Origin: Shewanella psychropiezotolerans
GTDB lineage: Bacteria; Pseudomonadota; Gammaproteobacteria; Enterobacterales; Shewanellaceae
DNA: 64,000 nt
Assembly (NCBI RefSeq): GCF_007197555.1
Contig: NZ_CP041614.1
Span: 124,001 to 188,000, forward strand
Direction of reading: 5' to 3'
In this document: one piece after another, positions 1 through 64,000 of the stretch
How positions within the stretch are numbered: position 1 is the stretch's first letter
Layout: every line of letters starts with the position of its first letter
Notes under the pieces: model-generated
The model's database searches: none
Told to the model about the DNA's origin: nothing
What the model saw: only the letters and a program-made list of their open reading frames with translations
Translations under genes and position numbers: made by a program

Positions 1-90
1 TTGTAGCTAAATCTTACCTAAAACTTATCTGGTGATTAATACCTATTGGTAATACCGATGCCGAGCAATATTGCCCGGCATTGGTGAAAA

Positions 91-1068
91 TCACATGCTT
101 AAAGCATCCTTTTTACGTTTCATTTTGAGCTTTAATTTAGCCAGTGGTGCTTTCAGCTTTCTATACCTGCTTTTATCGAGTCTTAGCTGCCAGCGTGGGG
201 CAAAGAAGTCGGGAGCACAATATTTTTGATACAGCATTTGCCATTCGGCATGGGAAATTTCATTAGCTCGATAACGGGTGATTTTTAGCCTGCCTATGGT
301 TTTTAAACCAAGGTTATTGGCTTCAACAATAACTAAATTATTCGCCATGATGAGTTCCCACTCTTGCTTGAGGTCTCCGTTGTAATCAAAGTGACCCTTT
401 AGGTATGAGGAGCTAGGGTTTAACTTAGTGATCCAGCGAGAGGCGAAATGCTGCTCAGCCGATAAAATTCGCTGTGACGCACTCATATGTTGGCCCTGAC
501 CAAGCTTACTTTTATCGAATGGAAAAGCGGTAGATCCCACATTTTTAACAGATCTTCTGTTAACCCATAAGCAAAGAAATCGCAGAGGTGACGCACTATC
601 GGACAGCCATCTGAATAGAGTTTAGTGAGCCGGTGTGAAACTACGACCCTCTCTTTAAAGAGCCGTAGATCAGGGTTATGCAATGGATATGCTTGCTGCC
701 AACCAATAAAGCCACTATGGAGTAGAAAATTATCAGATCTTAGTTTGATAGCATACTTAGTCTTTACCCGTTTCAATCCCTCTCTGATTGCAACAATTTG
801 GCGGTTGTTGTTTTCTTTTAGCGCGCTACCATCAAAGTCATAGGCGATGATATTCTGCCCAGGGTCTTGATTTAATACTAGCTCATCAATATGGAGACCG
901 TCTGTTGGCCTGCCCTTCCCATGTCGAGAGGAGAATATGAGCTCCTGGCAGGTGCTTACGAATAGATAGCAGTGCTTTTTCTGTTATACCAGGTTCCATA
1001 GGCCGATCAGGATTAGCTTGAACAGGCCCATGAAGAACAACGGTAATATTGTTTATTTTATTACTCAT
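91..1068 (-). pseudogene. WavE-like LPS glycosyltransferase, two frameshifts
   Basis: Three consecutive minus-strand pieces in different frames make one protein of the WavE lipopolysaccharide-synthesis type. The first piece carries VVLHGPVQ and ITEKALLSIRKHLPGAHILLSTWEGQ. The middle piece continues DELVLNQDPGQN...VKTKYAIKLRSDN, and the last continues from about FDKSKLGQGQHMSASQR. The first shift (about 905-912) fits one extra base after the WEGQ codons. The second (about 520-530) fits one missing C after WDLPLF. Correcting both gives about 325 codons, a normal family length. It is the last gene of a minus-strand cluster with the nucleotidyltransferase and kinase genes, so a role in modifying surface polysaccharide is inferred. 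It is either a broken gene or a sequence-error artefact. Confidence 0.72.
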
Positions 1069-1080
1069 CAAATAGTCTCG

Positions 1081-2148
1081 CTATAGCATAAAGCCAATAG
1101 TCCCTTCTAGCTTATCTTTAAGGTCTTGAGAATCGCGTTTTAGATTGATGGCATCGCAACTTTTGTAGGGATTGGTTTTAGCATAATCATTAATAACAAT
1201 ACGCTTTCCATGAACTAAACCATAAATGATTTGATCGAACTGTAGGCCGATTCGACTTAGCTGAGCTAAAGTTTGCTTTTTAAAAGAAGGCTTTCGTGAA
1301 GTGGTAATGATGACTTCTACTTTACCTGTTTCATGGAGCCTGTTGATGGCTTGGACATTGTCAGATAAAGCTTCTGTTTCTCCCCATTTAGGTGTGGAGT
1401 ACTGTCCTGAATTTTTTACTAGTGTGCCATCTAGATCAATGAAGAGTGTAAAATATTGGGCTTTATACTCATTCCATTCTTTGATTGTTCCCCAGTCACA
1501 ATACTCTGAAACCTTTAACACTGAAAATTGCTTACTATCTAATATCATTGAAAAAATAATATCAGAAATGTAAAGGTCATCATTTTCTAAGCGTTCGAAA
1601 TATTCACAAAATTCACTGGCATGCTCAAAGGCATATGCGCCAACACAAAACTGAGAGCTGACAACTTTCTTCTCAACAATATTGTCAATTAACCCATGTT
1701 CATTCAGTTCGACATAACTTTTGTTAGATGCATTTATCTTTGAGTATTCATTGAGATCGCTAACAGCAACTGCATTGCCTTTAACACTTGGAAGTTTAAA
1801 GAAATTATCAGAATCTTTGATAATAATCTGACCTTTAATCTTAGCTTGTTTTATACCTGCATAGATGGTTTCCGGCTGAGAATTAGTGGTGTTTTCGAGT
1901 AAAATCAACTCAGATTTTTCTAAAATACCGATCTCATCGAGTTGCTCGAGCAGGGCTTGTTTTACGTTAAACTGCAGTTCATGAGATTTCAGTCCGATGA
2001 AGTAAATATGGTCAAACTCTTCAAAGTTAATACCCTTGATGGCTTCAACAACCATCATATACCCCATAGGATGGGTAAGCATCCACTTAGGTTTCATATC
2101 GGGAAAGCGTGAAGATTGACCAGCAATGGGGATTAATAAGTTGATCAT
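1081..2148 (-). CDS. Nucleotidyltransferase-HAD phosphatase fusion, surface sugar synthesis
   Basis: A 355-residue protein with two domains. The N-terminal half (about 1-225) looks like a sugar-phosphate or phosphocholine-type nucleotidyltransferase: it opens INLLIPIAGQSSRFPDMKPK, a variant of the G-x-G-x-R nucleotide loop, and has an acidic DSDNFF motif where the metal-binding Asp of the family sits. The C-terminal part (about 232-355) is HAD-like, with FIDLDGTLV as motif I and ITTSRKPS as motif II. Its start overlaps the stop of the upstream kinase gene by ATGA, indicating translational coupling. The trio probably builds an activated substituent for capsule or LPS, but the substrate cannot be read from the sequence. 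Confidence 0.75.
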   Translation of the reverse strand: MINLLIPIAGQSSRFPDMKPKWMLTHPMGYMMVVEAIKGINFEEFDHIYFIGLKSHELQFNVKQALLEQLDEIGILEKSELILLENTTNSQPETIYAGIKQAKIKGQIIIKDSDNFFKLPSVKGNAVAVSDLNEYSKINASNKSYVELNEHGLIDNIVEKKVVSSQFCVGAYAFEHASEFCEYFERLENDDLYISDIIFSMILDSKQFSVLKVSEYCDWGTIKEWNEYKAQYFTLFIDLDGTLVKNSGQYSTPKWGETEALSDNVQAINRLHETGKVEVIITTSRKPSFKKQTLAQLSRIGLQFDQIIYGLVHGKRIVINDYAKTNPYKSCDAINLKRDSQDLKDKLEGTIGFML

Positions 2149-3005
2149 TTTTTAGCTCCGAAATATTGATTGATGAAGTTTATAACTTGCTCTGAGTGAG
2201 CGTAGGGAATAATTCTTAAAATATTTATATCTTGGAAAAAATCGTAGTGCTCATTAACCCAGTCAAACTGGCTAAAAAATGGCGCTAATTGCTCATCAAG
2301 ATAGGTTAGTGCTTGAGTTGTTCTGGCATTATGCCTCAGCTCTGACTTGCATCGACTCCAGCCGTGTAGTGTGTCTTGGCGAATTTTACAGATATCAATT
2401 ATGGGAGATTCAATAAATGAATCTAGAAAATCAATAACATAAACTTTTTTATTGAGCTTAGAGTAAATTAAATTACTGAGAGTCAGATCGCCATGGCATA
2501 TTCCTTGAGGAATAGTTCTGTCAACATTAGCTTTTAAGGAGGCATCTTTTAAAGCGCGTAATGTTGAGTCTGTGAGTTTGCCAGAGGCGATTATTGCTTC
2601 GGAGTTTTTAATAACCTGCTGTACTTTAGTTTGAAAAATATGGGCAGGTACAGTCGTTATCGGTGATTTTTCAATCTCATAGGTTAGAAGCTCTTTTAAT
2701 GCGTCTACTATCTGATCTAGAGTTTGCTTTCCGCATTGCAAAGAGAGTTCATCAAAGCCTGAGCCGTGAACGAACTCCATCGTAAACTCAAAACTCTCCG
2801 CTTCACTGAGACTCGTGATTATATTGGGGATTACAATATTTTTTAGATCACACTCTTTAGCAAATAACTCTTGCTTTTGCATCTGTAGCTTTAGCCTAGA
2901 AGAGTAATGCTTCGAAGATGAGCGCTTTACGACAGCGAGTTTATGATTGATTTTGGAAATACTAAGCTCACAACCAGAATTACCAGCTATACCAAGTTCA
3001 AACAA
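2145..3005 (-). CDS. Choline/aminoglycoside kinase-like phosphotransferase
   Basis: A 286-residue protein of the protein-kinase-like phosphotransferase fold. The catalytic segment ICHGDLTLSNLIY (about 168-180) matches the Brenner motif HGDxxxxN, and VIDFLDSF follows as the metal-binding Asp motif. Lys-27 or Lys-28 in the N-lobe (AVVKRSS) could be the ATP-contacting lysine. The start is TTG, with GGAAAGGTAG upstream as a ribosome binding site. It is the first gene of the three-gene minus-strand cluster and its stop overlaps the next start. Phosphorylation of a small alcohol (choline-like or sugar) for surface polysaccharide decoration is inferred from the partner nucleotidyltransferase. Confidence 0.7.
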   Translation of the reverse strand: MFELGIAGNSGCELSISKINHKLAVVKRSSSKHYSSRLKLQMQKQELFAKECDLKNIVIPNIITSLSEAESFEFTMEFVHGSGFDELSLQCGKQTLDQIVDALKELLTYEIEKSPITTVPAHIFQTKVQQVIKNSEAIIASGKLTDSTLRALKDASLKANVDRTIPQGICHGDLTLSNLIYSKLNKKVYVIDFLDSFIESPIIDICKIRQDTLHGWSRCKSELRHNARTTQALTYLDEQLAPFFSQFDWVNEHYDFFQDINILRIIPYAHSEQVINFINQYFGAKK

Positions 3006-3759
3006 ACTACCTTTCCTGCTGAGGCTATTTTTATAATGTGGTATTTTACTGCTAAAATGAAAAAAATACAGTAGTTAATCTTCAGTCCCTATGTCTGTAT
3101 TTATACTTCGTAGTTTAAGCAGAAAGACAGAAAGTCTGTCGTAGCAATCTATTGCAGATATGTATGAAATAATTCACTTCTTGAATTACAAAGTCTTATT
3201 TATGAAGTGAACCGACAAGGGGAAGCCGTAAATTATGTAAAGTCATTTATCTAGTGCACGTTGAGCAAATGCCGCGAGTACTTCTCAGCTAGAAAATGTT
3301 GTAGTAGTGGGTTTTATACTAGTCCCATTAAATATCTGTTCTGTTCAGTTCAGAGCCACTGAGGCTTTTCAATTCAAGGTACATTTTATGCAGCGTTACA
3401 TGTTCTCGATATACGACTGAATTATCTATTTTTTCCATACAAAACATGACGCTTACTCCCTCGTATGGAGGTAGGGCGAAGCAGAATTCCAGAGCTGAGA
3501 ATAAGATTAGCTTCTAATATTTGCACGTCACACGGACGTGATGAATGTCTATCTTGTACGACTATTATGGATATAGTAAGTAGAGTGACGCAGGAGCAGT
3601 TACCGAGGAATAATATTATTATTTCTAGTAAATATTTTTGAAGCTCTTGGCTTGGCAAAAGGAGATTTAATACTTGAAAAGGAAATCAGAGGAAAGCTGA
3701 CAGTATTTAGTAAATTTAGGTACAATCATGCCTAATTTTACAAAGATGATAAGAGTGTT
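3006..3759. other. Intergenic region between divergent envelope genes
   Basis: This 754-bp stretch lies between the minus-strand kinase cluster and hldE. I find no convincing coding sequence; the only long open frame (minus, about 3422-3658) has no family features and no good ribosome site. It holds a decayed copy of the palindromic repeat (about 3317-3447) and must contain promoters for both directions, which I cannot place with confidence. Confidence 0.5.
3317..3447. repeat. Decayed copy of the palindromic MITE-like repeat
   Basis: Segments CAGTTCAGAG, TTCAATTCAAGG and TGTTCTCGATATA occur in the same order as in the full copies at 22448-22708 and 55076-55335, with the middle of the element missing and the right terminal repeat lost. 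It is an old, internally deleted copy. Confidence 0.6.
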
Positions 3760-5671
<1,912 letters not shown>

Positions 5672-5678
5672 TTAAGTC

Positions 5679-7163
5679 ATGATAAAAGTAGTTAAATTAT
5701 TTCTTGCCAAACTTGGATTAGTTTTAAGTCTGGTTTTCTCATCCTCCCTGTTGGCTGCACCTTGGGTCGATGTCTCTGATATCTATCTGCGGGCAGATAT
5801 TCAAGCTCTTGCCGATGCAGGTGTTATTACCGTACCTGTTAACACCTATCCTCTAATGTGGTCTGGTATCGGCGTCGATCTAGCTAAGACAGAGCCATCG
5901 ATTCTGACCCCTGCCTTGGCCGAGGCATACGCAAGGGTGAACTATTATTACCGCAGTGCCGTCGGCAACCGAGGCAATACCCGCATCAAGGCGGCCGCGG
6001 CAACCGATGCGGCGCGCTTTCAACATTTTGGTTCCGATTATCGTGAGCAAGGAGATCTGCAAGTTTCCCACGAATATATGGGCGATCGTTTTGCATTCAA
6101 GGTGTCGGCATCGGCTCATTACGATCCTGCTGATGGTGAAGAGTTCCGTCTTGATGATTCATATTTCGCTATGGCTCTGGGTAATTGGATGATCACTGCC
6201 GGGGCGGTCGAACAGTGGTGGGGACCAGGGTTTGACTCTGCATTGCATAGATCGAACAACGCCCGTCCCTTGCCATCACTCATGATTAGCAGAAATAATG
6301 CCGCCGCTTTCGAAACGCCTTGGTTGTCTTGGTTAGGCCCCTGGACGCTTACCGCTGGTATCAGTCGGTTAGAGGAAGACCGCGCCGTCGCTAACCCGTT
6401 ATTATGGAATTTTCGCAGCTCGATTCGCCCATTTCGCCAGCTAGAGGTGGGTTTTTCTTGGTCTACTCAGTTTTGTGGTGAGGGCGAGGACTGTAGCTGG
6501 GAGACCGCACTGAAATCGATAAGTGGTCAGAAAGATTGTAGCGGCGCAGGTTGTACAAATTATGGCAATCAGATGGCTGGCTATGATATTCGTTTCAGCG
6601 ATACTTGGTTCAACATCCCATTCGGTATCTATTATGAAAAAACCTGTGAAGATAGCAATGGTTCAGCGCCTTGGGATATTGTCGACTGTGGTCATTTTGG
6701 CGGTATAGATACTCGATTCAACTTCGACAATGCTCAGTATAAGTTGTTCTTCGAGTATACAGATACCATGGTTGCCTGCGGTGAAGATGATAATAGCTTC
6801 AACTGTATGTATGAGCATTCAACTTATCAATCAGGCTCGCGCTATTACGGTAAAACTTACGGCAGTACCTATGAAAGTGATGCGATAGTCTATGCCTTAG
6901 GCTTAATTGGGCAGTTTAAAGATAGCAAAGGTATCACTTCGATTCTCAGATATGCCCAGTTAAATAAAGATGGTTCTAGCCCTGCAAACGCTTGGGTGGC
7001 ACAAAGGCCGAAAGAAGACCTGTTGATGTTGGAGCTTAGCTATCGTATGCCTATCTGGAAAGGCATGATGAGTGTCGGCGGTACTGTGTCACGCTCCGAG
7101 TTTGATACCCAGGAGAGTGAGTCCGATGCCAGCTTATTTGGCACTTATGAGTATCGTTTCTAA
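5679..7163 (+). CDS. Wzi-family capsule assembly outer membrane protein
   Basis: A 494-residue exported protein. Residues 1-26 form a signal peptide ending SSLLAA. The core QWWGPGFDSALHRSNNARP, followed by LMISRNN and ETPWLSWLGPWTL, is typical of the Wzi / capsule assembly family, an outer membrane beta-barrel that anchors surface polysaccharide. The C-terminal residues end in an aromatic (YEYRF), as expected for a barrel inserted by the BAM complex. It contains several cysteine pairs (CGEGEDC, CSGAGC, CEDSNG..DC), suggesting disulfides in surface loops. It starts 7 bp after coaD and ends at a good terminator. Confidence 0.82.
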   Translation: MIKVVKLFLAKLGLVLSLVFSSSLLAAPWVDVSDIYLRADIQALADAGVITVPVNTYPLMWSGIGVDLAKTEPSILTPALAEAYARVNYYYRSAVGNRGNTRIKAAAATDAARFQHFGSDYREQGDLQVSHEYMGDRFAFKVSASAHYDPADGEEFRLDDSYFAMALGNWMITAGAVEQWWGPGFDSALHRSNNARPLPSLMISRNNAAAFETPWLSWLGPWTLTAGISRLEEDRAVANPLLWNFRSSIRPFRQLEVGFSWSTQFCGEGEDCSWETALKSISGQKDCSGAGCTNYGNQMAGYDIRFSDTWFNIPFGIYYEKTCEDSNGSAPWDIVDCGHFGGIDTRFNFDNAQYKLFFEYTDTMVACGEDDNSFNCMYEHSTYQSGSRYYGKTYGSTYESDAIVYALGLIGQFKDSKGITSILRYAQLNKDGSSPANAWVAQRPKEDLLMLELSYRMPIWKGMMSVGGTVSRSEFDTQESESDASLFGTYEYRF

Positions 7164-7218
7164 ATCTATATATGTAATACAGTGTGGTTTATAAAGAATA
7201 TAGAGGAGGATAAATAAT

Positions 7219-7256
7219 ACTACCGCTATCAATGTATTATGATCGCGGTAGTTTTT
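7219..7256 (+). terminator. Rho-independent terminator after the Wzi-like gene
   Basis: The inverted arms ACTACCGC and GCGGTAGT are followed by a short T run. It closes the hldE-coaD-wzi transcript. Confidence 0.7.
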
Positions 7257-7291
7257 AGGTGATGAATTATAGGGGGAGTCGATTAAGGTTT

Positions 7292-8164
7292 TTAGTTGGA
7301 TATCGAAACAATGTTCCACGTTGAAGGGATTAGGTCGTTAATATACTCAACTCCCTGAATCCACTTATCTGGCGCTATAACAATCCTATTTGGTTTATTG
7401 TTAAGCCATGCTCCCCACCAACTAAATGAGCTATTAGCGATAATGTTATGGTTACAAGAGCTCATAAGTTGTAAATCCCTATAAGACTTCTCTTCAGTGT
7501 TCCAGTCAACAAAAATGGCATCTTGCAATGAAAGATACTCTTCACACCAAACAATATCATTGGAAAAAACAATGAACAGAGGTTTATCAACTTTCTGGTT
7601 TATTAGATTTATTGCATTTTTATAATATGTTGTCGTACAAATCCCGCCTAAAGTTGAATGGCCAACATAATCCCCTCTTCTGACATGTATGGACACAGTA
7701 TTGTGATTTTTTATTTTGTTAAGTAATTCTAAATTGTTCGTTTCAGACACTGGAGGAAATTTCAAAGTGTTTCTTAGTGTTTCTTCAACAGCTTCAAAAT
7801 ATTTATAGCTCTGCCAGTAACCTCTAAAGTACACATTCTTATTTTCTAGACCTACTAGTACATTTTTATATTGAAATTCATGCTTTCGTCTTTCTTCAAC
7901 TTTAATTTTTCTTTGGAAGTATCTGAGTATCTTTTGCGGTAAGGTGCTATTTTTACTATAAATAGCTTCTACCTCTTTTTTCGTACTATAAGTTTCACCT
8001 AGCTGAAACACAAGCTCCAACTCGTATCCATTATGTAGTTTATAGTCGTTAAACTGACTTATATCTAGCTTTACTTCTTCATTGAACTGTTGCTTCAAAG
8101 CAATGTAAAAAGCATATTGAAACAACTGATTTCCAAGTCCACCGACGACATTGACTATTTTCAT
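7292..8164 (-). CDS. GT11 alpha-1,2-fucosyltransferase-like enzyme
   Basis: A 290-residue glycosyltransferase of family GT11. It shows the N-terminal VGGLGNQLFQYAF motif, the GDP-fucose-contacting VSIHVRRGDYV motif (about 158-168) and the C-terminal NSSFSWWGAWLN motif. It would add fucose or a similar deoxyhexose to a surface glycan. The gene is visibly more AT-rich than coaD, mutM and the Wzi gene beside it, which suggests lateral acquisition. It lies alone on the minus strand between the Wzi-like gene and mutM. The acceptor and linkage cannot be told from sequence. Confidence 0.85.
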   Translation of the reverse strand: MKIVNVVGGLGNQLFQYAFYIALKQQFNEEVKLDISQFNDYKLHNGYELELVFQLGETYSTKKEVEAIYSKNSTLPQKILRYFQRKIKVEERRKHEFQYKNVLVGLENKNVYFRGYWQSYKYFEAVEETLRNTLKFPPVSETNNLELLNKIKNHNTVSIHVRRGDYVGHSTLGGICTTTYYKNAINLINQKVDKPLFIVFSNDIVWCEEYLSLQDAIFVDWNTEEKSYRDLQLMSSCNHNIIANSSFSWWGAWLNNKPNRIVIAPDKWIQGVEYINDLIPSTWNIVSISN

Positions 8165-8230
8165 ACTTCATCCTGCGAAAATTATGTAAAACTGCTTGAT
8201 AGTAATTTAGTATCTAAATAATTATTAAGC

Positions 8231-9046
8231 TTATTTGTGCTGGCAGATGCCACAAAATACCGTTGCCCGTTGGCCTAATTTTATCTCACTGAGTAGATTG
8301 CCGCATTGGGTGCAGGTGTCGCCGCCGCGACCATAGACATGCAGTTTCTGGGCAAAATAACCAGGCTTACCGTCGGCATTAGTGAAGTCTTTTAACGTCG
8401 TGCCACCTTGTTTGATGGCACTAGCGAGTATCAACTTAACTTCGGTGACTAAGATAGTCAGGCGTTCGATGTCTAGTCTTCCTGCTTCGGTCTGTGGATG
8501 GATCCCCGCCGCAAATAGCGCCTCGTTGGCGTAAATATTACCTACACCAACCACGATATGATTATCCATCAGGCAGAGCTTGATCGCTTTTTTCTTGTTC
8601 TGTAGCGAATCAAACAAATACTTGGGGGTAAAGTCATCTTTGAGCGGCTCAGGCCCTAATTTTGATAACAGTGGATGGGCTTCTTCTGGCAGTTCACACC
8701 AGAGCCAGGCACCGAAACGACGGGGGTCGTTGAACCTGAGTATCTTACCGCTGGCAAGCTCGAGATCGATATGATCATGCTTCTCCACTGGAGTACTTCT
8801 TGGCACTATGCGTAAGCTGCCTGACATGCCTAAGTGGACAATCGTGGTGCCGGCGTCAGTGTCGATAAGCAGGTATTTAGCCCGGCGACGCACATTACGT
8901 ATCACCTGACCGACTATCTGCTGGGCTATCTGAGGCACTGGCCAGCGCAGGCTGGCATTACGTACCACTAAGCCGATGACTTCCTGATCGACAAGATGTG
9001 GAGTGATTCCTTGGCGGGTAACTTCAACTTCGGGCAGTTCGGGCAT
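8231..9046 (-). CDS. mutM: Formamidopyrimidine-DNA glycosylase
   Basis: A 271-residue base-excision repair enzyme that removes 8-oxoguanine and cleaves the strand. After the initiator Met the protein begins [12 protein letters not shown], giving the catalytic N-terminal proline and the essential Glu. NDPRRFGAW and the C-terminal zinc finger ([15 protein letters not shown]...FCGICQ) are present. The length is normal. Confidence 0.97.
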
Positions 9047-9123
9047 AATGAGTTCTCTGGAGATAGATATGTGATTAGCTGCTTGTCTAAGCTGCTAATT
9101 GTCGATTACAGCTTTGGCTTTAA

Positions 9124-9582
9124 TTATCGGTGATAGGGCTTCACGTTGACTGGGGGGATCAGATACCAGTTGTTGGCTGGCGACTTGAGCAGGCCGTGCT
9201 TAGGGTAAAACTGCCATAACTGCGGCTGTTGTTTATCGGCTATCTGGATAACGACTCTCTGTGCACTCTGCTTATCAATATCTTCATCAATAGCTGCAAG
9301 GATATCAATACCCTGCCCTAGGGCTGACAAATGAATTTCACTCCATGCCTTAGCCCAAAATTGGCAGTTGAGTACATCAGGGTGACATTGCCAGGCTCTA
9401 CTGCCCTTGTTGAGCCAGAGAGCGTCGAGTTGTAGCTGGACTAAGGGCGAGTTGTCGTCGAATAGCGGGTGGGCATCGTCGGGGAGTTTTGCCGTCTTCT
9501 GATCTAACAGGGTGAGGATAGATATCATCATGATCGATGCGAGAATAATGATATTGTTCCACTTTTTCCGTGATAGCGCCAT
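9124..9582 (-). CDS. Hypothetical membrane-anchored protein next to mutM
   Basis: A 152-residue protein with one N-terminal hydrophobic segment (about 10-25, NIIILASIMMISILTLL), so probably anchored in the inner membrane with its bulk in the periplasm. I do not recognise a domain. WQCHPDVLNCQFW contains two cysteines that could form a disulfide. It starts at ATG 9582 and is followed by mutM after about 77 bp in the same direction. Function unknown. Confidence 0.65.
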   Translation of the reverse strand: MALSRKKWNNIIILASIMMISILTLLDQKTAKLPDDAHPLFDDNSPLVQLQLDALWLNKGSRAWQCHPDVLNCQFWAKAWSEIHLSALGQGIDILAAIDEDIDKQSAQRVVIQIADKQQPQLWQFYPKHGLLKSPANNWYLIPPVNVKPYHR

Positions 9583-9664
9583 GATGTCCGGTTTCAGTTT
9601 TGAGGTAACTAGAGGAGATAGGCGCAGTTTAGCATGTCATAAAACCAGCGGCTAATACCGCTTA

Positions 9665-9922
9665 GCCTCCAGTCGCATTCATGAAACGTTTCGCCTTCAG
9701 CGTCAAATACGTGCTGATTAGCCTGCAGTCGCATTCATAAACCTCAGCATCTGTACTTAGCCTTCCACGGCAAATACATGTTTCTCAGCCACCGGTCGCA
9801 TTCATGAATCTCAGTATCTGCACTTCGCCTTCCACATCAAATATATGCTCTTTAGGCTTAAGTTTAATCGCATCTACAATAGGGTGGTTTTTAGTTTTCT
9901 ATGTCGGCGGGCACTCTCGAAC
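9665..9922 (-). repeat. Three degenerate extra copies of the moaA 3' end
   Basis: The last part of moaA (GCCACCGGTCGCATTCATGA on the plus strand, from 9925) recurs at 9788 with about 62 bp identical, then as a diverged but alignable copy to 9924 (unit 137 bp). Shorter, more diverged copies begin at 9721 and 9665. Each corresponds to the coding tail ..LRFMNATGG. The copies lie just beyond the moaA stop and are not translated in frame with it. Confidence 0.85.
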
Positions 9923-10909
9923 TCAGCCACCGGTCGCATTCATGAATCTCAGTATCTGCACTTCGCCTTCCACATCAAATATATGCTCCTTGGGTTTGAG
10001 CTTAATCGCATCCAAGATCGCGGCTTTTAACTTCTCTATGTCGCCGGGAAACTCACGCACTATGACCTTGAGATCCACCGAGTGTTCATTGCCGAGACAG
10101 AGCAGTAAGCGCCCCTCGACGGTGACACGTACTCGGTTACACTCATGGCAGAAGTTATTGCTATGGGGCGAGATGAAGCCAACATGGATCGAGCTGCCGG
10201 GCATAGTGTAGTAACGCGCCGGGCCACCGGTGCGTTTATTGGAGACGCTGAGTTGATAGCGTTTGGAGATAATCGATTTGACCTCGTCGCTGCTGCAGTG
10301 ACGGCTCTTCTTACGCTCATCGATAATGCCCAGTGGCATCTCTTCGATGAAGGCGATATCCAGCTCACGATCGCGACAAAACTCGATAAGGTCTAACACC
10401 TCATCGTCATTCTGACCGCGGAGGATCACTGCATTGATCTTGATACGCTTAAATCCGGCGGCCTTGGCGGCATCAATACCCGCGATGACTCGCTCGACCT
10501 TGCCATTGCGGGTGAGCTCGGTAAACAGTTCAGGCTTGAGGGTATCCAGGCTTATATTGAGCCTGCTTAAGCCTGAATCTCGCATCTTTTCGGCAAACTT
10601 AGTTAGCCGAGAGCCATTGGTAGTCATCGACAATTCTGACAAGCCTGGCAGTGCACCGAGTTGCTTGACCAGTTTGTCGCAGTCGCTACGAACTAGGGGC
10701 TCGCCACCTGTGAGGCGGATCTTGCTGACGCCGAGTTCGGTAAATGCTTGCCCAACCCATGCCAGTTCTTCAAGACTAAGCACCTGCTCTCGCTCTAGAA
10801 AGCAAGGGTCTTCACTCATACAGTAGACGCAACGGAAATCACATCTGTCGGTGACAGAAAGGCGCAAGTATTCCACCTTGCGACCAAAGGTATCGACCAT
10901 CAAACTCAT
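9923..10909 (-). CDS. moaA: GTP 3',8-cyclase, molybdopterin synthesis
   Basis: A 328-residue radical SAM enzyme that converts GTP to the first intermediate of molybdopterin. The N-terminal radical SAM cluster motif is CDFRCVYC (CxxxCxxC), LTGGEPLVR follows for SAM binding, and the C-terminal second 4Fe-4S cluster is held by CHECNRVRVTVEGRLLLC. It ends in Gly-Gly, as required for activity in characterised MoaA. It lies last in a minus-strand block with tupABC, mobA and mobB-moeA; the 80-bp gap from moeA leaves room for its own promoter. Confidence 0.96.
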   Translation of the reverse strand: MSLMVDTFGRKVEYLRLSVTDRCDFRCVYCMSEDPCFLEREQVLSLEELAWVGQAFTELGVSKIRLTGGEPLVRSDCDKLVKQLGALPGLSELSMTTNGSRLTKFAEKMRDSGLSRLNISLDTLKPELFTELTRNGKVERVIAGIDAAKAAGFKRIKINAVILRGQNDDEVLDLIEFCRDRELDIAFIEEMPLGIIDERKKSRHCSSDEVKSIISKRYQLSVSNKRTGGPARYYTMPGSSIHVGFISPHSNNFCHECNRVRVTVEGRLLLCLGNEHSVDLKVIVREFPGDIEKLKAAILDAIKLKPKEHIFDVEGEVQILRFMNATGG

Positions 10910-10989
10910 ACTAATTACCTACAACGGGGCGCTAAGCTAACGGCGCAAATTTCTGCTTGCTTCAGACAATATGCAGTGCATATTCTAAG

Positions 10990-12789
10990 TTACAGAAGAT
11001 CAGCAAAGGGTTGAATATAAACGGTATCACCAGAGTTTAACTGATCATCTTGCTCACCTATGATGATAAGACAATTGCCTTTAACCATAGAGCTCAACAT
11101 CCCAGAGCCCTGTGCGCCTGTTGTGGTCACGTGTAACCTGCCATCCTGATCTAAGTGGTAGACGCCGCGGATAAATTCTGTGCGTCCCTCACGGCTGCGC
11201 ATTTTGCAATCGGCAATCGCGGGAACTAGGCTAGGCTGCCAGTTTTTCTCACCGGCTAGCTTACGTAGAGCCGGTTGCACGAATTGGATGAAGGAGACCA
11301 TGACTGCAACCGGATTACCCGGTAAGCCGAAGAATAAACTGTCGCCAATCTGACCGAAGGCCAGCGGTCGTCCCGGACGCATATTGATACGCCAGAAGTT
11401 AATTTTACCGACTCGATCTAAGGCAAGCTTGATGAAGTCGGCATCGCCGACCGATACGCCGCCTGAGCTTATGACCATATCCGCATCCATGGCGGCCTGT
11501 TGCAGTGCTTCGGCGAGAGCATCTTCTGAGTCGTGAATGATGCCTAAATCGATAACCTCACAACCTAGTTTACGCACCATGGACTTGATGGTGAAACGGT
11601 TAGAGTCGTAGATACAGTTCTGTTTTAATGGCTCGCCGGGTTGGCAGACTTCATCACCGGTGGAAAACACGGCCACCTTAGGGCGTCTAAATACCGGCAG
11701 CTGACCGAATCCTAAGGATGCCAACATGCCTTGCTCCGGCGCCTGCATACGCTTATGGGCTGCCAGTGCTGTCTTGCCTTTAGCGATATCTTCTCCGGCT
11801 AAACGCACATGCTGGCCCAAGGTTATTTCTCCCTGGAAGCTGACATTTGTGCCTTGTTCATTAGCAAGCTCCTTGGCCTGTATGGTGTCGGCGCCAGCGG
11901 GCAAGGGTGCACCTGTCATGATGCGTACGGCTTCGCCGTCCTGCAGCGTGCCTTTATAATGATGTCCGGCCATCACGTCGACGACTATGCTGTAGCGCTC
12001 GAGCCTAGGCTCGGAGAGCTTGAATGCATAGCCATCCATAGCCGAGTTGGTATTCTGCGGTACATCTACGGGAGAAATTGCATCTTCGGCGAGTACGCGG
12101 CCGCTAAGATCATCTAATGCTAACCGCTCGGTGTCGGTGATTGGCTTTACAAACGAGAGAATATTATCTACGCCTTGTCTGACGGAGAGTGTCTCACTCA
12201 TCCCAAATTCACAGCCAGAAGAGGGAGCTAGTGGTAGAGGGGCTGGAGATACTTGCCACTTGCCGATATATTCGATAACAAAGTCGGCTATCTGAGCGAC
12301 ATCGTTGATATCCAAACGGTGCAATTCACCAGGGACTTGGGTGTCTGCACAACAGGCGATAGCCTGGATATTATCATCTTGAGTATGAATAAAGGGTTTG
12401 CCGTGGGCGGCTCTGTGTAGTTCGATCTTGGGTAACTCAAGCTTCTTGAAGCCTTCGACTAAAACAATGTCGACCTTATCTTGTTCTATTTGTTGCAACA
12501 GATGTGGCAGCTGAGGATCTCCTTCGACCGCATCTTCGGTCATAAGAGCCCAGCGTACATGGGAGGCGACTAACATCTGGCGAGCACCCGCTTTGCGCAT
12601 CTCGAAGCTGTCCTTTCCCGGAATATCCACATCGAAGTTATGGTGGGCGTGTTTAATCACCGCTAACTTAACCCCACGACTATTTAACTCAGGAATGAGT
12701 TTCTTGAGTAGGGTGGTTTTTCCTGTGCCGCTATAGGCACAAAATCCGAGTACAGGGATCGATAGCGGATTGGTAAAAGGGATGCTCAT
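10990..12789 (-). CDS. MobB-MoeA fusion, molybdenum insertion
   Basis: A 599-residue bifunctional protein. Residues about 8-165 are MobB, a GTP-binding adaptor for guanine dinucleotide cofactor formation, with the P-loop CAYSGTGKTTLL. From about 200 to 599 it is MoeA, which inserts molybdate into adenylated molybdopterin, with NTNSAMDGYA, IMTGAPLPAGAD, STGDEV, SSGGVSVGDADF and FGLPGNPVAVMVSF. The fusion order mobB-moeA is known in some proteobacteria. It starts 14 bp after mobA ends, so it is probably in the same transcript. Both halves keep their key motifs. Confidence 0.94.
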   Translation of the reverse strand: MSIPFTNPLSIPVLGFCAYSGTGKTTLLKKLIPELNSRGVKLAVIKHAHHNFDVDIPGKDSFEMRKAGARQMLVASHVRWALMTEDAVEGDPQLPHLLQQIEQDKVDIVLVEGFKKLELPKIELHRAAHGKPFIHTQDDNIQAIACCADTQVPGELHRLDINDVAQIADFVIEYIGKWQVSPAPLPLAPSSGCEFGMSETLSVRQGVDNILSFVKPITDTERLALDDLSGRVLAEDAISPVDVPQNTNSAMDGYAFKLSEPRLERYSIVVDVMAGHHYKGTLQDGEAVRIMTGAPLPAGADTIQAKELANEQGTNVSFQGEITLGQHVRLAGEDIAKGKTALAAHKRMQAPEQGMLASLGFGQLPVFRRPKVAVFSTGDEVCQPGEPLKQNCIYDSNRFTIKSMVRKLGCEVIDLGIIHDSEDALAEALQQAAMDADMVISSGGVSVGDADFIKLALDRVGKINFWRINMRPGRPLAFGQIGDSLFFGLPGNPVAVMVSFIQFVQPALRKLAGEKNWQPSLVPAIADCKMRSREGRTEFIRGVYHLDQDGRLHVTTTGAQGSGMLSSMVKGNCLIIIGEQDDQLNSGDTVYIQPFADLL

Positions 12790-12803
12790 TTAGACCTCGA
12801 AAT

Positions 12804-13394
12804 TTATTTGGCAATTGCCTCAGCAAGTTGTTGTTTTTGTTCTGGCGTATTTACGTTAACAAAGGCATTGGGTTGATCTGAAAAATCAGTGACAACACAG
12901 TGATGTTTTGCGTACCAAAAATCTATTTTTCGTTCGCCAGCATCTAAGAAGGCTTTCATTGAGTCTCTTAAACTGGGCTTGAGCAACAAGACCACGGGTT
13001 GCTCTCTCTTACCGTCACTGGCAACAGCTAACTCGGCACCTTGGCTCTCTACTTGTGTCAGCATGCGTGACACAAGATCGGTTGGTAGCAAGGGACAGTC
13101 ACAAGGTACGATCAACAAGTAATCTGCCTGGGTATTTCCCATGGCGGTGATCATTCCCGCTAGTGGACCTAAGTAACCTGTATCTTCATCGCTGATGACA
13201 GGGAAACCAAACTCAGCATAACGGGTTTGATTACGGTTTGCGTTGATCAGGATCCCCTTAACTTGAGGTTTTATCCGATCGATTGTATGTTTTATCATAG
13301 GTTGTGCATTTAGCTCGACTAAGCCTTTATCGTTTCCACCCATGCGTCTAGCCATCCCGCCGGCTAAGATCACGGCATCAATTTGCAATGACAT
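12804..13394 (-). CDS. mobA: Molybdenum cofactor guanylyltransferase
   Basis: A 196-residue enzyme that joins GMP to molybdopterin, giving the cofactor used by DMSO, TMAO and nitrate reductases. The nucleotide loop is [16 protein letters not shown], and PCDCPLLP is the metal-binding motif. Its start overlaps the end of tupC by 17 bp, evidence that uptake and cofactor synthesis are translated from one message. Confidence 0.95.
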
Positions 13395-14097
13395 ATTGAG
13401 AGTCCTGTATGTTTATTGGAGCTGTATTCGCTGGATTAACAGCGGCGCCCGACGATATTATCGTCTGATCTTTTATAATCCAGGTTTGATTACATAAGCT
13501 GGTCAGCACGCAAGCCTGATGGCTACTGATCAACATGCCTGTACCAAACTCTTGCAGTTCACTGATCATAGTGAGCACCAGCTGTTGAGAATATTTATCC
13601 ATGTTAGAAGTGGGTTCATCTAACAGTAATAACTTGGGTCGCATTATCCAGGCTCTGGCGATGGCGAGCCTCTGCTTCTCGCCGCCGGATAGGCTGGAGG
13701 CAGTCTGTTTACACAGATGCGTTAGCTGGGCCATCTCGATCGCGGCAAGAGTGCGTTGATTGAGCTCTCTGGCTGTCATATCGCTGAATGTATGTGGGAA
13801 GCGTAGGTTATATTCAACGCTACCATCGAACAGGTAAGGGTGTTGATGCAAGTAAACCGCCTTACCTAGCAGAGGATTGGAACGCCACCATGGCAGTGGG
13901 GCAAAACCTTCGGCAGTAATAGTACCGCGGCTTGGCTTCAACAAGCCAGCGAGCAGTTTCATTAAGGTGGTCTTGCCACTGCCGTTATCACCCTGTAGGT
14001 ATATGGTGTTTCCCTCTGACAGTTGTACTCTGTCAATAGTGAATAGCTGTCTTTCATCGAAGCACATCTCGATATTTTGCGCTATCAAGTTGGCCAT
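13378..14097 (-). CDS. tupC: Tungstate/molybdate ABC transporter ATPase
   Basis: A 239-residue ABC ATPase with Walker [11 protein letters not shown], signature [15 protein letters not shown] and Walker [10 protein letters not shown]. It powers uptake through the adjacent permease. The gene order tupA-tupB-tupC with the tungstate-type binding protein decides the name. It begins 3 bp after the permease gene stop. Confidence 0.88.
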
Positions 14098-14100
14098 AAG

Positions 14101-14808
14101 TTAGTGGCTCCTCGGTTCGGCTTTGCCTCTGAGAATACCTAAGGTGAAGTTAAGCACCAGAGAGAGTATGAGCAAGACTAAACCTAAGGCTATCGCCTGG
14201 GCAAAATCCCCCTTACTGGTTTCCAATGCGATAGCGGTGGGGATATTGCGAGTCACGTCGGCAATATTACCGCCCACCATCATGGAACAACCTACCTCGG
14301 TCAAGATACGACTGAAGCCTGCCACAATGGCCATCAGCAAGGGAACTTTCAACTCTCTGCACAAGGTCCAGATAGATCTAAGCCAGGAGGCGCCTAAGGT
14401 GCGGGAAGTTTCCCAGGCTCTGCGGTCAACACTGGTAAAGGCGGCTTGGCTCATGGCCACCAAAACCGGAGCACAGATGAGTATCTGGCCTAAGATCATG
14501 CCTTTTTGAGTGAACAACCACCTAAGATCACCCAGAGGCCCCATACGGGTTAGCATCAAATAGACGAGTAAACCTATGACCACTGTGGGGATAGATTGCA
14601 GAGTTTGAATGAGATTGGTGATAAACCAGCGACCGGGAAAGCGTCCGAAAGCCAGCACAAATCCTAGTATCATAGAGGGCAGCAAGGTGATCAATAACGC
14701 TGCAAAAGATACAGAAAAAGAGACGGAGACGATGGACCACACTTCGGGGTCCAATGAAAACAGCAGGCTCAAGGCCTGCTGTAAAAGGGCTAACCAGCCT
14801 TCATTCAT
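14101..14808 (-). CDS. tupB: Tungstate/molybdate ABC transporter permease
   Basis: A 235-residue inner membrane permease with about five or six hydrophobic segments (for example 27-52, 64-90 and 206-226). The cytoplasmic loop EVGCSMMVGGNIADVTRNIPTA contains the permease EAA-type region that contacts the ATPase. It lies between the binding-protein gene and the ATPase gene. Confidence 0.87.
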   Translation of the reverse strand: MNEGWLALLQQALSLLFSLDPEVWSIVSVSFSVSFAALLITLLPSMILGFVLAFGRFPGRWFITNLIQTLQSIPTVVIGLLVYLMLTRMGPLGDLRWLFTQKGMILGQILICAPVLVAMSQAAFTSVDRRAWETSRTLGASWLRSIWTLCRELKVPLLMAIVAGFSRILTEVGCSMMVGGNIADVTRNIPTAIALETSKGDFAQAIALGLVLLILSLVLNFTLGILRGKAEPRSH

Positions 14809-14902
14809 CTGTGATAGACCGATTCAGATAACGGCATATTCAGACCTTCAAATGTGTCTGCTGTATCGCATTTTAAAAAGCTGTTTAACCAGAACCTTAG
14901 AG

Positions 14903-15715
14903 TCATTCGCTATAAGTTGCCTTAAATAGTTGCTCACCTTTAACGGTATAACTATTGATCATGCCTTGAGCTTCGGCACCGATCAACCAATCACTTAGGG
15001 CTCTCGCGCCTTTGTGGTTAAGATCTGGGTATTTAGCTGGATTTATCAGCATGATCTGATATGGGTTAGCTAATGCTTGTCCGCCATCGAAATCGATTGT
15101 CATATCCAACTTGGCCTTATAAGCCACGAAAGTACCTCGGTCTGACAGAGTATAACCTTGTAATTCATTAGCCATGAGTAAGGTCTTACCCATGCCTTGA
15201 CCTACTGACTTATATCCTTCGAAAGAGGGATCTACTTGGGCATTGTTCCAGATGATCAACTCTTTCATGTTAGTGCCTGAATTATCCCCACGAGAGATAA
15301 ACAGCTCACCTGACTCGGCTATTTTAGCAAATGCCTGTTCAACTGTCTTACTGCTACGTATGTTTGCCGGGTCATTTTTAGGGCCCAAGATCACAAAGTC
15401 GTTCATCATGATGCCGCGAGGGAGCAGACCATAGCCTTCATCGACAAATTTTGCTTCGGCGGCGGGGGCATGAGTCATGATGACATCGACATCGCCTTGG
15501 CGAGCGAGCTTTAATGCCTTGCCTGTACCAGTTGCAATGACCTGCACCTGGTAACCTGACTCGGCTTCAAATTTTGGCAGTAAATTTTTCAATAAACCAG
15601 AGTTTTCGGTGCTGGTGGTGGTGGCTAATTTTATTATCTCTTCGGCGTGGGCTGGCATGCCCGTTATTAACGTCGCGGCTAATGCAATACTGAAGATAGA
15701 TTTTAGGTTTAACAT
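14903..15715 (-). CDS. tupA: Tungstate-binding periplasmic protein
   Basis: A 270-residue solute-binding protein with a signal peptide (1-24, ending PAHA). It has the TupA signatures: ATTTSTENSGLL at the mature N-terminus, SRGDNSGTNMKE and YTLSDRGTFVAY. Proteins of this group bind tungstate very tightly; molybdate binding is less likely but cannot be excluded. It is the first gene of the Mo/W block and diverges from a response regulator gene across a 272-bp spacer. Confidence 0.9.
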   Translation of the reverse strand: MLNLKSIFSIALAATLITGMPAHAEEIIKLATTTSTENSGLLKNLLPKFEAESGYQVQVIATGTGKALKLARQGDVDVIMTHAPAAEAKFVDEGYGLLPRGIMMNDFVILGPKNDPANIRSSKTVEQAFAKIAESGELFISRGDNSGTNMKELIIWNNAQVDPSFEGYKSVGQGMGKTLLMANELQGYTLSDRGTFVAYKAKLDMTIDFDGGQALANPYQIMLINPAKYPDLNHKGARALSDWLIGAEAQGMINSYTVKGEQLFKATYSE

Positions 15716-15987
15716 GCATACTCCTTGGCTATTCTAATAAGAGGACCCCCTGCCATATGGAGTCATCCAATAATTTGTTTATAACTAGCAATTTCAATGC
15801 CAAGTAACAGCCAGTTACATCCGCTTCACAAGATGGCTAAAAGTGCGAGTCGAGTCGCAAATTTTGTCAGCGCTAGGCAGACATATTGTCCCAAGCGTCG
15901 CATTCTTTGGTTCACAGTGACCTTTCTGCCTAAACTTGATGCTAGAATCATCATTAAAATGAGTCAAAATGTCCTAAAGTAGACAAT

Positions 15988-17370
15988 ATGAGCCAATTAA
16001 AGAAAGATTCCAAACCACTTCCCTCTGCGGTGTCTGTGCTGATTGTAGATGATGAGCCGGGAATGCGTAGTTTCCTGAAAAAAGCCTTATCCAAGAAGTT
16101 TGCCTTAGTGGAGACGGCCGCGAGCGTCGAAGACGCCGAACAGCTGAGAAGTCGTTGTCACTTTGATCTGCTCATTGTCGATATACGCTTACCAGGGCGC
16201 TCAGGCATCGAATGGCATGAGGCACTCGATGATCAGGAGCGTCGCTCAGATATCATCTTTATGACAGGCTATGCCGATATGGATGTCGCCATTAAGGCGC
16301 TGCGAGCCGGCGCTTCCGATTTTATCATGAAGCCATTTCACTTAGAGCAGATGATGAAGGCGGTCGACCGCTGCATAGAGAGGCGTCTACTCAAGCGTGA
16401 AAATTTGATGCTGCGTCGGGAAGTCTCTATCGGTCAATCTTCTACCATAATAGGTAGCAGCGATGCCATGCAAGAAGTTAAACACGTGATCGAGCGTGTC
16501 GCACCAACCAATGCGGTGATCTTGATTGAGGGAGAATCCGGCACCGGTAAAGAGCTGGTGGCCAGGCAGCTTCATCTCCTCAGTGGTAGACAGGGGCCCT
16601 TCGTGGCGGTGAATTGTGGCGCTATCGCTCCAGACCTGTTGGAGAGTGAGCTTTTTGGTCATTCGGCCGGTGCTTTTACCGGTGCTAAGGGCAGTCGCGA
16701 GGGCTTATTTAGTTTCGCCTCTGGCGGGACATTGTTCCTCGATGAAATTGGTGAGATGCCACTCAAGATGCAGACGGCCCTATTAAGGGTTCTGGAGCAG
16801 AGAACGATACGTCCCGTAGGCAGTGAGAAAGAGATTAATATCGATGTCAGGGTGCTAGCGGCGACGAACAGAAGGCTGGCGGAAGAGGTTGAACAAGGTA
16901 ACTTCAGACGAGATCTTTATTACCGTATCAATGTATTAGATATTGTCATCCCTCCTTTGCGAGAACGGCCCGAAGATGTGGTCGAACTGACTCATCATTT
17001 TACCTTGCAGCTGGCGGCCGAGCTCGGGGTCAAGGAGGTAGTTTGGAGCCATGAAGACATGCTTAAATTACAGCAATATAGCTGGCCCGGTAATATTCGT
17101 GAGCTGCGCAATATGATCGAGCGTTGCATCTTATTAGGTAAGCCGCCGGCAGAATATTGGAAGCAGCAGCCTAAGAGTGAATCGTCAAACGAATCGGGCT
17201 ACCCTCTGGACTGGAGCCTAAAGGAAGTAGAGAAGCACCATGTGATGCAAGTTGTTGATATACATCAGGGCAATAAATCTGCCGCCGCCAGAGACCTAGG
17301 GGTGTCGCGAAAGACCTTAGATCGCAAGTATAAAGAGTGGTTCAGTACACATAAAGAAGAGGAAAATTAA
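15988..17370 (+). CDS. Sigma54-dependent response regulator
   Basis: A 460-residue NtrC-type activator. The receiver domain (about 12-130) has acidic VDDEPG, the phosphoacceptor Asp-65 in LLIVDIRLPG, and MKPF. The central AAA+ domain has GESGTGKE (Walker A), GAFTGAKG (the sigma54-contacting loop) and GGTLFLDEIGEM (Walker B). A Fis-type helix-turn-helix is at the end (AARDLGVSRKTLDRKYKEW). The partner kinase gene starts 1 bp after its stop. Divergence from tupA might mean it controls the Mo/W block, but no sigma54 -24/-12 site is obvious there. Confidence 0.92.
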   Translation: MSQLKKDSKPLPSAVSVLIVDDEPGMRSFLKKALSKKFALVETAASVEDAEQLRSRCHFDLLIVDIRLPGRSGIEWHEALDDQERRSDIIFMTGYADMDVAIKALRAGASDFIMKPFHLEQMMKAVDRCIERRLLKRENLMLRREVSIGQSSTIIGSSDAMQEVKHVIERVAPTNAVILIEGESGTGKELVARQLHLLSGRQGPFVAVNCGAIAPDLLESELFGHSAGAFTGAKGSREGLFSFASGGTLFLDEIGEMPLKMQTALLRVLEQRTIRPVGSEKEINIDVRVLAATNRRLAEEVEQGNFRRDLYYRINVLDIVIPPLRERPEDVVELTHHFTLQLAAELGVKEVVWSHEDMLKLQQYSWPGNIRELRNMIERCILLGKPPAEYWKQQPKSESSNESGYPLDWSLKEVEKHHVMQVVDIHQGNKSAAARDLGVSRKTLDRKYKEWFSTHKEEEN

Positions 17371-17371
17371 G

Positions 17372-19489
17372 GTGTCTTTTTTCCCTCGGGTATTCGGTGT
17401 TAATTGGAAGCAGATGCAAGCTAAGGTACGCTATCGAATTCTTATTCTAACTCTGTTACCTATATTATTGACCTTAGTCAGTTTAGTGTTTATCACTATC
17501 TACTGGAATATCAGTTATACTGGTAAGCAGTTGTTTATGAAGGTTAAGGCTGACCTCACGGTTGCTAGTAATACCTTGGTTTCGGTGCAGAAGAGTCAAG
17601 AGAAACAGCTAGAGTTAGTGATGAATTCCTGGAAGTTCCAGAATGAGTTCAGGCAGTTTGACACCAGACAAGATGACTCCCGTCAGCGGATAGATGTCTT
17701 CCTGGAGGCACAAAAACGAAAATTGGATTTGGATTTCCTCAGTTTGGTCAGTGTATCTGAAGCCGCTGCAGATCCGGATCTTCGCTTGATGTTGCCTAAG
17801 GTTAAGGGGAGTGATGCCTATTCTGGCATGATGGTATTGGGTCCAAATCGACTTGCCAGAATTGACCCTGATCTGGTTGCGGCTGCCAATATTATTTTGG
17901 TTGAAACTCCCAGATCTCAGAAGCTTACTAAGACGGTTGAAGATAGGGGCTTACTCAGCCGTAGCTTGTTACCTATTCCTGACGCTAGTGGCAATATCGC
18001 CTGGTATCTGGATGGTGGCATTCTATTTAACCGCGATACTCGCATAGTCGATCATATTCGTGATCTGGTTTATGACAAAGGTACCTTGCCTGAGCGCTCT
18101 ATAGGCACAGTGACCATCTTCCTCGATAATATTCGAATCAGTACCAATGTCCCCTTACATTTCTTTCCTAAGGATGGCGAAACCGAGGGACGCGCTTTGG
18201 GCAGCCTGGTATCGGAAGAGGTGAAACAGCAAGTATTGTCCCAGGGCCTGCTCTGGGTCGACCGAGCCTTCGTGTTTAATGATTGGTTTATCTCGGCATA
18301 TTCACCATTGGTAGATATTCAGGGTAACCGCATCGGCATGATTTATACCGGTTTCTCAGAATCGCCGTTTATTCATAATTATCTGCTGAATATCATAGAG
18401 TTGGGGACTATCTTAATGTTGGTTCTCTTGGTGTCTGGACTCTTAGTCTATCGCGGCGCTTACAGCTTGCTGCAGCCGATAGAGCGAATTCACCATGTGG
18501 TTAAAGCGGTCCAGTCCGGGCGTAATTTGCGCATCGGCTCTTTGGGCTTAGAGCGGGATAATGAACTCTCTAACTTAGCCGAACAGTTTGATCGTATGTT
18601 AGACCTGCTGCAGCGTAGAAATTCGCAGATCCAGGCGGCATCAGAGCTATTAGAGGATAAAGTCGAGGAGCGTACCCGTAGCTTGCAAGAGAAGACCGAA
18701 GAGCTGCAGAACAACGTGGCACTATTAAACGAGACTCGACAGCAGCTGGTTACTAACGAAAAATTGACTGCCTTAGGCGAACTGACCGCCGGGATAGCAC
18801 ACGAGATTAACAATCCGACAGCGGTGATCTTAGGCAATATGGAGCTGCTTAAGTCTGAACTCGGTGATAATGCAGACATAGTCGAGGAAGAGATAGATCT
18901 GGTTATTCAGCAGGTCGGACGTATTAGTACCATTATTCATAGTCTATTACAGTACAGTCGCCCCGGAGAGTTCAATGCGCCGCTGGAGATGCATCAACTG
19001 ACCCCTATCATCGAAGAGATGTTGGTGTTGGTGAGGCATTCGATTCAGGAGCAGGAAGTTATCTTGAACCAAGAACTCAATGCCAGTTATCCCATTGAGG
19101 TGAACCGGCCTCAGCTGCTACAAGTTTTGATTAATCTGGTGGTTAATGCAGCCCATGCTATGGATGAGCAGGGACGGATCTGGATCAGGACCTATGATTG
19201 GGTTTATATGGATGAACCTATCGGCGTCAAGATAGAGATTGAAGATGAAGGCAAGGGGATACCTCAGGAGCAACTGAGCCGAATTTTCGATCCCTTCTAT
19301 ACCACTCGAAAGGACGGTACAGGTTTAGGCTTATCTCTAAGCTACGGCATCATCAAACGTATTGGCGGCACTATCGAGGTGAGTTCTACAGTGGGCAAGG
19401 GTACCTTGTTCACCATAGGTTTATATCATAAGGCTAAAGAGGAGCGGACAGATACGCCATATGAAGGGCTACACTTCAATGGCACGTAA
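17372..19489 (+). CDS. Membrane sensor histidine kinase, partner of the sigma54 regulator
   Basis: A 705-residue kinase. Transmembrane segments at about 20-45 and 332-356 flank a large periplasmic sensor of single-cache type. HAMP (about 357-410), a coiled coil (about 415-465) and the HisKA domain follow, with His-477 in TAGIAHEINNP, then the ATPase domain with NLVVNAAHAM (N box), DEGKGIP and GTGLGLSLSYG. The GTG start directly follows the regulator stop, so the pair is cotranscribed. Kinases of this NtrB/DctB-like type often sense organic acids, but the ligand here is unknown. Confidence 0.9.
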   Translation: MSFFPRVFGVNWKQMQAKVRYRILILTLLPILLTLVSLVFITIYWNISYTGKQLFMKVKADLTVASNTLVSVQKSQEKQLELVMNSWKFQNEFRQFDTRQDDSRQRIDVFLEAQKRKLDLDFLSLVSVSEAAADPDLRLMLPKVKGSDAYSGMMVLGPNRLARIDPDLVAAANIILVETPRSQKLTKTVEDRGLLSRSLLPIPDASGNIAWYLDGGILFNRDTRIVDHIRDLVYDKGTLPERSIGTVTIFLDNIRISTNVPLHFFPKDGETEGRALGSLVSEEVKQQVLSQGLLWVDRAFVFNDWFISAYSPLVDIQGNRIGMIYTGFSESPFIHNYLLNIIELGTILMLVLLVSGLLVYRGAYSLLQPIERIHHVVKAVQSGRNLRIGSLGLERDNELSNLAEQFDRMLDLLQRRNSQIQAASELLEDKVEERTRSLQEKTEELQNNVALLNETRQQLVTNEKLTALGELTAGIAHEINNPTAVILGNMELLKSELGDNADIVEEEIDLVIQQVGRISTIIHSLLQYSRPGEFNAPLEMHQLTPIIEEMLVLVRHSIQEQEVILNQELNASYPIEVNRPQLLQVLINLVVNAAHAMDEQGRIWIRTYDWVYMDEPIGVKIEIEDEGKGIPQEQLSRIFDPFYTTRKDGTGLGLSLSYGIIKRIGGTIEVSSTVGKGTLFTIGLYHKAKEERTDTPYEGLHFNGT

Positions 19490-19583
19490 TTGTCCTCAGG
19501 TTATAGGACAAATCATAGAAAAGGTTGGAAGCGGCTAGCGTGTGAAGAGCAAGTTGGAGTGTAGAGGCTAGCGCGTAACAGGC

Positions 19584-19614
19584 AAAAAAAAGCCTGGAAA
19601 ATATAATCCAGGCT
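19584..19614 (-). terminator. Terminator of RyhB copy 1
   Basis: Arms AGCCTGGA and TCCAGGCT precede a run of eight T on the minus strand. Confidence 0.85.
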
Positions 19615-19720
19615 ATAAAGAGTGTGTGAGCAATGTCGTGCTTGAAAACTCAACTTCATTATGACCTATGACATAAAACATAGGCTGAATCACATAAGTA
19701 AGTATGAGTCCTTGGAACGC
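19584..19720 (-). ncRNA. ryhB: RyhB iron-responsive small RNA, copy 1
   Basis: The minus strand carries AGCACGACATTGCTCACA at 19625-19642, identical to the conserved base-pairing core of enterobacterial RyhB. It is followed by a terminator and preceded by a sigma70 promoter covered by a Fur box. RyhB is made when iron is scarce and, with Hfq, represses iron-using proteins such as superoxide dismutase and TCA enzymes (established for the family). The 5' part differs from the other two copies, which are closer to each other. The predicted length is about 137 nt, with the start placed from the promoter spacing. Confidence 0.88.
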
Positions 19721-19726
19721 ATGTAA

Positions 19727-19755
19727 ATAATAATCATTATCATTTGGTTGTGCAA
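19727..19755 (-). promoter_or_regulatory. Fur-controlled promoter of RyhB copy 1
   Basis: Minus strand TTGCAC, a 17-bp spacer, then TATTAT. The spacer and -10 contain AATGATAATGATTATTA, a close match to the Fur box, so Fur-Fe(II) would block RNA polymerase. Confidence 0.85.
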
Positions 19756-20096
19756 GTGTTTTGTTGGTATTTTATATTAATAAGGCTTGAGTTAACGTTT
19801 ACCACATTTAAAATCAATTGCTTACCTTGTATCTTGTTGATTGGAATTTACAAACAATTGTTTTGTCGTTTTATCAATTTGAATCTTCTACAAGCAGGAC
19901 ATAGGCTGATATTGGCCTTTCCTTCCTCTTGATACTCATTAACTGATAATGCATGGCTATTGGTTATGTTGATAGGACTGTTGCCGCTTGGTAGGAACAT
20001 ACTCACTCGTTGCCTTGCCTCTGAAGCGCTAAACTCTCGCTGAGTGACCACATCTTTATACGAATCGGTAATTGGCTTCAGTCAAAAATTTTAGGC

Positions 20097-20125
20097 AAAA
20101 AAATACCGGGATAAAAATATCCCGG
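20097..20125 (-). terminator. Terminator of RyhB copy 2
   Basis: Arms CCGGGATA and TATCCCGG with a four-base loop, followed by a T run on the minus strand. Confidence 0.85.
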
Positions 20126-20276
20126 CTATAAGAGTGTGTGAGCAATGTCGTGCTATGCGAAACCCGCTTAACTTTCCTATTGAGTTAACTCTTTAACAAA
20201 AGTTAATTAAATAGTGAGCTAATTAAAACAGAGATGAAGTGTTTACCTTAGCTTGTAGAGTGAGTTCTTGGAACGC
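20097..20276 (-). ncRNA. ryhB: RyhB iron-responsive small RNA, copy 2
   Basis: The second copy of the conserved core is at 20137-20154, again with its own terminator and Fur-box promoter. The predicted transcript is about 180 nt, longer than the ~90 nt E. coli RNA and closer to the long Vibrio form. It shares most of its length with copy 3, including the 5' segment TCATCTCTGTTTTAATT, so these two arose from a recent duplication. Confidence 0.88.
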
Positions 20277-20282
20277 ACGTAA

Positions 20283-20311
20283 ATAGTAATCATTATCATT
20301 ATCGTTGGCAA
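20283..20311 (-). promoter_or_regulatory. Fur-controlled promoter of RyhB copy 2
   Basis: Minus strand TTGCCA, a 17-bp spacer, then TACTAT. The spacer holds GATAATGATAATGAT, a strong Fur-box match. Confidence 0.85.
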
Positions 20312-20373
20312 GTTTTATTTGTGTGATTTTGGGTTTATTTTGTTGTTAGTTTGCTGCAGGGTGAAAATCAGGC

Positions 20374-20403
20374 AAAAAAATACCGGGATAAAAGATATCC
20401 CGG
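20374..20403 (-). terminator. Terminator of RyhB copy 3
   Basis: Arms CCGGGATA and TATCCCGG followed by a run of seven T on the minus strand. Confidence 0.85.
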
Positions 20404-20554
20404 CTATAAGAGTGTGTGAGCAATGTCGTGCTATGCAAAACTCGCTTAACTTTTCTATTTAGTTAACTTTTGATAAAAGTTAACTAAATAGTGAGCCAAT
20501 TAAAACAGAGATGAAGTGTTTACCTTAGCCTTGTAGAGTGAGTTCTTGGAACGC
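20374..20554 (-). ncRNA. ryhB: RyhB iron-responsive small RNA, copy 3
   Basis: The third copy of the conserved core is at 20415-20432. Upstream of the core this copy has a perfect 17-bp hairpin with a 3-base loop (20455-20491), which is imperfect in copy 2. It has its own Fur-box promoter and terminator. It is the first of the three in the direction of transcription; each copy is closed by its own terminator, so the copies are expected to be separate transcripts. Confidence 0.88.
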
Positions 20555-20560
20555 ATGCAA

Positions 20561-20589
20561 ATGGTAATCATTATCATTAAGTTTGGCAA
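20561..20589 (-). promoter_or_regulatory. Fur-controlled promoter of RyhB copy 3
   Basis: Minus strand TTGCCA, a 17-bp spacer, then TACCAT. The spacer holds TTAATGATAATGAT, a Fur-box match; the -10 is weaker than in copy 1. Confidence 0.82.
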
Positions 20590-20797
20590 GGTGTTTTATT
20601 GTAAAGATTTGGATAGTGGGCATGTTATTGATTTAGATGTTACATAAGCTTTTGTAAATAAAGATTATTAAGTGAAATGTTATTGCTGTTTTTATATCAA
20701 TTAATATTGATAATCACTTTAGGGGGAGGGCGACATCTCATGGATAAAATTGAGTGCCGCCATTTTAATGCATTGAAGCAGACATGGTCAGTGAATG

Positions 20798-21454
20798 CTA
20801 TCTGTTCGACATTTGTCTTATATTGACGATTCTTTGTTCTAAAACCTTTAATAAAATGCCGTATGCAGGTAGGAACAGGCATAAGCTCACGATAAGTTTG
20901 AAGCCATAATCGACACTGGCAATCTCAGGCCAGTGCTCTGCCATAAAGCTATCGCTGGAGGCGTAAAAAGCGATGCCAAAGAAGACGATAGTATCGATCA
21001 GGTTACCGACTAATGTTGAAGCGGCTGGGGCTACCCACCAGGACTTAGTATCCCTTAATTTAGCAAAAACGGTGATATCCATTAATTGGCCAACAAGATA
21101 GGCCGCAAAACTCGCAAATGCGATCCTAAATACAAAGCTATTAAATTCTGCCAGTGAGCCAATACCTTGAAAATTAGCCTGGTGAAACAGGACACCCATT
21201 AAATAAGAGATCACTAAAGCGGGAAGCATGGCCTTAAAAATTATTTTTCTCGCATTACTTTGGCCGAAAATTCTTACGGTCAGATCTGTAGCAAGATAAA
21301 CGAATGGGAAGCTGAATGCTCCCCAGGTTGTATGTAAGCCAAATATTTGAAACGGCATCTGAACTAAATAGTTACTGGCGCATATGATCAATATGTGGAA
21401 GCCGACGAGCAGAAGCAGTGCACGACGAATTTGTGTTGTCGATAAGGATAACAT
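20798..21454 (-). CDS. yhhQ: YhhQ-type queuosine precursor transporter
   Basis: A 218-residue integral membrane protein of the VUT/YhhQ family, which imports 7-cyano-7-deazaguanine or a related queuosine precursor. Family features include the segment PFVYLATDLTVRIFGQSNARKII, the DxxxVGQLMDITVFAKLRD region and WWVAPAASTLVGNLIDT. It has about six membrane segments. It stands alone downstream of the ryhB array region, with its own upstream spacer. Confidence 0.88.
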   Translation of the reverse strand: MLSLSTTQIRRALLLLVGFHILIICASNYLVQMPFQIFGLHTTWGAFSFPFVYLATDLTVRIFGQSNARKIIFKAMLPALVISYLMGVLFHQANFQGIGSLAEFNSFVFRIAFASFAAYLVGQLMDITVFAKLRDTKSWWVAPAASTLVGNLIDTIVFFGIAFYASSDSFMAEHWPEIASVDYGFKLIVSLCLFLPAYGILLKVLEQRIVNIRQMSNR

Positions 21455-21695
21455 TTTGTGACCTTTTTATAGACTAAGCTTTGATACGGGGTGAGGGAAC
21501 CCGCTGGTTATGGTTAACACTCAATTAAGTGGCTAATGGAATAGGCGTCTTAGTGAGTGTTTTTTGATTATTTTGCCCCGGTAGGGGCGGCACAGTATAT
21601 AGGTGTAGAGGGTACTGGCAAGTAAAAATCCAGCTTAGTGATCAAATAGTAACTTTAGCATCTAAACTTAAGCTAGGTTTCTCGGGGCTAAGGCA

Positions 21696-22439
21696 ATGCA
21701 GCAGCTAATTTGCAGATTGATTTTGATTGTACTCAGCGCAATACCCATCAGTGGTCTAACTGAACCTGCCCGCATACATATCGTTACCGAAAATTGGGTT
21801 GGATATACTAATCATGATGGCAGTGGTTATTACTTCGATATTTTAAGACGAATTTTTCCCGCTGAAGACTGGCTGCTGGAAATAGACATGGTGCCTTTTT
21901 CTCGGGTCAGGTATTTACTACATCATCATAAAGCGGATATGGCGCTTGGCTTCTATCCCGATGATAAAGCCAACTCAATATACAGTGATATTCCTATTGA
22001 AGTCGATACCGTAGATGTGGCGGTAACGCCGGAGTTAGCAGCATTGTGGCAGGGCATAGGCAGCTTAGCTCAAAAGAAGGTGCAGGCACTGTTAGATTAT
22101 CGCTTCGATGAATTGATCCCCGTTGCTATGTACTATGAAGAGAGTGTTAACTTGTTGGATCTGCTTAACCGGGTAAATCAAGGGAAAATCGATGCGGTTC
22201 TCGACTATAAGCCCGCCATGCTCACTAAAGTGGCTGAGCTGAATCAACCAAGGCAGTTTGTCATTATAGAGGATGTATTTCGGCTGGAGGTCTATTTTGT
22301 ATTTAGCAAGACGGACAAGGGGGAGCTGCTAAAAACTCACTTCGATAAAGAGCTAACAAAATTGATAGCCAGTGGCGAGCTTGAACAGCTGTTTCGTCAT
22401 TATGTAGGTGAGAATGCCGAACGCCTCTCAGCTAAGTGA
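21696..22439 (+). CDS. Orphan periplasmic solute-binding protein (family 3-like)
   Basis: A 247-residue exported protein with a signal peptide (1-22, ending SGLTEP). The fold pattern matches family 3 binding proteins: ENWVGYTNHDGSGYYFDILRRIF near the start, FSRVRYLLHHHKADMALGF, and FSKTDKGELLKTHFDKELTKLIASGELEQL at the end. No permease or ATPase gene is adjacent, so it may be a stand-alone sensor or binding protein. The ligand is unknown. A palindromic repeat element begins about 8 bp after its stop. Confidence 0.75.
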   Translation: MQQLICRLILIVLSAIPISGLTEPARIHIVTENWVGYTNHDGSGYYFDILRRIFPAEDWLLEIDMVPFSRVRYLLHHHKADMALGFYPDDKANSIYSDIPIEVDTVDVAVTPELAALWQGIGSLAQKKVQALLDYRFDELIPVAMYYEESVNLLDLLNRVNQGKIDAVLDYKPAMLTKVAELNQPRQFVIIEDVFRLEVYFVFSKTDKGELLKTHFDKELTKLIASGELEQLFRHYVGENAERLSAK

Positions 22440-22447
22440 CGCTAATA

Positions 22448-22708
22448 CCATTCCATATAAGTATCTGGTCAGTTCAGAGACTCTCAGTTTTTTCAATTCA
22501 AGGCGCATTGATGAGGAAATGGTTATTCCCTTTTAAGTCAATGCAACACAGAAGTGGAAACACTGAGAGTCTCACGCAGTGCGGGTTTCAAAACCCTTTA
22601 TGCTACGTTGAATGTTCTCGATATAGAATAACTATTAGCTTCAAACATTCGCCTTGCCTACAGTGCTTTGAACTCCCGCTGAATGATCAGATACTTACTC
22701 GGAATGGT
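22448..22708. repeat. Full-length palindromic MITE-like element, copy A
   Basis: A 261-bp element bounded by CCATTCC and GGAATGG. The outer ~30 bp form inverted repeats (CCATTCCATATAAGTATCTG against CCATTCCGAGTAAGTATCTG), and the arms keep pairing imperfectly inward, giving a long hairpin. It is about 97% identical to the copy at 55076-55335. It encodes no transposase; the short open frame through it is incidental. Confidence 0.88.
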
Positions 22709-22746
22709 ATAAAACAATAAACCCGCTAAATCACCCACCTAAGCAT

Positions 22747-24117
22747 TTAGAGTTCCGTTAATATCGAGAGTATTGTGGTGAGCTTATTTTCCAGCTCTAG
22801 CCACTCATCATCAGCCTCGGAGCCGGATACTATGCCTGCACCGGCGAACAAATTTATCCGCCCAGGTTCAATCAGCGCGCTGCGAATAGCGACGGCAAAT
22901 TCACTTTCATATTTATTAAAATATCCACAAGCACCAGCATACCAACCTCTGCTATATCCTTCTCGTTGACGAATAAAATTCATTGCCGGTTCTCTGGGGA
23001 GTCCTCCTACGGCTGGAGTTGGATGCAGGGCAAGTAATAGCTGAAAATCATCTACGCCAGGTTTTAACTCGGCGCGAATAGAGCGGTGTAGGTGCTGAAT
23101 ATGACTTAATTTAAACACCTTAGGTGTCTCTTCTGCGCCGACATAGTTACTTAAGGGAGTGAGAACATCGACGATATGCTGTCTTACTAACTGATTTTCA
23201 TGGCTATTTTTGCTATCTTCCATTAGCTGTTTTGCGAGTAAGGCATCTTCTTCTTGATTTAGCCCCCGTGTCGTCGTGCCAGCTAATGCCTCGGTAAATA
23301 GCTCCCTCTGACGGCGGCGAAATAGTCGCTCCGGCGTACAGGAGATAAAGGTACGATCCGGGCTAAACTGAAAGCCAAATTGAAAACTATTTGGGTTACG
23401 ACCTTGCCAGCAGGCAAGCAACATCCAAGGATTTATCTCTTCATTGACTTCTAGTTGAGTCAGGCGAGATAACACTACCTTGGGGGTCTCTTTGATAAAT
23501 TTAGGGTGAGTGACCCGATTAACTAATTCTGTCCAATGATAGTGATCCGGCCTGTCACTACGACCTAGCAAACTGACTTTATTTGGCGGTGGTAGTGGTC
23601 TAGGGGCGGCTAAGTTAGCTAAGCTCTCGATGGCATTTCGGCGCTCAGATTCGGTATCCTGGTTTTCACAATTTAAATTAACCAGTAGCTTATATTCAGT
23701 ACCACTGCGTCTTAACTCTATTCTGGGTAAAACAAATCTGGCCCTGCCAAATTCTGGCCAGGACTCAGTCGTTCTGTCGAACGCGACACCGCCGTAATAG
23801 CGAATGTCTTGATTATTGGTTAGTGTGCGTTGTTCCTGGTACGCCATGGCGAGCTGGTTATCGTCTACAGCCTCGTCATAGAAGAAGTCTTTGCAGCTAC
23901 CAATAGCGGAGACCTCTTCTTCGGTATCTCTGCCTTTCCAATAGATCCTTGGATAAATTGGTTGAGCTGATAACCAGGCTATAACGGGTAAGGCTTTGAT
24001 ACTGACAGACAGTTGAATGATGGGATCGCTAGGGGACTGGAAATTAAATTGTTTCAGCTTATCGGTAAGAGACGAAATAGCCTGTGACAGCAATAGGGCA
24101 GCCAATAAAAACTCCAA
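22747..24117 (-). CDS. menF: Isochorismate synthase, menaquinone pathway
   Basis: A 456-residue chorismate-using enzyme that makes isochorismate for menaquinone. The C-terminal half has the family motifs CTPERLFRRR, TEALAGTTTRG, LHPTPAVGGLPREPAM and YAGACGYF. The start is uncertain: no ATG is near, and TTG at 24117 or a nearby non-ATG codon must serve. menD is not adjacent. Menaquinone is central to anaerobic respiration in Shewanella-type organisms. Confidence 0.88.
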   Translation of the reverse strand: MEFLLAALLLSQAISSLTDKLKQFNFQSPSDPIIQLSVSIKALPVIAWLSAQPIYPRIYWKGRDTEEEVSAIGSCKDFFYDEAVDDNQLAMAYQEQRTLTNNQDIRYYGGVAFDRTTESWPEFGRARFVLPRIELRRSGTEYKLLVNLNCENQDTESERRNAIESLANLAAPRPLPPPNKVSLLGRSDRPDHYHWTELVNRVTHPKFIKETPKVVLSRLTQLEVNEEINPWMLLACWQGRNPNSFQFGFQFSPDRTFISCTPERLFRRRQRELFTEALAGTTTRGLNQEEDALLAKQLMEDSKNSHENQLVRQHIVDVLTPLSNYVGAEETPKVFKLSHIQHLHRSIRAELKPGVDDFQLLLALHPTPAVGGLPREPAMNFIRQREGYSRGWYAGACGYFNKYESEFAVAIRSALIEPGRINLFAGAGIVSGSEADDEWLELENKLTTILSILTEL

Positions 24118-24649
24118 ACAGATCAGAATAGTGAACGCTCATGTAGCGACATGAACTCAGCTATTAAGACTCATAAAAACAATTGGTAATAAGAATCTTT
24201 ACCACAAAGTAAAGGGCGAGCCGAAAAGTGTCAAGCTGTAGGCCTTTAAGCTGTGAACTTGGGCTTTAATTCGACAGTATTCAGCCCTTATGATGAAGAT
24301 GCTTAACTCGATGGTATTTTATGGAACCAGCTAATATTACAGACTAACATGTATGGGGTTGCAACTTGTTTCTTAGGTTTATCTCTATGGGTACTTGAAA
24401 TCAACTGGTTACTTAATTAGTTGGTATGATCGTAGTATGTTTTTAAATCGAGCGGTTCTGTTATTGATATTTTAAAGTGGTGATTTAAGCTTTCTAGGAA
24501 TAGAATGCCCCCTCTCGCCAAGTTAAAAACAAAATGTCGATAAGGCATCTGGCGTACTAGAATACTTATATGAAGATGTATCAAGGTAAAGAGTCTAATT
24601 TTTAATAACAAACTCTAGGCCAGAAGGTCATTTGGGGGGATGTGAGCAC
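24118..24649. other. Intergenic region between menF and the HD-GYP gene
   Basis: About 530 bp between divergent genes. I see no coding sequence with a plausible start and no repeat of the families found elsewhere in the window. It must hold the promoters for both neighbours. Confidence 0.45.
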
Positions 24650-25828
24650 ATGGTCGGTTCGGCGGATTCTAAAGCATTAGTTAAATTTCCTGTGTCTAAA
24701 TTGGACATAGGTATGTTTGTGTCGGCCATAGACCAGAAAGGTCAGGTAGCCATAGCCAATGCTGGACAGATCCGTAATCAAAATTCGATTATTAAGCTGA
24801 AGAAGAGTGGCATCGAATATGTGTGGATTGATGTTGAACGTTCGGCCGATAGCTGTGGACTCAAACGCGCCATTTCGCCTAAACCTGTAGTCAAGAAAAT
24901 CAAGCCAAGTAGAGATAAGTCTCAGCTACATGCTAAGAAATTGATCCTTGAGGCGAAAGTTCTGCTCAAGAAGGTATTGTCAGAGGTCTTCGAGGGCAAA
25001 GCCATCGAGGTCGCGCCATTTGAAGCACTAGCCGATAATATGATCGAATCTGCATTGCTCGACGATGATGCTCTCAAGTGTGTATCGGCCCTGAGAACGA
25101 AAGACGCCTATCTGTTAGAGCACTCGATCAACGTCGCATTTCTGCTGGTAACCTTCGGTAAATACCTCAAGATGGATAAAGAGATCCTCAGGCAGATGGC
25201 CGTGGGTGGGATCTTACATGATATCGGTAAAATTAAGGTCGATAATAAGGTGCTTCATAAGCCGGGGAAATTAACCCCTCAAGAGTTTGAGCATATGAAG
25301 CTACATCAGGTTTTTGCCATAGAGATTATGGCCGAGACCAAGGGATTATCGGACCTCAGTAAAGATATTTGTCTGATGCATCATGAGAAGCTGGATGGTA
25401 ATGGTTATCCTCGAGGTCTTAAGGGAGATGAAATCCCCCTACATGGGCGCATGAGCTGTATCGTAGATATATTCGATGCCCTCACAGCAACACGTTGTTA
25501 TAAGGAGGCCATGAGCCCGGCTGCGGCCTTCAAGATCCTCCTCAGCCTGACACCGTTTCATCTGGATGAAAAATTAGTTTACGATTTTATCCGCTGTGTG
25601 GGGGTATATCCAGTGGGCTCTTTGGTGGAATTATCGGACGGTCGAATAGGCATAGTCTGGGAAGCAAAGGACAGGGATGCGCTACACCCCGTACTCAAAT
25701 GCTTCTATTCCATCAAACTTAAACGCTATACCAGTGTGACAATGGTCGATCTACTTAAGTCTGATTTGCATATCGAACGTGGTGTTTCCCCAAGCAGCTT
25801 GAATGTCGATCCCGCTCCATTTTACTAG
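24650..25828 (+). CDS. HD-GYP cyclic-di-GMP phosphodiesterase
   Basis: A cytoplasmic protein of 392 residues from the ATG at 24650, which has a GGGGGGA ribosome site 9 bp upstream; a TTG at 24632 would add six residues. The N-terminal DUF3391-type domain (about 8-120) precedes the HD-GYP domain: LHDIGKI (metal HD), HHEKLDGNGYP (the HHExxDGxGYP motif) and IVDIFDALTATR. All catalytic residues are present, so it should hydrolyse cyclic di-GMP and affect the motile-sessile switch. Confidence 0.92.
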   Translation: MVGSADSKALVKFPVSKLDIGMFVSAIDQKGQVAIANAGQIRNQNSIIKLKKSGIEYVWIDVERSADSCGLKRAISPKPVVKKIKPSRDKSQLHAKKLILEAKVLLKKVLSEVFEGKAIEVAPFEALADNMIESALLDDDALKCVSALRTKDAYLLEHSINVAFLLVTFGKYLKMDKEILRQMAVGGILHDIGKIKVDNKVLHKPGKLTPQEFEHMKLHQVFAIEIMAETKGLSDLSKDICLMHHEKLDGNGYPRGLKGDEIPLHGRMSCIVDIFDALTATRCYKEAMSPAAAFKILLSLTPFHLDEKLVYDFIRCVGVYPVGSLVELSDGRIGIVWEAKDRDALHPVLKCFYSIKLKRYTSVTMVDLLKSDLHIERGVSPSSLNVDPAPFY

Positions 25829-25917
25829 TCTCAGAGCCCTCTTTTAAATTAGGCTCTTTTTGATCTGCCTATTACATCACAGGTATAATCCGGTATTCAC
25901 TATCTGCTGAGCACAAC

Positions 25918-26559
25918 ATGAAACGTATTTTACCTGCAATCGTTATTTTACTCTCTCTGGCCTTACTGGTCCCAGGTGTGACACTGCCCATTCTAAGCAT
26001 CAGTGGAAGTATAGAGAAATCTGAGCTGGCTCAGGCGGGGATCACCCATCTGGCCGATGGTAGTGGTAGCGCTAGAGATATGCTAACTATGATGTCGAGT
26101 ATGTTAGGGCTAGACACGATCCAAGGTGAGGTCGAGGTTTTTCAGAAAACGCGCAGCATCTGGGGGACTGTCGAGGAGCTGTATCAATCCGGGAATATCT
26201 TGGTGGCTCTATTGGTAGGGGTATTCAGTGTCGTTATTCCAGCATTGAAACTTATCTTGATGTTGATACAGCAAACTCCTATTGCACCTAAGGCTAAATT
26301 CAGACTCGGTCAGTTTACAGGCATCATAGCAAAGTGGTCGATGGCCGATGTGTTCGTGGTGGCACTTATGGTGAGCTACATGGCGGGGAATGCCTCCGCG
26401 GGAATGGGAGAGCTGTTAAAAACCACAGCGAGCTTCGATGTGGGTTTCTACTACTTCTCTGCTTACTGTGTGTTTTCTATTCTCAGCGGTTATCTAATGC
26501 GCCGTACAAGTGAAGCCGTTAACACCACTGATGAGTCAGGGATGGGGGCGAGAGCTTAG
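25918..26559 (+). CDS. PqiA-like membrane protein
   Basis: A 213-residue inner membrane protein with about four hydrophobic segments (7-29, 95-118, 142-162, 175-195). The segment FTGIIAKWSMADVFVVALMVSYM is characteristic of paraquat-inducible protein A. It has a single PqiA module, whereas E. coli PqiA has two, and lacks the cysteine-rich N-terminal motif. No pqiB/MCE gene is adjacent, so its role is uncertain. Confidence 0.78.
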   Translation: MKRILPAIVILLSLALLVPGVTLPILSISGSIEKSELAQAGITHLADGSGSARDMLTMMSSMLGLDTIQGEVEVFQKTRSIWGTVEELYQSGNILVALLVGVFSVVIPALKLILMLIQQTPIAPKAKFRLGQFTGIIAKWSMADVFVVALMVSYMAGNASAGMGELLKTTASFDVGFYYFSAYCVFSILSGYLMRRTSEAVNTTDESGMGARA

Positions 26560-26570
26560 GTAATGCTGCC

Positions 26571-29500
26571 TTAGTCTTGATGCGACTTGATCAAAGACTC
26601 TATCTCATCTTCGATGAGGGGCAAGATTTTCTTGAGGGTATCGAGTTGTGATTGAATCAGCTTTCTCGCTGAATCCTTATCTTCTTGTTTTGCTGTCATC
26701 TCTATGGTCTCACAGTGCACACCTATGCAGGTGACTCCCACCATCTTAGCGGAAGACTTGAGCTTGTGGGCTAGCTCGCCTATTACCGAAACTCCAAATT
26801 CACGCTCTTTTGCCATGGTTTTTATTTGTGGCAGGCTAATCTCCAGAAAATCGATCAATGAGGCGGTATAGTCTTGCATATCATCGGCAAAAATAGTCCT
26901 GATCACCTCTGGATCTAAATAGCTTGACCCTGGCCTAGGTGTTTTTCTCTGAGTCGCTGGCTTTTTAGAATTAGCTAGCCACTTTTGTAACATCTTGCTG
27001 AGCTTTATCAGCTCTACAGGCTTGGAGAGATAATCATCCATGCCTGCGGCAATGCACTTCTCCGATTCGCCCACTAAGGCGTTGGCAGTGATGGCGATAA
27101 TTGGAACAGATGTTCCTGACTTGGCTTGGATGTCTCTAAGGACTCCGGCTAATTCATAGCCGTCTCTTTTGGGCATATGGCAATCGGTCAGTACCATGGC
27201 AAATTGATAATCAGCATAGAGCTCTTCGGCATGAATGCCGTCGTCGGCTATGATACAAGAGTAACCTAGTTTGTTGAGCTGACGTTTAATCACCTCCTGA
27301 TTGGTTTGGTTGTCCTCCGCGACTAAGATTAACCGTCCTGCGTCCTCGGCTTCCTCGAGGGGCAGATGAGTCCTCTCGAGTTTATGACTCTCGTGGGCGA
27401 CCATTTCTAAGGGACTCTCTCTGCCCAAGACGACATGAAACCCATAGAAAAGGGTACTCATCTTGAGAGGTGAAGCAGCGATCGCGAAGGAGTGCTCATT
27501 GAATATTCCTTCGCCTCTGGAGGATTGATTTAAAACCAGAAAACGTATGCTACTTCTTAATTTATCATTTAGATGTTGCATCAGTTGGGCTTCACAATAC
27601 TCAAAGTCATCTGTGATCATCACAGTTTGCATCGAGGGTGAATGGTTATCACGGATAAAGTCAGTTATTTTCGTGTAAGGGACTGAAATGATATTGATTT
27701 TCTTAGCGGTAAAATATTCCTCGATACACTGGGATAACCAGCTCGATTTGATATCCTGAATGACTAAGATGTCTCGATAGTTTTCAAGTGGTAATGCCTG
27801 TTCATCTTTATAGGGGAATGACATAAATACATTGAAGCTTGAACCTTCATCTGGTGTGCTAGTGACTGTTATTTCCCCTCCCATTAATGTGATCAGATTA
27901 TGACAGATGGCGAGCCCGAGTCCGGTTCCGCCAAAGCGGCGGGTGGTTGAAGATTCTGCTTGGGTGAAAGGTTGAAATAATCCTTCAAGATTTTCTGGGT
28001 TAATGCCTATGCCATTGTCTGTCACCTCTATGTTGAAAGAGACAGAGTCAAGGGTCAGTTCATGTTTCTTAAGAGACACTCTAACCAGGCCATTGTCATC
28101 TTGGTTAGAAGAGAACTTCACCGCATTACCCAGAAGGTTAAATAATATTTGTCTTATCCTAACCGGGTCACCAATAATGTGTTGGGGGATACTAGGGTCG
28201 GTATAGAGTTCCAGGCTGACCATTTTTTCATCGGCACTCGGTGTGATGGTATCGACGACGCTTTCGAGCAGACCTGCAATCGAAAAATTAATGTTTTCCA
28301 GCTCTAATTTGCCAGCTTCAATTTTAGAAAAGTCGAGTATATCGTTAATAATATTGAGCAGTGAGAAGGCTGAATCACGAATTGTGTTGGTCATATTGCG
28401 TTGGTCACGATTCATATTTGATGTCAGCAGTAGATCTATCATGCCTATGATACCGTTCATGGGAGTACGGATTTCATGTGACATAGTCGCCAGGAAGCTG
28501 GCCTTCGCCTTAGACGCTTCCTCTGCATTATCTTTGGCGCTAACCAGCTCCAGTTCGACTCGATTTCTTTCAATCATATTGATTTTGAATATATCTATCG
28601 CCTTTGCCATGTAGCCGACTTCATCATTGCGTTCCAGATATATGACTTCTACCTCGGTATCGCCATCGGCTAGCTGTTTCATTGTGCCACTCAGCTTAGT
28701 GATGGGCTGGGTGATACTACGATATGAAAAATAGATGATACTGGCACACAGTAACAGTACCAAGATCAGGGAGGTAATGAGCAGGTATTGATTCGCTGCG
28801 GTGATCTCTCTCAATCCCAGCAGCTCACTATTGGCAGCTTCAGTTGCATCGAGAGAAACTTCATCGAGTAGCCGTTCCAAGCGGGCAAAAATTTGGTGTT
28901 CCAGGTCATCGATGGCCGTGATGGCTAAGGTCTTATTGGAAGAGTTGTAGCGTTGAAAGACCTCGAAGCCACCATCTCTGAGCACCTTATACAGGGCTTC
29001 AACTTCCTTTAACTGAGAGATCTCTTCTGGTTTCATCTCCAGAGGCTTCAATCTGGTTAGGTATTCTTCGAAGTTTTGTGCATTCTCGACGAAAGACTCT
29101 TTAGCTTGGTACGCGCCGGTGACATATTCGCTAAGGTCGGCCACCATGTCCCCGGCTTCATCGACCAGCTCCAGATAGTAACGAACACCAGGTAAATCAT
29201 CGTATATCACCTCATCGAGTTCTGGTTGTGAACCAACATCTTTTATTTCGCTCTCCTTTAGGCTATCTAACAGTAATTCTAGCTTGTGTCCCGTGACTGC
29301 GTTAAGGCCCTTAACCCTCTGCCTGGCCCATTCTTCATTATTTGGATTGTATCGGTTGAATACCTTAACCCTTGCTGTGGTGTGAAAAATTTCGAAGAGA
29401 TCTTCAATTTCATCTATACGTTTGTCGTGGATGGTCTGTGCCTGCTTCAGATTTGTCAGATAAAGCGTAAATTCCTCCTGGTTGCGATCGAAATCATTTC

Positions 29501-29759
29501 TTTCATCTACTTCACCCAGAGCATATTCGAGAATGTTGGCATTCATATCACCAATCTCGTCTAGCATGTTAATTGCGGCTATGGCCTTGGGGATCTCATG
29601 GGTGCTCACATCTGTGGTGCCTTCCTTTACTCGGGTATTTATTAGAAAGTTGGAAGCCGATAGGAGGAGTACCAAGAGGCTGATGCTCACCATAGATAAG
29701 ATGACTTTACTGCCGATAGAGTTAAGAGAGAGCCATTGATATAAATCCCGAAAAGACAT
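26571..29759 (-). CDS. Hybrid sensor kinase with receiver and HPt domains
   Basis: A 1062-residue phosphorelay kinase. A membrane segment at about 15-38 and another near 330-350 flank a long, helix-rich periplasmic domain containing two similar repeats (MLDEIGDMNANILEYALGE and LVDEAGDMVADLSEYVTGA). Next come HAMP, HisKA with His-428 (ATMSHEIRTPMNG), the ATPase (GTGLGLAICHNL), a degenerate receiver (about 650-780), a true receiver with Asp-859 (VLTDCHMPKRDG) and a C-terminal HPt with His-998 (AHKLKSSAKM). No cognate regulator gene is adjacent. The signal is unknown. Confidence 0.9.
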   Translation of the reverse strand: MSFRDLYQWLSLNSIGSKVILSMVSISLLVLLLSASNFLINTRVKEGTTDVSTHEIPKAIAAINMLDEIGDMNANILEYALGEVDERNDFDRNQEEFTLYLTNLKQAQTIHDKRIDEIEDLFEIFHTTARVKVFNRYNPNNEEWARQRVKGLNAVTGHKLELLLDSLKESEIKDVGSQPELDEVIYDDLPGVRYYLELVDEAGDMVADLSEYVTGAYQAKESFVENAQNFEEYLTRLKPLEMKPEEISQLKEVEALYKVLRDGGFEVFQRYNSSNKTLAITAIDDLEHQIFARLERLLDEVSLDATEAANSELLGLREITAANQYLLITSLILVLLLCASIIYFSYRSITQPITKLSGTMKQLADGDTEVEVIYLERNDEVGYMAKAIDIFKINMIERNRVELELVSAKDNAEEASKAKASFLATMSHEIRTPMNGIIGMIDLLLTSNMNRDQRNMTNTIRDSAFSLLNIINDILDFSKIEAGKLELENINFSIAGLLESVVDTITPSADEKMVSLELYTDPSIPQHIIGDPVRIRQILFNLLGNAVKFSSNQDDNGLVRVSLKKHELTLDSVSFNIEVTDNGIGINPENLEGLFQPFTQAESSTTRRFGGTGLGLAICHNLITLMGGEITVTSTPDEGSSFNVFMSFPYKDEQALPLENYRDILVIQDIKSSWLSQCIEEYFTAKKINIISVPYTKITDFIRDNHSPSMQTVMITDDFEYCEAQLMQHLNDKLRSSIRFLVLNQSSRGEGIFNEHSFAIAASPLKMSTLFYGFHVVLGRESPLEMVAHESHKLERTHLPLEEAEDAGRLILVAEDNQTNQEVIKRQLNKLGYSCIIADDGIHAEELYADYQFAMVLTDCHMPKRDGYELAGVLRDIQAKSGTSVPIIAITANALVGESEKCIAAGMDDYLSKPVELIKLSKMLQKWLANSKKPATQRKTPRPGSSYLDPEVIRTIFADDMQDYTASLIDFLEISLPQIKTMAKEREFGVSVIGELAHKLKSSAKMVGVTCIGVHCETIEMTAKQEDKDSARKLIQSQLDTLKKILPLIEDEIESLIKSHQD

Positions 29760-30157
29760 ATCTGATAAATCCGCAGCAGTGACTAGACACTCTCAAGTGT
29801 AGAACAGGGGATCAGGCTTTGAAGGCTGAACTCGATGCTGGGCTTTTTATATTCAGCAATTTAGGGGGAAAGCAGAGGTGGAGCGTATCGGGCATTTGAC
29901 TGAATATCACTGGAATGATGATGCCAGTGATGCCCCTTAATGTGGTTAAGATCTCGCTATTTTCAATTCAGCCTTAGCCGATCTAGCTATTTGTTAGTAA
30001 AAACGGGTATTTGGGATTAAATCGCAATTTGATAAATAATAACCACTTCAGATAGATCTGCTTCGCATTTCTATTTATGCCACTTTGTGGCGTTATTTGG
30101 GCTATATCCAGAGTCGTTGAGCTCCAGCCCTATTCAAAGTCTGCCGGAGGTTAGAGT
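29760..30157. other. Intergenic region upstream of a small membrane gene
   Basis: About 400 bp containing an inverted repeat (ATCACTGG at 29906, CCAGTGAT at 29924) without a T run. No coding sequence is supported apart from the small gene that follows. Confidence 0.4.
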
Positions 30158-30307
30158 ATGAAACAGTGGTTAATTATCTTATGTTGTGCAGTCTTCGTTC
30201 TCGCCTCAATGCTAACCAGTGGCCTAATCAGAGCCTTAATCGATCTTGCCGCCTTCGCGTGCTTGTTATGGATCGTACTCGGATATAAATCCAGTGAAGC
30301 AGTCTAA
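30158..30307 (+). CDS. Small hydrophobic membrane protein, 49 residues
   Basis: A short open frame of 49 codons beginning ATG AAA CAG TGG, with a strong GGAGG ribosome site 7 bp upstream. The protein is two hydrophobic stretches (about 4-20 and 25-42) separated by a Thr-Ser-Gly-Leu-Ile-Arg turn, which fits a two-pass or hairpin inner membrane peptide. It ends TAA at 30305-30307. I recognise no family; the support is the ribosome site and composition. Confidence 0.55.
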   Translation: MKQWLIILCCAVFVLASMLTSGLIRALIDLAAFACLLWIVLGYKSSEAV

Positions 30308-30357
30308 GCTTGTCGGTGGGAAATAAAATTAGGGTTGAAAGAAACTAGGTCCTTCTT

Positions 30358-31314
30358 TTAAACATACAAAATATACAGCAGCGAACCTGTGCCGATCGAC
30401 AGCCAGAGTGTCACCCCGAGTATCAAAGGTTTAGCCCCAGCGGCTCGCATCTTACCCACAGTGATCCCCGCCCCTATCAAGAACAGACACAGAACCAATA
30501 ATCGCTTGGATAGCTCGAAAATGGCCTGATAGGCGGTTTGCCCCTGGGGAAACCAGTGGGCGATAGCGATGGCTAAGCAGTAGAAGCCGATAAAATAGGG
30601 GATGGCTATCTTTTTCTTGTCACCGCCAAACAGCAGGGCGCTGATCAGTGCGATAGGGATGATCCATAATGCACGCGCTAGCTTGATGGTGGTTGCTGTT
30701 GTGAGGGCTTCTTCGCCATAGGCCGAGGCCGCTCCTACAACGGAGGATGTATCGTGTATTGCTATTGCACTCCATACACCAAAGTCATATTGGCTCATGG
30801 CAAACAGGTGACCCAGGGCGGGAAACAGGAATAGGGCGACCGAGTTAAGAATAAATACCGTGGCTAAGGCAATAGCCGATTGCTCGCTCTTAGCGTTGAT
30901 GGCAGGTGACACCGCTGCGATGGCACTGCCGCCACAGATAGCCGTGCCAGCCGATATCAAGTGTCCCGTCTTAGCATCGAATCCCAGTGCCTTAGTCAAT
31001 AAGTAGCCTAAGACTAAGGTGAAAACTATCGAGCCTAAGATCAACGGCAGATTGTCTAAGGTGACAGATATTGCGGTCTGCAGATGAATACCGAATCCTA
31101 AGCCTATGATCGAATATGACAGTAAACGCTTAGTCAGTGAGGCTATATCTAGGTTGGCAGGTACTAAGCCAAGACTCGCTAAGGTAAAGCCGAGTATTAA
31201 GGCGATAGGCGAGGAGATGACGGGGAGCAGGCATAGGCATGTGATTAAGAAAAAAGGCAGATACTCTTTAATTAAAGGGTATTTTTGCTTCAATGTTTGT
31301 TTGTCGGCTGCCAT
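30358..31314 (-). CDS. YeiH-family putative anion exporter
   Basis: A 318-residue membrane protein of the YeiH/UPF0324 family, with about nine or ten hydrophobic segments. [17 protein letters not shown] and [16 protein letters not shown] are the family's signature loops. It is usually described as a putative sulfate exporter; that function is weakly established. In other genomes the gene often lies beside a LysR regulator; here the nearest LysR gene is beyond a repeat. Confidence 0.85.
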
Positions 31315-31424
31315 AGGATCGAGTTGAAGTAAAACAGCTAATGATTATAGCCAGAGAGCTAGTGTCAATAAATTCAATTAATTTTAGCTATAGATTCAAT
31401 AAAATTGAATAAATATAAAAAGGA

Positions 31425-31530
31425 GTTTGGCTTATTGCCTCCATCGTCATCTTAAAAACAGCCACAAAAAAGCCCGCTGCTATGGAGCTCTATTGGTATT
31501 AGACAGCAGTCGGGTTGATAACTATTTTTA
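31425..31530. repeat. Left direct repeat flanking the accessory block
   Basis: Shares TTATTG, CTCCATCGTCATCT, CCACAAAAAAGCCCG, GGTATTAGA, AGCAGTCGGG and TGATAACTATTT in the same order and orientation with 35749-35853 (about 80% identity over ~105 bp by eye). Confidence 0.8.
31465..31515 (-). terminator. Terminator of the LysR gene within the left repeat
   Basis: On the minus strand, CCCGACTGCTGTC pairs with a downstream GCAGCGGG arm and is followed by a T run. It lies about 110 bp beyond the LysR stop. Confidence 0.65.
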
Positions 31531-31626
31531 TTAAGCATTATCTTATTGTATCGTTCCGATTATTTAAATTTTTAACTTTGTTAAAACACCTGAGCACGCT
31601 ACTACAATCCCTATTGAAACAATGTA

Positions 31627-32583
31627 TTAGTCAAACTTATGGGTCGCTATGGCTTTAAGCTCATTTCGGATCCATTGGTGAATAGGGCAGTGGTGGTGAA
31701 TTTTGTGCCAAAATTGTTCAACCAGAAAATCCGGCGTCTTAAAAGGTAAATCTGTTACGTAAAAATCGTCTCTTGGTTTTAAGTGATTGACCATTCTACG
31801 AGGCATGGTGGCGATAAGGTTGCTATTTTTCACCACGTCGGGAATAAGAGAGAAGTGAGGAATCGCAGACACGACGTCTCTTTCATATCCCCGTGTTTTT
31901 AGCTCTATATCAATATCGGTCGTGGTTAATCCATTCCCAGATACAATCACATGGCTGCTTTGGATGTAGCTTTCTAATGTTAATCCCGTACTCGAAGAGT
32001 CCACCTCTTTAACTAATGGGTTGTTTGCGCACATGATCACGGCATAATTATCGTTAAACAAACGTTGCTTAAAGACATTAGTTGGGCTTGCGTCTGTGGA
32101 GTACAAAAGTAACTGAGTGACCTGTTCTAGATATTTTCCTAACTCTATAAATGGATTGTGTTGGATAATTTGTATCTTTAATTTTGGAGCTTTTTTATGT
32201 ACCACAGACAACAATTTGGGTAACAACATCATCATCTCGAAATCCAGCGCACTAATAGTAAACACGCCGGAATATTCTGAAGGGTCAAACTCATCAGCTT
32301 GCAATATTTGCCTTACCACACTCAGCATTTGAGTGATTTGTTCACTTAACCTCTGTGCCTTAGGTGTTAATTGATAACCAAAACTGGTTTTGACTAATAA
32401 TGGGTCTTGAAATTGCTCTCTCAGCCTTGCTAGTGCTCGGCTCACCGCTGGCTGGCTCATATTAAGCGCCTTTGCTGCGTGACTGATGTGTTTATGAACA
32501 AATAGTTGTTCGAGCACCGTAAGCAAATTCAGATCAACAGAGCGAAGATTAATGTCTGGTGTGACCATAGTTATTAATTCCAT
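31627..32583 (-). CDS. LysR-type regulator divergent from the MBL-fold gene
   Basis: A 318-residue regulator with an N-terminal winged helix-turn-helix (VDLNLLTVLEQLFVHKHISH, then AAKALNMSQPAVSRALARLR) and a substrate-binding co-inducer domain (about 105-310) of the NodD/LeuO-like subgroup. It diverges from the metallo-beta-lactamase-fold gene across 96 bp that contain an inverted repeat, so it probably controls that gene. Confidence 0.87.
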   Translation of the reverse strand: MELITMVTPDINLRSVDLNLLTVLEQLFVHKHISHAAKALNMSQPAVSRALARLREQFQDPLLVKTSFGYQLTPKAQRLSEQITQMLSVVRQILQADEFDPSEYSGVFTISALDFEMMMLLPKLLSVVHKKAPKLKIQIIQHNPFIELGKYLEQVTQLLLYSTDASPTNVFKQRLFNDNYAVIMCANNPLVKEVDSSSTGLTLESYIQSSHVIVSGNGLTTTDIDIELKTRGYERDVVSAIPHFSLIPDVVKNSNLIATMPRRMVNHLKPRDDFYVTDLPFKTPDFLVEQFWHKIHHHCPIHQWIRNELKAIATHKFD

Positions 32584-32597
32584 TTTCTTGCGTTTTA

Positions 32598-32614
32598 GTT
32601 ATAAACGTTATAAC
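32598..32614. promoter_or_regulatory. Candidate LysR operator
   Basis: GTTATAAACGTTATAAC has 7-bp arms (GTTATAA/TTATAAC) around a 3-bp spacer, in the short spacer between the divergent LysR and MBL-fold genes, where such regulators bind. Confidence 0.5.
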
Positions 32615-32679
32615 AATCTTGCATTGTCTTAATTATTTGTCCTCCTTTATTGTTTATTCAAACAAACTAGGAGAACACC

Positions 32680-33801
32680 ATGAAACCATTTTTGACACTT
32701 GCTCCACTGGCGCTTGCACTGTTGACGGCGAACGTTCATGCATCGTATTACACTCAAAACACGGAGCAGCAACGAATTTATTTTCCTGATGAAGTGAGAC
32801 CCTTGGTCGAAGATTTTGTTGCACCTTCGTCCACAAAATCATTGGAACCTGGGCAGAAAATCGATCACTTATTCGATCGTCAGTTTAACGGCACAGAAGC
32901 GACCATCCAAAAATTGGGTGACCAAACGTACTGGATTGGCGTTAATTATTACAGTGCGACGGTTATTATCAATGAAGCTGGCGTGTTAGTTATTGACCCA
33001 CTAGGGGATCATCGCATTGATCCTTTAATTGAGGCTATTAAATCGCTGACCGATAAGCCGATCACAGCCATTATGTATTCTCATTACCACCTTGATCATG
33101 TTGGAGGCGGTAATCAGCTAAAAGAAGCCATAGAAAGAGAGTACCCAGGCGTTGGACCATTGCGGATTATCTCTGGTAAACAAGTGGCAAAAAAAATTAA
33201 TGAGCATTCCGTGGTTAACGAGCAAGGCATTAGGGAACCCAAAGTCCCTGCACCGAATGAAGTGTACGACTTAACCCGTCCACAGAGGGTTAAATTTGGT
33301 TCAAGATATATTCATTTGATTGCACCAATTGGCTCAGGGCACACACCAGACAATACACTAATTATGATCCCAGAAGATCGTGTTGTGCATTTTGCCGATA
33401 TGATCAATCCAGATCAATTGCCATTCTATAATTTCGCTGGTGCGGAGAATTTTCATGGATATGAAAAAGATCTAAGTTCCCTTCTTGGGAAGCGCTTAAG
33501 CTCGCACTGGGATTTCATTAATGGTGGTCATGGTAATATTGGGTCCAAACAAGATGTTAAAGCTTTGCTTACCTATATCGAGGATTTACGTACGGAAGTG
33601 GGTAAGCAGCTTGAAATCGCACCTTATACTCCGTTGGAATCTGATGGTAATCACTTTATCTGGGCAAAACGTTGGCAAGATGAGATCACATCAAAAGTTC
33701 AAGATGCACTAGAACCCAAATATGGTGACAAGTACGGCTTTAGCTCAGGCGTAGTTGAAACTCACGCGGCTATGGTACTGTCCGATATGATCGATCATTA
33801 A
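32680..33801 (+). CDS. Exported metallo-beta-lactamase-fold hydrolase
   Basis: A 373-residue protein with a signal peptide (1-21, ending NVHA). The zinc motif is SHYHLDHVGGG (HxHxDH) at about 131, with the further ligands plausibly in GSGHTPDN (His), HFADM (Asp) and GGHG (His). It belongs to the broad MBL-fold family; a beta-lactamase or lactonase activity is not shown by the sequence. It is followed by a strong terminator and is transcribed alone. The LysR gene beside it suggests induction by a small molecule. Confidence 0.83.
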   Translation: MKPFLTLAPLALALLTANVHASYYTQNTEQQRIYFPDEVRPLVEDFVAPSSTKSLEPGQKIDHLFDRQFNGTEATIQKLGDQTYWIGVNYYSATVIINEAGVLVIDPLGDHRIDPLIEAIKSLTDKPITAIMYSHYHLDHVGGGNQLKEAIEREYPGVGPLRIISGKQVAKKINEHSVVNEQGIREPKVPAPNEVYDLTRPQRVKFGSRYIHLIAPIGSGHTPDNTLIMIPEDRVVHFADMINPDQLPFYNFAGAENFHGYEKDLSSLLGKRLSSHWDFINGGHGNIGSKQDVKALLTYIEDLRTEVGKQLEIAPYTPLESDGNHFIWAKRWQDEITSKVQDALEPKYGDKYGFSSGVVETHAAMVLSDMIDH

Positions 33802-33813
33802 TTCTTTTACACT

Positions 33814-33842
33814 GAATAAAGGCCGCAATGCGGCCTTTATTC
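33814..33842 (+). terminator. Terminator of the MBL-fold gene
   Basis: A perfect 13-bp hairpin, GAATAAAGGCCGC with a 3-base loop and its complement, ending in TTTATTC. It is usable in both directions. Confidence 0.8.
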
Positions 33843-34193
33843 AGGTAAACACTATTGCGTTCATCCAGTTTACTTTTCTTTTGACTTACTTGAAAACTCC
33901 GCCAGTTTTAACAGCACTCAAGCCTTCTCTTTTTAATGTAAGTAAAGGTAGTTGATCCCTCTTGATTCTAATGGAGGGTTATAGGGGGTGGTTGTTTCAC
34001 TTACCATTAGGTATGAAATAAACTAATATCACTGTTGATATTAATCGTGCCATATACTTAAATATAGCTAGTAACTTACATTCAAGTGTACCTTAGGTAT
34101 TAACTAAATCAGAATGGCACTATTAATTTGGCTTTGTTAAGTATAATTTAATGTAAATGTTACGCGTTAAATCATCTTGTAAATGTGGATTTT
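33843..34193. other. Intergenic stretch with nothing recognised
   Basis: About 350 bp of AT-rich sequence between the convergent MBL-fold and ecotin-fusion genes. I see no coding sequence, RNA gene or repeat of the families present elsewhere. Confidence 0.45.
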
Positions 34194-34229
34194 ATTTTGG
34201 TGGGACTAATATAATAGTCCCACCAAAAT
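34194..34229 (-). terminator. Terminator of the ecotin-fusion gene
   Basis: A 15-bp perfect inverted repeat, ATTTTGGTGGGACTA and its complement around a 6-base loop, placed 25 bp beyond the stop of the minus-strand gene. Confidence 0.75.
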
Positions 34230-34253
34230 GACGAGTAAATATCGCGGTTTTAT

Positions 34254-35198
34254 TTAACGGGTAATATACCGTGTTTTTATGCTAACCTCTAAATCCTTTG
34301 GTGCATAAACGACAAACGGTTTGCTGCTGTCATAAATATAAACTTTATCACTCTCTATTGTTAAGAACTCTTTACGAACAGATTCTGCTGGACATGCCAT
34401 TAATGTATGTGATATCGAATAACTAGCTAGTTTATAAAATGGGTAATCAAAACCTGTTTCTATTTTCTCAACATTGCCCTCTAATCCATAGGCATTACAG
34501 TCCACTTGATGGTGCTTACCAATGACAATCTCAACTAAGTTATTGTTTTCTTCCGTTAGAGGGTCAAGTATAAATTCGTGACGAGCTAATTCATCAACAT
34601 TTGCAGCATTGCCTTCTGTTTCTGGCACTATGGGATTAGACATAGGTAATTGCACACACATATTGTGTATTGGCTTGGGCTTGTGTATTGGCTTGGGCTG
34701 AGGTTTTAACGTTAACAAGAAATCATTAAACAGCATATCAATGGGATCTGAAGATGGCTTTTCTTCAATAAATTCTTCTTCAATAAACGGTTCAAGGTTA
34801 TTTTTTACTATATACATTGCTCTAATTCTTACGCCTGATCCATAAGCTCTTACGCTAGTCCTTCTTGGTTCACCATTATAATTAGCTAAAAAATCAGGAG
34901 ACTTGTATTTCCTATATCGACTTTTATCTCCAAAGCCAAGAGCCACCACATCAAGTAGGCTGGCACGATCATAGAGATTGGCCTTCCTAAATTCATCTGG
35001 AAGTTTATTCATATGTTCGGCAGTGGGGACATGATAATTGGAGCCTAGAGCCTGGCAATCCCGCTGTACCATTGCCAAGTCGGTATGATTACTGCCTAAA
35101 TCAACCCAATGATGATTAATAAAACTATCTGAATTATCTTGAGCGAAAGCAGACCCTGAAGCAGCAATAAGAGCTGCCATAATTATACTAGTTTTCAT
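34254..35198 (-). CDS. Exported fusion of an unknown domain with an ecotin protease inhibitor
   Basis: A 314-residue protein with a signal peptide (1-19). The C-terminal part (about 178-314) matches ecotin, the periplasmic serine-protease inhibitor: VEIVIGKHHQVDCN aligns with VELLIGQTLEVDCN of E. coli, SHTLMACP with the reactive loop STMMACP, and KPFVVYAP with LPIVVYTP. The loop disulfide partners are Cys-234 and Cys-269; the residue aligned with P1 is Leu-266. The N-terminal ~110 residues (WVDLGSNHTD...CQALGSNYHVPTAEHMNKL) recall DUF1566-like lectin modules but I cannot assign them. A linker with the repeat KPIHKPKPIH joins the parts. Ecotin alone is about 160 residues. Confidence 0.78.
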   Translation of the reverse strand: MKTSIIMAALIAASGSAFAQDNSDSFINHHWVDLGSNHTDLAMVQRDCQALGSNYHVPTAEHMNKLPDEFRKANLYDRASLLDVVALGFGDKSRYRKYKSPDFLANYNGEPRRTSVRAYGSGVRIRAMYIVKNNLEPFIEEEFIEEKPSSDPIDMLFNDFLLTLKPQPKPIHKPKPIHNMCVQLPMSNPIVPETEGNAANVDELARHEFILDPLTEENNNLVEIVIGKHHQVDCNAYGLEGNVEKIETGFDYPFYKLASYSISHTLMACPAESVRKEFLTIESDKVYIYDSSKPFVVYAPKDLEVSIKTRYITR

Positions 35199-35748
35199 TT
35201 ATGATTTATCCTGAGTATAAATTCGACTTTATACTGGTCGGTTAATATGGAAATAATGTAACTCACTAATTATGGTTACATATTTATTGTACCGATCGAT
35301 AACATACTAGACAATTGTAATGGTTTATTATTACACCTGTATTTTTGCGGGTTACATTTTAAAATTATATGAAGCAGAATAATACATTTTCCGTTGTAAC
35401 CCTTGATGTGGTTAGGCTGTCAATTAACGGTGTGTTCATAACCGGAAGAATTAACCTCGTGGGATTTAATTTATTAACGCGTAGGGGTTTACAAATGATT
35501 TACTCAATGTTTGTTGGTTTATTGTAAGGATGCACGAGGCTGTTTCATTTGACTCTTAATTTGGCTACAAATTGTCATCAATCTAGTTTCAACTTATTTA
35601 TTGAAATATGGTTTATAACATGCCCTGTACTGTTTATCGGTCTTCATTCCTATTTTTAAATTTAAATATATTAATCTGAAATTATTTTTTAGGCGGGGAA
35701 AATAATAGATCATATTATGAAATGATGATGATTTTCACTTAAGGGGAA
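35199..35748. other. Intergenic stretch upstream of the ecotin-fusion gene
   Basis: About 550 bp of AT-rich sequence before the right direct repeat. I see no gene. The promoter of the ecotin-fusion gene should lie at its left end. Confidence 0.45.
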
Positions 35749-35853
35749 GTTTAGCTTATTGACTCCATCGTCATCTAGAAAATAACCACAAAAAAGCCCG
35801 ACGCTTTGTATACCTATCGGTATTAGATAGCAGTCGGGCTGATAACTATTTAT
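35749..35853. repeat. Right direct repeat, gor terminator region
   Basis: Counterpart of the repeat at 31425-31530. This copy sits directly beyond the gor stop codon and is therefore the likely original. Confidence 0.8.
35790..35840 (-). terminator. Terminator of gor
   Basis: Minus strand arms AGCCCGAC and GTCGGGCT followed by TTTTT, about 20 bp beyond the gor stop. Confidence 0.8.
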
Positions 35854-35859
35854 TGAGCT

Positions 35860-37215
35860 TTATTTCATGGTAACGAATTCTTCCGCACCCGTTGGGTGGA
35901 TAGCCACTACTGCATCGAAGTCTTTCTTGGTCGCGCCCATCTTCATAGCTACGCCGAAACCCTGTAGGATCTCATCCATGCCATAGCCTAGGCCATGTAT
36001 ACCGACAACGGTCTCGTTCGGGCCGGCACAGACCAACTTCATCTTACAGGCTTGACGATGAGCAGTGATTGCCGTGTACATGGAGGTGAAGCCAGAGACA
36101 TAGACTGTGACATTGTCTTCGCCATACTCGGCAATGGCTTCAGGCTCGCTGAGCCCCATGGTACCAATCGCTGGGTGACTGAATACGACAGTCGGAATAA
36201 GCTTATAATCCATCTTGGCATCGGTCATGCCATTGAACAGACGTTCAGATAATAAACGGCCAGCCTTAACGGCAACCGGAGTGAGTTCGACGCCACCTTG
36301 GATGATATCACCGACACAGTAGATACCCGGGTTGGTGGTATTTTGCTGTTCGTCGACGATGACATAGCCTTTATCGTTAAGCTTCACTTGAGTGTTCTCA
36401 AGACCGATATTACCAGTAGAAGGCTTGCGGCCGATAGCCCAGATTAGGGTATCGACTTCATAGCTTTCACCATTTTCAAGCTTAAGGGTCAGGCTGCCAT
36501 CGGCATTCTTCTCTACCGCTTGCGGTGTGCTGTGGATGTGCAGGCTAGGGCCATCTGTAGCCATAGACTCCATCAAGGCTTCACTTAGCATAGGGTCGAA
36601 GCTACGCAGTGGCGCGTGTTTACGCACGAATAGATGAGTCTCGCTACCTAAAGAATGCAGTACACCGGCTAGTTCGACGGCGATATAACCGGCGCCGATA
36701 ACGGCAACACGTTTAGGCTGCTCTCTGAGCGCGAAGAAACCATCGGAATCGATACCGTGTTCGGCGCCGGGAATATTTGGGATTGTTGGTGAGCCACCCG
36801 TGGCGATAAGAATATTATCGGCAGTGTAGTGCTCGCCATCGACTTCTATGGTGCGCTGGTCGACGAAGCGGCCATAGCCACGGACTAAGGTGACCTTGTT
36901 GCTTGCCAGACCGCGGTCATAGGCGCCGTGGATGCGGTCGATATAGGCCTCACGGCTATCGACTAAGGTGCTCCAGTCAAACTTATTTACCGTGACATCG
37001 AAGCCATAATCTTTGGCGTAAAGATGCAGAGCTTCGGCGACTTGTGCGCCATACCACATCACTTTTTTGGGTACACAGCCCACATTGACACAGGTTCCGC
37101 CGAGGGCTTTAGCCTCGATAAGAAGTACTTTAGCGCCGCGCATAGCCGCACGATTCGCCGATGCAATACCACCACTACCTGCGCCAAGACAGATATAGTC
37201 AAAATGTTGGGCCAT
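35860..37215 (-). CDS. gor: Glutathione reductase
   Basis: An FAD enzyme that reduces oxidised glutathione with NADPH in the cytoplasm. From the ATG at 37215, which has GGAG 9 bp upstream, it has 451 residues, the normal length; the open frame extends 17 codons further but without support. It has FAD-binding [15 protein letters not shown], the redox disulfide [18 protein letters not shown]-binding [13 protein letters not shown] and the C-terminal HPTGAEEFV with the catalytic His. Confidence 0.95.
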
Positions 37216-37361
37216 CTTTATCTCCAAAAAGTCTTTAAAAGGTTGCTCGAAAAAAGCATGCCTCATTGTAGAGGGAATTTATGTCTTGAACCAGTGCTCT
37301 ATCTTCAGACCCGAAATACAGAGAAAAAATTGCAATCTTACCTGTAAGACAGAAATTGCAG

Positions 37362-37901
37362 TTAACGCCGATACTGGCAAGAGTCATGATCTTTCTGGTT
37401 TGGCCCCTCTGCACCACACTTCATGCACAGCCACTCCCTATGTCTTATTTTTAATTCATCTCGATGAAATCCATAGTTTGTTTGGTTTCCTGCGAAAGAC
37501 AGGCTCTTCTCTAATTTATCCATGCGCTTGTCGAGCCAGCGGCAACCTGGATCGTTGGCGACATTGGTTCTACTGGCCAACTTCTGCTTTCTCGACAGGG
37601 TTTTGGCACTTTTTTTCTTAGCACGTTTAGTGGGTTTACTTTTTTTACTCTTGGTTTTTTTAGATGTGTGGATCTCTGGTGGGTGATACTCAAGGGCACT
37701 TCTCGTGGTGGGGATGGCAATCGGTTTCCCTTCACTGTCTAAGGCAACACCTATGCCCAGAGGAGGTGCATCGGCATTGGTGAGTAAGGTCCTGCCGTTA
37801 GCTTGGCAAGGAGAGTTAACGAACAAGATCAGCAATACCCATATAGGCTTGATTAACCAACGCTGACGCGCAACGAGTTTGTGGATATTGAAGAGTGACA
37901 T
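37362..37901 (-). CDS. Hypothetical exported basic protein
   Basis: A 179-residue protein with an N-terminal hydrophobic segment (about 18-34, ending PCQA) that looks like a signal peptide or anchor. The middle (about 80-108) is very rich in Lys and Ser (KKTKSKKSKPTKRAKKKS). The C-terminal part has paired cysteines (CMKCGAEG...DSCQ). No known domain is recognised. It lies about 150 bp upstream of gor in the same direction. Confidence 0.6.
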   Translation of the reverse strand: MSLFNIHKLVARQRWLIKPIWVLLILFVNSPCQANGRTLLTNADAPPLGIGVALDSEGKPIAIPTTRSALEYHPPEIHTSKKTKSKKSKPTKRAKKKSAKTLSRKQKLASRTNVANDPGCRWLDKRMDKLEKSLSFAGNQTNYGFHRDELKIRHREWLCMKCGAEGPNQKDHDSCQYRR

Positions 37902-38118
37902 TCCCTGTTCCTCTATTACTCTGTATTGCTAGCTTCGAGTCTATATGCTTGATGCTTCAAATATAGATTAGGCTAACGGCGTTCCCTGCCATTAGTGTAG
38001 ATTTGGTGAGATGATTTCTCACCATCCATTTTTAACTATAAGTTAAGGGTAAATTTAGACGATAAAGAGAGGTTTAACCAAGTTTATCTCTACACAGTTT
38101 TGCTTAGCCATATTTAGG

Positions 38119-38895
38119 TTAGAAATTCCAAGTCAGATGAATGCCTGCATAGGTCTGATCCAGATTCGTCTCATTACCATCGGCTCTGGCCTCAAGTTTG
38201 ATATCTTCCTGGGCTAAGGTGTGGCTGAAATGGCCCGATAGTGTGAGTCGGTCACTAATGAGGCATTCGGCTTCTACACCGAACTGAAAATGGTTAACCC
38301 CCTGATGTTCTTCGGTGACATATTGGAAGTCAAATGCCTGAGTAATGTAGGGAGTAACGGTAAGACCTTGGCTCAATGTCCAAGGGCTATGTATGCTTGC
38401 TTCGACGAAATAGCCGCCTGCCTCGGTTGAGTAGGTGTAGCTAAGGCTGGGGATTAACCAGGTTTTCGCCTGGTAAGTTAAGCTTGCGAACAACTCATTA
38501 TCACTGCAGCGCTCATCACCATAAAATTCGAGCCTCTGGTAACCTAAATTGACCCCGACAGTGTCTGAAAGTGAGATATTATATTCCAGACCAAAGTTCC
38601 ACTCGGTGTAGTCCTGGCTATCGGCGCGGCCGCCGGTTGCATACACATTGAGATCGCCGTGCTGAACGGCAACTGTGCCCCAAGTTATACCGCCTCCGTC
38701 GAGATTATTACGGCCTTCAGACACGTATTTAGAGTCCCAGCCTAAGTCTACAACTAACTGAGTTTCAACCTGTTTTTTTGCTGGAAACTTATTGATGCTA
38801 TGAGAGTCATCTATGTTTGAAATATCATCTGCATGGGCGGAAAAAATGGCAATGACTAGGCTGGGTATAAGCGATAATTTAACAATCTTGTGCAT
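38119..38895 (-). CDS. Outer membrane beta-barrel protein, TorF-like
   Basis: A 258-residue protein with a signal peptide (1-22, ending AHA). The mature part is alternating beta-strand-like sequence beginning VVDLGWDSKYVSEGRNN and ending in an aromatic (HLTWNF), as outer membrane barrels do. It resembles, at a distance, the TorF-type porin at 48602-49360 (which has ASDYVFRGES in the equivalent place). Transport substrate unknown. Confidence 0.68.
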   Translation of the reverse strand: MHKIVKLSLIPSLVIAIFSAHADDISNIDDSHSINKFPAKKQVETQLVVDLGWDSKYVSEGRNNLDGGGITWGTVAVQHGDLNVYATGGRADSQDYTEWNFGLEYNISLSDTVGVNLGYQRLEFYGDERCSDNELFASLTYQAKTWLIPSLSYTYSTEAGGYFVEASIHSPWTLSQGLTVTPYITQAFDFQYVTEEHQGVNHFQFGVEAECLISDRLTLSGHFSHTLAQEDIKLEARADGNETNLDQTYAGIHLTWNF

Positions 38896-39101
38896 AATTA
38901 AACTGATTTAGGCGAAGTGATGTCTATGGGATGATGATATTCCTTACTCTTTGAATGTAAATGAGAACGTGTTTCATTTGTGGGCTGGTTATCAATAGCT
39001 AAAGTGTAAATTATGAGTAAATCAATATTTTGAACCAGATCAATGTTCTCTATGGTTTCGTCTGCTAGGTAAGCATTTTATACCGGAATTTAGTGATTCT
39101 T

Positions 39102-39128
39102 CTTGAATATGACTCACTTCGCCCATAT
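39102..39128 (+). promoter_or_regulatory. Heat-shock (sigma32-type) promoter of prlC
   Basis: CTTGAA, a 14-bp spacer, then CCCATAT closely matches the sigma32 consensus (CTTGAA...CCCCATnT). It lies about 40 bp upstream of the prlC start, and the E. coli homologue is known to be heat-shock regulated. Confidence 0.7.
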
Positions 39129-39165
39129 CTCATAGACAGACTCGTTAATTTGCTGAGGAATAAAC

Positions 39166-41208
39166 ATGAGCAACCCTTTGCTTACCAGCACCAAGTTACC
39201 CCTATTTTCGAAGATTAAACCTGAACATATTCAGGTAGCTGTAGAGCAAGGTATCGCTAACTGCCGCAGTAAAATTGATCAAGTGCTAGCCCAGTCGACT
39301 CCCTTTACCTGGGATAATTTAGTTGCCCCTCTAGAAGAGGTGGACGATGAGCTAGGCAAGATTTGGTCACCAGTTTCTCACATGAATTCTGTTGTCAGTA
39401 GTGAAGAGTGGCGCGAGGCCCATGATGCCTGTCTGCCTCTGCTGTCTGAGTACGGCACTTTCGTCGGTCAGCATCAACCACTCTATGAAGCCTACAAGTC
39501 ATTGAGAGCGTCGAGTGAATTCGAACAGATGAGCCAGGCCAAGAAACAAGTTATCGAACATAGTCTGCGTGACTTCGAGTTGTCAGGTATCGGCCTCAGC
39601 GATGAAGACAAACTCAGATATGGTGAGCTGGTCAAGCGTATGTCTGAGCTGACTAGTCGCTTTTCGAATCAGCTACTCGATGCCACTCAGGCCTGGAGTA
39701 AACTGATCACTGATGAGGGCGACTTAGCCGGTCTTCCTGAGTCTGCGATTGCCGCAGCTAAAGCCATGGCAACAGCCAAGGAGCTAGAAGGCTGGCTATT
39801 TACCTTAGATATCCCATCCTATCTCCCTGTTATGACTTACAGTGATAACCGTGACCTACGTGAAGAGTGCTACCGCGCCTTTGTGACTCGTGCATCCGAT
39901 CAGGGACCCTTCGCCGGTGAATATGATAACGGCCCCTTGATGGATGAGATTGTCGCTCTGCGCCACGAGCTAGCCCAGTTGTTAGGCTTCGAGAGCTTTG
40001 CGCATAAGTCATTGGCCACTAAGATGGCCGAAACACCTGAGCAAGTGCTGGCGTTTCTTAATGAACTTGCGAGCCGCTCTCAAGAGCAAGGCAAAACTGA
40101 GCTGGCTGAATTGACTGAGTTTGCCAAGCAAGAGTGCGATGCAAGTGATCTTCAGCCTTGGGATCTAAGTTTCTATGCCGAGAAGCTGAAACATCACAGA
40201 TATGAGATTTCTCAAGAGTTACTGCGTCCATACTTCCCTGAAGACAAGGTACTTTCGGGTTTGTTCTATACCGTGTCTCGTCTATTTGGCCTGAGTGTTA
40301 AAGAGCAGCAAGAGTTTGATAGCTGGCACAAAGATGTGCGCTTCTTCCATATTACCGATAGTGACGGTGTACATAGAGGAAGCTTCTACCTAGACCTTTA
40401 TGCCCGTGAAGGTAAGCGTGGCGGTGCCTGGATGGATGATTGTCGTGGCCGTCGCCTGACACCAAATGGTCTGCAAGATCCTGTGGCTTATTTGACCTGT
40501 AACTTCAATGCACCAGTGGACGGCAAGCCTGCCTTGTTTACTCACGATGAGGTGACCACCCTGTTTCATGAGTTTGGTCATGGTATTCACCATATGCTGA
40601 CCAAGATAGATGTTGCCGGAGTTTCTGGTATCAATGGTGTGCCTTGGGATGCGGTAGAGCTGCCTAGTCAGTTTATGGAAAACTGGTGTTTTGAGGAGGA
40701 GGCGTTAGCCGAGATATCCGGACATCATGAAACGGGTGAGCCGTTACCGAAAGCCATGTTAGATAAGATGTTAGCGGCGAAGAACTTCCAATCTGGCATG
40801 GTGATGCTGCGTCAACTCGAGTTCTCGTTATTCGATTTCAGGTTACATCTGGAATACAGCCCTAAGCAGGGTGCCAAGATTCAAGCCAAACTGGATGAAG
40901 TGCGTAGGCAAGTTGCCGTGGTCAAAGCCGCCGACTTTAATCGTTTCCAGCACAGCTTCGCCCATATCTTTGCCGGTGGTTATGCCGCAGGGTATTACAG
41001 TTACAAGTGGGCCGAAGTGCTTTCTGCCGATGCCTTCTCGCGCTTCGAAGAGGAGGGGATATTTAACTTAGGAACTGGTCGTAGCTTCCTTGAAAATATC
41101 TTACAGATGGGCGGCAGTGAAGAGCCTATGGTCTTGTTTAAACGCTTCCGTGGGCGTGAGCCTAAGATAGATGCTCTGCTGCGCCACAGTGGTATCGGCG
41201 GCGAGTAA
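39166..41208 (+). CDS. prlC: Oligopeptidase A
   Basis: A 680-residue cytoplasmic zinc metallopeptidase of family M3 that degrades short peptides, including signal peptide fragments. The active site is FHEFGHGIHHML (HExxH), with the third ligand Glu about 28 residues later in WDAVELPSQFMENW. GGAWMDDCRGRR and FAGGYAAGYYSYKW are family markers. The length matches the E. coli enzyme (680). It has its own heat-shock-type promoter and a strong terminator. Confidence 0.97.
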   Translation: MSNPLLTSTKLPLFSKIKPEHIQVAVEQGIANCRSKIDQVLAQSTPFTWDNLVAPLEEVDDELGKIWSPVSHMNSVVSSEEWREAHDACLPLLSEYGTFVGQHQPLYEAYKSLRASSEFEQMSQAKKQVIEHSLRDFELSGIGLSDEDKLRYGELVKRMSELTSRFSNQLLDATQAWSKLITDEGDLAGLPESAIAAAKAMATAKELEGWLFTLDIPSYLPVMTYSDNRDLREECYRAFVTRASDQGPFAGEYDNGPLMDEIVALRHELAQLLGFESFAHKSLATKMAETPEQVLAFLNELASRSQEQGKTELAELTEFAKQECDASDLQPWDLSFYAEKLKHHRYEISQELLRPYFPEDKVLSGLFYTVSRLFGLSVKEQQEFDSWHKDVRFFHITDSDGVHRGSFYLDLYAREGKRGGAWMDDCRGRRLTPNGLQDPVAYLTCNFNAPVDGKPALFTHDEVTTLFHEFGHGIHHMLTKIDVAGVSGINGVPWDAVELPSQFMENWCFEEEALAEISGHHETGEPLPKAMLDKMLAAKNFQSGMVMLRQLEFSLFDFRLHLEYSPKQGAKIQAKLDEVRRQVAVVKAADFNRFQHSFAHIFAGGYAAGYYSYKWAEVLSADAFSRFEEEGIFNLGTGRSFLENILQMGGSEEPMVLFKRFRGREPKIDALLRHSGIGGE

Positions 41209-41244
41209 AAAGCTGGCTTAGCTTCTATGCTGTACCAGTTATTA

Positions 41245-41274
41245 AAATGCCAATCGGTTTTCCGATTGGCATTT
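41245..41274 (+). terminator. Terminator of prlC
   Basis: A 13-bp perfect hairpin, AAATGCCAATCGG, loop TTTT and its complement, then T residues. Confidence 0.85.
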
Positions 41275-41376
41275 TTATTGGCTGTTTAACGATGATTTGA
41301 GTCGGTAACTTAGCGCTTTGGGGCGTTTTTTAAGATAGGAATGTTGAGACATATACCGACTGGAATGAGATCTCGA

Positions 41377-41814
41377 TCAGTCGAGCCTTTCTAAGGTGAA
41401 AACTTTCTTGGATTGAGTTTCAGTGACTGTTCCGTCTTCCTGAGTATTACTAGACCAGGATTCAATGCCTCCTAAGATCACTTTTTCATGGGGTACAAGT
41501 TTCAGGCTTGTCATGATTTGATTACTGAATGCAAATTCTGGCTCTGCACCTGTTTCAGATCCAGGTAGTGATTCTATGGAGTGGCGGAAAAATTTAGCAT
41601 CAACATCAAAAGTATCTTCTCCCATATTTCTGATGGTGATGTCATGTTTTTGGTCTTTAAACGTTAACTCTTCTCCGAATAGGCTTGCTGATATCTTGAT
41701 GTCTACAGATGTCGCTGTTTCATAGAGGTATATCTCGGTCTGTCTATCCTGCGCATTCGAATTTAGCGTGATGAACAGCATAGATAAAACCATTATCATA
41801 AGTGTTGATTTCAT
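41377..41814 (-). CDS. Hypothetical exported protein, 145 residues
   Basis: Begins with a signal peptide (1-21, ending NSNA). The rest is beta-rich with no cysteines and no known motif; it ends KKVFTLERLD. It stands alone on the minus strand between prlC and a thioesterase-like gene. Function unknown. Confidence 0.6.
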   Translation of the reverse strand: MKSTLMIMVLSMLFITLNSNAQDRQTEIYLYETATSVDIKISASLFGEELTFKDQKHDITIRNMGEDTFDVDAKFFRHSIESLPGSETGAEPEFAFSNQIMTSLKLVPHEKVILGGIESWSSNTQEDGTVTETQSKKVFTLERLD

Positions 41815-42072
41815 AAAATAATAATCTTATATCGGAGGCCAAATGGCTCTTGGTTTTTTTAAGGAAGTGATAAATACCATTTAACACTGATAAATACCAG
41901 AATGCTGCGATTAAATCTTAAGGCTTGGATATGCCCTTACTCTTACATTAGCAACTTGTGATCTGGTATGACCTCTGTTAGCCTTTCGAGCTCTTTAAAG
42001 TAGCATGTATTAAATGCCGTTTTTTAAGTATCGTTTTAAGTATGTTTTAAGTATTAGTTGTAAGGACTGTGA

Positions 42073-42603
42073 ATGAATCTCTATTTCAGGTTAATTTGGC
42101 TTTTTGTCTGGCGAGTACGCCATTGTAATTCTATCGGTTTCCTCGACACCAGCCGTATCACCTATCGTGCCTTGCCCTTTGATTGTGATATTAATTTGCA
42201 TGTGACTAACTCAAGATATCCGGCATTTCTGGATCTTGCCCGTACCTATATGATGGCCGAGATGGGGTTCCTGAAGAAGTTCATCAAGATGAAATGGATG
42301 CCAATCGTCAATGCCGCCGAATTTACCTACATCAGAGACATCAAGCCCTTCACTAAGTTCGAGATAGAGACCAAGCTGGTGGGCTGGGATGAGAAATACT
42401 TTTATATCGAACAAAGGTTTGTCAGTGGCGCTACCCTACACTGCATCGTACATGTACGCGGCGTGTTTGTGTGTCGAGGTAAGCAAGTCCCCATAGAGAC
42501 GATGATCAAAGAAGTTAACTTCGAAGGTCCGGCCCCGGAACTTCCCCCGGAAGTGATTAAGTGGAAGCAGTTTCTACAACTGAAGAAAGAGCGGAATATT
42601 TAA
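42073..42603 (+). CDS. Hotdog-fold thioesterase-like protein
   Basis: A 176-residue protein of the THEM6 / 4-hydroxybenzoyl-CoA thioesterase-like group. The segment FDCDINLHVTNSRYPAFLDLAR carries the typical D-x-N-x-H-V-N-hotdog helix motif, followed by beta strands KFEIETKLVGWDEKYFYIEQRF. A hydrophobic N-terminus (about 5-14) may be a membrane contact. An acyl-CoA thioesterase role is likely, the substrate unknown. Confidence 0.75.
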   Translation: MNLYFRLIWLFVWRVRHCNSIGFLDTSRITYRALPFDCDINLHVTNSRYPAFLDLARTYMMAEMGFLKKFIKMKWMPIVNAAEFTYIRDIKPFTKFEIETKLVGWDEKYFYIEQRFVSGATLHCIVHVRGVFVCRGKQVPIETMIKEVNFEGPAPELPPEVIKWKQFLQLKKERNI

Positions 42604-42629
42604 AAGTTACTAGAATCTAGGTACTTATC

Positions 42630-43280
42630 CTAAGGTATTGGCCTCCTTCCTGAGAGGACTTCTATTTGTGCCAGAACGACCTCTTCTGTTACCTGTTGAA
42701 ATGCGCCTCTTAATTGAGCCTGATGCCAGTATCTGTCCAAGTTGTCATATTCAAATAACTTAAAATGGTCTTGTGCGCAATACAGGCACGGGAAAAGCGC
42801 GCAGTCTGCCAAGGTTAAACTATCGCCACATAACCAGTGATTATGTTCTAACAAGGCATCTAAGTAATGAAGAAAGCGGTTAATGTCATTTTCTAAATAC
42901 TTAATGCGTATCTGATTATTGTCACCAGACTCGAGTTTTTGGCGTTCGAGTTCAAATAATATATTACTGAAATCTTGATCTATCAGGCGGTCTTGTAAGC
43001 GCGTATCCAGAGCGACTTTCTGTTCTCTAGGTAGCAAGCGAGTGCCAGTGGAAAATTCATGATCGACATATTCTATAATAATGCTCGATTCAGGAATTAA
43101 CTCTCCGGCCTTGGTCTTGAGGAGTGGCACCTTACCCGGAGGATAAAACTGACTGAACTCTTTGCGGGAAAAAGGATCGGTGAGTTCTATGATTCTTGGG
43201 TAGAAGTTGGCTTGTTTTTCGTAGAGGGCAATAAGGACTTTCTGTGAATAGCGGGAAAGTGGATGATAAAACAGCTCCAT
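42630..43280 (-). CDS. Glutathione S-transferase family protein
   Basis: A 216-residue protein with an N-terminal thioredoxin-like domain (MELFYHPLSRYSQKVLIALYEK; PGKVPLLKT with the cis-proline; PESSIIIEYVD contacting glutathione) and an all-helical C-terminal domain with LCGDSLTLADCALFP. Ser-9 or nearby Tyr could be catalytic. Converges with the thioesterase-like gene. Confidence 0.85.
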   Translation of the reverse strand: MELFYHPLSRYSQKVLIALYEKQANFYPRIIELTDPFSRKEFSQFYPPGKVPLLKTKAGELIPESSIIIEYVDHEFSTGTRLLPREQKVALDTRLQDRLIDQDFSNILFELERQKLESGDNNQIRIKYLENDINRFLHYLDALLEHNHWLCGDSLTLADCALFPCLYCAQDHFKLFEYDNLDRYWHQAQLRGAFQQVTEEVVLAQIEVLSGRRPIP

Positions 43281-43370
43281 CAGCTATCGCCCTCAAAGAT
43301 AAAAGTAAGTCCTATAGATAACTTTAGTCGCTACAGTTTAGAGCGCAAACCCATAAGCTATCCGAGTATG

Positions 43371-43471
43371 ATACCAATTCCATTAAATTTATGATTAATT
43401 CAGAGCTTTCTCAGGGCTTTAAATTCAAGGCGCATTGTTGAAGAAATGGTTATTCCCTTTTGAGGCCATTC
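43371..43471. repeat. Half copy of the palindromic repeat
   Basis: Contains TTCAAGGCGCATTG, GAAGAAATGGTTATTCCC and TTTTGAGGCCATT in the order of the left arm of the full copies; the right arm is missing. It ends next to a 22-bp duplication of the adjoining LysR gene's last codons (43473-43494 against 43496-43517). Confidence 0.7.
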
Positions 43472-43491
43472 AGCCTTTAGCCGTTTTTCAA

Positions 43492-44403
43492 TTAAGCCTT
43501 TAGCCGCTCTTCAATAAAGTCGAGAAAAGCCTTCACCTTAGGTGGTACCACATCGTTGAACGGGTGAGTTGCGTAGATGACTCCCTCTTGTAGATGATAG
43601 TCGGACAAAATGTGCACCAAGTGTTTGCTGGCTATCTGAGGCTGGGCTAAATAACTTGGTAATATTCCAATGCCGAGCCCTTGCTTGATTAGGCTCATGA
43701 CCCCTAAGTTACTATTACAGCTGATAAATGGATTGATATTGAGTGTAAACTTATCGCCATAGCTATTTTTGATCTGACATCGTTTAGGGAGTTGATTCGA
43801 CGCCTGCAACACCCATTGGTGCATCTGTAGCATATCCGGGTGTAGTGGCGAACCATGTTGTTCAAGGTATTGCGGACTGGCGACAAGATATTCATCGAAT
43901 TGTGCTAGTTTGATGGCTTCTATTTGTGGAACTATCTGGGCATCAGCCTGAATCGCTATGTCGATCTTATTCTCTCGAAGACTCATGTGTCGATCTTCGA
44001 GCTGTATCGAAATGTGTATCTTAGGATGAAGTCGATGAAACGCCCCTATATGCTTGATCAGATCGTGTTCACCGAAACAAATCGGAGCTAAAATTTTAAT
44101 ACTGCCATGTAGCTCAATGTCATCGGGGTGAGTCGCATTTTCGGCCTGTTTGGCCAGCTGAAGCAGTTCGGCACAATAATAATAGAAATTTTGACCCTCA
44201 TGGGTGAGCGCCATTTTTCTCGTGGTTCTCTGAATCAACTGTGTTTCACATCTTAGCTCTAATTTCTTCAGATGTTGACTGACCATGGATCGACTAATAC
44301 CCAGTTCCTCAGCTGCAGCGGTGAGGGATCCTTGTTCGACGACGTTTGCAAAGACTAGCATTCTATACAGTTGCCCAGCGTCCATAGATTCTCCCAATGA
44401 CAA
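43492..44403 (-). CDS. LysR-type transcriptional regulator
   Basis: A 303-residue regulator. The helix-turn-helix is FANVVEQGSLTAAAEELGISRSMVSQHLKKLE, and the effector domain (about 95-300) is of the CrgA/DsdC-like class common in Shewanella. It diverges from the glycosylase gene; the regulated gene is not obvious. The last codons (IEERLKA) are repeated just beyond the stop. Confidence 0.88.
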   Translation of the reverse strand: MSLGESMDAGQLYRMLVFANVVEQGSLTAAAEELGISRSMVSQHLKKLELRCETQLIQRTTRKMALTHEGQNFYYYCAELLQLAKQAENATHPDDIELHGSIKILAPICFGEHDLIKHIGAFHRLHPKIHISIQLEDRHMSLRENKIDIAIQADAQIVPQIEAIKLAQFDEYLVASPQYLEQHGSPLHPDMLQMHQWVLQASNQLPKRCQIKNSYGDKFTLNINPFISCNSNLGVMSLIKQGLGIGILPSYLAQPQIASKHLVHILSDYHLQEGVIYATHPFNDVVPPKVKAFLDFIEERLKA

Positions 44404-44597
44404 AATAACCGATAGTTAAATCGTAGTAACTAAACTTGCCGATAAATATTGATTGTTTATTAATTGGCTCGTTATTAAAACTAGATGTTTGCTCGGTTTT
44501 TGTCCAGTATCATTGGAGTCTCTAAGGGAAGTCATTGCTTTCTGTATTATATTTCTTACTATGGACAGATTATTTAGTTAGGAATCGATATTTCAAT

Positions 44598-45287
44598 ATG
44601 AGTCGACAAGAATCTTTCTCTGCCATCTATCAAAGAGCCAGTGACCGCAAAGGTGGTGATGAAGGCCTGGAAAGCCTGCTAGAGGTGACTCTCAGTGTCG
44701 ATGAGATAGGTGAGTATAACGATGCTCAACTGCTGTCTGAGATGAGCAAGAAGGTGTTTCAGTCAGGGTTTGTTTGGCGCATCGTCGAGAATAAATGGCC
44801 TGCCTACGAGAAAGCCTTTTTCGGTTTCGAGCCTATGAAGGTGCTGATGCTATCGCCTGAGCAGTTACATGATAGGGCCAGCGATGTGACACTTATCAGA
44901 CACATGAAGAAGACCATGGCCATCTATGATAATGCGCTGATGATTCAAGATATTGCCAGAGAGCATGGCAGCTTGGCCGAATATATCGCCAACTGGCCTG
45001 GTGAGGATATTATCGGCTTATGGGCACAGCTTAAACGCAGAGGCACTCGACTTGGTGGTAATACGGGTCCCTACTTTCTGCGAGCCATGGGCAAGGATAC
45101 CTTCCTGTTAACCAGTGATGTGCAAGCTTATATGAAAGCGCACAAGCTGGTGGACTTTGGTTTCAGCTCAAAGAGTGGGCTCAAACAAGTGCAAGCAGTA
45201 TTCAACACCTGGCAACAAGAGTCAGGCCGTAGCCTTGCCAATATCAGCCGCATTCTGGCCTGTGGCGTAGGGGATAATAGGGTTTAG
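44598..45287 (+). CDS. DNA-3-methyladenine glycosylase I-like protein
   Basis: A 229-residue protein from ATG 44598; a longer open frame from 44535 (TTG) is less likely. SKKVFQSGFVWRIVENKWPAYEKAF and VTLIRHMKKTMAIYDNA fit the adenine glycosylase (Tag) fold, but the Tag zinc ligands at the N-terminus (Cys) are absent, so this is a diverged subgroup. Removal of alkylated adenine from DNA is inferred. Confidence 0.78.
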   Translation: MSRQESFSAIYQRASDRKGGDEGLESLLEVTLSVDEIGEYNDAQLLSEMSKKVFQSGFVWRIVENKWPAYEKAFFGFEPMKVLMLSPEQLHDRASDVTLIRHMKKTMAIYDNALMIQDIAREHGSLAEYIANWPGEDIIGLWAQLKRRGTRLGGNTGPYFLRAMGKDTFLLTSDVQAYMKAHKLVDFGFSSKSGLKQVQAVFNTWQQESGRSLANISRILACGVGDNRV

Positions 45288-45437
45288 GTTTTTTCTACGA
45301 GCTGTAAGTTTTAAGTGAAAGAAAAGCTTGAGGTGGCTATGTAGTATTTTACTTGGTTATGAACAGACTACTATGATGCAGGCTTGATAGGTCATTATCT
45401 AAGCCTGCTTGAAATATGCGATGAGACTAAGTGCTAA

Positions 45438-45839
45438 TTATGGACTGACAGGCGTTTCATGTAGATAAAGCCAACGTAATTTCTCACCAGTTGTATCAAT
45501 GATTGCTGTTCCAAGACGCTCTGTAGTCTGAGCATATTCATGGTGGATTTCTCGGTAGCGGATCGTCACTATGCCATTCTCGTCGAAGACTGGCATAACA
45601 TCCTTAATGATTATCTCTAACTCAGGGCGTTTTCCTAAAGCACTATTGAACAGCTGTGTTACCTGAGGTAAACCGACGACGATGCCTTGTTGAGTGATCA
45701 TGGTAAATTTCGGATCGAAATACGTTAGTAGCTCGGATAAGGCGTTTTTTCCTCTTTCTTTTGAATGAGTAAAAACCTGATGGATCAATTGATGGATTGT
45801 GTGCACGCTTTCTGTGGCGAGTATTTTTGTATTTTTCAT
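45438..45839 (-). CDS. NTF2-like (SnoaL/DUF4440) protein
   Basis: A 133-residue protein with the helix-sheet pattern of the nuclear transport factor 2 superfamily (ELLTYFDPKFTMITQQG, GLPQVTQLFNSALGKRPELEIIIKDV, VTIRYREIHHEYA). It follows the MFS gene by 9 bp and is probably cotranscribed with it. No catalytic residue can be assigned. Confidence 0.7.
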   Translation of the reverse strand: MKNTKILATESVHTIHQLIHQVFTHSKERGKNALSELLTYFDPKFTMITQQGIVVGLPQVTQLFNSALGKRPELEIIIKDVMPVFDENGIVTIRYREIHHEYAQTTERLGTAIIDTTGEKLRWLYLHETPVSP

Positions 45840-45848
45840 TGAAGTACC

Positions 45849-47189
45849 TTAGTTTAGATTTTTGATGTACAAGAGTGGCAATATGCCAATCAGGGCGGCG
45901 ATTAAATATGTAAGGTGATAGGCTTCGATTTTTGGGAGCTGCAAGGCAACACATAGCAGATTAAAGACCATGGTAAAGAAAGCTGCTCCGACGCAGAAAG
46001 ATACCTGTCGATTGATGTTCCAGATCACGCTGCCTTTTGACATTTGATGTTTATCAAAATCCATCAATGCGGTTGTCTGTGCACAGTTAGCTCCTAAGCC
46101 TCCGCCAATGCCCATCAGTGTGTACGCCAGCATGATTACCATGAGTGGTGAGCCTGGGTGAACCCATAGCAAGGTAGATATACCTGCGCTGTGTAGTATT
46201 AAGCTACTGATAAATAGCTTGTTTGGTCCAATTCTGTTGTAGCTCCGGCCACAGAACATCATGGCAATAAGAGCTCCAAAACCATAGAGAATCATAAACA
46301 TACCGGTTTTATCTGCGCTGAAATTCAATATGTCTTGTAAGAAAAATATATTGAGCAGATTAACGCCGGTAAATACCCCAGGAATGGCGTAATAGATGAT
46401 GACCGACAAGGTCAGCTTGTTATTTTTGAGTAGGCTTAGGTTAATAATGGCGTCTTCATGGTTTTTGTCGTGTTTGATATAAAGTAGGGTAAGTGCCGCC
46501 ACTGTGGGCAGGGTGAATACCCCAACTAAGCTATTTTGATCGTTAGCATAAACTGACATTCCCATTAGCAGTGCAGTTAACGCTACACTTACAAGTAGCA
46601 ACCCCCAGATATCTGGCTTTGAGACTGCGGCCCTTCTTTCATTTCGAATCCAGTTCCATGCTAGCAGGCACACCAGTATTGAGAGCGGAGCATTACTGAA
46701 AAATACCCAGCGCCAAGAGAAGTGTTCGACAATAATCCCTCCTATCATTGGTGAGATTGCAGGGGCAATTAATGCTACCGCCATCACTAAGGTAGAAACT
46801 TTGGCTCGCTGACTATTTTTGAATTGGCTGAAGGTCAGTGATTGTCCTATGGGGATCATAAGGCCCGCACCTAATCCTTGGATAAATCGCCAGCTGACGA
46901 GTTCATAAAAACTGCTTGAAAAACCACATAAGAGCACTGAAATGGTAAATAAGGCCATAGATAGGCTGATAATATTCCTTGGCCCAAACCGGCTGGCTAA
47001 CCAAGGGCTGATGGGAATGATTAAAGTCATTCCCAGGATATAAGCATTGGCAACCCAAGCTACGGTTGAGGTATCGGTGTGGAATTCACTGGCAATCGAA
47101 GGCAGGGCGATTGCCAACATGAAGATATTAATGCAGTCGATAAAGAAACCGAGTAAAAAAACCAGTGTTATTTGGTAGCGATAAGTCAT
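45849..47189 (-). CDS. MFS drug efflux transporter, DHA2-like
   Basis: A 446-residue membrane protein with about 12-14 helices. It has WVANAYILGMTLIIPISPWLASRFGPRN (helix 2 and motif A region) and APAISPMIGGIIVEHFSWRWVFFSNAP (the efflux-specific motif C), typical of EmrB/QacA proteins. Expected to export toxic compounds with protons. The divergent LysR gene at 47500 probably regulates it and the NTF2-like gene that follows. Confidence 0.83.
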   Translation of the reverse strand: MTYRYQITLVFLLGFFIDCINIFMLAIALPSIASEFHTDTSTVAWVANAYILGMTLIIPISPWLASRFGPRNIISLSMALFTISVLLCGFSSSFYELVSWRFIQGLGAGLMIPIGQSLTFSQFKNSQRAKVSTLVMAVALIAPAISPMIGGIIVEHFSWRWVFFSNAPLSILVCLLAWNWIRNERRAAVSKPDIWGLLLVSVALTALLMGMSVYANDQNSLVGVFTLPTVAALTLLYIKHDKNHEDAIINLSLLKNNKLTLSVIIYYAIPGVFTGVNLLNIFFLQDILNFSADKTGMFMILYGFGALIAMMFCGRSYNRIGPNKLFISSLILHSAGISTLLWVHPGSPLMVIMLAYTLMGIGGGLGANCAQTTALMDFDKHQMSKGSVIWNINRQVSFCVGAAFFTMVFNLLCVALQLPKIEAYHLTYLIAALIGILPLLYIKNLN

Positions 47190-47499
47190 CTTGTATGCCT
47201 CTTATGTGTAAGGTGAATGTATAGGGGGATCAGATGACCAGAGAGATCTGAACACTGAGTCTTCGAGTTTTCATAGTGCGGCAGACTGGATTAGTGATTT
47301 TTAGCTAATCTAGTCCCGAAGGTTCTGGTTCCCTCATTACTGGCTTGGTCTATCACTCTATTTTCTTCTACGGTTATGAGCGCCATAAACCATCCTCAAT
47401 GTTGGATTTATATTGTCGGTAGATTAAATGGTTCAATAAATGTGAGCAATAATCTAAAATTCACAACATTAGTGATTAATTCTGAACAATGAGAACGTC
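47190..47499. other. Divergent regulatory region of the MFS and LysR genes
   Basis: 310 bp between divergent genes. It must hold both promoters and the LysR binding site; I cannot place them precisely. No coding sequence is supported. Confidence 0.45.
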
Positions 47500-48402
47500 A
47501 TGGATCTTCTTAAATCGATATCTACCTTTCAATTAGTGGTTGAATATAAGAGTTTCTCCGGTGCGGCCCATGCTATGAATTTAGTTCCCTCTGCAGTGAG
47601 TCGACAGGTGAGTGAGCTAGAAAAGTGGTTGGGAGTACGCTTATTGCAGCGGACAACGCGGAGCATAGGCTTAACTAGCGAAGGGCGAAGTTATTTGGCA
47701 CAGATGGCGTTGATTAGCCAGAGCGTGGCGGAGCTAAAAGGGGCGATTCCATCCAGTACAGAATTAAAGGGCGACTTAAGGATTACGGCGCCATTAATTC
47801 TAGGGAAATATGTTTTGCCATCTGTGTTATCGCAATTTTCAAACCAGCATCCAGAGGTTAACCTGTCACTTTTTTTGACGAATAGAAACGTAAATTTGGC
47901 CGAAGAGGGTTATGATCTGGCACTGCGAGTAGGTAATTTACCTGACTCAGGTTTGATTGCGCGCACGCTAGGAGAGTACCAGATCAAAACCCTCGCATCT
48001 CCCAGCTATCTGGAGCGTTATGGCGTCATTCTTACCCCACAGGAACTGAAAGGTCATCGGTGTTTGATTAATAATGCGAGACATACTCCGAGGCGCTGGC
48101 TTTATCAAATTGACGATAATCCTATACAAGTAAAAGTGCATGGCGACATTGAGTCGAATGATTCTGAATGCTTACTGGAATTTTGTTTGCAAGGTCAGGG
48201 GATCATACAGTTGCCGACTTTCCAAGTTAGGCGCTTGATCGAACAGGGAGAATTGGTTGAACTAATACCTGAGTACAGCGCTCCCCCTCAGCAGGTTTCT
48301 TTACTATTTACCAGCAATAAGCTGATGGGGCCAGTACAGCGAGCCTTAATTGATTTTCTGGTAGATTTTTTCCATAAAAATCCGGTAGCAAGGGGAAATT
48401 AA
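47500..48402 (+). CDS. LysR-type regulator next to the efflux gene
   Basis: A 300-residue regulator with the helix-turn-helix FSGAAHAMNLVPSAVSRQVSELEKWLGVRLLQRTTRSIGLT and an effector-binding domain (about 90-295). Its divergence from the MFS gene is the usual layout for a regulator of its neighbour. Confidence 0.9.
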   Translation: MDLLKSISTFQLVVEYKSFSGAAHAMNLVPSAVSRQVSELEKWLGVRLLQRTTRSIGLTSEGRSYLAQMALISQSVAELKGAIPSSTELKGDLRITAPLILGKYVLPSVLSQFSNQHPEVNLSLFLTNRNVNLAEEGYDLALRVGNLPDSGLIARTLGEYQIKTLASPSYLERYGVILTPQELKGHRCLINNARHTPRRWLYQIDDNPIQVKVHGDIESNDSECLLEFCLQGQGIIQLPTFQVRRLIEQGELVELIPEYSAPPQQVSLLFTSNKLMGPVQRALIDFLVDFFHKNPVARGN

Positions 48403-48469
48403 TTACTCATCTCAATAAATTATCTATGAGTTGCATAGTCCTTTTGCTTTATCTGGAAGGGTACAGCAT

Positions 48470-48497
48470 AAAAAAGGCCAGCCTGGAGTAGGCTGGC
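48470..48497 (-). terminator. Terminator of the TorF-like gene
   Basis: Minus strand GCCAGCCT, a 5-base loop and AGGCTGGC, followed by CTTTTTT. It also ends transcription coming from the LysR side. Confidence 0.75.
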
Positions 48498-48601
48498 GAA
48501 AGTTTGTCAAAAGTTAAGCAATAGATAGCGACGTGTATTGAACTGTGTATTGAGCTAGGTTGCAGGGTAAAACTGTTTCTAAGCACTTATATAAAACTAT
48601 T

Positions 48602-49360
48602 TTAGAAGCTTTTGTTGATGCCGATAACGAATCTGTCATCAAAAATTTTGGTTTGAGTGCCGTAAACCTTGTGGGTTTCATCGACTGTGCTGCCATGGTA
48701 TCTAAGGTCGAATTTAAGTCCTAAATAGACCTTACTTACACCCAGATTCCAGTGCCCCCAACCTTCGGCACCTTCGCCGTCTAAGTCTTGATAGCCCACG
48801 GAGCCGGAAACGTTCACGCCGTTACTGAATTCATAACTCGGATGAATGGCGTAGTTAACCCCTTGCCAGCCGTCGACACCAAACCAATCATCGATTGTTG
48901 GGGTGACTTCCAGTTGAATATTTGCCTGACCGAATTGCTTGCCGACTTTTAGCCATAATTCTGTGTAGTTCGAATATGAAGCACCTGCATAGAGATAAGA
49001 GAACACCATGACATCATAGGTGAATCCGCTATCGCCGAATTCGCCAGCTTTCCCGATGAAAGGCGCTGTGACAATTTCTAGGTTAGGATCGGCAAATTTG
49101 ATGTTTGATGCGAATATACCGCCATACCAACCATCATCATTCCCCCAACCTAAGGTGCCCTGTACCACAGGAACGTCACCGTCCATAGTCTCAGATTCGC
49201 CACGAAATACGTAGTCGGAGGCAAAAGTCAGGTTACCTGTGATGGTGCCACCCAAGACTTCTGAACTTGAGTCCGACTCTGCTGCTTGTGCAAAGGAGGA
49301 GGCTGAAAGTAATAATCCGCTTAGAAGCAAGGTGTGACCTAGTTTCATCTTGACTGTCAT
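48602..49360 (-). CDS. TorF-family putative porin
   Basis: A 252-residue outer membrane protein. A signal peptide (1-27, ending AQA) precedes TGNLTFASDYVFRGESETMDGDVPVVQGTLGW, the family's N-terminal signature. It ends NKSF, with a terminal aromatic for barrel assembly. Members of this family occur in Shewanella near respiratory genes, but the solute is unknown. A CRP-type site lies about 200 bp upstream. Confidence 0.83.
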   Translation of the reverse strand: MTVKMKLGHTLLLSGLLLSASSFAQAAESDSSSEVLGGTITGNLTFASDYVFRGESETMDGDVPVVQGTLGWGNDDGWYGGIFASNIKFADPNLEIVTAPFIGKAGEFGDSGFTYDVMVFSYLYAGASYSNYTELWLKVGKQFGQANIQLEVTPTIDDWFGVDGWQGVNYAIHPSYEFSNGVNVSGSVGYQDLDGEGAEGWGHWNLGVSKVYLGLKFDLRYHGSTVDETHKVYGTQTKIFDDRFVIGINKSF

Positions 49361-49561
49361 GTTCGTAATCTCACATAAATAGAATTTGTTAGCGCAGTTA
49401 CATCATAAGGGGGAGATGTGAATAGAATTGACTACTTGGATGAATCAAAAGCGAAAAGATATGAACAAATATGAATGAGTTAGCCGATTTATCTTGCTGG
49501 TAATAATGGTGATATCGCTAATTGTTTTTTCTGCTTGGATTGAGAGATGTCACAAGTCGAG

Positions 49562-49577
49562 TGTGACCTGAGTCACA
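49562..49577. promoter_or_regulatory. CRP/FNR-type operator
   Basis: TGTGA, a 6-bp spacer, then TCACA is a perfect core match to the CRP site. It is about 200 bp upstream of the TorF-like start and about 225 bp upstream of the RND adaptor start, so it could serve either gene. Confidence 0.7.
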
Positions 49578-49803
49578 CAATTAGGGTGTTTTAACCTGCT
49601 CGTAACATAAGTTCATGATTATCAGCCAAAATTTGCATTAGCTTACAAATTTACAGTTAGTTCTCCTTGTTGACCTTGTTTAGTTATGAGATAAAGGCAC
49701 GTTCAAATCTTACACAATAATTTATGCTTCCAATTATACCTGTAATAGTCGTTTCTATTGTTCGGAATACCATGTCTGGTCGGTTGCTTTGATAGGAGTT
49801 CTC

Positions 49804-50979
49804 ATGCGGCAAATAGTGAAAATTGCCTCTTTTTTAAGTGTGGCGTTATGGATAACTGCTTGTGGGCAGAATGGAGATGCTAAGCAAGGTCATGGACCTG
49901 GAATTGCTGAAGTCGGCGTCATTAAGGTTAAAGCCCAGTCTCAGGATATTCAAGTCGAGCTGCCAGGACGGAGTAAGGCATTCCTCGAGGCCGAAGTTAG
50001 ACCCCAGGCCTCAGGCATCATCACCGAACGTACGTTTGTGGAAGGCAGTGATGTTAAGAAAGGCCAGTCTCTCTATCAGATTGACTCGGCAACCTATAAG
50101 GCGGCCGTGATCAGCGCCGAAGCCGACTTGGCCAGTGCTAATGCCAGTCTGGTGTCAGCAAAAGCGAAAGCAGCACGCTTTAAAGAGTTGATCAAGACCA
50201 ATGCCATCAGCCAGCAAGACTTCGATGAAGCTGATGCCTTGTATAAAGAAGCGCTAGCCAATGTGATAGTTGCTAAGGCGGCCATTAATACCGCCAAGAT
50301 TAACTTAGTCTACACGGAAGTTAAGGCGCCTATCTCAGGCAGGATCAGTAAGTCCAGCGTCACTGCAGGTGCGTTAGTGACAGCGAATCAGTCACAAACG
50401 CTGGCAAAGATTCAACAGTTGGATCCCATCAATGTGGATATTGCTCAGTCCAGCGCTCAATTATTGCGCTTAAAAGCCAAGCTTAGGCAAGGTAAGTTGC
50501 AGGCAACCGATAATGCCGATGTGCAGCTTATTCTCGAAGACGGCACGACTTATGCCCATGCGGGTGTATTGCGCTTTGCTGAGGTGAGCGTCGATGAGAA
50601 TACTGGTTCGGTAACTTTAAGAGCCGAGTTCCCTAATCCGGATGGCCTGCTATTGCCTGGTATGTATGTGCGTGCAGTGCTCAATGCAGGTACAGATCCG
50701 CAAGCGATTCTAGTGCCACAGAAAGCGATCACCCGTAATACCAAGGGACAGGCCGTTGCTATGTTAGTCAATAGCGAAAACAAGGTTGAATCTCGAGTCG
50801 TGATGACTGCAGAAGTGATCGATCATCAATGGCGTATCACAGATGGTCTTGCCGTCGGTGATGTTCTCATTGTCGAAGGATTACAAAAAATTCGCCCTGG
50901 CGCTTCAGTTAAATCTGTAGCTATTAGTTCAGATGATTCGGCGAGTACACCTGCCAGTCAGTCGGCTAACCAGAAATAA
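49804..50979 (+). CDS. RND efflux periplasmic adaptor lipoprotein
   Basis: A 391-residue protein from the ATG at 49804, which has AGGAG 5 bp upstream; the TTG at 49789 is an unneeded extension. It is a lipoprotein (lipobox ITACGQ), then has the lipoyl-type PQASGIITERTFVEGSDVKKGQSLYQID, a helical hairpin (about 98-165), KAPISGRIS and the beta-barrel/membrane-proximal domains of the AcrA/MexA family. It links the pump to an outer membrane channel. The pump gene follows 15 bp on; no tolC is adjacent. Confidence 0.92.
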   Translation: MRQIVKIASFLSVALWITACGQNGDAKQGHGPGIAEVGVIKVKAQSQDIQVELPGRSKAFLEAEVRPQASGIITERTFVEGSDVKKGQSLYQIDSATYKAAVISAEADLASANASLVSAKAKAARFKELIKTNAISQQDFDEADALYKEALANVIVAKAAINTAKINLVYTEVKAPISGRISKSSVTAGALVTANQSQTLAKIQQLDPINVDIAQSSAQLLRLKAKLRQGKLQATDNADVQLILEDGTTYAHAGVLRFAEVSVDENTGSVTLRAEFPNPDGLLLPGMYVRAVLNAGTDPQAILVPQKAITRNTKGQAVAMLVNSENKVESRVVMTAEVIDHQWRITDGLAVGDVLIVEGLQKIRPGASVKSVAISSDDSASTPASQSANQK

Positions 50980-50994
50980 GAGTAAGGTAGAGTT

Positions 50995-53900
50995 ATGGCA
51001 CGTTTCTTTATCGATCGCCCTATTTTTGCTTGGGTGATCGCCATCATTGTGATGCTGGCTGGGGTCTTGTCGATCTTCGGGCTACCCGTATCTCAGTATC
51101 CGAGTATCGCACCGCCATCGGTTGTGATCAGCGCCGTTTATCCTGGTGCATCAGCTAAAACCATGGAAGATTCGGTGACTCAGGTCATCGAGCAGCGAAT
51201 GACGGGTCTGGATAACCTGCGTTATATATCATCAACCAGTGATAGTTTCGGTAATGCGCAGATCACCTTGACCTTCAATGCGGAGGCCGATCCTGATATT
51301 GCTCAGGTACAAGTGCAGAACAAGTTACAACTTGCTATGCCGTTGTTACCTCAGGAAGTACAGGCTCAAGGTGTCAACGTCAGTAAGTCGAGCGCTGGTT
51401 TCTTGATGGTATTGGGCTTCGTTTCCCAAGATGGTTCTTTGGATAAGAACGATATCTCGGATTATGTGGCTTCTAACATACAAGATCCCATGAGTCGTGT
51501 AGCTGGTGTGGGTACTATTCAGCTATTTGGTGCTCAGTATGCGATGCGTATCTGGTTAGATCCCTTCAAGCTGACTCAATTTAATCTGACTAGCATAGAC
51601 ATCATGGCCTCTATACGTGAGCAGAATGCTCAGGTATCTGCGGGTCAGTTAGGTGGTGCTCCATCAGTTGGTGGACAGGAGCTTAATGCGACTGTATCCG
51701 CTCAGAGTCGTTTGCAGACAGTAGATCAGTTCGAACAGATCATCATCAAGTCAGATTCCAGCGGTGCGAATGTGTATCTCAAGGATGTGGCTCGGGTTGA
51801 ACTCGGTGCAGAGGACTATTCGTCGGAGTCGTTTTATAACGGTAAGCCTGCGGCGGGTATTGGCATTCAATTAGCGACCGGTGCTAATGCATTGGCAACG
51901 GCTAACGCAGTACGGGCTAAGATTGACGAGATGAAGGCCTTCTTCCCTCAGGGGCTTGAAGTGGTTTATCCCTATGATACAACGCCATTCGTAGAGCAAT
52001 CTATCGAAGGTGTTGTGCATACCTTGCTCGAAGCCATTGTCCTCGTCTTCCTAATCATGTTCCTGTTTCTGCAAAACTTCAGGGCGACACTCATTCCGAC
52101 CATAGCCGTGCCTGTGGTGCTATTGGGGACCTTCGCTATTCTGTCGGCGGTCGGTTTCTCCATCAACACCTTGACCATGTTTGCCATGGTATTGGCCATC
52201 GGCTTGCTGGTGGATGATGCCATCGTGGTGGTGGAAAACGTCGAACGTGTGATGCAGGAGGAAGGGCTAAGCCCCGTCGAGGCCACCAAGAAATCCATGG
52301 ATCAAATCACCGGCGCCCTGGTGGGTATCGGTTTGACCCTATCGGCAGTATTCGTGCCTATGGCATTTATGTCTGGCTCGACCGGTGTCATCTATCGCCA
52401 GTTTTCGGTGACGATAGTGTCGGCCATGGGGCTCTCGGTGATGGTTGCCTTGATTCTGACTCCCGCTCTGTGTGCCACCATGCTTAAGCCAATGAAGAAA
52501 GGTCAGACGCATATTGACACTGGCTTCTTCGGTTGGTTTAACCGCAGCTTCGACAAGATGACATCGCGTTACACCGACAGCGTCGCAGCCATGATTAAGC
52601 GTACAGGCCGTGTCATGTTGATCTATCTGGCACTCGTCGTCGCCGTGGGTTGGATCTTCATGCGTATGCCCACTGCTTTCCTTCCCGATGAAGATCAGGG
52701 CATCATGTTTACTCAGGCTATCTTGCCTGTGAACTCGACTCTGCAAAGTACTCAGAAGGTGATGGAAGATGTCACCGACTTCTACCTCAACGAAGAAAGT
52801 GAAAATGTGAAGTCTGTATTTACTGTATCTGGCTTCAGCTTCGCGGGTAACGGTCAGAACATGGGTATCGCCTTCGTCAGTATGAAGGACTGGGCTGAGC
52901 GTGAAGGTGCCGGACAAGATATTCAATCAGTCGCAGCTCGTGCCATGGGTAAGTTTATGCAGATGAAGGAAGCCTTCGTATTTGCATTCGTACCTCCTGC
53001 GGTTATCGAACTAGGTACGGCAAACGGTTTCGACTTCTATCTCCAGGACAGAAATGGCCAAGGCCATGACAAACTTGTGGAAGCGAGAAATATGTTGCTC
53101 GGCTTGGCATCACAGAACCCTAACTTGACAGGCGTACGCCCGAACGGTCAGGAAGATGCGCCTATGTACCAAATACATATAGATCAGGCTAAGATCCGTG
53201 CCTTGAGTGTCGATATCAACTCGGTGAACAGCGTGCTGGGTACGGCCTGGGGTGGTTCATATGTGAATGACTTCATCGATCGTGGTCGAGTTAAGAAAGT
53301 GTATGTACAAGGTGAAGCCGAGTACCGGATGCAGCCTGAAGATCTTGATTCCTGGTATGTACGTAATACCAAAGGGGAGATGGTACCTTTCTCGGCTTTT
53401 GCCACGGGAACTTGGGAATATGCATCGCCTCGACTGGAGCGATTCAACGGTCTGCCTGCGATGAACATCCAGGGTGGAACGGCACCTGGCTATAGCACGG
53501 GTGCTGCCATGGTCGATATCGAAGAGATGGTGAAGAAGTTACCACCGGGATTCGGTGTCGAGTGGAATGGTCTATCCTATGAGGAACGCCTATCAGGTAA
53601 CCAGGCTCCGGCTCTGTATGCCCTGTCTATCGTAGTGGTATTTTTGGTACTGGCGGCGCTCTATGAGAGTTGGTCTGTGCCTTTCGCGGTGATCTTGGTG
53701 GTGCCTCTGGGCATTATCGGTGCGCTTATAGCCATGAATGCCCGCGGTTTGCCTAATGACGTATTCTTCCAGGTGGCGCTATTAACGACGGTGGGACTGG
53801 CGACGAAGAACGCCATTCTGATCGTAGAGTTTGCCAAGGAATATTACGACAAAGGGGCGACTCTTGTTGATGCTACCTTGCATGCGGTACGGGTGCGCTT

Positions 53901-54138
53901 GCGTCCTATTCTGATGACCTCTATGGCCTTCGGTCTTGGTGTGGTACCTCTTGCCATAAGTACCGGTGTAGGTTCAGGTAGTCAGAACGCCATAGGTACA
54001 GGTGTATTGGGCGGCATGATGAGTTCTACCTTCATGGGGATCTTCTTCATCCCAATCTTCTTCGTGGTTGTCGAGCGTATCTTCAGCAAACGAGAGAAGA
54101 AGAAGGCAGTCGAAGCCGAGACCAGTGCTACGCTGTAG
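50995..54138 (+). CDS. RND multidrug efflux pump, AcrB-like
   Basis: A 1047-residue, 12-helix inner membrane pump of the HAE-1 type. [40 protein letters not shown] at the start and [26 protein letters not shown] (the two essential Asp of the proton relay) are typical of AcrB and MexB. The large periplasmic loops bind substrate. It would export toxic compounds and detergents, using the adaptor encoded just upstream. A strong terminator follows. Confidence 0.95.
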
Positions 54139-54168
54139 CATAAGATGATCTCGATTTGATAATGTCAT

Positions 54169-54201
54169 AAAAAACCCGGCAATAACATTGCCGGGTTTTT
54201 T
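54169..54201 (+). terminator. Terminator of the RND operon
   Basis: A 13-bp hairpin, AAAAACCCGGCAA with a 5-base loop and its complement, ending in a T run. It works in both directions. Confidence 0.85.
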
Positions 54202-54327
54202 ATTGGGAGCAAACTTAGCTACACCTCAGGATAAACATTAGTTAACTGTTTTTGTTCCTGTGGGTGATATACCTTATCAATGCTGGCTTAAAAAAGGATA
54301 TCGATTAATTAAGGAGAGAAGTACTTT

Positions 54328-54758
54328 ATGGATAATCAAAACTATGCAGGACTTAGGGTAAGGTTTTTTGCTGCACTCATTGATCTTGTTATCATGATCC
54401 CCTAGTCTATATTCCTTTGAGCCTGATCTATGGCGGCGAATATTGGGAGGGCGAGCAAGTCTTATATGGCTTCTGGGATCTCTTTTTAGGCTATGTCCTA
54501 CCTTTTATTGCCACGATTTTCTTCTGGTTGAAATACCTAGGCACGCCCGGAAAGATGATCACTAAGTTAAAAGTGGTCGATGCAGAAACAGGTAACAAAC
54601 TCACCGTTATTCAAGCACTAGGGCGATACTTTGGGTATATCCTTGCAGCACTTCCTTGCTTTATTGGCCTAATCTGGATTGGGGTAGATGAAAGGAAGCA
54701 GGGTTGGCACGATAAGTTAGCTAAAACTGTGGTGATCCGAAACACAGAAAGGGCATGA
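54328..54758 (+). pseudogene. RDD-family membrane protein, one-base frameshift
   Basis: Begins MDNQNYAGLRVRFFAALIDLVIMIP at ATG 54328 with an AAGGAG ribosome site, then hits a TAG at 54403 directly after a run of four C (54399-54402). Adding one C restores ..MIPLVYIPLSLIYGGEYWEGEQVLYGFWDLF.. through KYLGTPGKMITKLKVVDAETGNKLTVIQALGRYFGYILAALPC to a stop at 54758, 143 residues, the normal length of RDD proteins (the R and two D positions are in the first helix region). It directly precedes the broken lipase gene. Sequencing error cannot be excluded. Confidence 0.78.
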
Positions 54759-54765
54759 GGTTCAG

Positions 54766-55746
54766 ATGAAGCTCGCACTACTACTCTCAATATTCCTGTT
54801 AAGTGCAGCTTCTACTCATTCGTTTGCTGACGAATGCGTCGTGTTGCTTCATGGCTTAGGTCGCAGCGCCGCCTCAATGGAAAAGCTGGAAGACAGGTTA
54901 AAAGATCATGGCTATGTGGTGGCCAACATCGATTATCCATCCCGAAAGATGTCAATTGAATCTCTGGCTAAGATTGCAGTGGTGGAGGGATTGGAAACAT
55001 GCACCAAAGCAACAGCGAGCCAAATTAACTTTGTGACTCACTCATTGGGGGGCATTTTAGTCAGGCAGTATTATACCATTCCATATAAGTATCAGGTCAG
55101 TTCAGAGACTCTCAGCTTTTTCAATTCAAGGCACATTGATGAGGAAATGGTTATTCCCTTTTAAGTCAATGCAACACAGAAGTGGAAACACTGAGAGCCT
55201 CACGCAGTGCGGGTTTCAAAGCCCTTTATGCTACGTTGAATGTTTTCGATATAGAATAACTATTAGCTTCAAACATTCGCCTTGCCTACAGTGCTTTGAA
55301 CTCCCGCTGAATGATCAGATACTTACTCGGAATGGTATTATAGCCAACATAGCGCAAGTGCTGTTAATCGAGTCGTGATATTAGGCCCGCCCAATCAAGG
55401 TAGTGAGATTGTAGATAAGCTGGGTTCAATACCTGGCTATGAGCTGATCACTGGCGAGGCTGGGACTCAACTTGGTACCGACCCTTACAGTATTCCTAGC
55501 CAGCTTGGAGCGGTAAATTTTGATTTAGGTGTGATTGCAGTTACTCAATCGATTAACTTGATTATGTCTAGCATATTACCTAATCCTGACGACGGAAAGG
55601 TGTCTGTGGCGGCGACTAAAGTGGAGGGAATGAATGATTTTTTTGCATTGCCAACGATACACTCACATATGATGAAAAATGATGCTGTGATCAATGAAGT
55701 TGTAAATTTTCTACTCCACGGCAGGTTTAATCAAGGTCAACAGTAA
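54766..55746 (+). pseudogene. Exported lipase-like alpha/beta hydrolase split by a repeat element
   Basis: The N-terminal part has a signal peptide (1-21) and the nucleophile motif NFVTHSLGGILVRQYY (about 86-101, with the Ser in HSLGG). The C-terminal part (from 55375) continues VVILGPPNQGSEIVDKLGSIPGYEL..GTDPYS..SQLG..PNPDDGKVSVAATKVEGMNDFF..PTIHSHMM, with the catalytic Asp and His regions. The 260-bp element lies between. Removing it with one copy of the flanking TATTATA repeat (267 bp in all) joins the two in frame, giving 237 residues. Confidence 0.88.
55069..55342. mobile_element. MITE-like palindromic element inside the lipase gene, copy B
   Basis: The core 55076-55335 (260 bp) is bounded by CCATTCC/GGAATGG inverted ends. 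The 7-bp sequence TATTATA stands directly on both sides (55069-55075 and 55336-55342), as a target-site duplication. It is about 97% identical to the copy at 22448-22708 and has no transposase, so it must have been moved by an enzyme encoded elsewhere. Confidence 0.88.
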
Positions 55747-55831
55747 CAAAATCTCGCCTTCCCTAAAGCGACGAAGTCGCGCCCTCGCAGGGCTTTCGAC
55801 CTCGTCTACCGTTTCTAATTCCTAGTCTCTT

Positions 55832-57448
55832 CTAAGGCGTATAATACGTCGCTGCGCCTGGTCCCACTGGCATCTCTAATACGAACACCCAAAGGAAGAA
55901 GAACAGTGTCCAACCGATAAAGAACACGATGGAATATGGCAACATGGTGGCGATAAGCGTACCTATGCCTAAGTTCTTTTTATACTGGGAAGCAACCGCA
56001 AGGATCAGACCAAAGTAGCTCATCATGGGGGTGATCAAGTTAGTCACAGAATCACCGATCCTATAGGCTGCCTGAATGGTTTCCGGGGCATATCCAATCA
56101 GCATCAGCATGGGCACGAAGATGGGTGCTGTTACTGCCCATTGAGCCGAGGCGCTACCTAACATCAGGTTGATGACACCACACATCATGATGAAGAGCAG
56201 AAACACCAAGGGGCCGGTCAGGCCGATGGCGCTGAGCGCGTCTGCGCCGGAAACGGCCAGCACTGCGCCTAGGTTAGTCCACTTGAAGAAGGCGACAAAC
56301 TGCGAGGCGAAGAAGACCAGTACGATATACATACCCATGGAGCTCATGCTGTGGGACATGGCGTCGATGACATCTTTATCACGTTTCATGGTGCCGACGA
56401 CTTTACCGTAGACCAGACCCGGAATGGCGAAACAGATAAAGATAAAGGCGACGATCCCTTTAAGGAAGGGGGAGTCGGCCACTAAGCCTGTTTCTGGATT
56501 TCTCAGTGGTGCACCTTCCGGGACAATAGTGAGTGCCAGCAATGCAGAAAGCAACAGTATGGCAATTCCCGCGGCTTTAAGGCCACGCTTCTCCAGAGCA
56601 CTGACTGAGTCCATCTTCTGATGGCTTAAGTCGACTGCGGCTTCACTGGCATCATATTTACCTAGTTTAGGCTCGACAATCTTCTCGGTGACAAGTGCAC
56701 CTAAGATAGTAATTAGAAAGGTAGAGACGAACATGAAGTACCAGTTGGATTCCGGCCCTACCGTGTATACCGGATCGATCATCTGAGCCGCAGCCTCTGT
56801 GATACCAGATAGTAGCGGATCGACTGTGCCTAAGAGTAAGTTGGCACTATAACCACCGGATACCCCAGCGAAAGCCGCCGCAAGGCCCGCAAGCGGGTGG
56901 CGTCCCAGGGAATGGAAGATCATCGCCGCCATAGGAATGAGTACCACGTAACCTAGTTCGGCTGCCGTATTCGATATGATACCGGCGAATACTATGGTCA
57001 AGGTAACCAGACGCTTAGAGGTGCCCATTACCAGAGAGCGCATCGCTGCCGAAAGCATGCCAGAGCGCTCGGCAATTCCCACACCTAGCAGGGCTACCAG
57101 TACTGTGCCTAGCGGGGTGAAACCGGTGAAGTTTGTCACCAGATTCGAGACGATCATTCTCAGACCTTCGGCGTTCATCAAGCTGACAACATGAATGAGG
57201 CCGTCTTCACTGCGTCCCGATGAGCCAACTGGGCGAGGGTCGGTAATCGAGAGTTCGAAGTAACCTGCGATGCCGCTTATGACGATAACGGCCATACAGA
57301 GCATGGCGAAAAGTGTGATGGGATGAGGAAGTAGATTACCTAATCGCTCGACAATATTGAGAAAACGCACGAAAGCGCCGCTTTGCCCCCCAGATGGTCC
57401 CGATGATTTGAGAGGCATATCTATGCTCTCATCTTTATTTAAACCCAT
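55832..57448 (-). CDS. AbgT-family transporter
   Basis: A 538-residue membrane protein of the p-aminobenzoyl-glutamate transporter / MtrF family, with about 11-13 helices. GNLLPHPITLFAMLCMAV near the start, AAFAGVSGGYSANLLLGTVDPLLSG in the middle and LMLGSASAQWAVTAPIFVPMLMLIGYAPE toward the end are family signatures. Members import aminobenzoyl-glutamate or export sulfonamides; which applies here is not decided by sequence. Confidence 0.9.
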   Translation of the reverse strand: MGLNKDESIDMPLKSSGPSGGQSGAFVRFLNIVERLGNLLPHPITLFAMLCMAVIVISGIAGYFELSITDPRPVGSSGRSEDGLIHVVSLMNAEGLRMIVSNLVTNFTGFTPLGTVLVALLGVGIAERSGMLSAAMRSLVMGTSKRLVTLTIVFAGIISNTAAELGYVVLIPMAAMIFHSLGRHPLAGLAAAFAGVSGGYSANLLLGTVDPLLSGITEAAAQMIDPVYTVGPESNWYFMFVSTFLITILGALVTEKIVEPKLGKYDASEAAVDLSHQKMDSVSALEKRGLKAAGIAILLLSALLALTIVPEGAPLRNPETGLVADSPFLKGIVAFIFICFAIPGLVYGKVVGTMKRDKDVIDAMSHSMSSMGMYIVLVFFASQFVAFFKWTNLGAVLAVSGADALSAIGLTGPLVFLLFIMMCGVINLMLGSASAQWAVTAPIFVPMLMLIGYAPETIQAAYRIGDSVTNLITPMMSYFGLILAVASQYKKNLGIGTLIATMLPYSIVFFIGWTLFFFLWVFVLEMPVGPGAATYYTP

Positions 57449-57588
57449 ACCCTGCTTCCTTCAATGTTGGCCTCTTTGGGCCTTTTTGACGCCACTTTGT
57501 AGCTGGCTTTTTTGGTTTTTAGACTCGGGATTTCCGAGTCGACCGGTAATAGTGTCTTAGTAGGTTTAACTGAAGCTTAATTTCAGGC

Positions 57589-57615
57589 AAAAAAATGGAC
57601 CCAAGTATGGGTCCA
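57589..57615 (-). terminator. Orphan terminator 1 in the abgT-lemA gap
   Basis: Arms TGGACCCA and TGGGTCCA followed by a T run on the minus strand, then TGCCTGAAATT. It is not at the end of any recognised gene. Confidence 0.7.
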
Positions 57616-57790
57616 AAAAGGATATTTGATTTGCACTAACAATTACAAAATTAGAGAAGTACAAGCAAGTAGTTCGAACAAATGGGGTCATGCTCTCGCT
57701 GCTTGCTTGATTGCTAATGTAGCAAGGTGCTGCTGTACAGAAACTGAATGATAAAGTTATTAGACTCAGTAGCTTCATTAAATTTCAGGC

Positions 57791-57816
57791 AAAAAAAAGC
57801 CTCTATTCTAAGAGGC
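57791..57816 (-). terminator. Orphan terminator 2 in the abgT-lemA gap
   Basis: Arms GCCTCT and AGAGGC followed by eight T on the minus strand, then GCCTGAAATT. The downstream sequence matches that after orphan terminator 1, about 200 bp away. Confidence 0.7.
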
Positions 57817-58502
57817 AAAAGGGTTCTATGTTTACTTAACGACTAGTTTGGTGCTTAAGAACTAGTTGTTAGGATTCTTTCCGGCAAAGAGAGTTTAAAT
57901 CCAGGGAGAATTATTAACACCGTTTGCTTAACAACTAATCTACTCCATCTTGTCTGTATGAATGCTGAATCATGATGTAGAGAGTACAAAATCCTTATTT
58001 CAATTTATAAACCTCTCCCCTTTGATAAAGGTAACTTCAAACGTTCTAAACGGATTTTCTTATTAAAAGCCTCAAAATATGTCAGTCAGTATTGAATACT
58101 TCTCTTAGTGAGCATTAATTAGAGTTAATTACTCATATATCCACGATTTTCTACTTGTTTTCTGACCACTTGGTTATTCTTTATCACATGGTGATTTATA
58201 TATTTATTAATTAAATTAGATCTTTAAATTTAATTAACGAAATTTATTTAATTTATAGTCTATTTTTTAGCTTTACTCTCTATTTGAGTGAGAACCTAAG
58301 GTATTTACTAGGTTTAGTCGATTTAAAGCACTATAAATAGCTAGGGTTTCTTAAAATAGTTCAATAAGCACCCTCTAATTATTCATTGGCCTTCGACATA
58401 AATGTATGGAAATAGAGGGGAAAATAGGTAAGAGTAAAGGGTTAAAGCTTAATCAAAAAAAGCTAAGTAAATTGTCGCGAAAAAGAATAATAAGGACATG
58501 AG

Positions 58503-59072
58503 ATGGAAGGATTGCTGTTAGCTGTGGGATTAGTCGTGATTATTGCCTACCTTTGGTATGTCAGCCTGGTGAAAAAACGCAATACGGGTCGTGAAGCCTT
58601 GTCAGGTATCGATGTGCAGATCAAGAAACGTTCGAATCTGGTGCCGAATATTTTGAAAATAGCTCAAAAATTCATGGAGCATGAGAAAGCTCTGCTCACG
58701 GACATCACAGAATTGAGAGCGCAAGCAACTAAGTCATATGACACCAATGATGTGGCCGAGATTAGGGAGCATCTTGCTGCTGCCGAGCAGCTTAATAGCA
58801 AGATGGGCCAGCTTATGATCAACGTTGAAGCATACCCTGAGCTTAAGTCTGACAACACCATGCTACAGGCTATGCAAACTTATAACGAAGTAGAGGCCCA
58901 TATCTCGGCTGCGCGTCGTTTTTATAATGCGGCTGTGACTGAGCTGAATAATGCGGTAGAGATATTTCCTGGTTCTATCATAGCTTCCATGGCAAATATC
59001 AAGGTTATGCCTTTCTATGAAGCCGATGAGGCCTCGAAAGCGTCCATAGATGCGGCCGACTTCCTTAAATAA
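58503..59072 (+). CDS. lemA: LemA-family protein
   Basis: A 189-residue protein with an N-terminal membrane segment (about 2-20) and a long helical domain. SGIDVQIKKRSNLVPNIL, ELRAQA and the late YNAAVTELNNAVEIFPGSIIA are signatures of the LemA family, whose function is poorly known. It is the first gene of an apparent operon with a DUF3137-like gene and a lytic transglycosylase gene. Confidence 0.92.
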   Translation: MEGLLLAVGLVVIIAYLWYVSLVKKRNTGREALSGIDVQIKKRSNLVPNILKIAQKFMEHEKALLTDITELRAQATKSYDTNDVAEIREHLAAAEQLNSKMGQLMINVEAYPELKSDNTMLQAMQTYNEVEAHISAARRFYNAAVTELNNAVEIFPGSIIASMANIKVMPFYEADEASKASIDAADFLK

Positions 59073-59129
59073 TTTGATGTCGCGGTCTCATGGACCGCAT
59101 TCCTCCCCTGTAAACTAGTTTGATAGCAA

Positions 59130-60140
59130 ATGAATATAGTCAGTTTTATTTTGGGTGCTCCCATTAAGCCTAAAAGGCAATCACAACGGCTTGTGGCTGT
59201 CCGTGGTGAGATTGAATCGCTAAGAGCCCATTATAATGAGCATATCGAGCCACTCACCCGTAAATTTGAGAACCGCCGAGTGGCTTGTCTGAAAACGCTT
59301 AGACAACGTATTTATATGAGTATTGGCCTTTTCGCGGCTATTGTTTTTGTGGTCTATCTATTCGATACTCGCCAGCGGCTGGATATCCCCTGGTTTCTCT
59401 ACCTCTTACCTGTGTTACCACTTTTCTGGTGGTCAAGCAGGCCCGTTAAGCGCTATAAGAGTGATGTTAAACAGCGGGTATTCCCTAAAATATTCAGTTA
59501 TTTTGGTGATGACTTCATCTTTAGTCCGACCCATAGCATGAGCTTGTCGGTACTCAAGCGTTCAAAACTACTTCCGCATTATGACGATGCTAAGTTCGAA
59601 GATTATGTTCAGGGCACCCATAAGGGAGTGGAGATAGTGATCAATGAGCTGCAGCTGACCAAAGAGGTGAGGCGGAATAAAAGCCGCGACACTGAGACAG
59701 TATTCAGAGGTGTGATGGTTCAACTCAGCAGTCATAAGAAGTTTAATGGCCATACCCTTGTGGTGAAAGCCCGTGGAGGACTGATCAATTTCCTGTCTGA
59801 TTCATGTAACAGCCTGTCTCGAGTCAAGCTGGAAGATCCGAGGTTCGAGAAGCGGTTCGATGTATTTTCCTCGGATCAGATCGAAGCGAGATACTTGCTC
59901 ACTGTGAGTTTTATGGAGCGCCTGCAGGAATTGGCTAGCTGTTTCACTGGTAAGATACAGTGCGCCTTCTATGATGATAAGCTACTAATCATGCTTGCCA
60001 GTCGTGATAATCGATTCGAGTTAGGCTCAATTTTCAATGGTGCTACCTTCGAGTATGAGTTCAGCCAAATAAACAAAGAGATGCAACAGCTATTTGCTAT
60101 GATTGAAGTACTTAAACTCGATGAGTACACAGGACTCTAG
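59130..60140 (+). CDS. DUF3137-like membrane protein
   Basis: A 336-residue protein with two membrane segments (about 62-80 and 86-101) followed by a soluble domain from about 110. The pattern after the segments (PKIFSYFGDDFIFSP, GVEIVINELQLTKEVRR, FDVFSSDQIEARYLLTVSFMERLQEL) matches proteins of the DUF3137 family, frequently encoded next to lemA. Function unknown. The next gene starts at the base after its stop. Confidence 0.8.
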   Translation: MNIVSFILGAPIKPKRQSQRLVAVRGEIESLRAHYNEHIEPLTRKFENRRVACLKTLRQRIYMSIGLFAAIVFVVYLFDTRQRLDIPWFLYLLPVLPLFWWSSRPVKRYKSDVKQRVFPKIFSYFGDDFIFSPTHSMSLSVLKRSKLLPHYDDAKFEDYVQGTHKGVEIVINELQLTKEVRRNKSRDTETVFRGVMVQLSSHKKFNGHTLVVKARGGLINFLSDSCNSLSRVKLEDPRFEKRFDVFSSDQIEARYLLTVSFMERLQELASCFTGKIQCAFYDDKLLIMLASRDNRFELGSIFNGATFEYEFSQINKEMQQLFAMIEVLKLDEYTGL

Positions 60141-61136
60141 ATGATAAAAAGGCATGGAGACTCGATTGAAAGCCTACAGAGGCAAGAGTGTTTGATAACA
60201 TTTTCAATCTTGAGTTTTATAATAGGTATCTTGCTCACCGTGGGCCCAGTTCAGGCGGGGGATGAAGCCGAACTAGAACTACAACCACAGTTACAACCAC
60301 AGCATAAACCTCACTATAAGGCTAGTTACTCAGAAACCGGGCTGGTCGTGACTCAGCAAGCCAGTGAAGAAACTCGCTTTAATGAAGCAACGGGTACTCA
60401 GAATTCGGGAACGTGGATAAAAAGCGTTCATTCGACCCGTACTGTAATGTCGACAACTGCTAAAAGAAGTCAGCCCCATATGTTGGATAATAACAGCCTA
60501 ATTCAAGCACCAAGTACTCCCATACCCAGCTATTTACAGTCAAGCACCTCTAAGGCTCGAGGGGTATCGACTGGCATAACCGAGAATGGCAGCGAGCAAC
60601 TTAAAGTCTATCAGTATAAACAAGCCAATGGCGTGATGGTTTTTGCTGATCATGCTCCGGGTGGTAATGATTATCAGGTGCTGCTCTATGACTGCTATGC
60701 CTGCCGTCCGGATTCAGATCTGGATTGGCGTAGGATGCCACTGTTTTCCCATGACTATGATGAGTTGATTGGCCAAGCGGCTAAGAGACACAAGCTAGAT
60801 CCGGCGCTTATTCGCGCGGTGATCCACGCAGAGTCTGCCTTCAATGTGTTTGCACTTTCCCGGACGGGAGCCATGGGCTTGATGCAGTTGATGCCGGAAA
60901 CCGCCAAAGAGTTAGGTGTGATTAATGCCTTTAAACCGGATCAAAACATAGATGGTGGCGCAAAATATTTAGCTCAGATGCTAAAGCGCTTCGATGGTGA
61001 CATAGAGCTTGCCTGCGCCGCCTACAATGCTGGCCCCACCACGGTCACTCAGTATAATGGCATTCCACCGTACCCAGAGACCCAAGCCTATGTAAAACGA
61101 GTTAAGATCCTTCTACAGAGGTATCGTAAATCCTAG
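60141..61136 (+). CDS. Exported lytic transglycosylase (SLT domain)
   Basis: A 331-residue protein. The first about 50 residues include a hydrophobic signal or anchor (about 22-36). A low-complexity Gln/Pro/Leu stretch (about 46-60) and a linker lead to the C-terminal SLT domain (about 215-331): [32 protein letters not shown] with the catalytic Glu, and [30 protein letters not shown]. It cleaves peptidoglycan glycan strands. It begins at the base after the preceding stop. The 3' end is duplicated just downstream. Confidence 0.9.
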
Positions 61137-61179
61137 TTTGAGCCGAGTCAAAGCAAGCTAAGAAGGGTATTGCACACTC

Positions 61180-61246
61180 TACCCAGCCGAGACCCAAGCC
61201 TATGTAAAACGAGTTAAGATCCTTCTACAAAGGTATCGTAAATCCT
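61180..61246 (+). repeat. Duplicate of the lytic transglycosylase 3' end
   Basis: From GAGACCCAAGCCTATGTAAA through the codons for the last residues to AAATCCTAG this repeats the end of the gene at 61071-61135 with a single base change in about 60 bp, plus a small insertion at its beginning. Confidence 0.85.
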
Positions 61247-61251
61247 AGTTC

Positions 61252-62684
61252 CTAGGTTCTAGAGTCTAGGAACTGATTAACCTCGCGATTCTTATCTGCT
61301 CTCAGATGATGCCAAACCATAGGCGCCACTATCATAAACATCAGCACATTAGAGATCGGCATGGCGAGCCATACGCCTTCGACACCGAGCCAGGGGGCAA
61401 GAAGTAGAGGAAGGGAAGTTGGATTAACATATTACCTATGGATATTCCTAACGCCTTCTTTCCCTGATTAACGGCCATGAAGAACATGATAGCTAACACC
61501 AGGTAGCCATCGAGAAACATGGCAAACAAGTGTAGCCGTATGCCAGATGTGGCCTCCTGTATCAGGCTGGTATCCTCTGCGTTAAAGAGTCCAATGATGG
61601 TACTCGGGAACAGATTCAAGATGAGTAACCAGGCTATTCCCGCTGTGATGGTGACCTTAGTCGCTAGGACCAGCACCTTCTTGATGTTCTCCGTCTGCTT
61701 GGCCCCGAAGAAATAACTCACTGGCGGTTGCATCCCTTCCCCTAATCCCTCAGCAACAAAATAATAGAGCACCATCAGGTAGCCGACAATGGCAAAAGCG
61801 CCTACGGTGACTGGTGAGCCATATTCCATAAATAGGCGGTTATGCAGTGCGAATACGAAGCTGGTGTAGAGGTACATGACAAAACTCGATGAGCCTAAGA
61901 GCAATATCTGCCTGGCTAATTTTATATCAAAGCGCATGTTTGCGAAATTAAGCGTTAAGTTGCTGACTTTCATCTTGGTAAAAGAAGATAGGAAATAGAT
62001 GACTCCGCAACTTGCCACCGCTATCTGGGCTGCTACCGTCGCAATTGCTGCGCCGTGAAGCGCCATGTCCAGCTGCACGATAAAAATATAATCCAGCAGA
62101 ATATTGAGACAAGCTCCCATCACCATCAGGCCTGTGGCTAGGTTTGGGCTCTCATCGTTGCGAATTAAGATCGGAATCGCCGAGGCCAGGATGGTAAAAG
62201 TGACACTCCAGCTAAAGGGAGCTAGGTATTGTTGGGCCAGTATCAAGGTGTTACCGGTTCCGCCTTGTGCCAGTAACAGGCTGGTTCCGCTCATAAACAA
62301 CACCAGCGAGCCTAACAGGCCGAAACCTAAAATCAGGACTGCCGCGGTGGCTAAGGTATGGTTTGTCTTGAGTGATTGGGCGAGTGTTCCCTTGTTAGTG
62401 CTGGATGAGGCTTGTTCTTGCCCTCGGTTAATTGATAACAGACTACCGGAACCCATGCCGATCATCAGGCCAATGCCGGCAAAGATATAGATGATTGGCC
62501 AGGCCATATTGATGCCGGCCAAGCCTTCATAACCCACGTATTGACCGATAAAAATGCCATCGACAATCTGATAGAAGCCGTTAACCAGCATGGCTGCTAC
62601 CGACGGAATAGCATAACGCCAGAAGGTGCGGTTAATGCTCTGTTTCGAAGAGTCGGATATTGGATGGGTCGCGTTGGCCTGCAT
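61252..62684 (-). pseudogene. MATE-family exporter, one-base frameshift near the end
   Basis: A multidrug/oligosaccharide flippase-type protein with about 12 helices (FWRYAIPSVAAMLVNGFYQIVDGIFIGQYVG, MGSGSLLSINRGQ, GLGEGMQPPVSYFFGAKQ). In the given frame it ends at 61341 after an odd tail (SVSKAYGSPCRSLMC). One added C at 61413-61415 restores ..QLPLPLLLAPWLGVEGVWLAMPISNVLMFMIVAPMVWHHLRADK.. to a stop at 61252, giving 477 residues. The LysR gene at 62832 diverges from it and may regulate it. Frameshift or sequencing error. Confidence 0.82.
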
Positions 62685-62831
62685 AGATCACTTCTGAATG
62701 TTAAGTATGGAATCTGGATGTGATATTAGGTTATCCTTAATTTTCGGATTGATTAAGTTAGTTTGTATCCGATAATCGGATATATTGCTTATTTAGAGAC
62801 GATACTAGGATGAGAGAAAAAGGGAAATGAT

Positions 62832-63728
62832 ATGAACTGGACGCTTTATCAGCTGGAAGCCTTTGTGCTTGCGGTGAACCATGGTTCGTTCTCTGCGGCA
62901 GCAAGAAAGCTGGGTAGGGCACAATCCAGGATCAGTACGGCGATTGCTAATCTGGAGGTCGATCTGGGCTTTGAGCTATTCGATCGCAGTGCCAAGTTAC
63001 CTGTGCTTACTAAGCATGGAGAAGATATGTTTATTCAGGCTCAAGCCGTACTCGAACAGTGCCAGCGATTACAATCTCGTGCCATGACTCTCAGTACCGG
63101 TCAGGAAATCGCGTTAACTGTGGCGATGGATGAAGCGGTTCCAGTTAACGCTTTCGAGCTCTTGTTCGAGCAAGTCGCAATACAATTTCCTCTGTTGAAG
63201 TTGACGATTATCAATGGCTCAAGAGATGATATCGCCTCATGGGTCGATGAAGGTAAGGCCGATATGGGCATCGTTTTTCATGTGAGGGAGTTACCGGGTT
63301 CATTAGAGTTTATGTCTATCGGCCAATTCAGGCAGTCACTGATAGTGTCACCTAAACACGCATTAGCAAAAATTTCGTCTCCAAGCATCGCCGATCTCAA
63401 TCAATATCGTCAGCTAGTGATCCGTGATCGTGTCGGCGATAGCCTGGCCAAAGCGCTATCGCCGAACCATTGGTATATCGATAGTTACTATTATATGACG
63501 GCACTCGTTATACGTGGCGTTGGCTGGGCACTCGTGCCCGAGCATGTGGTCAATGCCGAATGGTATTCAGGCGATGTTGTCGAACTGTCGACGGAATATA
63601 TTCCTGATCCTTTATTAGTTGAAATGGGTGTGGTTAATCGCCGAGATAAAGCCTATGGCCCAGTAATGGAGTGGTTTTTTATCGAAATAGAGTCCATGTT
63701 TAAGTCAAATAGCCTTCAAAATTATTGA
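62832..63728 (+). CDS. LysR-type transcriptional regulator
   Basis: A 298-residue regulator. The helix-turn-helix is FSAAARKLGRAQSRISTAIANLEVDLGFELFDRSAK, and the C-terminal domain (about 88-295) is of the LysR substrate-binding type. It diverges from the MATE gene across 147 bp and precedes the NTF2-like gene by 44 bp in the same direction. Confidence 0.9.
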   Translation: MNWTLYQLEAFVLAVNHGSFSAAARKLGRAQSRISTAIANLEVDLGFELFDRSAKLPVLTKHGEDMFIQAQAVLEQCQRLQSRAMTLSTGQEIALTVAMDEAVPVNAFELLFEQVAIQFPLLKLTIINGSRDDIASWVDEGKADMGIVFHVRELPGSLEFMSIGQFRQSLIVSPKHALAKISSPSIADLNQYRQLVIRDRVGDSLAKALSPNHWYIDSYYYMTALVIRGVGWALVPEHVVNAEWYSGDVVELSTEYIPDPLLVEMGVVNRRDKAYGPVMEWFFIEIESMFKSNSLQNY

Positions 63729-63772
63729 TTTGTGCTAACTTAAGTTTAAGTACTGAGAGAAGGAGGGATTGC

Positions 63773-64000
63773 ATGTTAACTAGTTTAAAGCAAAAACTCG
63801 TCGAGTTAGAACTCTACTTGCTTAAGTCCGATGTCCGCTCATCACCCGCGGAGTTAGATCTGCTCATTCATGAAGATTTTCATGAGTTTGGTGCGTCCGG
63901 TGCCAGTTTTGGTAAGCGGGAAGTACTCGAATGTTTACCTAAAGAGAAGTGCCCAAACTTCTGTGCCACTAGTTTCGAGCTGATAATGTTATCAGAGGAT
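63773..64000 (+). CDS. NTF2-like (DUF4440) protein, cut by the window end
   Basis: The first 76 codons are present, from ATG 63773 with the ribosome site AAGGAGG. ELYLLKSDVRSSPAELDLLIHEDFHEFGASGASFGKREVLECL fits the start of a DUF4440/SnoaL-like domain, with the L-x-x-D-F-x-E-x-G-x-S-G pattern. It may be cotranscribed with the LysR gene. Confidence 0.75.
   Translation, partial: MLTSLKQKLVELELYLLKSDVRSSPAELDLLIHEDFHEFGASGASFGKREVLECLPKEKCPNFCATSFELIMLSED

Follow-up and report, generated by a model that had tools for sequence, protein, structure and literature searches.

Under iron shortage, the small RNA RyhB turns off iron-rich proteins. The window (the whole 64-kb stretch of the Shewanella psychropiezotolerans genome that was analysed) was confirmed to hold three complete RyhB genes on its minus strand, at the locus where ryhB is usually found in the genus. 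They occupy the intergenic stretch 19490-20797, between a sensor histidine kinase gene on the plus strand and a queuosine-precursor transporter gene on the minus strand, and are called ryhB-A, ryhB-B and ryhB-C in the order of transcription. The features of the locus are as follows:

20798..21454, minus strand: upstream neighbour, queuosine-precursor (7-cyano-7-deazaguanine) transporter gene, Vut_1
20557..20589, minus strand: promoter of ryhB-A, with -35 TTGCCA at 20589-20584, -10 TACCAT at 20566-20561 and Fur box at 20557-20575
20374..20554, minus strand: ryhB-A, long type; the predicted transcript (181 nt) begins at the conserved GCG and ends at the U-run; genus model 70.9 bits
20539..20554, minus strand: conserved 5' element GCGTTCCAAGAACTCA of ryhB-A, from a motif comparison of the three copies
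20507..20517, minus strand: loop stretch ACUUCAUCUCU of ryhB-A with the 9-nt hairpin loop CUUCAUCUC, predicted unpaired probability 0.99, complementary to a CymA-type leader
20415..20432, minus strand: RyhB core of ryhB-A, exact 18-mer
20382..20404, minus strand: terminator of ryhB-A, from a terminator scan
20283..20311, minus strand: promoter of ryhB-B, with -35 TTGCCA at 20311-20306, -10 TACTAT at 20288-20283 and Fur box at 20285-20303
20097..20276, minus strand: ryhB-B, long type, predicted transcript of 180 nt; genus model 71.4 bits
20261..20276, minus strand: conserved 5' element of ryhB-B, from the same motif comparison
20230..20240, minus strand: the same loop in ryhB-B, predicted unpaired probability 1.0, absent from ryhB-C
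20137..20154, minus strand: RyhB core of ryhB-B, exact 18-mer
20105..20126, minus strand: terminator of ryhB-B, from the terminator scan
19723..19755, minus strand: promoter of ryhB-C, with -35 TTGCAC at 19755-19750, -10 TATTAT at 19732-19727 (both read directly) and Fur box at 19723-19741
19584..19720, minus strand: ryhB-C, short type, predicted transcript of 137 nt; genus model 82.7 bits
19705..19720, minus strand: conserved 5' element GCGTTCCAAGGACTCA of ryhB-C, missed by the sequence-only reading
19625..19642, minus strand: RyhB core of ryhB-C, exact 18-mer
19591..19614, minus strand: terminator of ryhB-C, from the terminator scan
17372..19489, plus strand: downstream convergent neighbour, sensor histidine kinase gene

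An isochorismate synthase-family gene also lies near the array (22747-24117 of the window, minus strand).

The sequence-only reading had described a RyhB core repeated three times on the minus strand, each copy lying between its own terminator and a -35/-10 promoter at 17-bp spacing overlaid by a Fur box, and each part of this description was borne out. Exactly three copies of the 18-mer AGCACGACATTGCTCACA are present, all on the minus strand (19625, 20137 and 20415), and none of 100 shuffled sequences contained three. The spacer between the -35 and -10, read directly, is 17 bp at all three promoters, and these carry the only Fur-box matches with at most 3 mismatches in 19 positions in the 64-kb window (shuffled mean 0.06). 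A promoter scanner listed the promoters of A and B as read and that of C in a different register; promoter-like matches as such were not in excess (6, versus a shuffled mean of 4.8). Three terminators, versus a mean of 1.1 in shuffles, were found at the expected places 3' of the cores, and all look strong, with stems of 9, 9 and 8 pairs and a U-run after each. The genome also encodes both fur and hfq.

The same reading held that the second and third copies (ryhB-B and ryhB-A) are alike over nearly their full length, which agrees with the 91% identity of their interiors. It was mistaken in crediting the first copy (ryhB-C) with only the core, promoter and terminator layout, because this copy also has the 16-nt 5' element GCGTTCCAAG[A/G]ACTCA, which matches A, B and C with zero mismatches, and a 25-nt block around the core that is identical in all three.

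Assignment to a known RNA family depends on the model used. The Rfam RyhB model (RF00057) covers the core of all three copies, so that the case which the sequence-only reading had named as refuting it, a core outside every RyhB model match, did not arise. With 21.1 (copy C), 17.1 and 15.5 bits, however, the model does not reach the gathering cut-off of 55, and on the whole genome three other sites outscore copy C, which is the fourth best. Rfam was rejected as the arbiter of identity on account of that ranking, and Rfam alone would not identify the three genes. Since the published S. oneidensis RyhB was likewise missed by the Rfam model of its day and by BLAST, and was found by synteny (Yang et al., PMC2964681), the shortfall reads as a limit of the model. 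A model was also built from 46 Shewanella sequences, leaving out this genome (G000) and G009, G057, G026, G131, G156 and G174. This genus model gave 82.7, 71.4 and 70.9 bits here, with the next match in the window at 14, and 127 of the 129 genus genomes have a match to it, which is weak in two (G025, E 0.003; G059, E 1.4e-4). Of the features described for RyhB in Shewanella, three were found here: a Fur box over the promoter, a core complementary to the sodB leader, and a rho-independent terminator after the core. The alternative of a Fur-controlled small RNA unrelated to RyhB and analogous to PrrF has in its favour that, for copy C on the intergenic stretch, the PrrF model (RF00444) exceeds RF00057 (31.6 versus 21.1 bits). 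However, this score and the 18.6 bits for B are far under the PrrF gathering cut-off of 90, on which ground PrrF membership was rejected, and in the alignment it is chiefly the Fur-box end and the terminator that match. Together with a RyhB core that is exact, a locus common to the genus and the reach of the genus model, this leaves the analogue largely refuted and extremely improbable. The three are almost certainly RyhB genes.

The locus itself is widely shared. RyhB of Shewanella is described downstream of the VC0106/SO4716 orthologue; a transporter gene, possibly that orthologue, lies directly upstream here. When loci were fetched by the kinase gene, 68 of 80 (68 of the 72 Shewanella loci) held the 113 model matches, all on the strand opposite the kinase and within ~1.4 kb after its 3' end. 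The 12 loci without a match comprise 8 from Ferrimonas and 4 from Shewanella; two of the latter end with the contig at the kinase (L198, L217), one has none (L213), and in S. gaetbuli (L211) ryhB is ~5 kb from the kinase, close to the locus edge. Copy number was counted in two ways. At E<=0.01, a threshold that admits weak extra matches, one match was found in 62 of the 129 genomes, two in 46, three in 12, four in 6, thirteen in 1 and none in 2. All 19 genomes with three or more matches were then inspected for complete genes, defined as Fur box, 5' element, core and terminator. Three complete genes are present in eight (G000, G009, G057, G131, G156, G174, G018 and G136); six others (G126, G027, G172, G021, G005 and G051) owe their surplus to a weak match at another place in the genome, and five (G003, G159, G020, G130 and G141) to a unit that is damaged or has no promoter. 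Similarly, the 65 fetched loci with at least one complete gene hold one gene in 40 cases, two in 21 and three in 4. The comparison across Shewanella that the earlier reading had proposed thus shows one or two copies to be usual, and three complete genes in 8 of 129 genomes. Separately, G051 has three weak model matches at ~280-base spacing on a contig other than that of its ryhB (L147 ~1352-1985; contig C11 56351-56984).

Several arrangements of this kind have precedents. In S. oneidensis MR-1 one ryhB is described, between SO_4716 and SO_4717, with Fur box, core and terminator in common with the present genes and a length of ~127 or 168 nt, against 137 nt predicted for C (PMC2964681, PMC5826389); here there are three copies of two types, and the long copies, of ~180 nt, have an extra hairpin and loop. 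S. amazonensis is described as having a tandem ryhB pair with Fur boxes, two copies there and three here (PMC2964681). Pseudomonas aeruginosa PrrF1 and PrrF2 are likewise tandem, Fur-controlled, iron-sparing siblings, but there are two of them, 95% identical to each other; they also give a read-through RNA (PrrH), and PMC4211561 describes them as having no sequence homology with E. coli RyhB. According to the same source, Salmonella RfrA and RfrB (RyhB-1 and RyhB-2) are RyhB paralogues too, but distal and not tandem, and E. coli OmrA and OmrB are tandem siblings with both ends in common and different middles, from another family than the iron-sparing RyhB. RyhB in Shewanella, the tandem two-copy ryhB, tandem PrrF and other sibling small RNAs are thus already known. 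No report of a three-copy RyhB in Shewanella was found in the literature searched, in which most subscription journals were not represented. As far as that literature goes, the presence of a third copy, the conservation of two types and the match between loop and leader described below are new.

The predicted transcripts start at the conserved GCG, which in all three copies lies six bases 3' of the -10. In S. oneidensis-like copies the distance from GCG to U-run is ~129 nt, in agreement with the ~127-nt RNA that was published on the basis of start mapping and terminator prediction (PMC5826389). However, 168 nt was obtained by RACE (PMC2964681), and the GCG start is thus provisional. Within the predicted transcripts, the ACUC of the 5' element is predicted to pair with GAGU just upstream of the core as a closing stem. 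At least 4 pairs of this stem are present in the minimum free energy fold of 78 of 94 genus copies (83 of 94 with slightly different 3' ends), compared to 50 of 282 controls with shuffled interiors, and the fold z-scores of the three copies are -6.75, -4.99 and -4.35. Covariation is weak in these close sets, with two-sided changes in 1 of 49 and 3 of 33 predicted pairs. An internal TCATC was considered as a genus-wide middle element and set aside as not general; it occurs in 62 of the 94 copies and is missing from copy C and from S. oneidensis-like copies.

Judged from their sequences, the copies are of two old types, the near-identical long A and B and the short C. The order A, B, C, each gene with its Fur box, 5' element, core and terminator, is common to six species. 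Over the 15 pairs of these species, mean interior identity is 88% for A, 89% for B and 84% for C, compared to 42% for the spacers (38-40% when shuffled); the pair G000-G009, whose B-C spacer is still 89% identical, is uninformative in this respect. In a tree of 34 genes, the C copies of seven species form one clade (support 100/99) and 14 long copies another (100/95). Within the latter, the A copies of G000, G009, G057 and DT_112 (G026) group together with the single gene of S. benthica KT99 (97/91), while the long pairs group within species in G156 (98/99) and G174 (82/66). Additionally, A and B are 98-99% identical within species in G131 and G156, and the G131 interiors 99%. Because A groups across species while pairs group within G156 and G174, and because A and B of G131 are 99% alike, an ancestral duplication followed by local homogenisation of A and B is suggested.

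These patterns bear on why several copies are kept. Gene dose, one of two explanations offered by the sequence-only reading, is supported by the 91% interior identity of A and B and by the 98-99% identity within G131 and G156, which looks like homogenisation. The other, a division of targets between the diverged 5' parts, is supported as well, in that the 5' part of C is conserved in six species and a hairpin loop complementary to a cytochrome leader is found only in the long type. Dose might nevertheless be all that matters, with the core giving all three copies one and the same role and the differences of C reflecting functionless drift. The core and its 25-nt block are, after all, the same in every copy, A and B are kept alike, and PrrF1 and PrrF2 are described as largely redundant in P. 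aeruginosa (PMC4211561). However, drift does not sit easily with a C interior that averages 84% identity over six species whose spacers are near the shuffled level, nor with C lacking the loop that 14 of 14 long copies carry unchanged. We therefore consider dose alone unlikely, and both types, long and short, probably functional.

Likely traces of copy loss and gain occur elsewhere in the genus. The single ryhB of S. benthica KT99 (L155 7209-7391, minus strand) joins a long-type front to a short-type (C) terminator and is likely a crossover deletion between the long and short types, and DT_112 has two copies. Both cases, and the promoterless core-terminator debris beside ryhB in other species, would be in keeping with extra copies that are transient tandem duplicates, gained and lost by unequal crossing-over. 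Such turnover is an improbable account of the present array, given that six species keep all three genes in order with every element in place. The tandem same-strand layout, with 97 nt from the end of A to the start of B, also raises the question of whether read-through of the A or B terminators yields longer RNAs with extra functions, for which PrrH offers a precedent (PMC4211561). The strength of the three terminators argues against this, as does the lack of spacer conservation in most species pairs, and read-through has only a slim chance of being the explanation.

With regard to targets, the core is predicted to pair with the sodB leader across the Shine-Dalgarno region (UUGCUC with GAGCAA, CACUCU with AGAGUG). 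Against 100 shuffles the pairing has p values of 0.01-0.04 in five of five clade species, and of 0.07 in G141, the sixth genome tested. In S. oneidensis, the described RyhB targets are sodB, which it lowers, and ten c-type cytochromes including cymA (PMC2964681, PMC5826389).

The 11-mer ACUUCAUCUCU, which holds the 9-nt loop CUUCAUCUC, is invariant in 14 of 14 long copies and missing from C, and the loop has a predicted unpaired probability of 0.99-1.0 in A and B. The exact complement of the 11-mer occurs 11 times in G000, twice in the RyhB genes themselves and nine times elsewhere, compared to 4 for a reversed-pattern control; in G174 the control exceeds the matches (7 versus 5). All nine non-RyhB matches in G000 were inspected, and sites in four other searched genomes were inspected in part. 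Two of the nine lie in leaders, of a cytochrome gene and of pnp, and a third overlaps what is probably the start codon of a different gene; the others fall within genes, are antisense, or have no gene close downstream. The cytochrome is a 187-aa NapC/NirT protein with four CXXCH motifs, which by its size, family and motifs we take to be CymA-type; none of the names shown by the sources checked is CymA. The 11-nt complement lies 65-75 nt before the cytochrome start. In G000 it is 75 nt before the ATG and 9 nt after a TATAAT, which places it near the expected 5' end of the mRNA. The shuffled 140-nt G000 leader contained the exact 11-mer in 4 of 20000 trials, a figure to be read with the site having been found post hoc, after the genome search with the 11-mer complement.

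Ninety leaders of this cytochrome were fetched, 87 with a usable start, and 70 of these genomes were compared with their RyhB gene. A run of at least 11 pairs is present in 16 of the 70; in 15 it joins the A/B loop to the leader site (11-14 bp), and the sixteenth (G039) is unrelated to both. Shuffled leaders reach at least 10 pairs in 1.6%. The exact loop and the exact site are both present in 15 genomes and both absent in 44, with the loop alone in 4 and the site alone in 7. The site 10-mer AGAGATGAAG stands within a variable leader, and in one clade 22 of the 29 species have it exactly; it occurs in 4 of the 58 other leaders, all from genomes outside the RyhB comparison. Longer matches are seen in G021 (14 bp) and in G040 (12 bp, with the flank changed on both sides). 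The significance of the longest run is modest, with p values of 0.012 for A, 0.017 for B and 0.107 for C. The kinase tree covers 68 of the 70 genomes and puts the origin of loop and site together at about one point; independent co-gains were looked for there and not found, and the co-occurrence thus does not represent many independent events. Target division nevertheless has a concrete candidate in this loop-leader match, which appears to have originated about once.

Some genomes depart from the pattern. G174 has no close cymA at E<=1e-60, yet the loop is kept in both of its long copies, which implies either a different use for the loop or a recent loss of the gene. In G057, the CymA-type gene (L368, contig C56) matches residues 76-187 only, with an open frame of 129 aa, and may be broken; its RyhB-complementary leader site is kept. 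In another group, RyhB CUCAUCUCC or a shorter form of it can pair over 8-9 bp with the cytochrome GGAGAUGA(G) at the ribosome site. CymA is among the ten c-type cytochromes described as lowered by RyhB in S. oneidensis (PMC5826389), where any pairing must differ because S. oneidensis-like copies are without the A/B loop. A literature search on base pairing between cymA and RyhB in Shewanella found nothing beyond PMC5826389.

The reading that we favour, with a probability of about 0.7, is that the array provides a higher dose for shared targets and, through A and B only, control of at least one cytochrome; this figure applies to the entire explanation, which is weakest at the cymA step. With ample iron, Fur-Fe(II) would cover the -35 and -10 of each ryhB gene and keep it off; when iron is low, all three would be transcribed, each ending at its own terminator. 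In the predicted fold, the closing stem (ACUC with GAGU) would bring the 5' tail GCGUUCCA close to the core, most of which is single-stranded, and the type-specific arm would lie between tail and core. The shared core would pair across the Shine-Dalgarno region of sodB and lower it, as published for S. oneidensis. A and B would form a dose-raising pair kept alike, and C an old, separately conserved sister. Additionally, the 9-nt loop of A and B could kiss the 5' end of the CymA-type tetraheme cytochrome mRNA, which C, having no such loop, could not do. What was observed for this scheme is the sequences, their conservation and the complementarity, whereas Fur control, transcription, the use of Hfq, pairing in the cell and the sign of the effect on cymA are inferred. 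Action of the A/B loop on the cytochrome mRNA, as proposed from complementarity, is tentative and falls somewhat short of an even chance. A bolder form is that the array splits the job, with the core serving sodB-like targets and the A/B loop acting as a dedicated second seed that kisses the first nucleotides of the cytochrome mRNA. The anaerobic-respiration hub would then be tied to iron through the long copies alone, by a loop and site that arose together in one Shewanella clade and largely stayed matched. This form is speculative, and we lean against it.

It is an open question why a bacterium should retain more than one copy of a small RNA, and many of the known cases are pairs. Here one locus in one genus offers a natural series of one copy, two, three, a hybrid and debris, in which two types are stably conserved and a specific base-pairing hypothesis exists for what one type does and the other cannot. 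If true, it would link a well known iron-sparing RNA to a hub cytochrome of anaerobic respiration.

The other complementary sites were considered as well. At L383 (reverse strand; G000:C1:3534543-3534553) the loop complement spans the likely start codon, AGAG-ATG-AAG-T; the gene, by eye a periplasmic molybdenum reductase, is a possible second target of A and B. The pnp leader (gene name by eye; L274 1480-1540) has an ATCTCT...AGAGAT hairpin that is identical in G000, G057 and G174 and matches the A/B loop; it was set aside as a target because the site is inside this local hairpin. L254 was also dismissed, as it lies between two opposite-strand genes. For the short copy, the 12-mer TGAATCACATAA, complementary to a conserved stretch of C, was tried as a seed site and dropped, with one non-self match in G000 (L288) and matches at unrelated sequences in the other searched genomes.

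Beside complete ryhB genes in relatives, promoterless units of core plus terminator are found. G141 has two such arrays: head-to-tail units of 103 bp repeated 7.3 times (96% alike; L136 1-1373), and units of 119 bp repeated 2.8 times (99%; L137 2797-3055) that are cut by contig ends. Further units downstream of ryhB, single or in short repeats of ~100-140 bp, are present in G020 (L139), G130 (L138 2400-2700), G159 (L140), G003 (L033) and G018 (L047). Those of G159 and G003 are probably inherited debris, because their upstream sequence is common to both. The arrays were considered as working multi-seed RNAs, but are more likely debris since many of the terminator stems look imperfect by eye. 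Finally, in the second ryhB of G020 (L139, reverse strand, ~935-1205), an insertion of ~270 bp, whose ends look like inverted repeats, parts the promoter and 5' part from the core.
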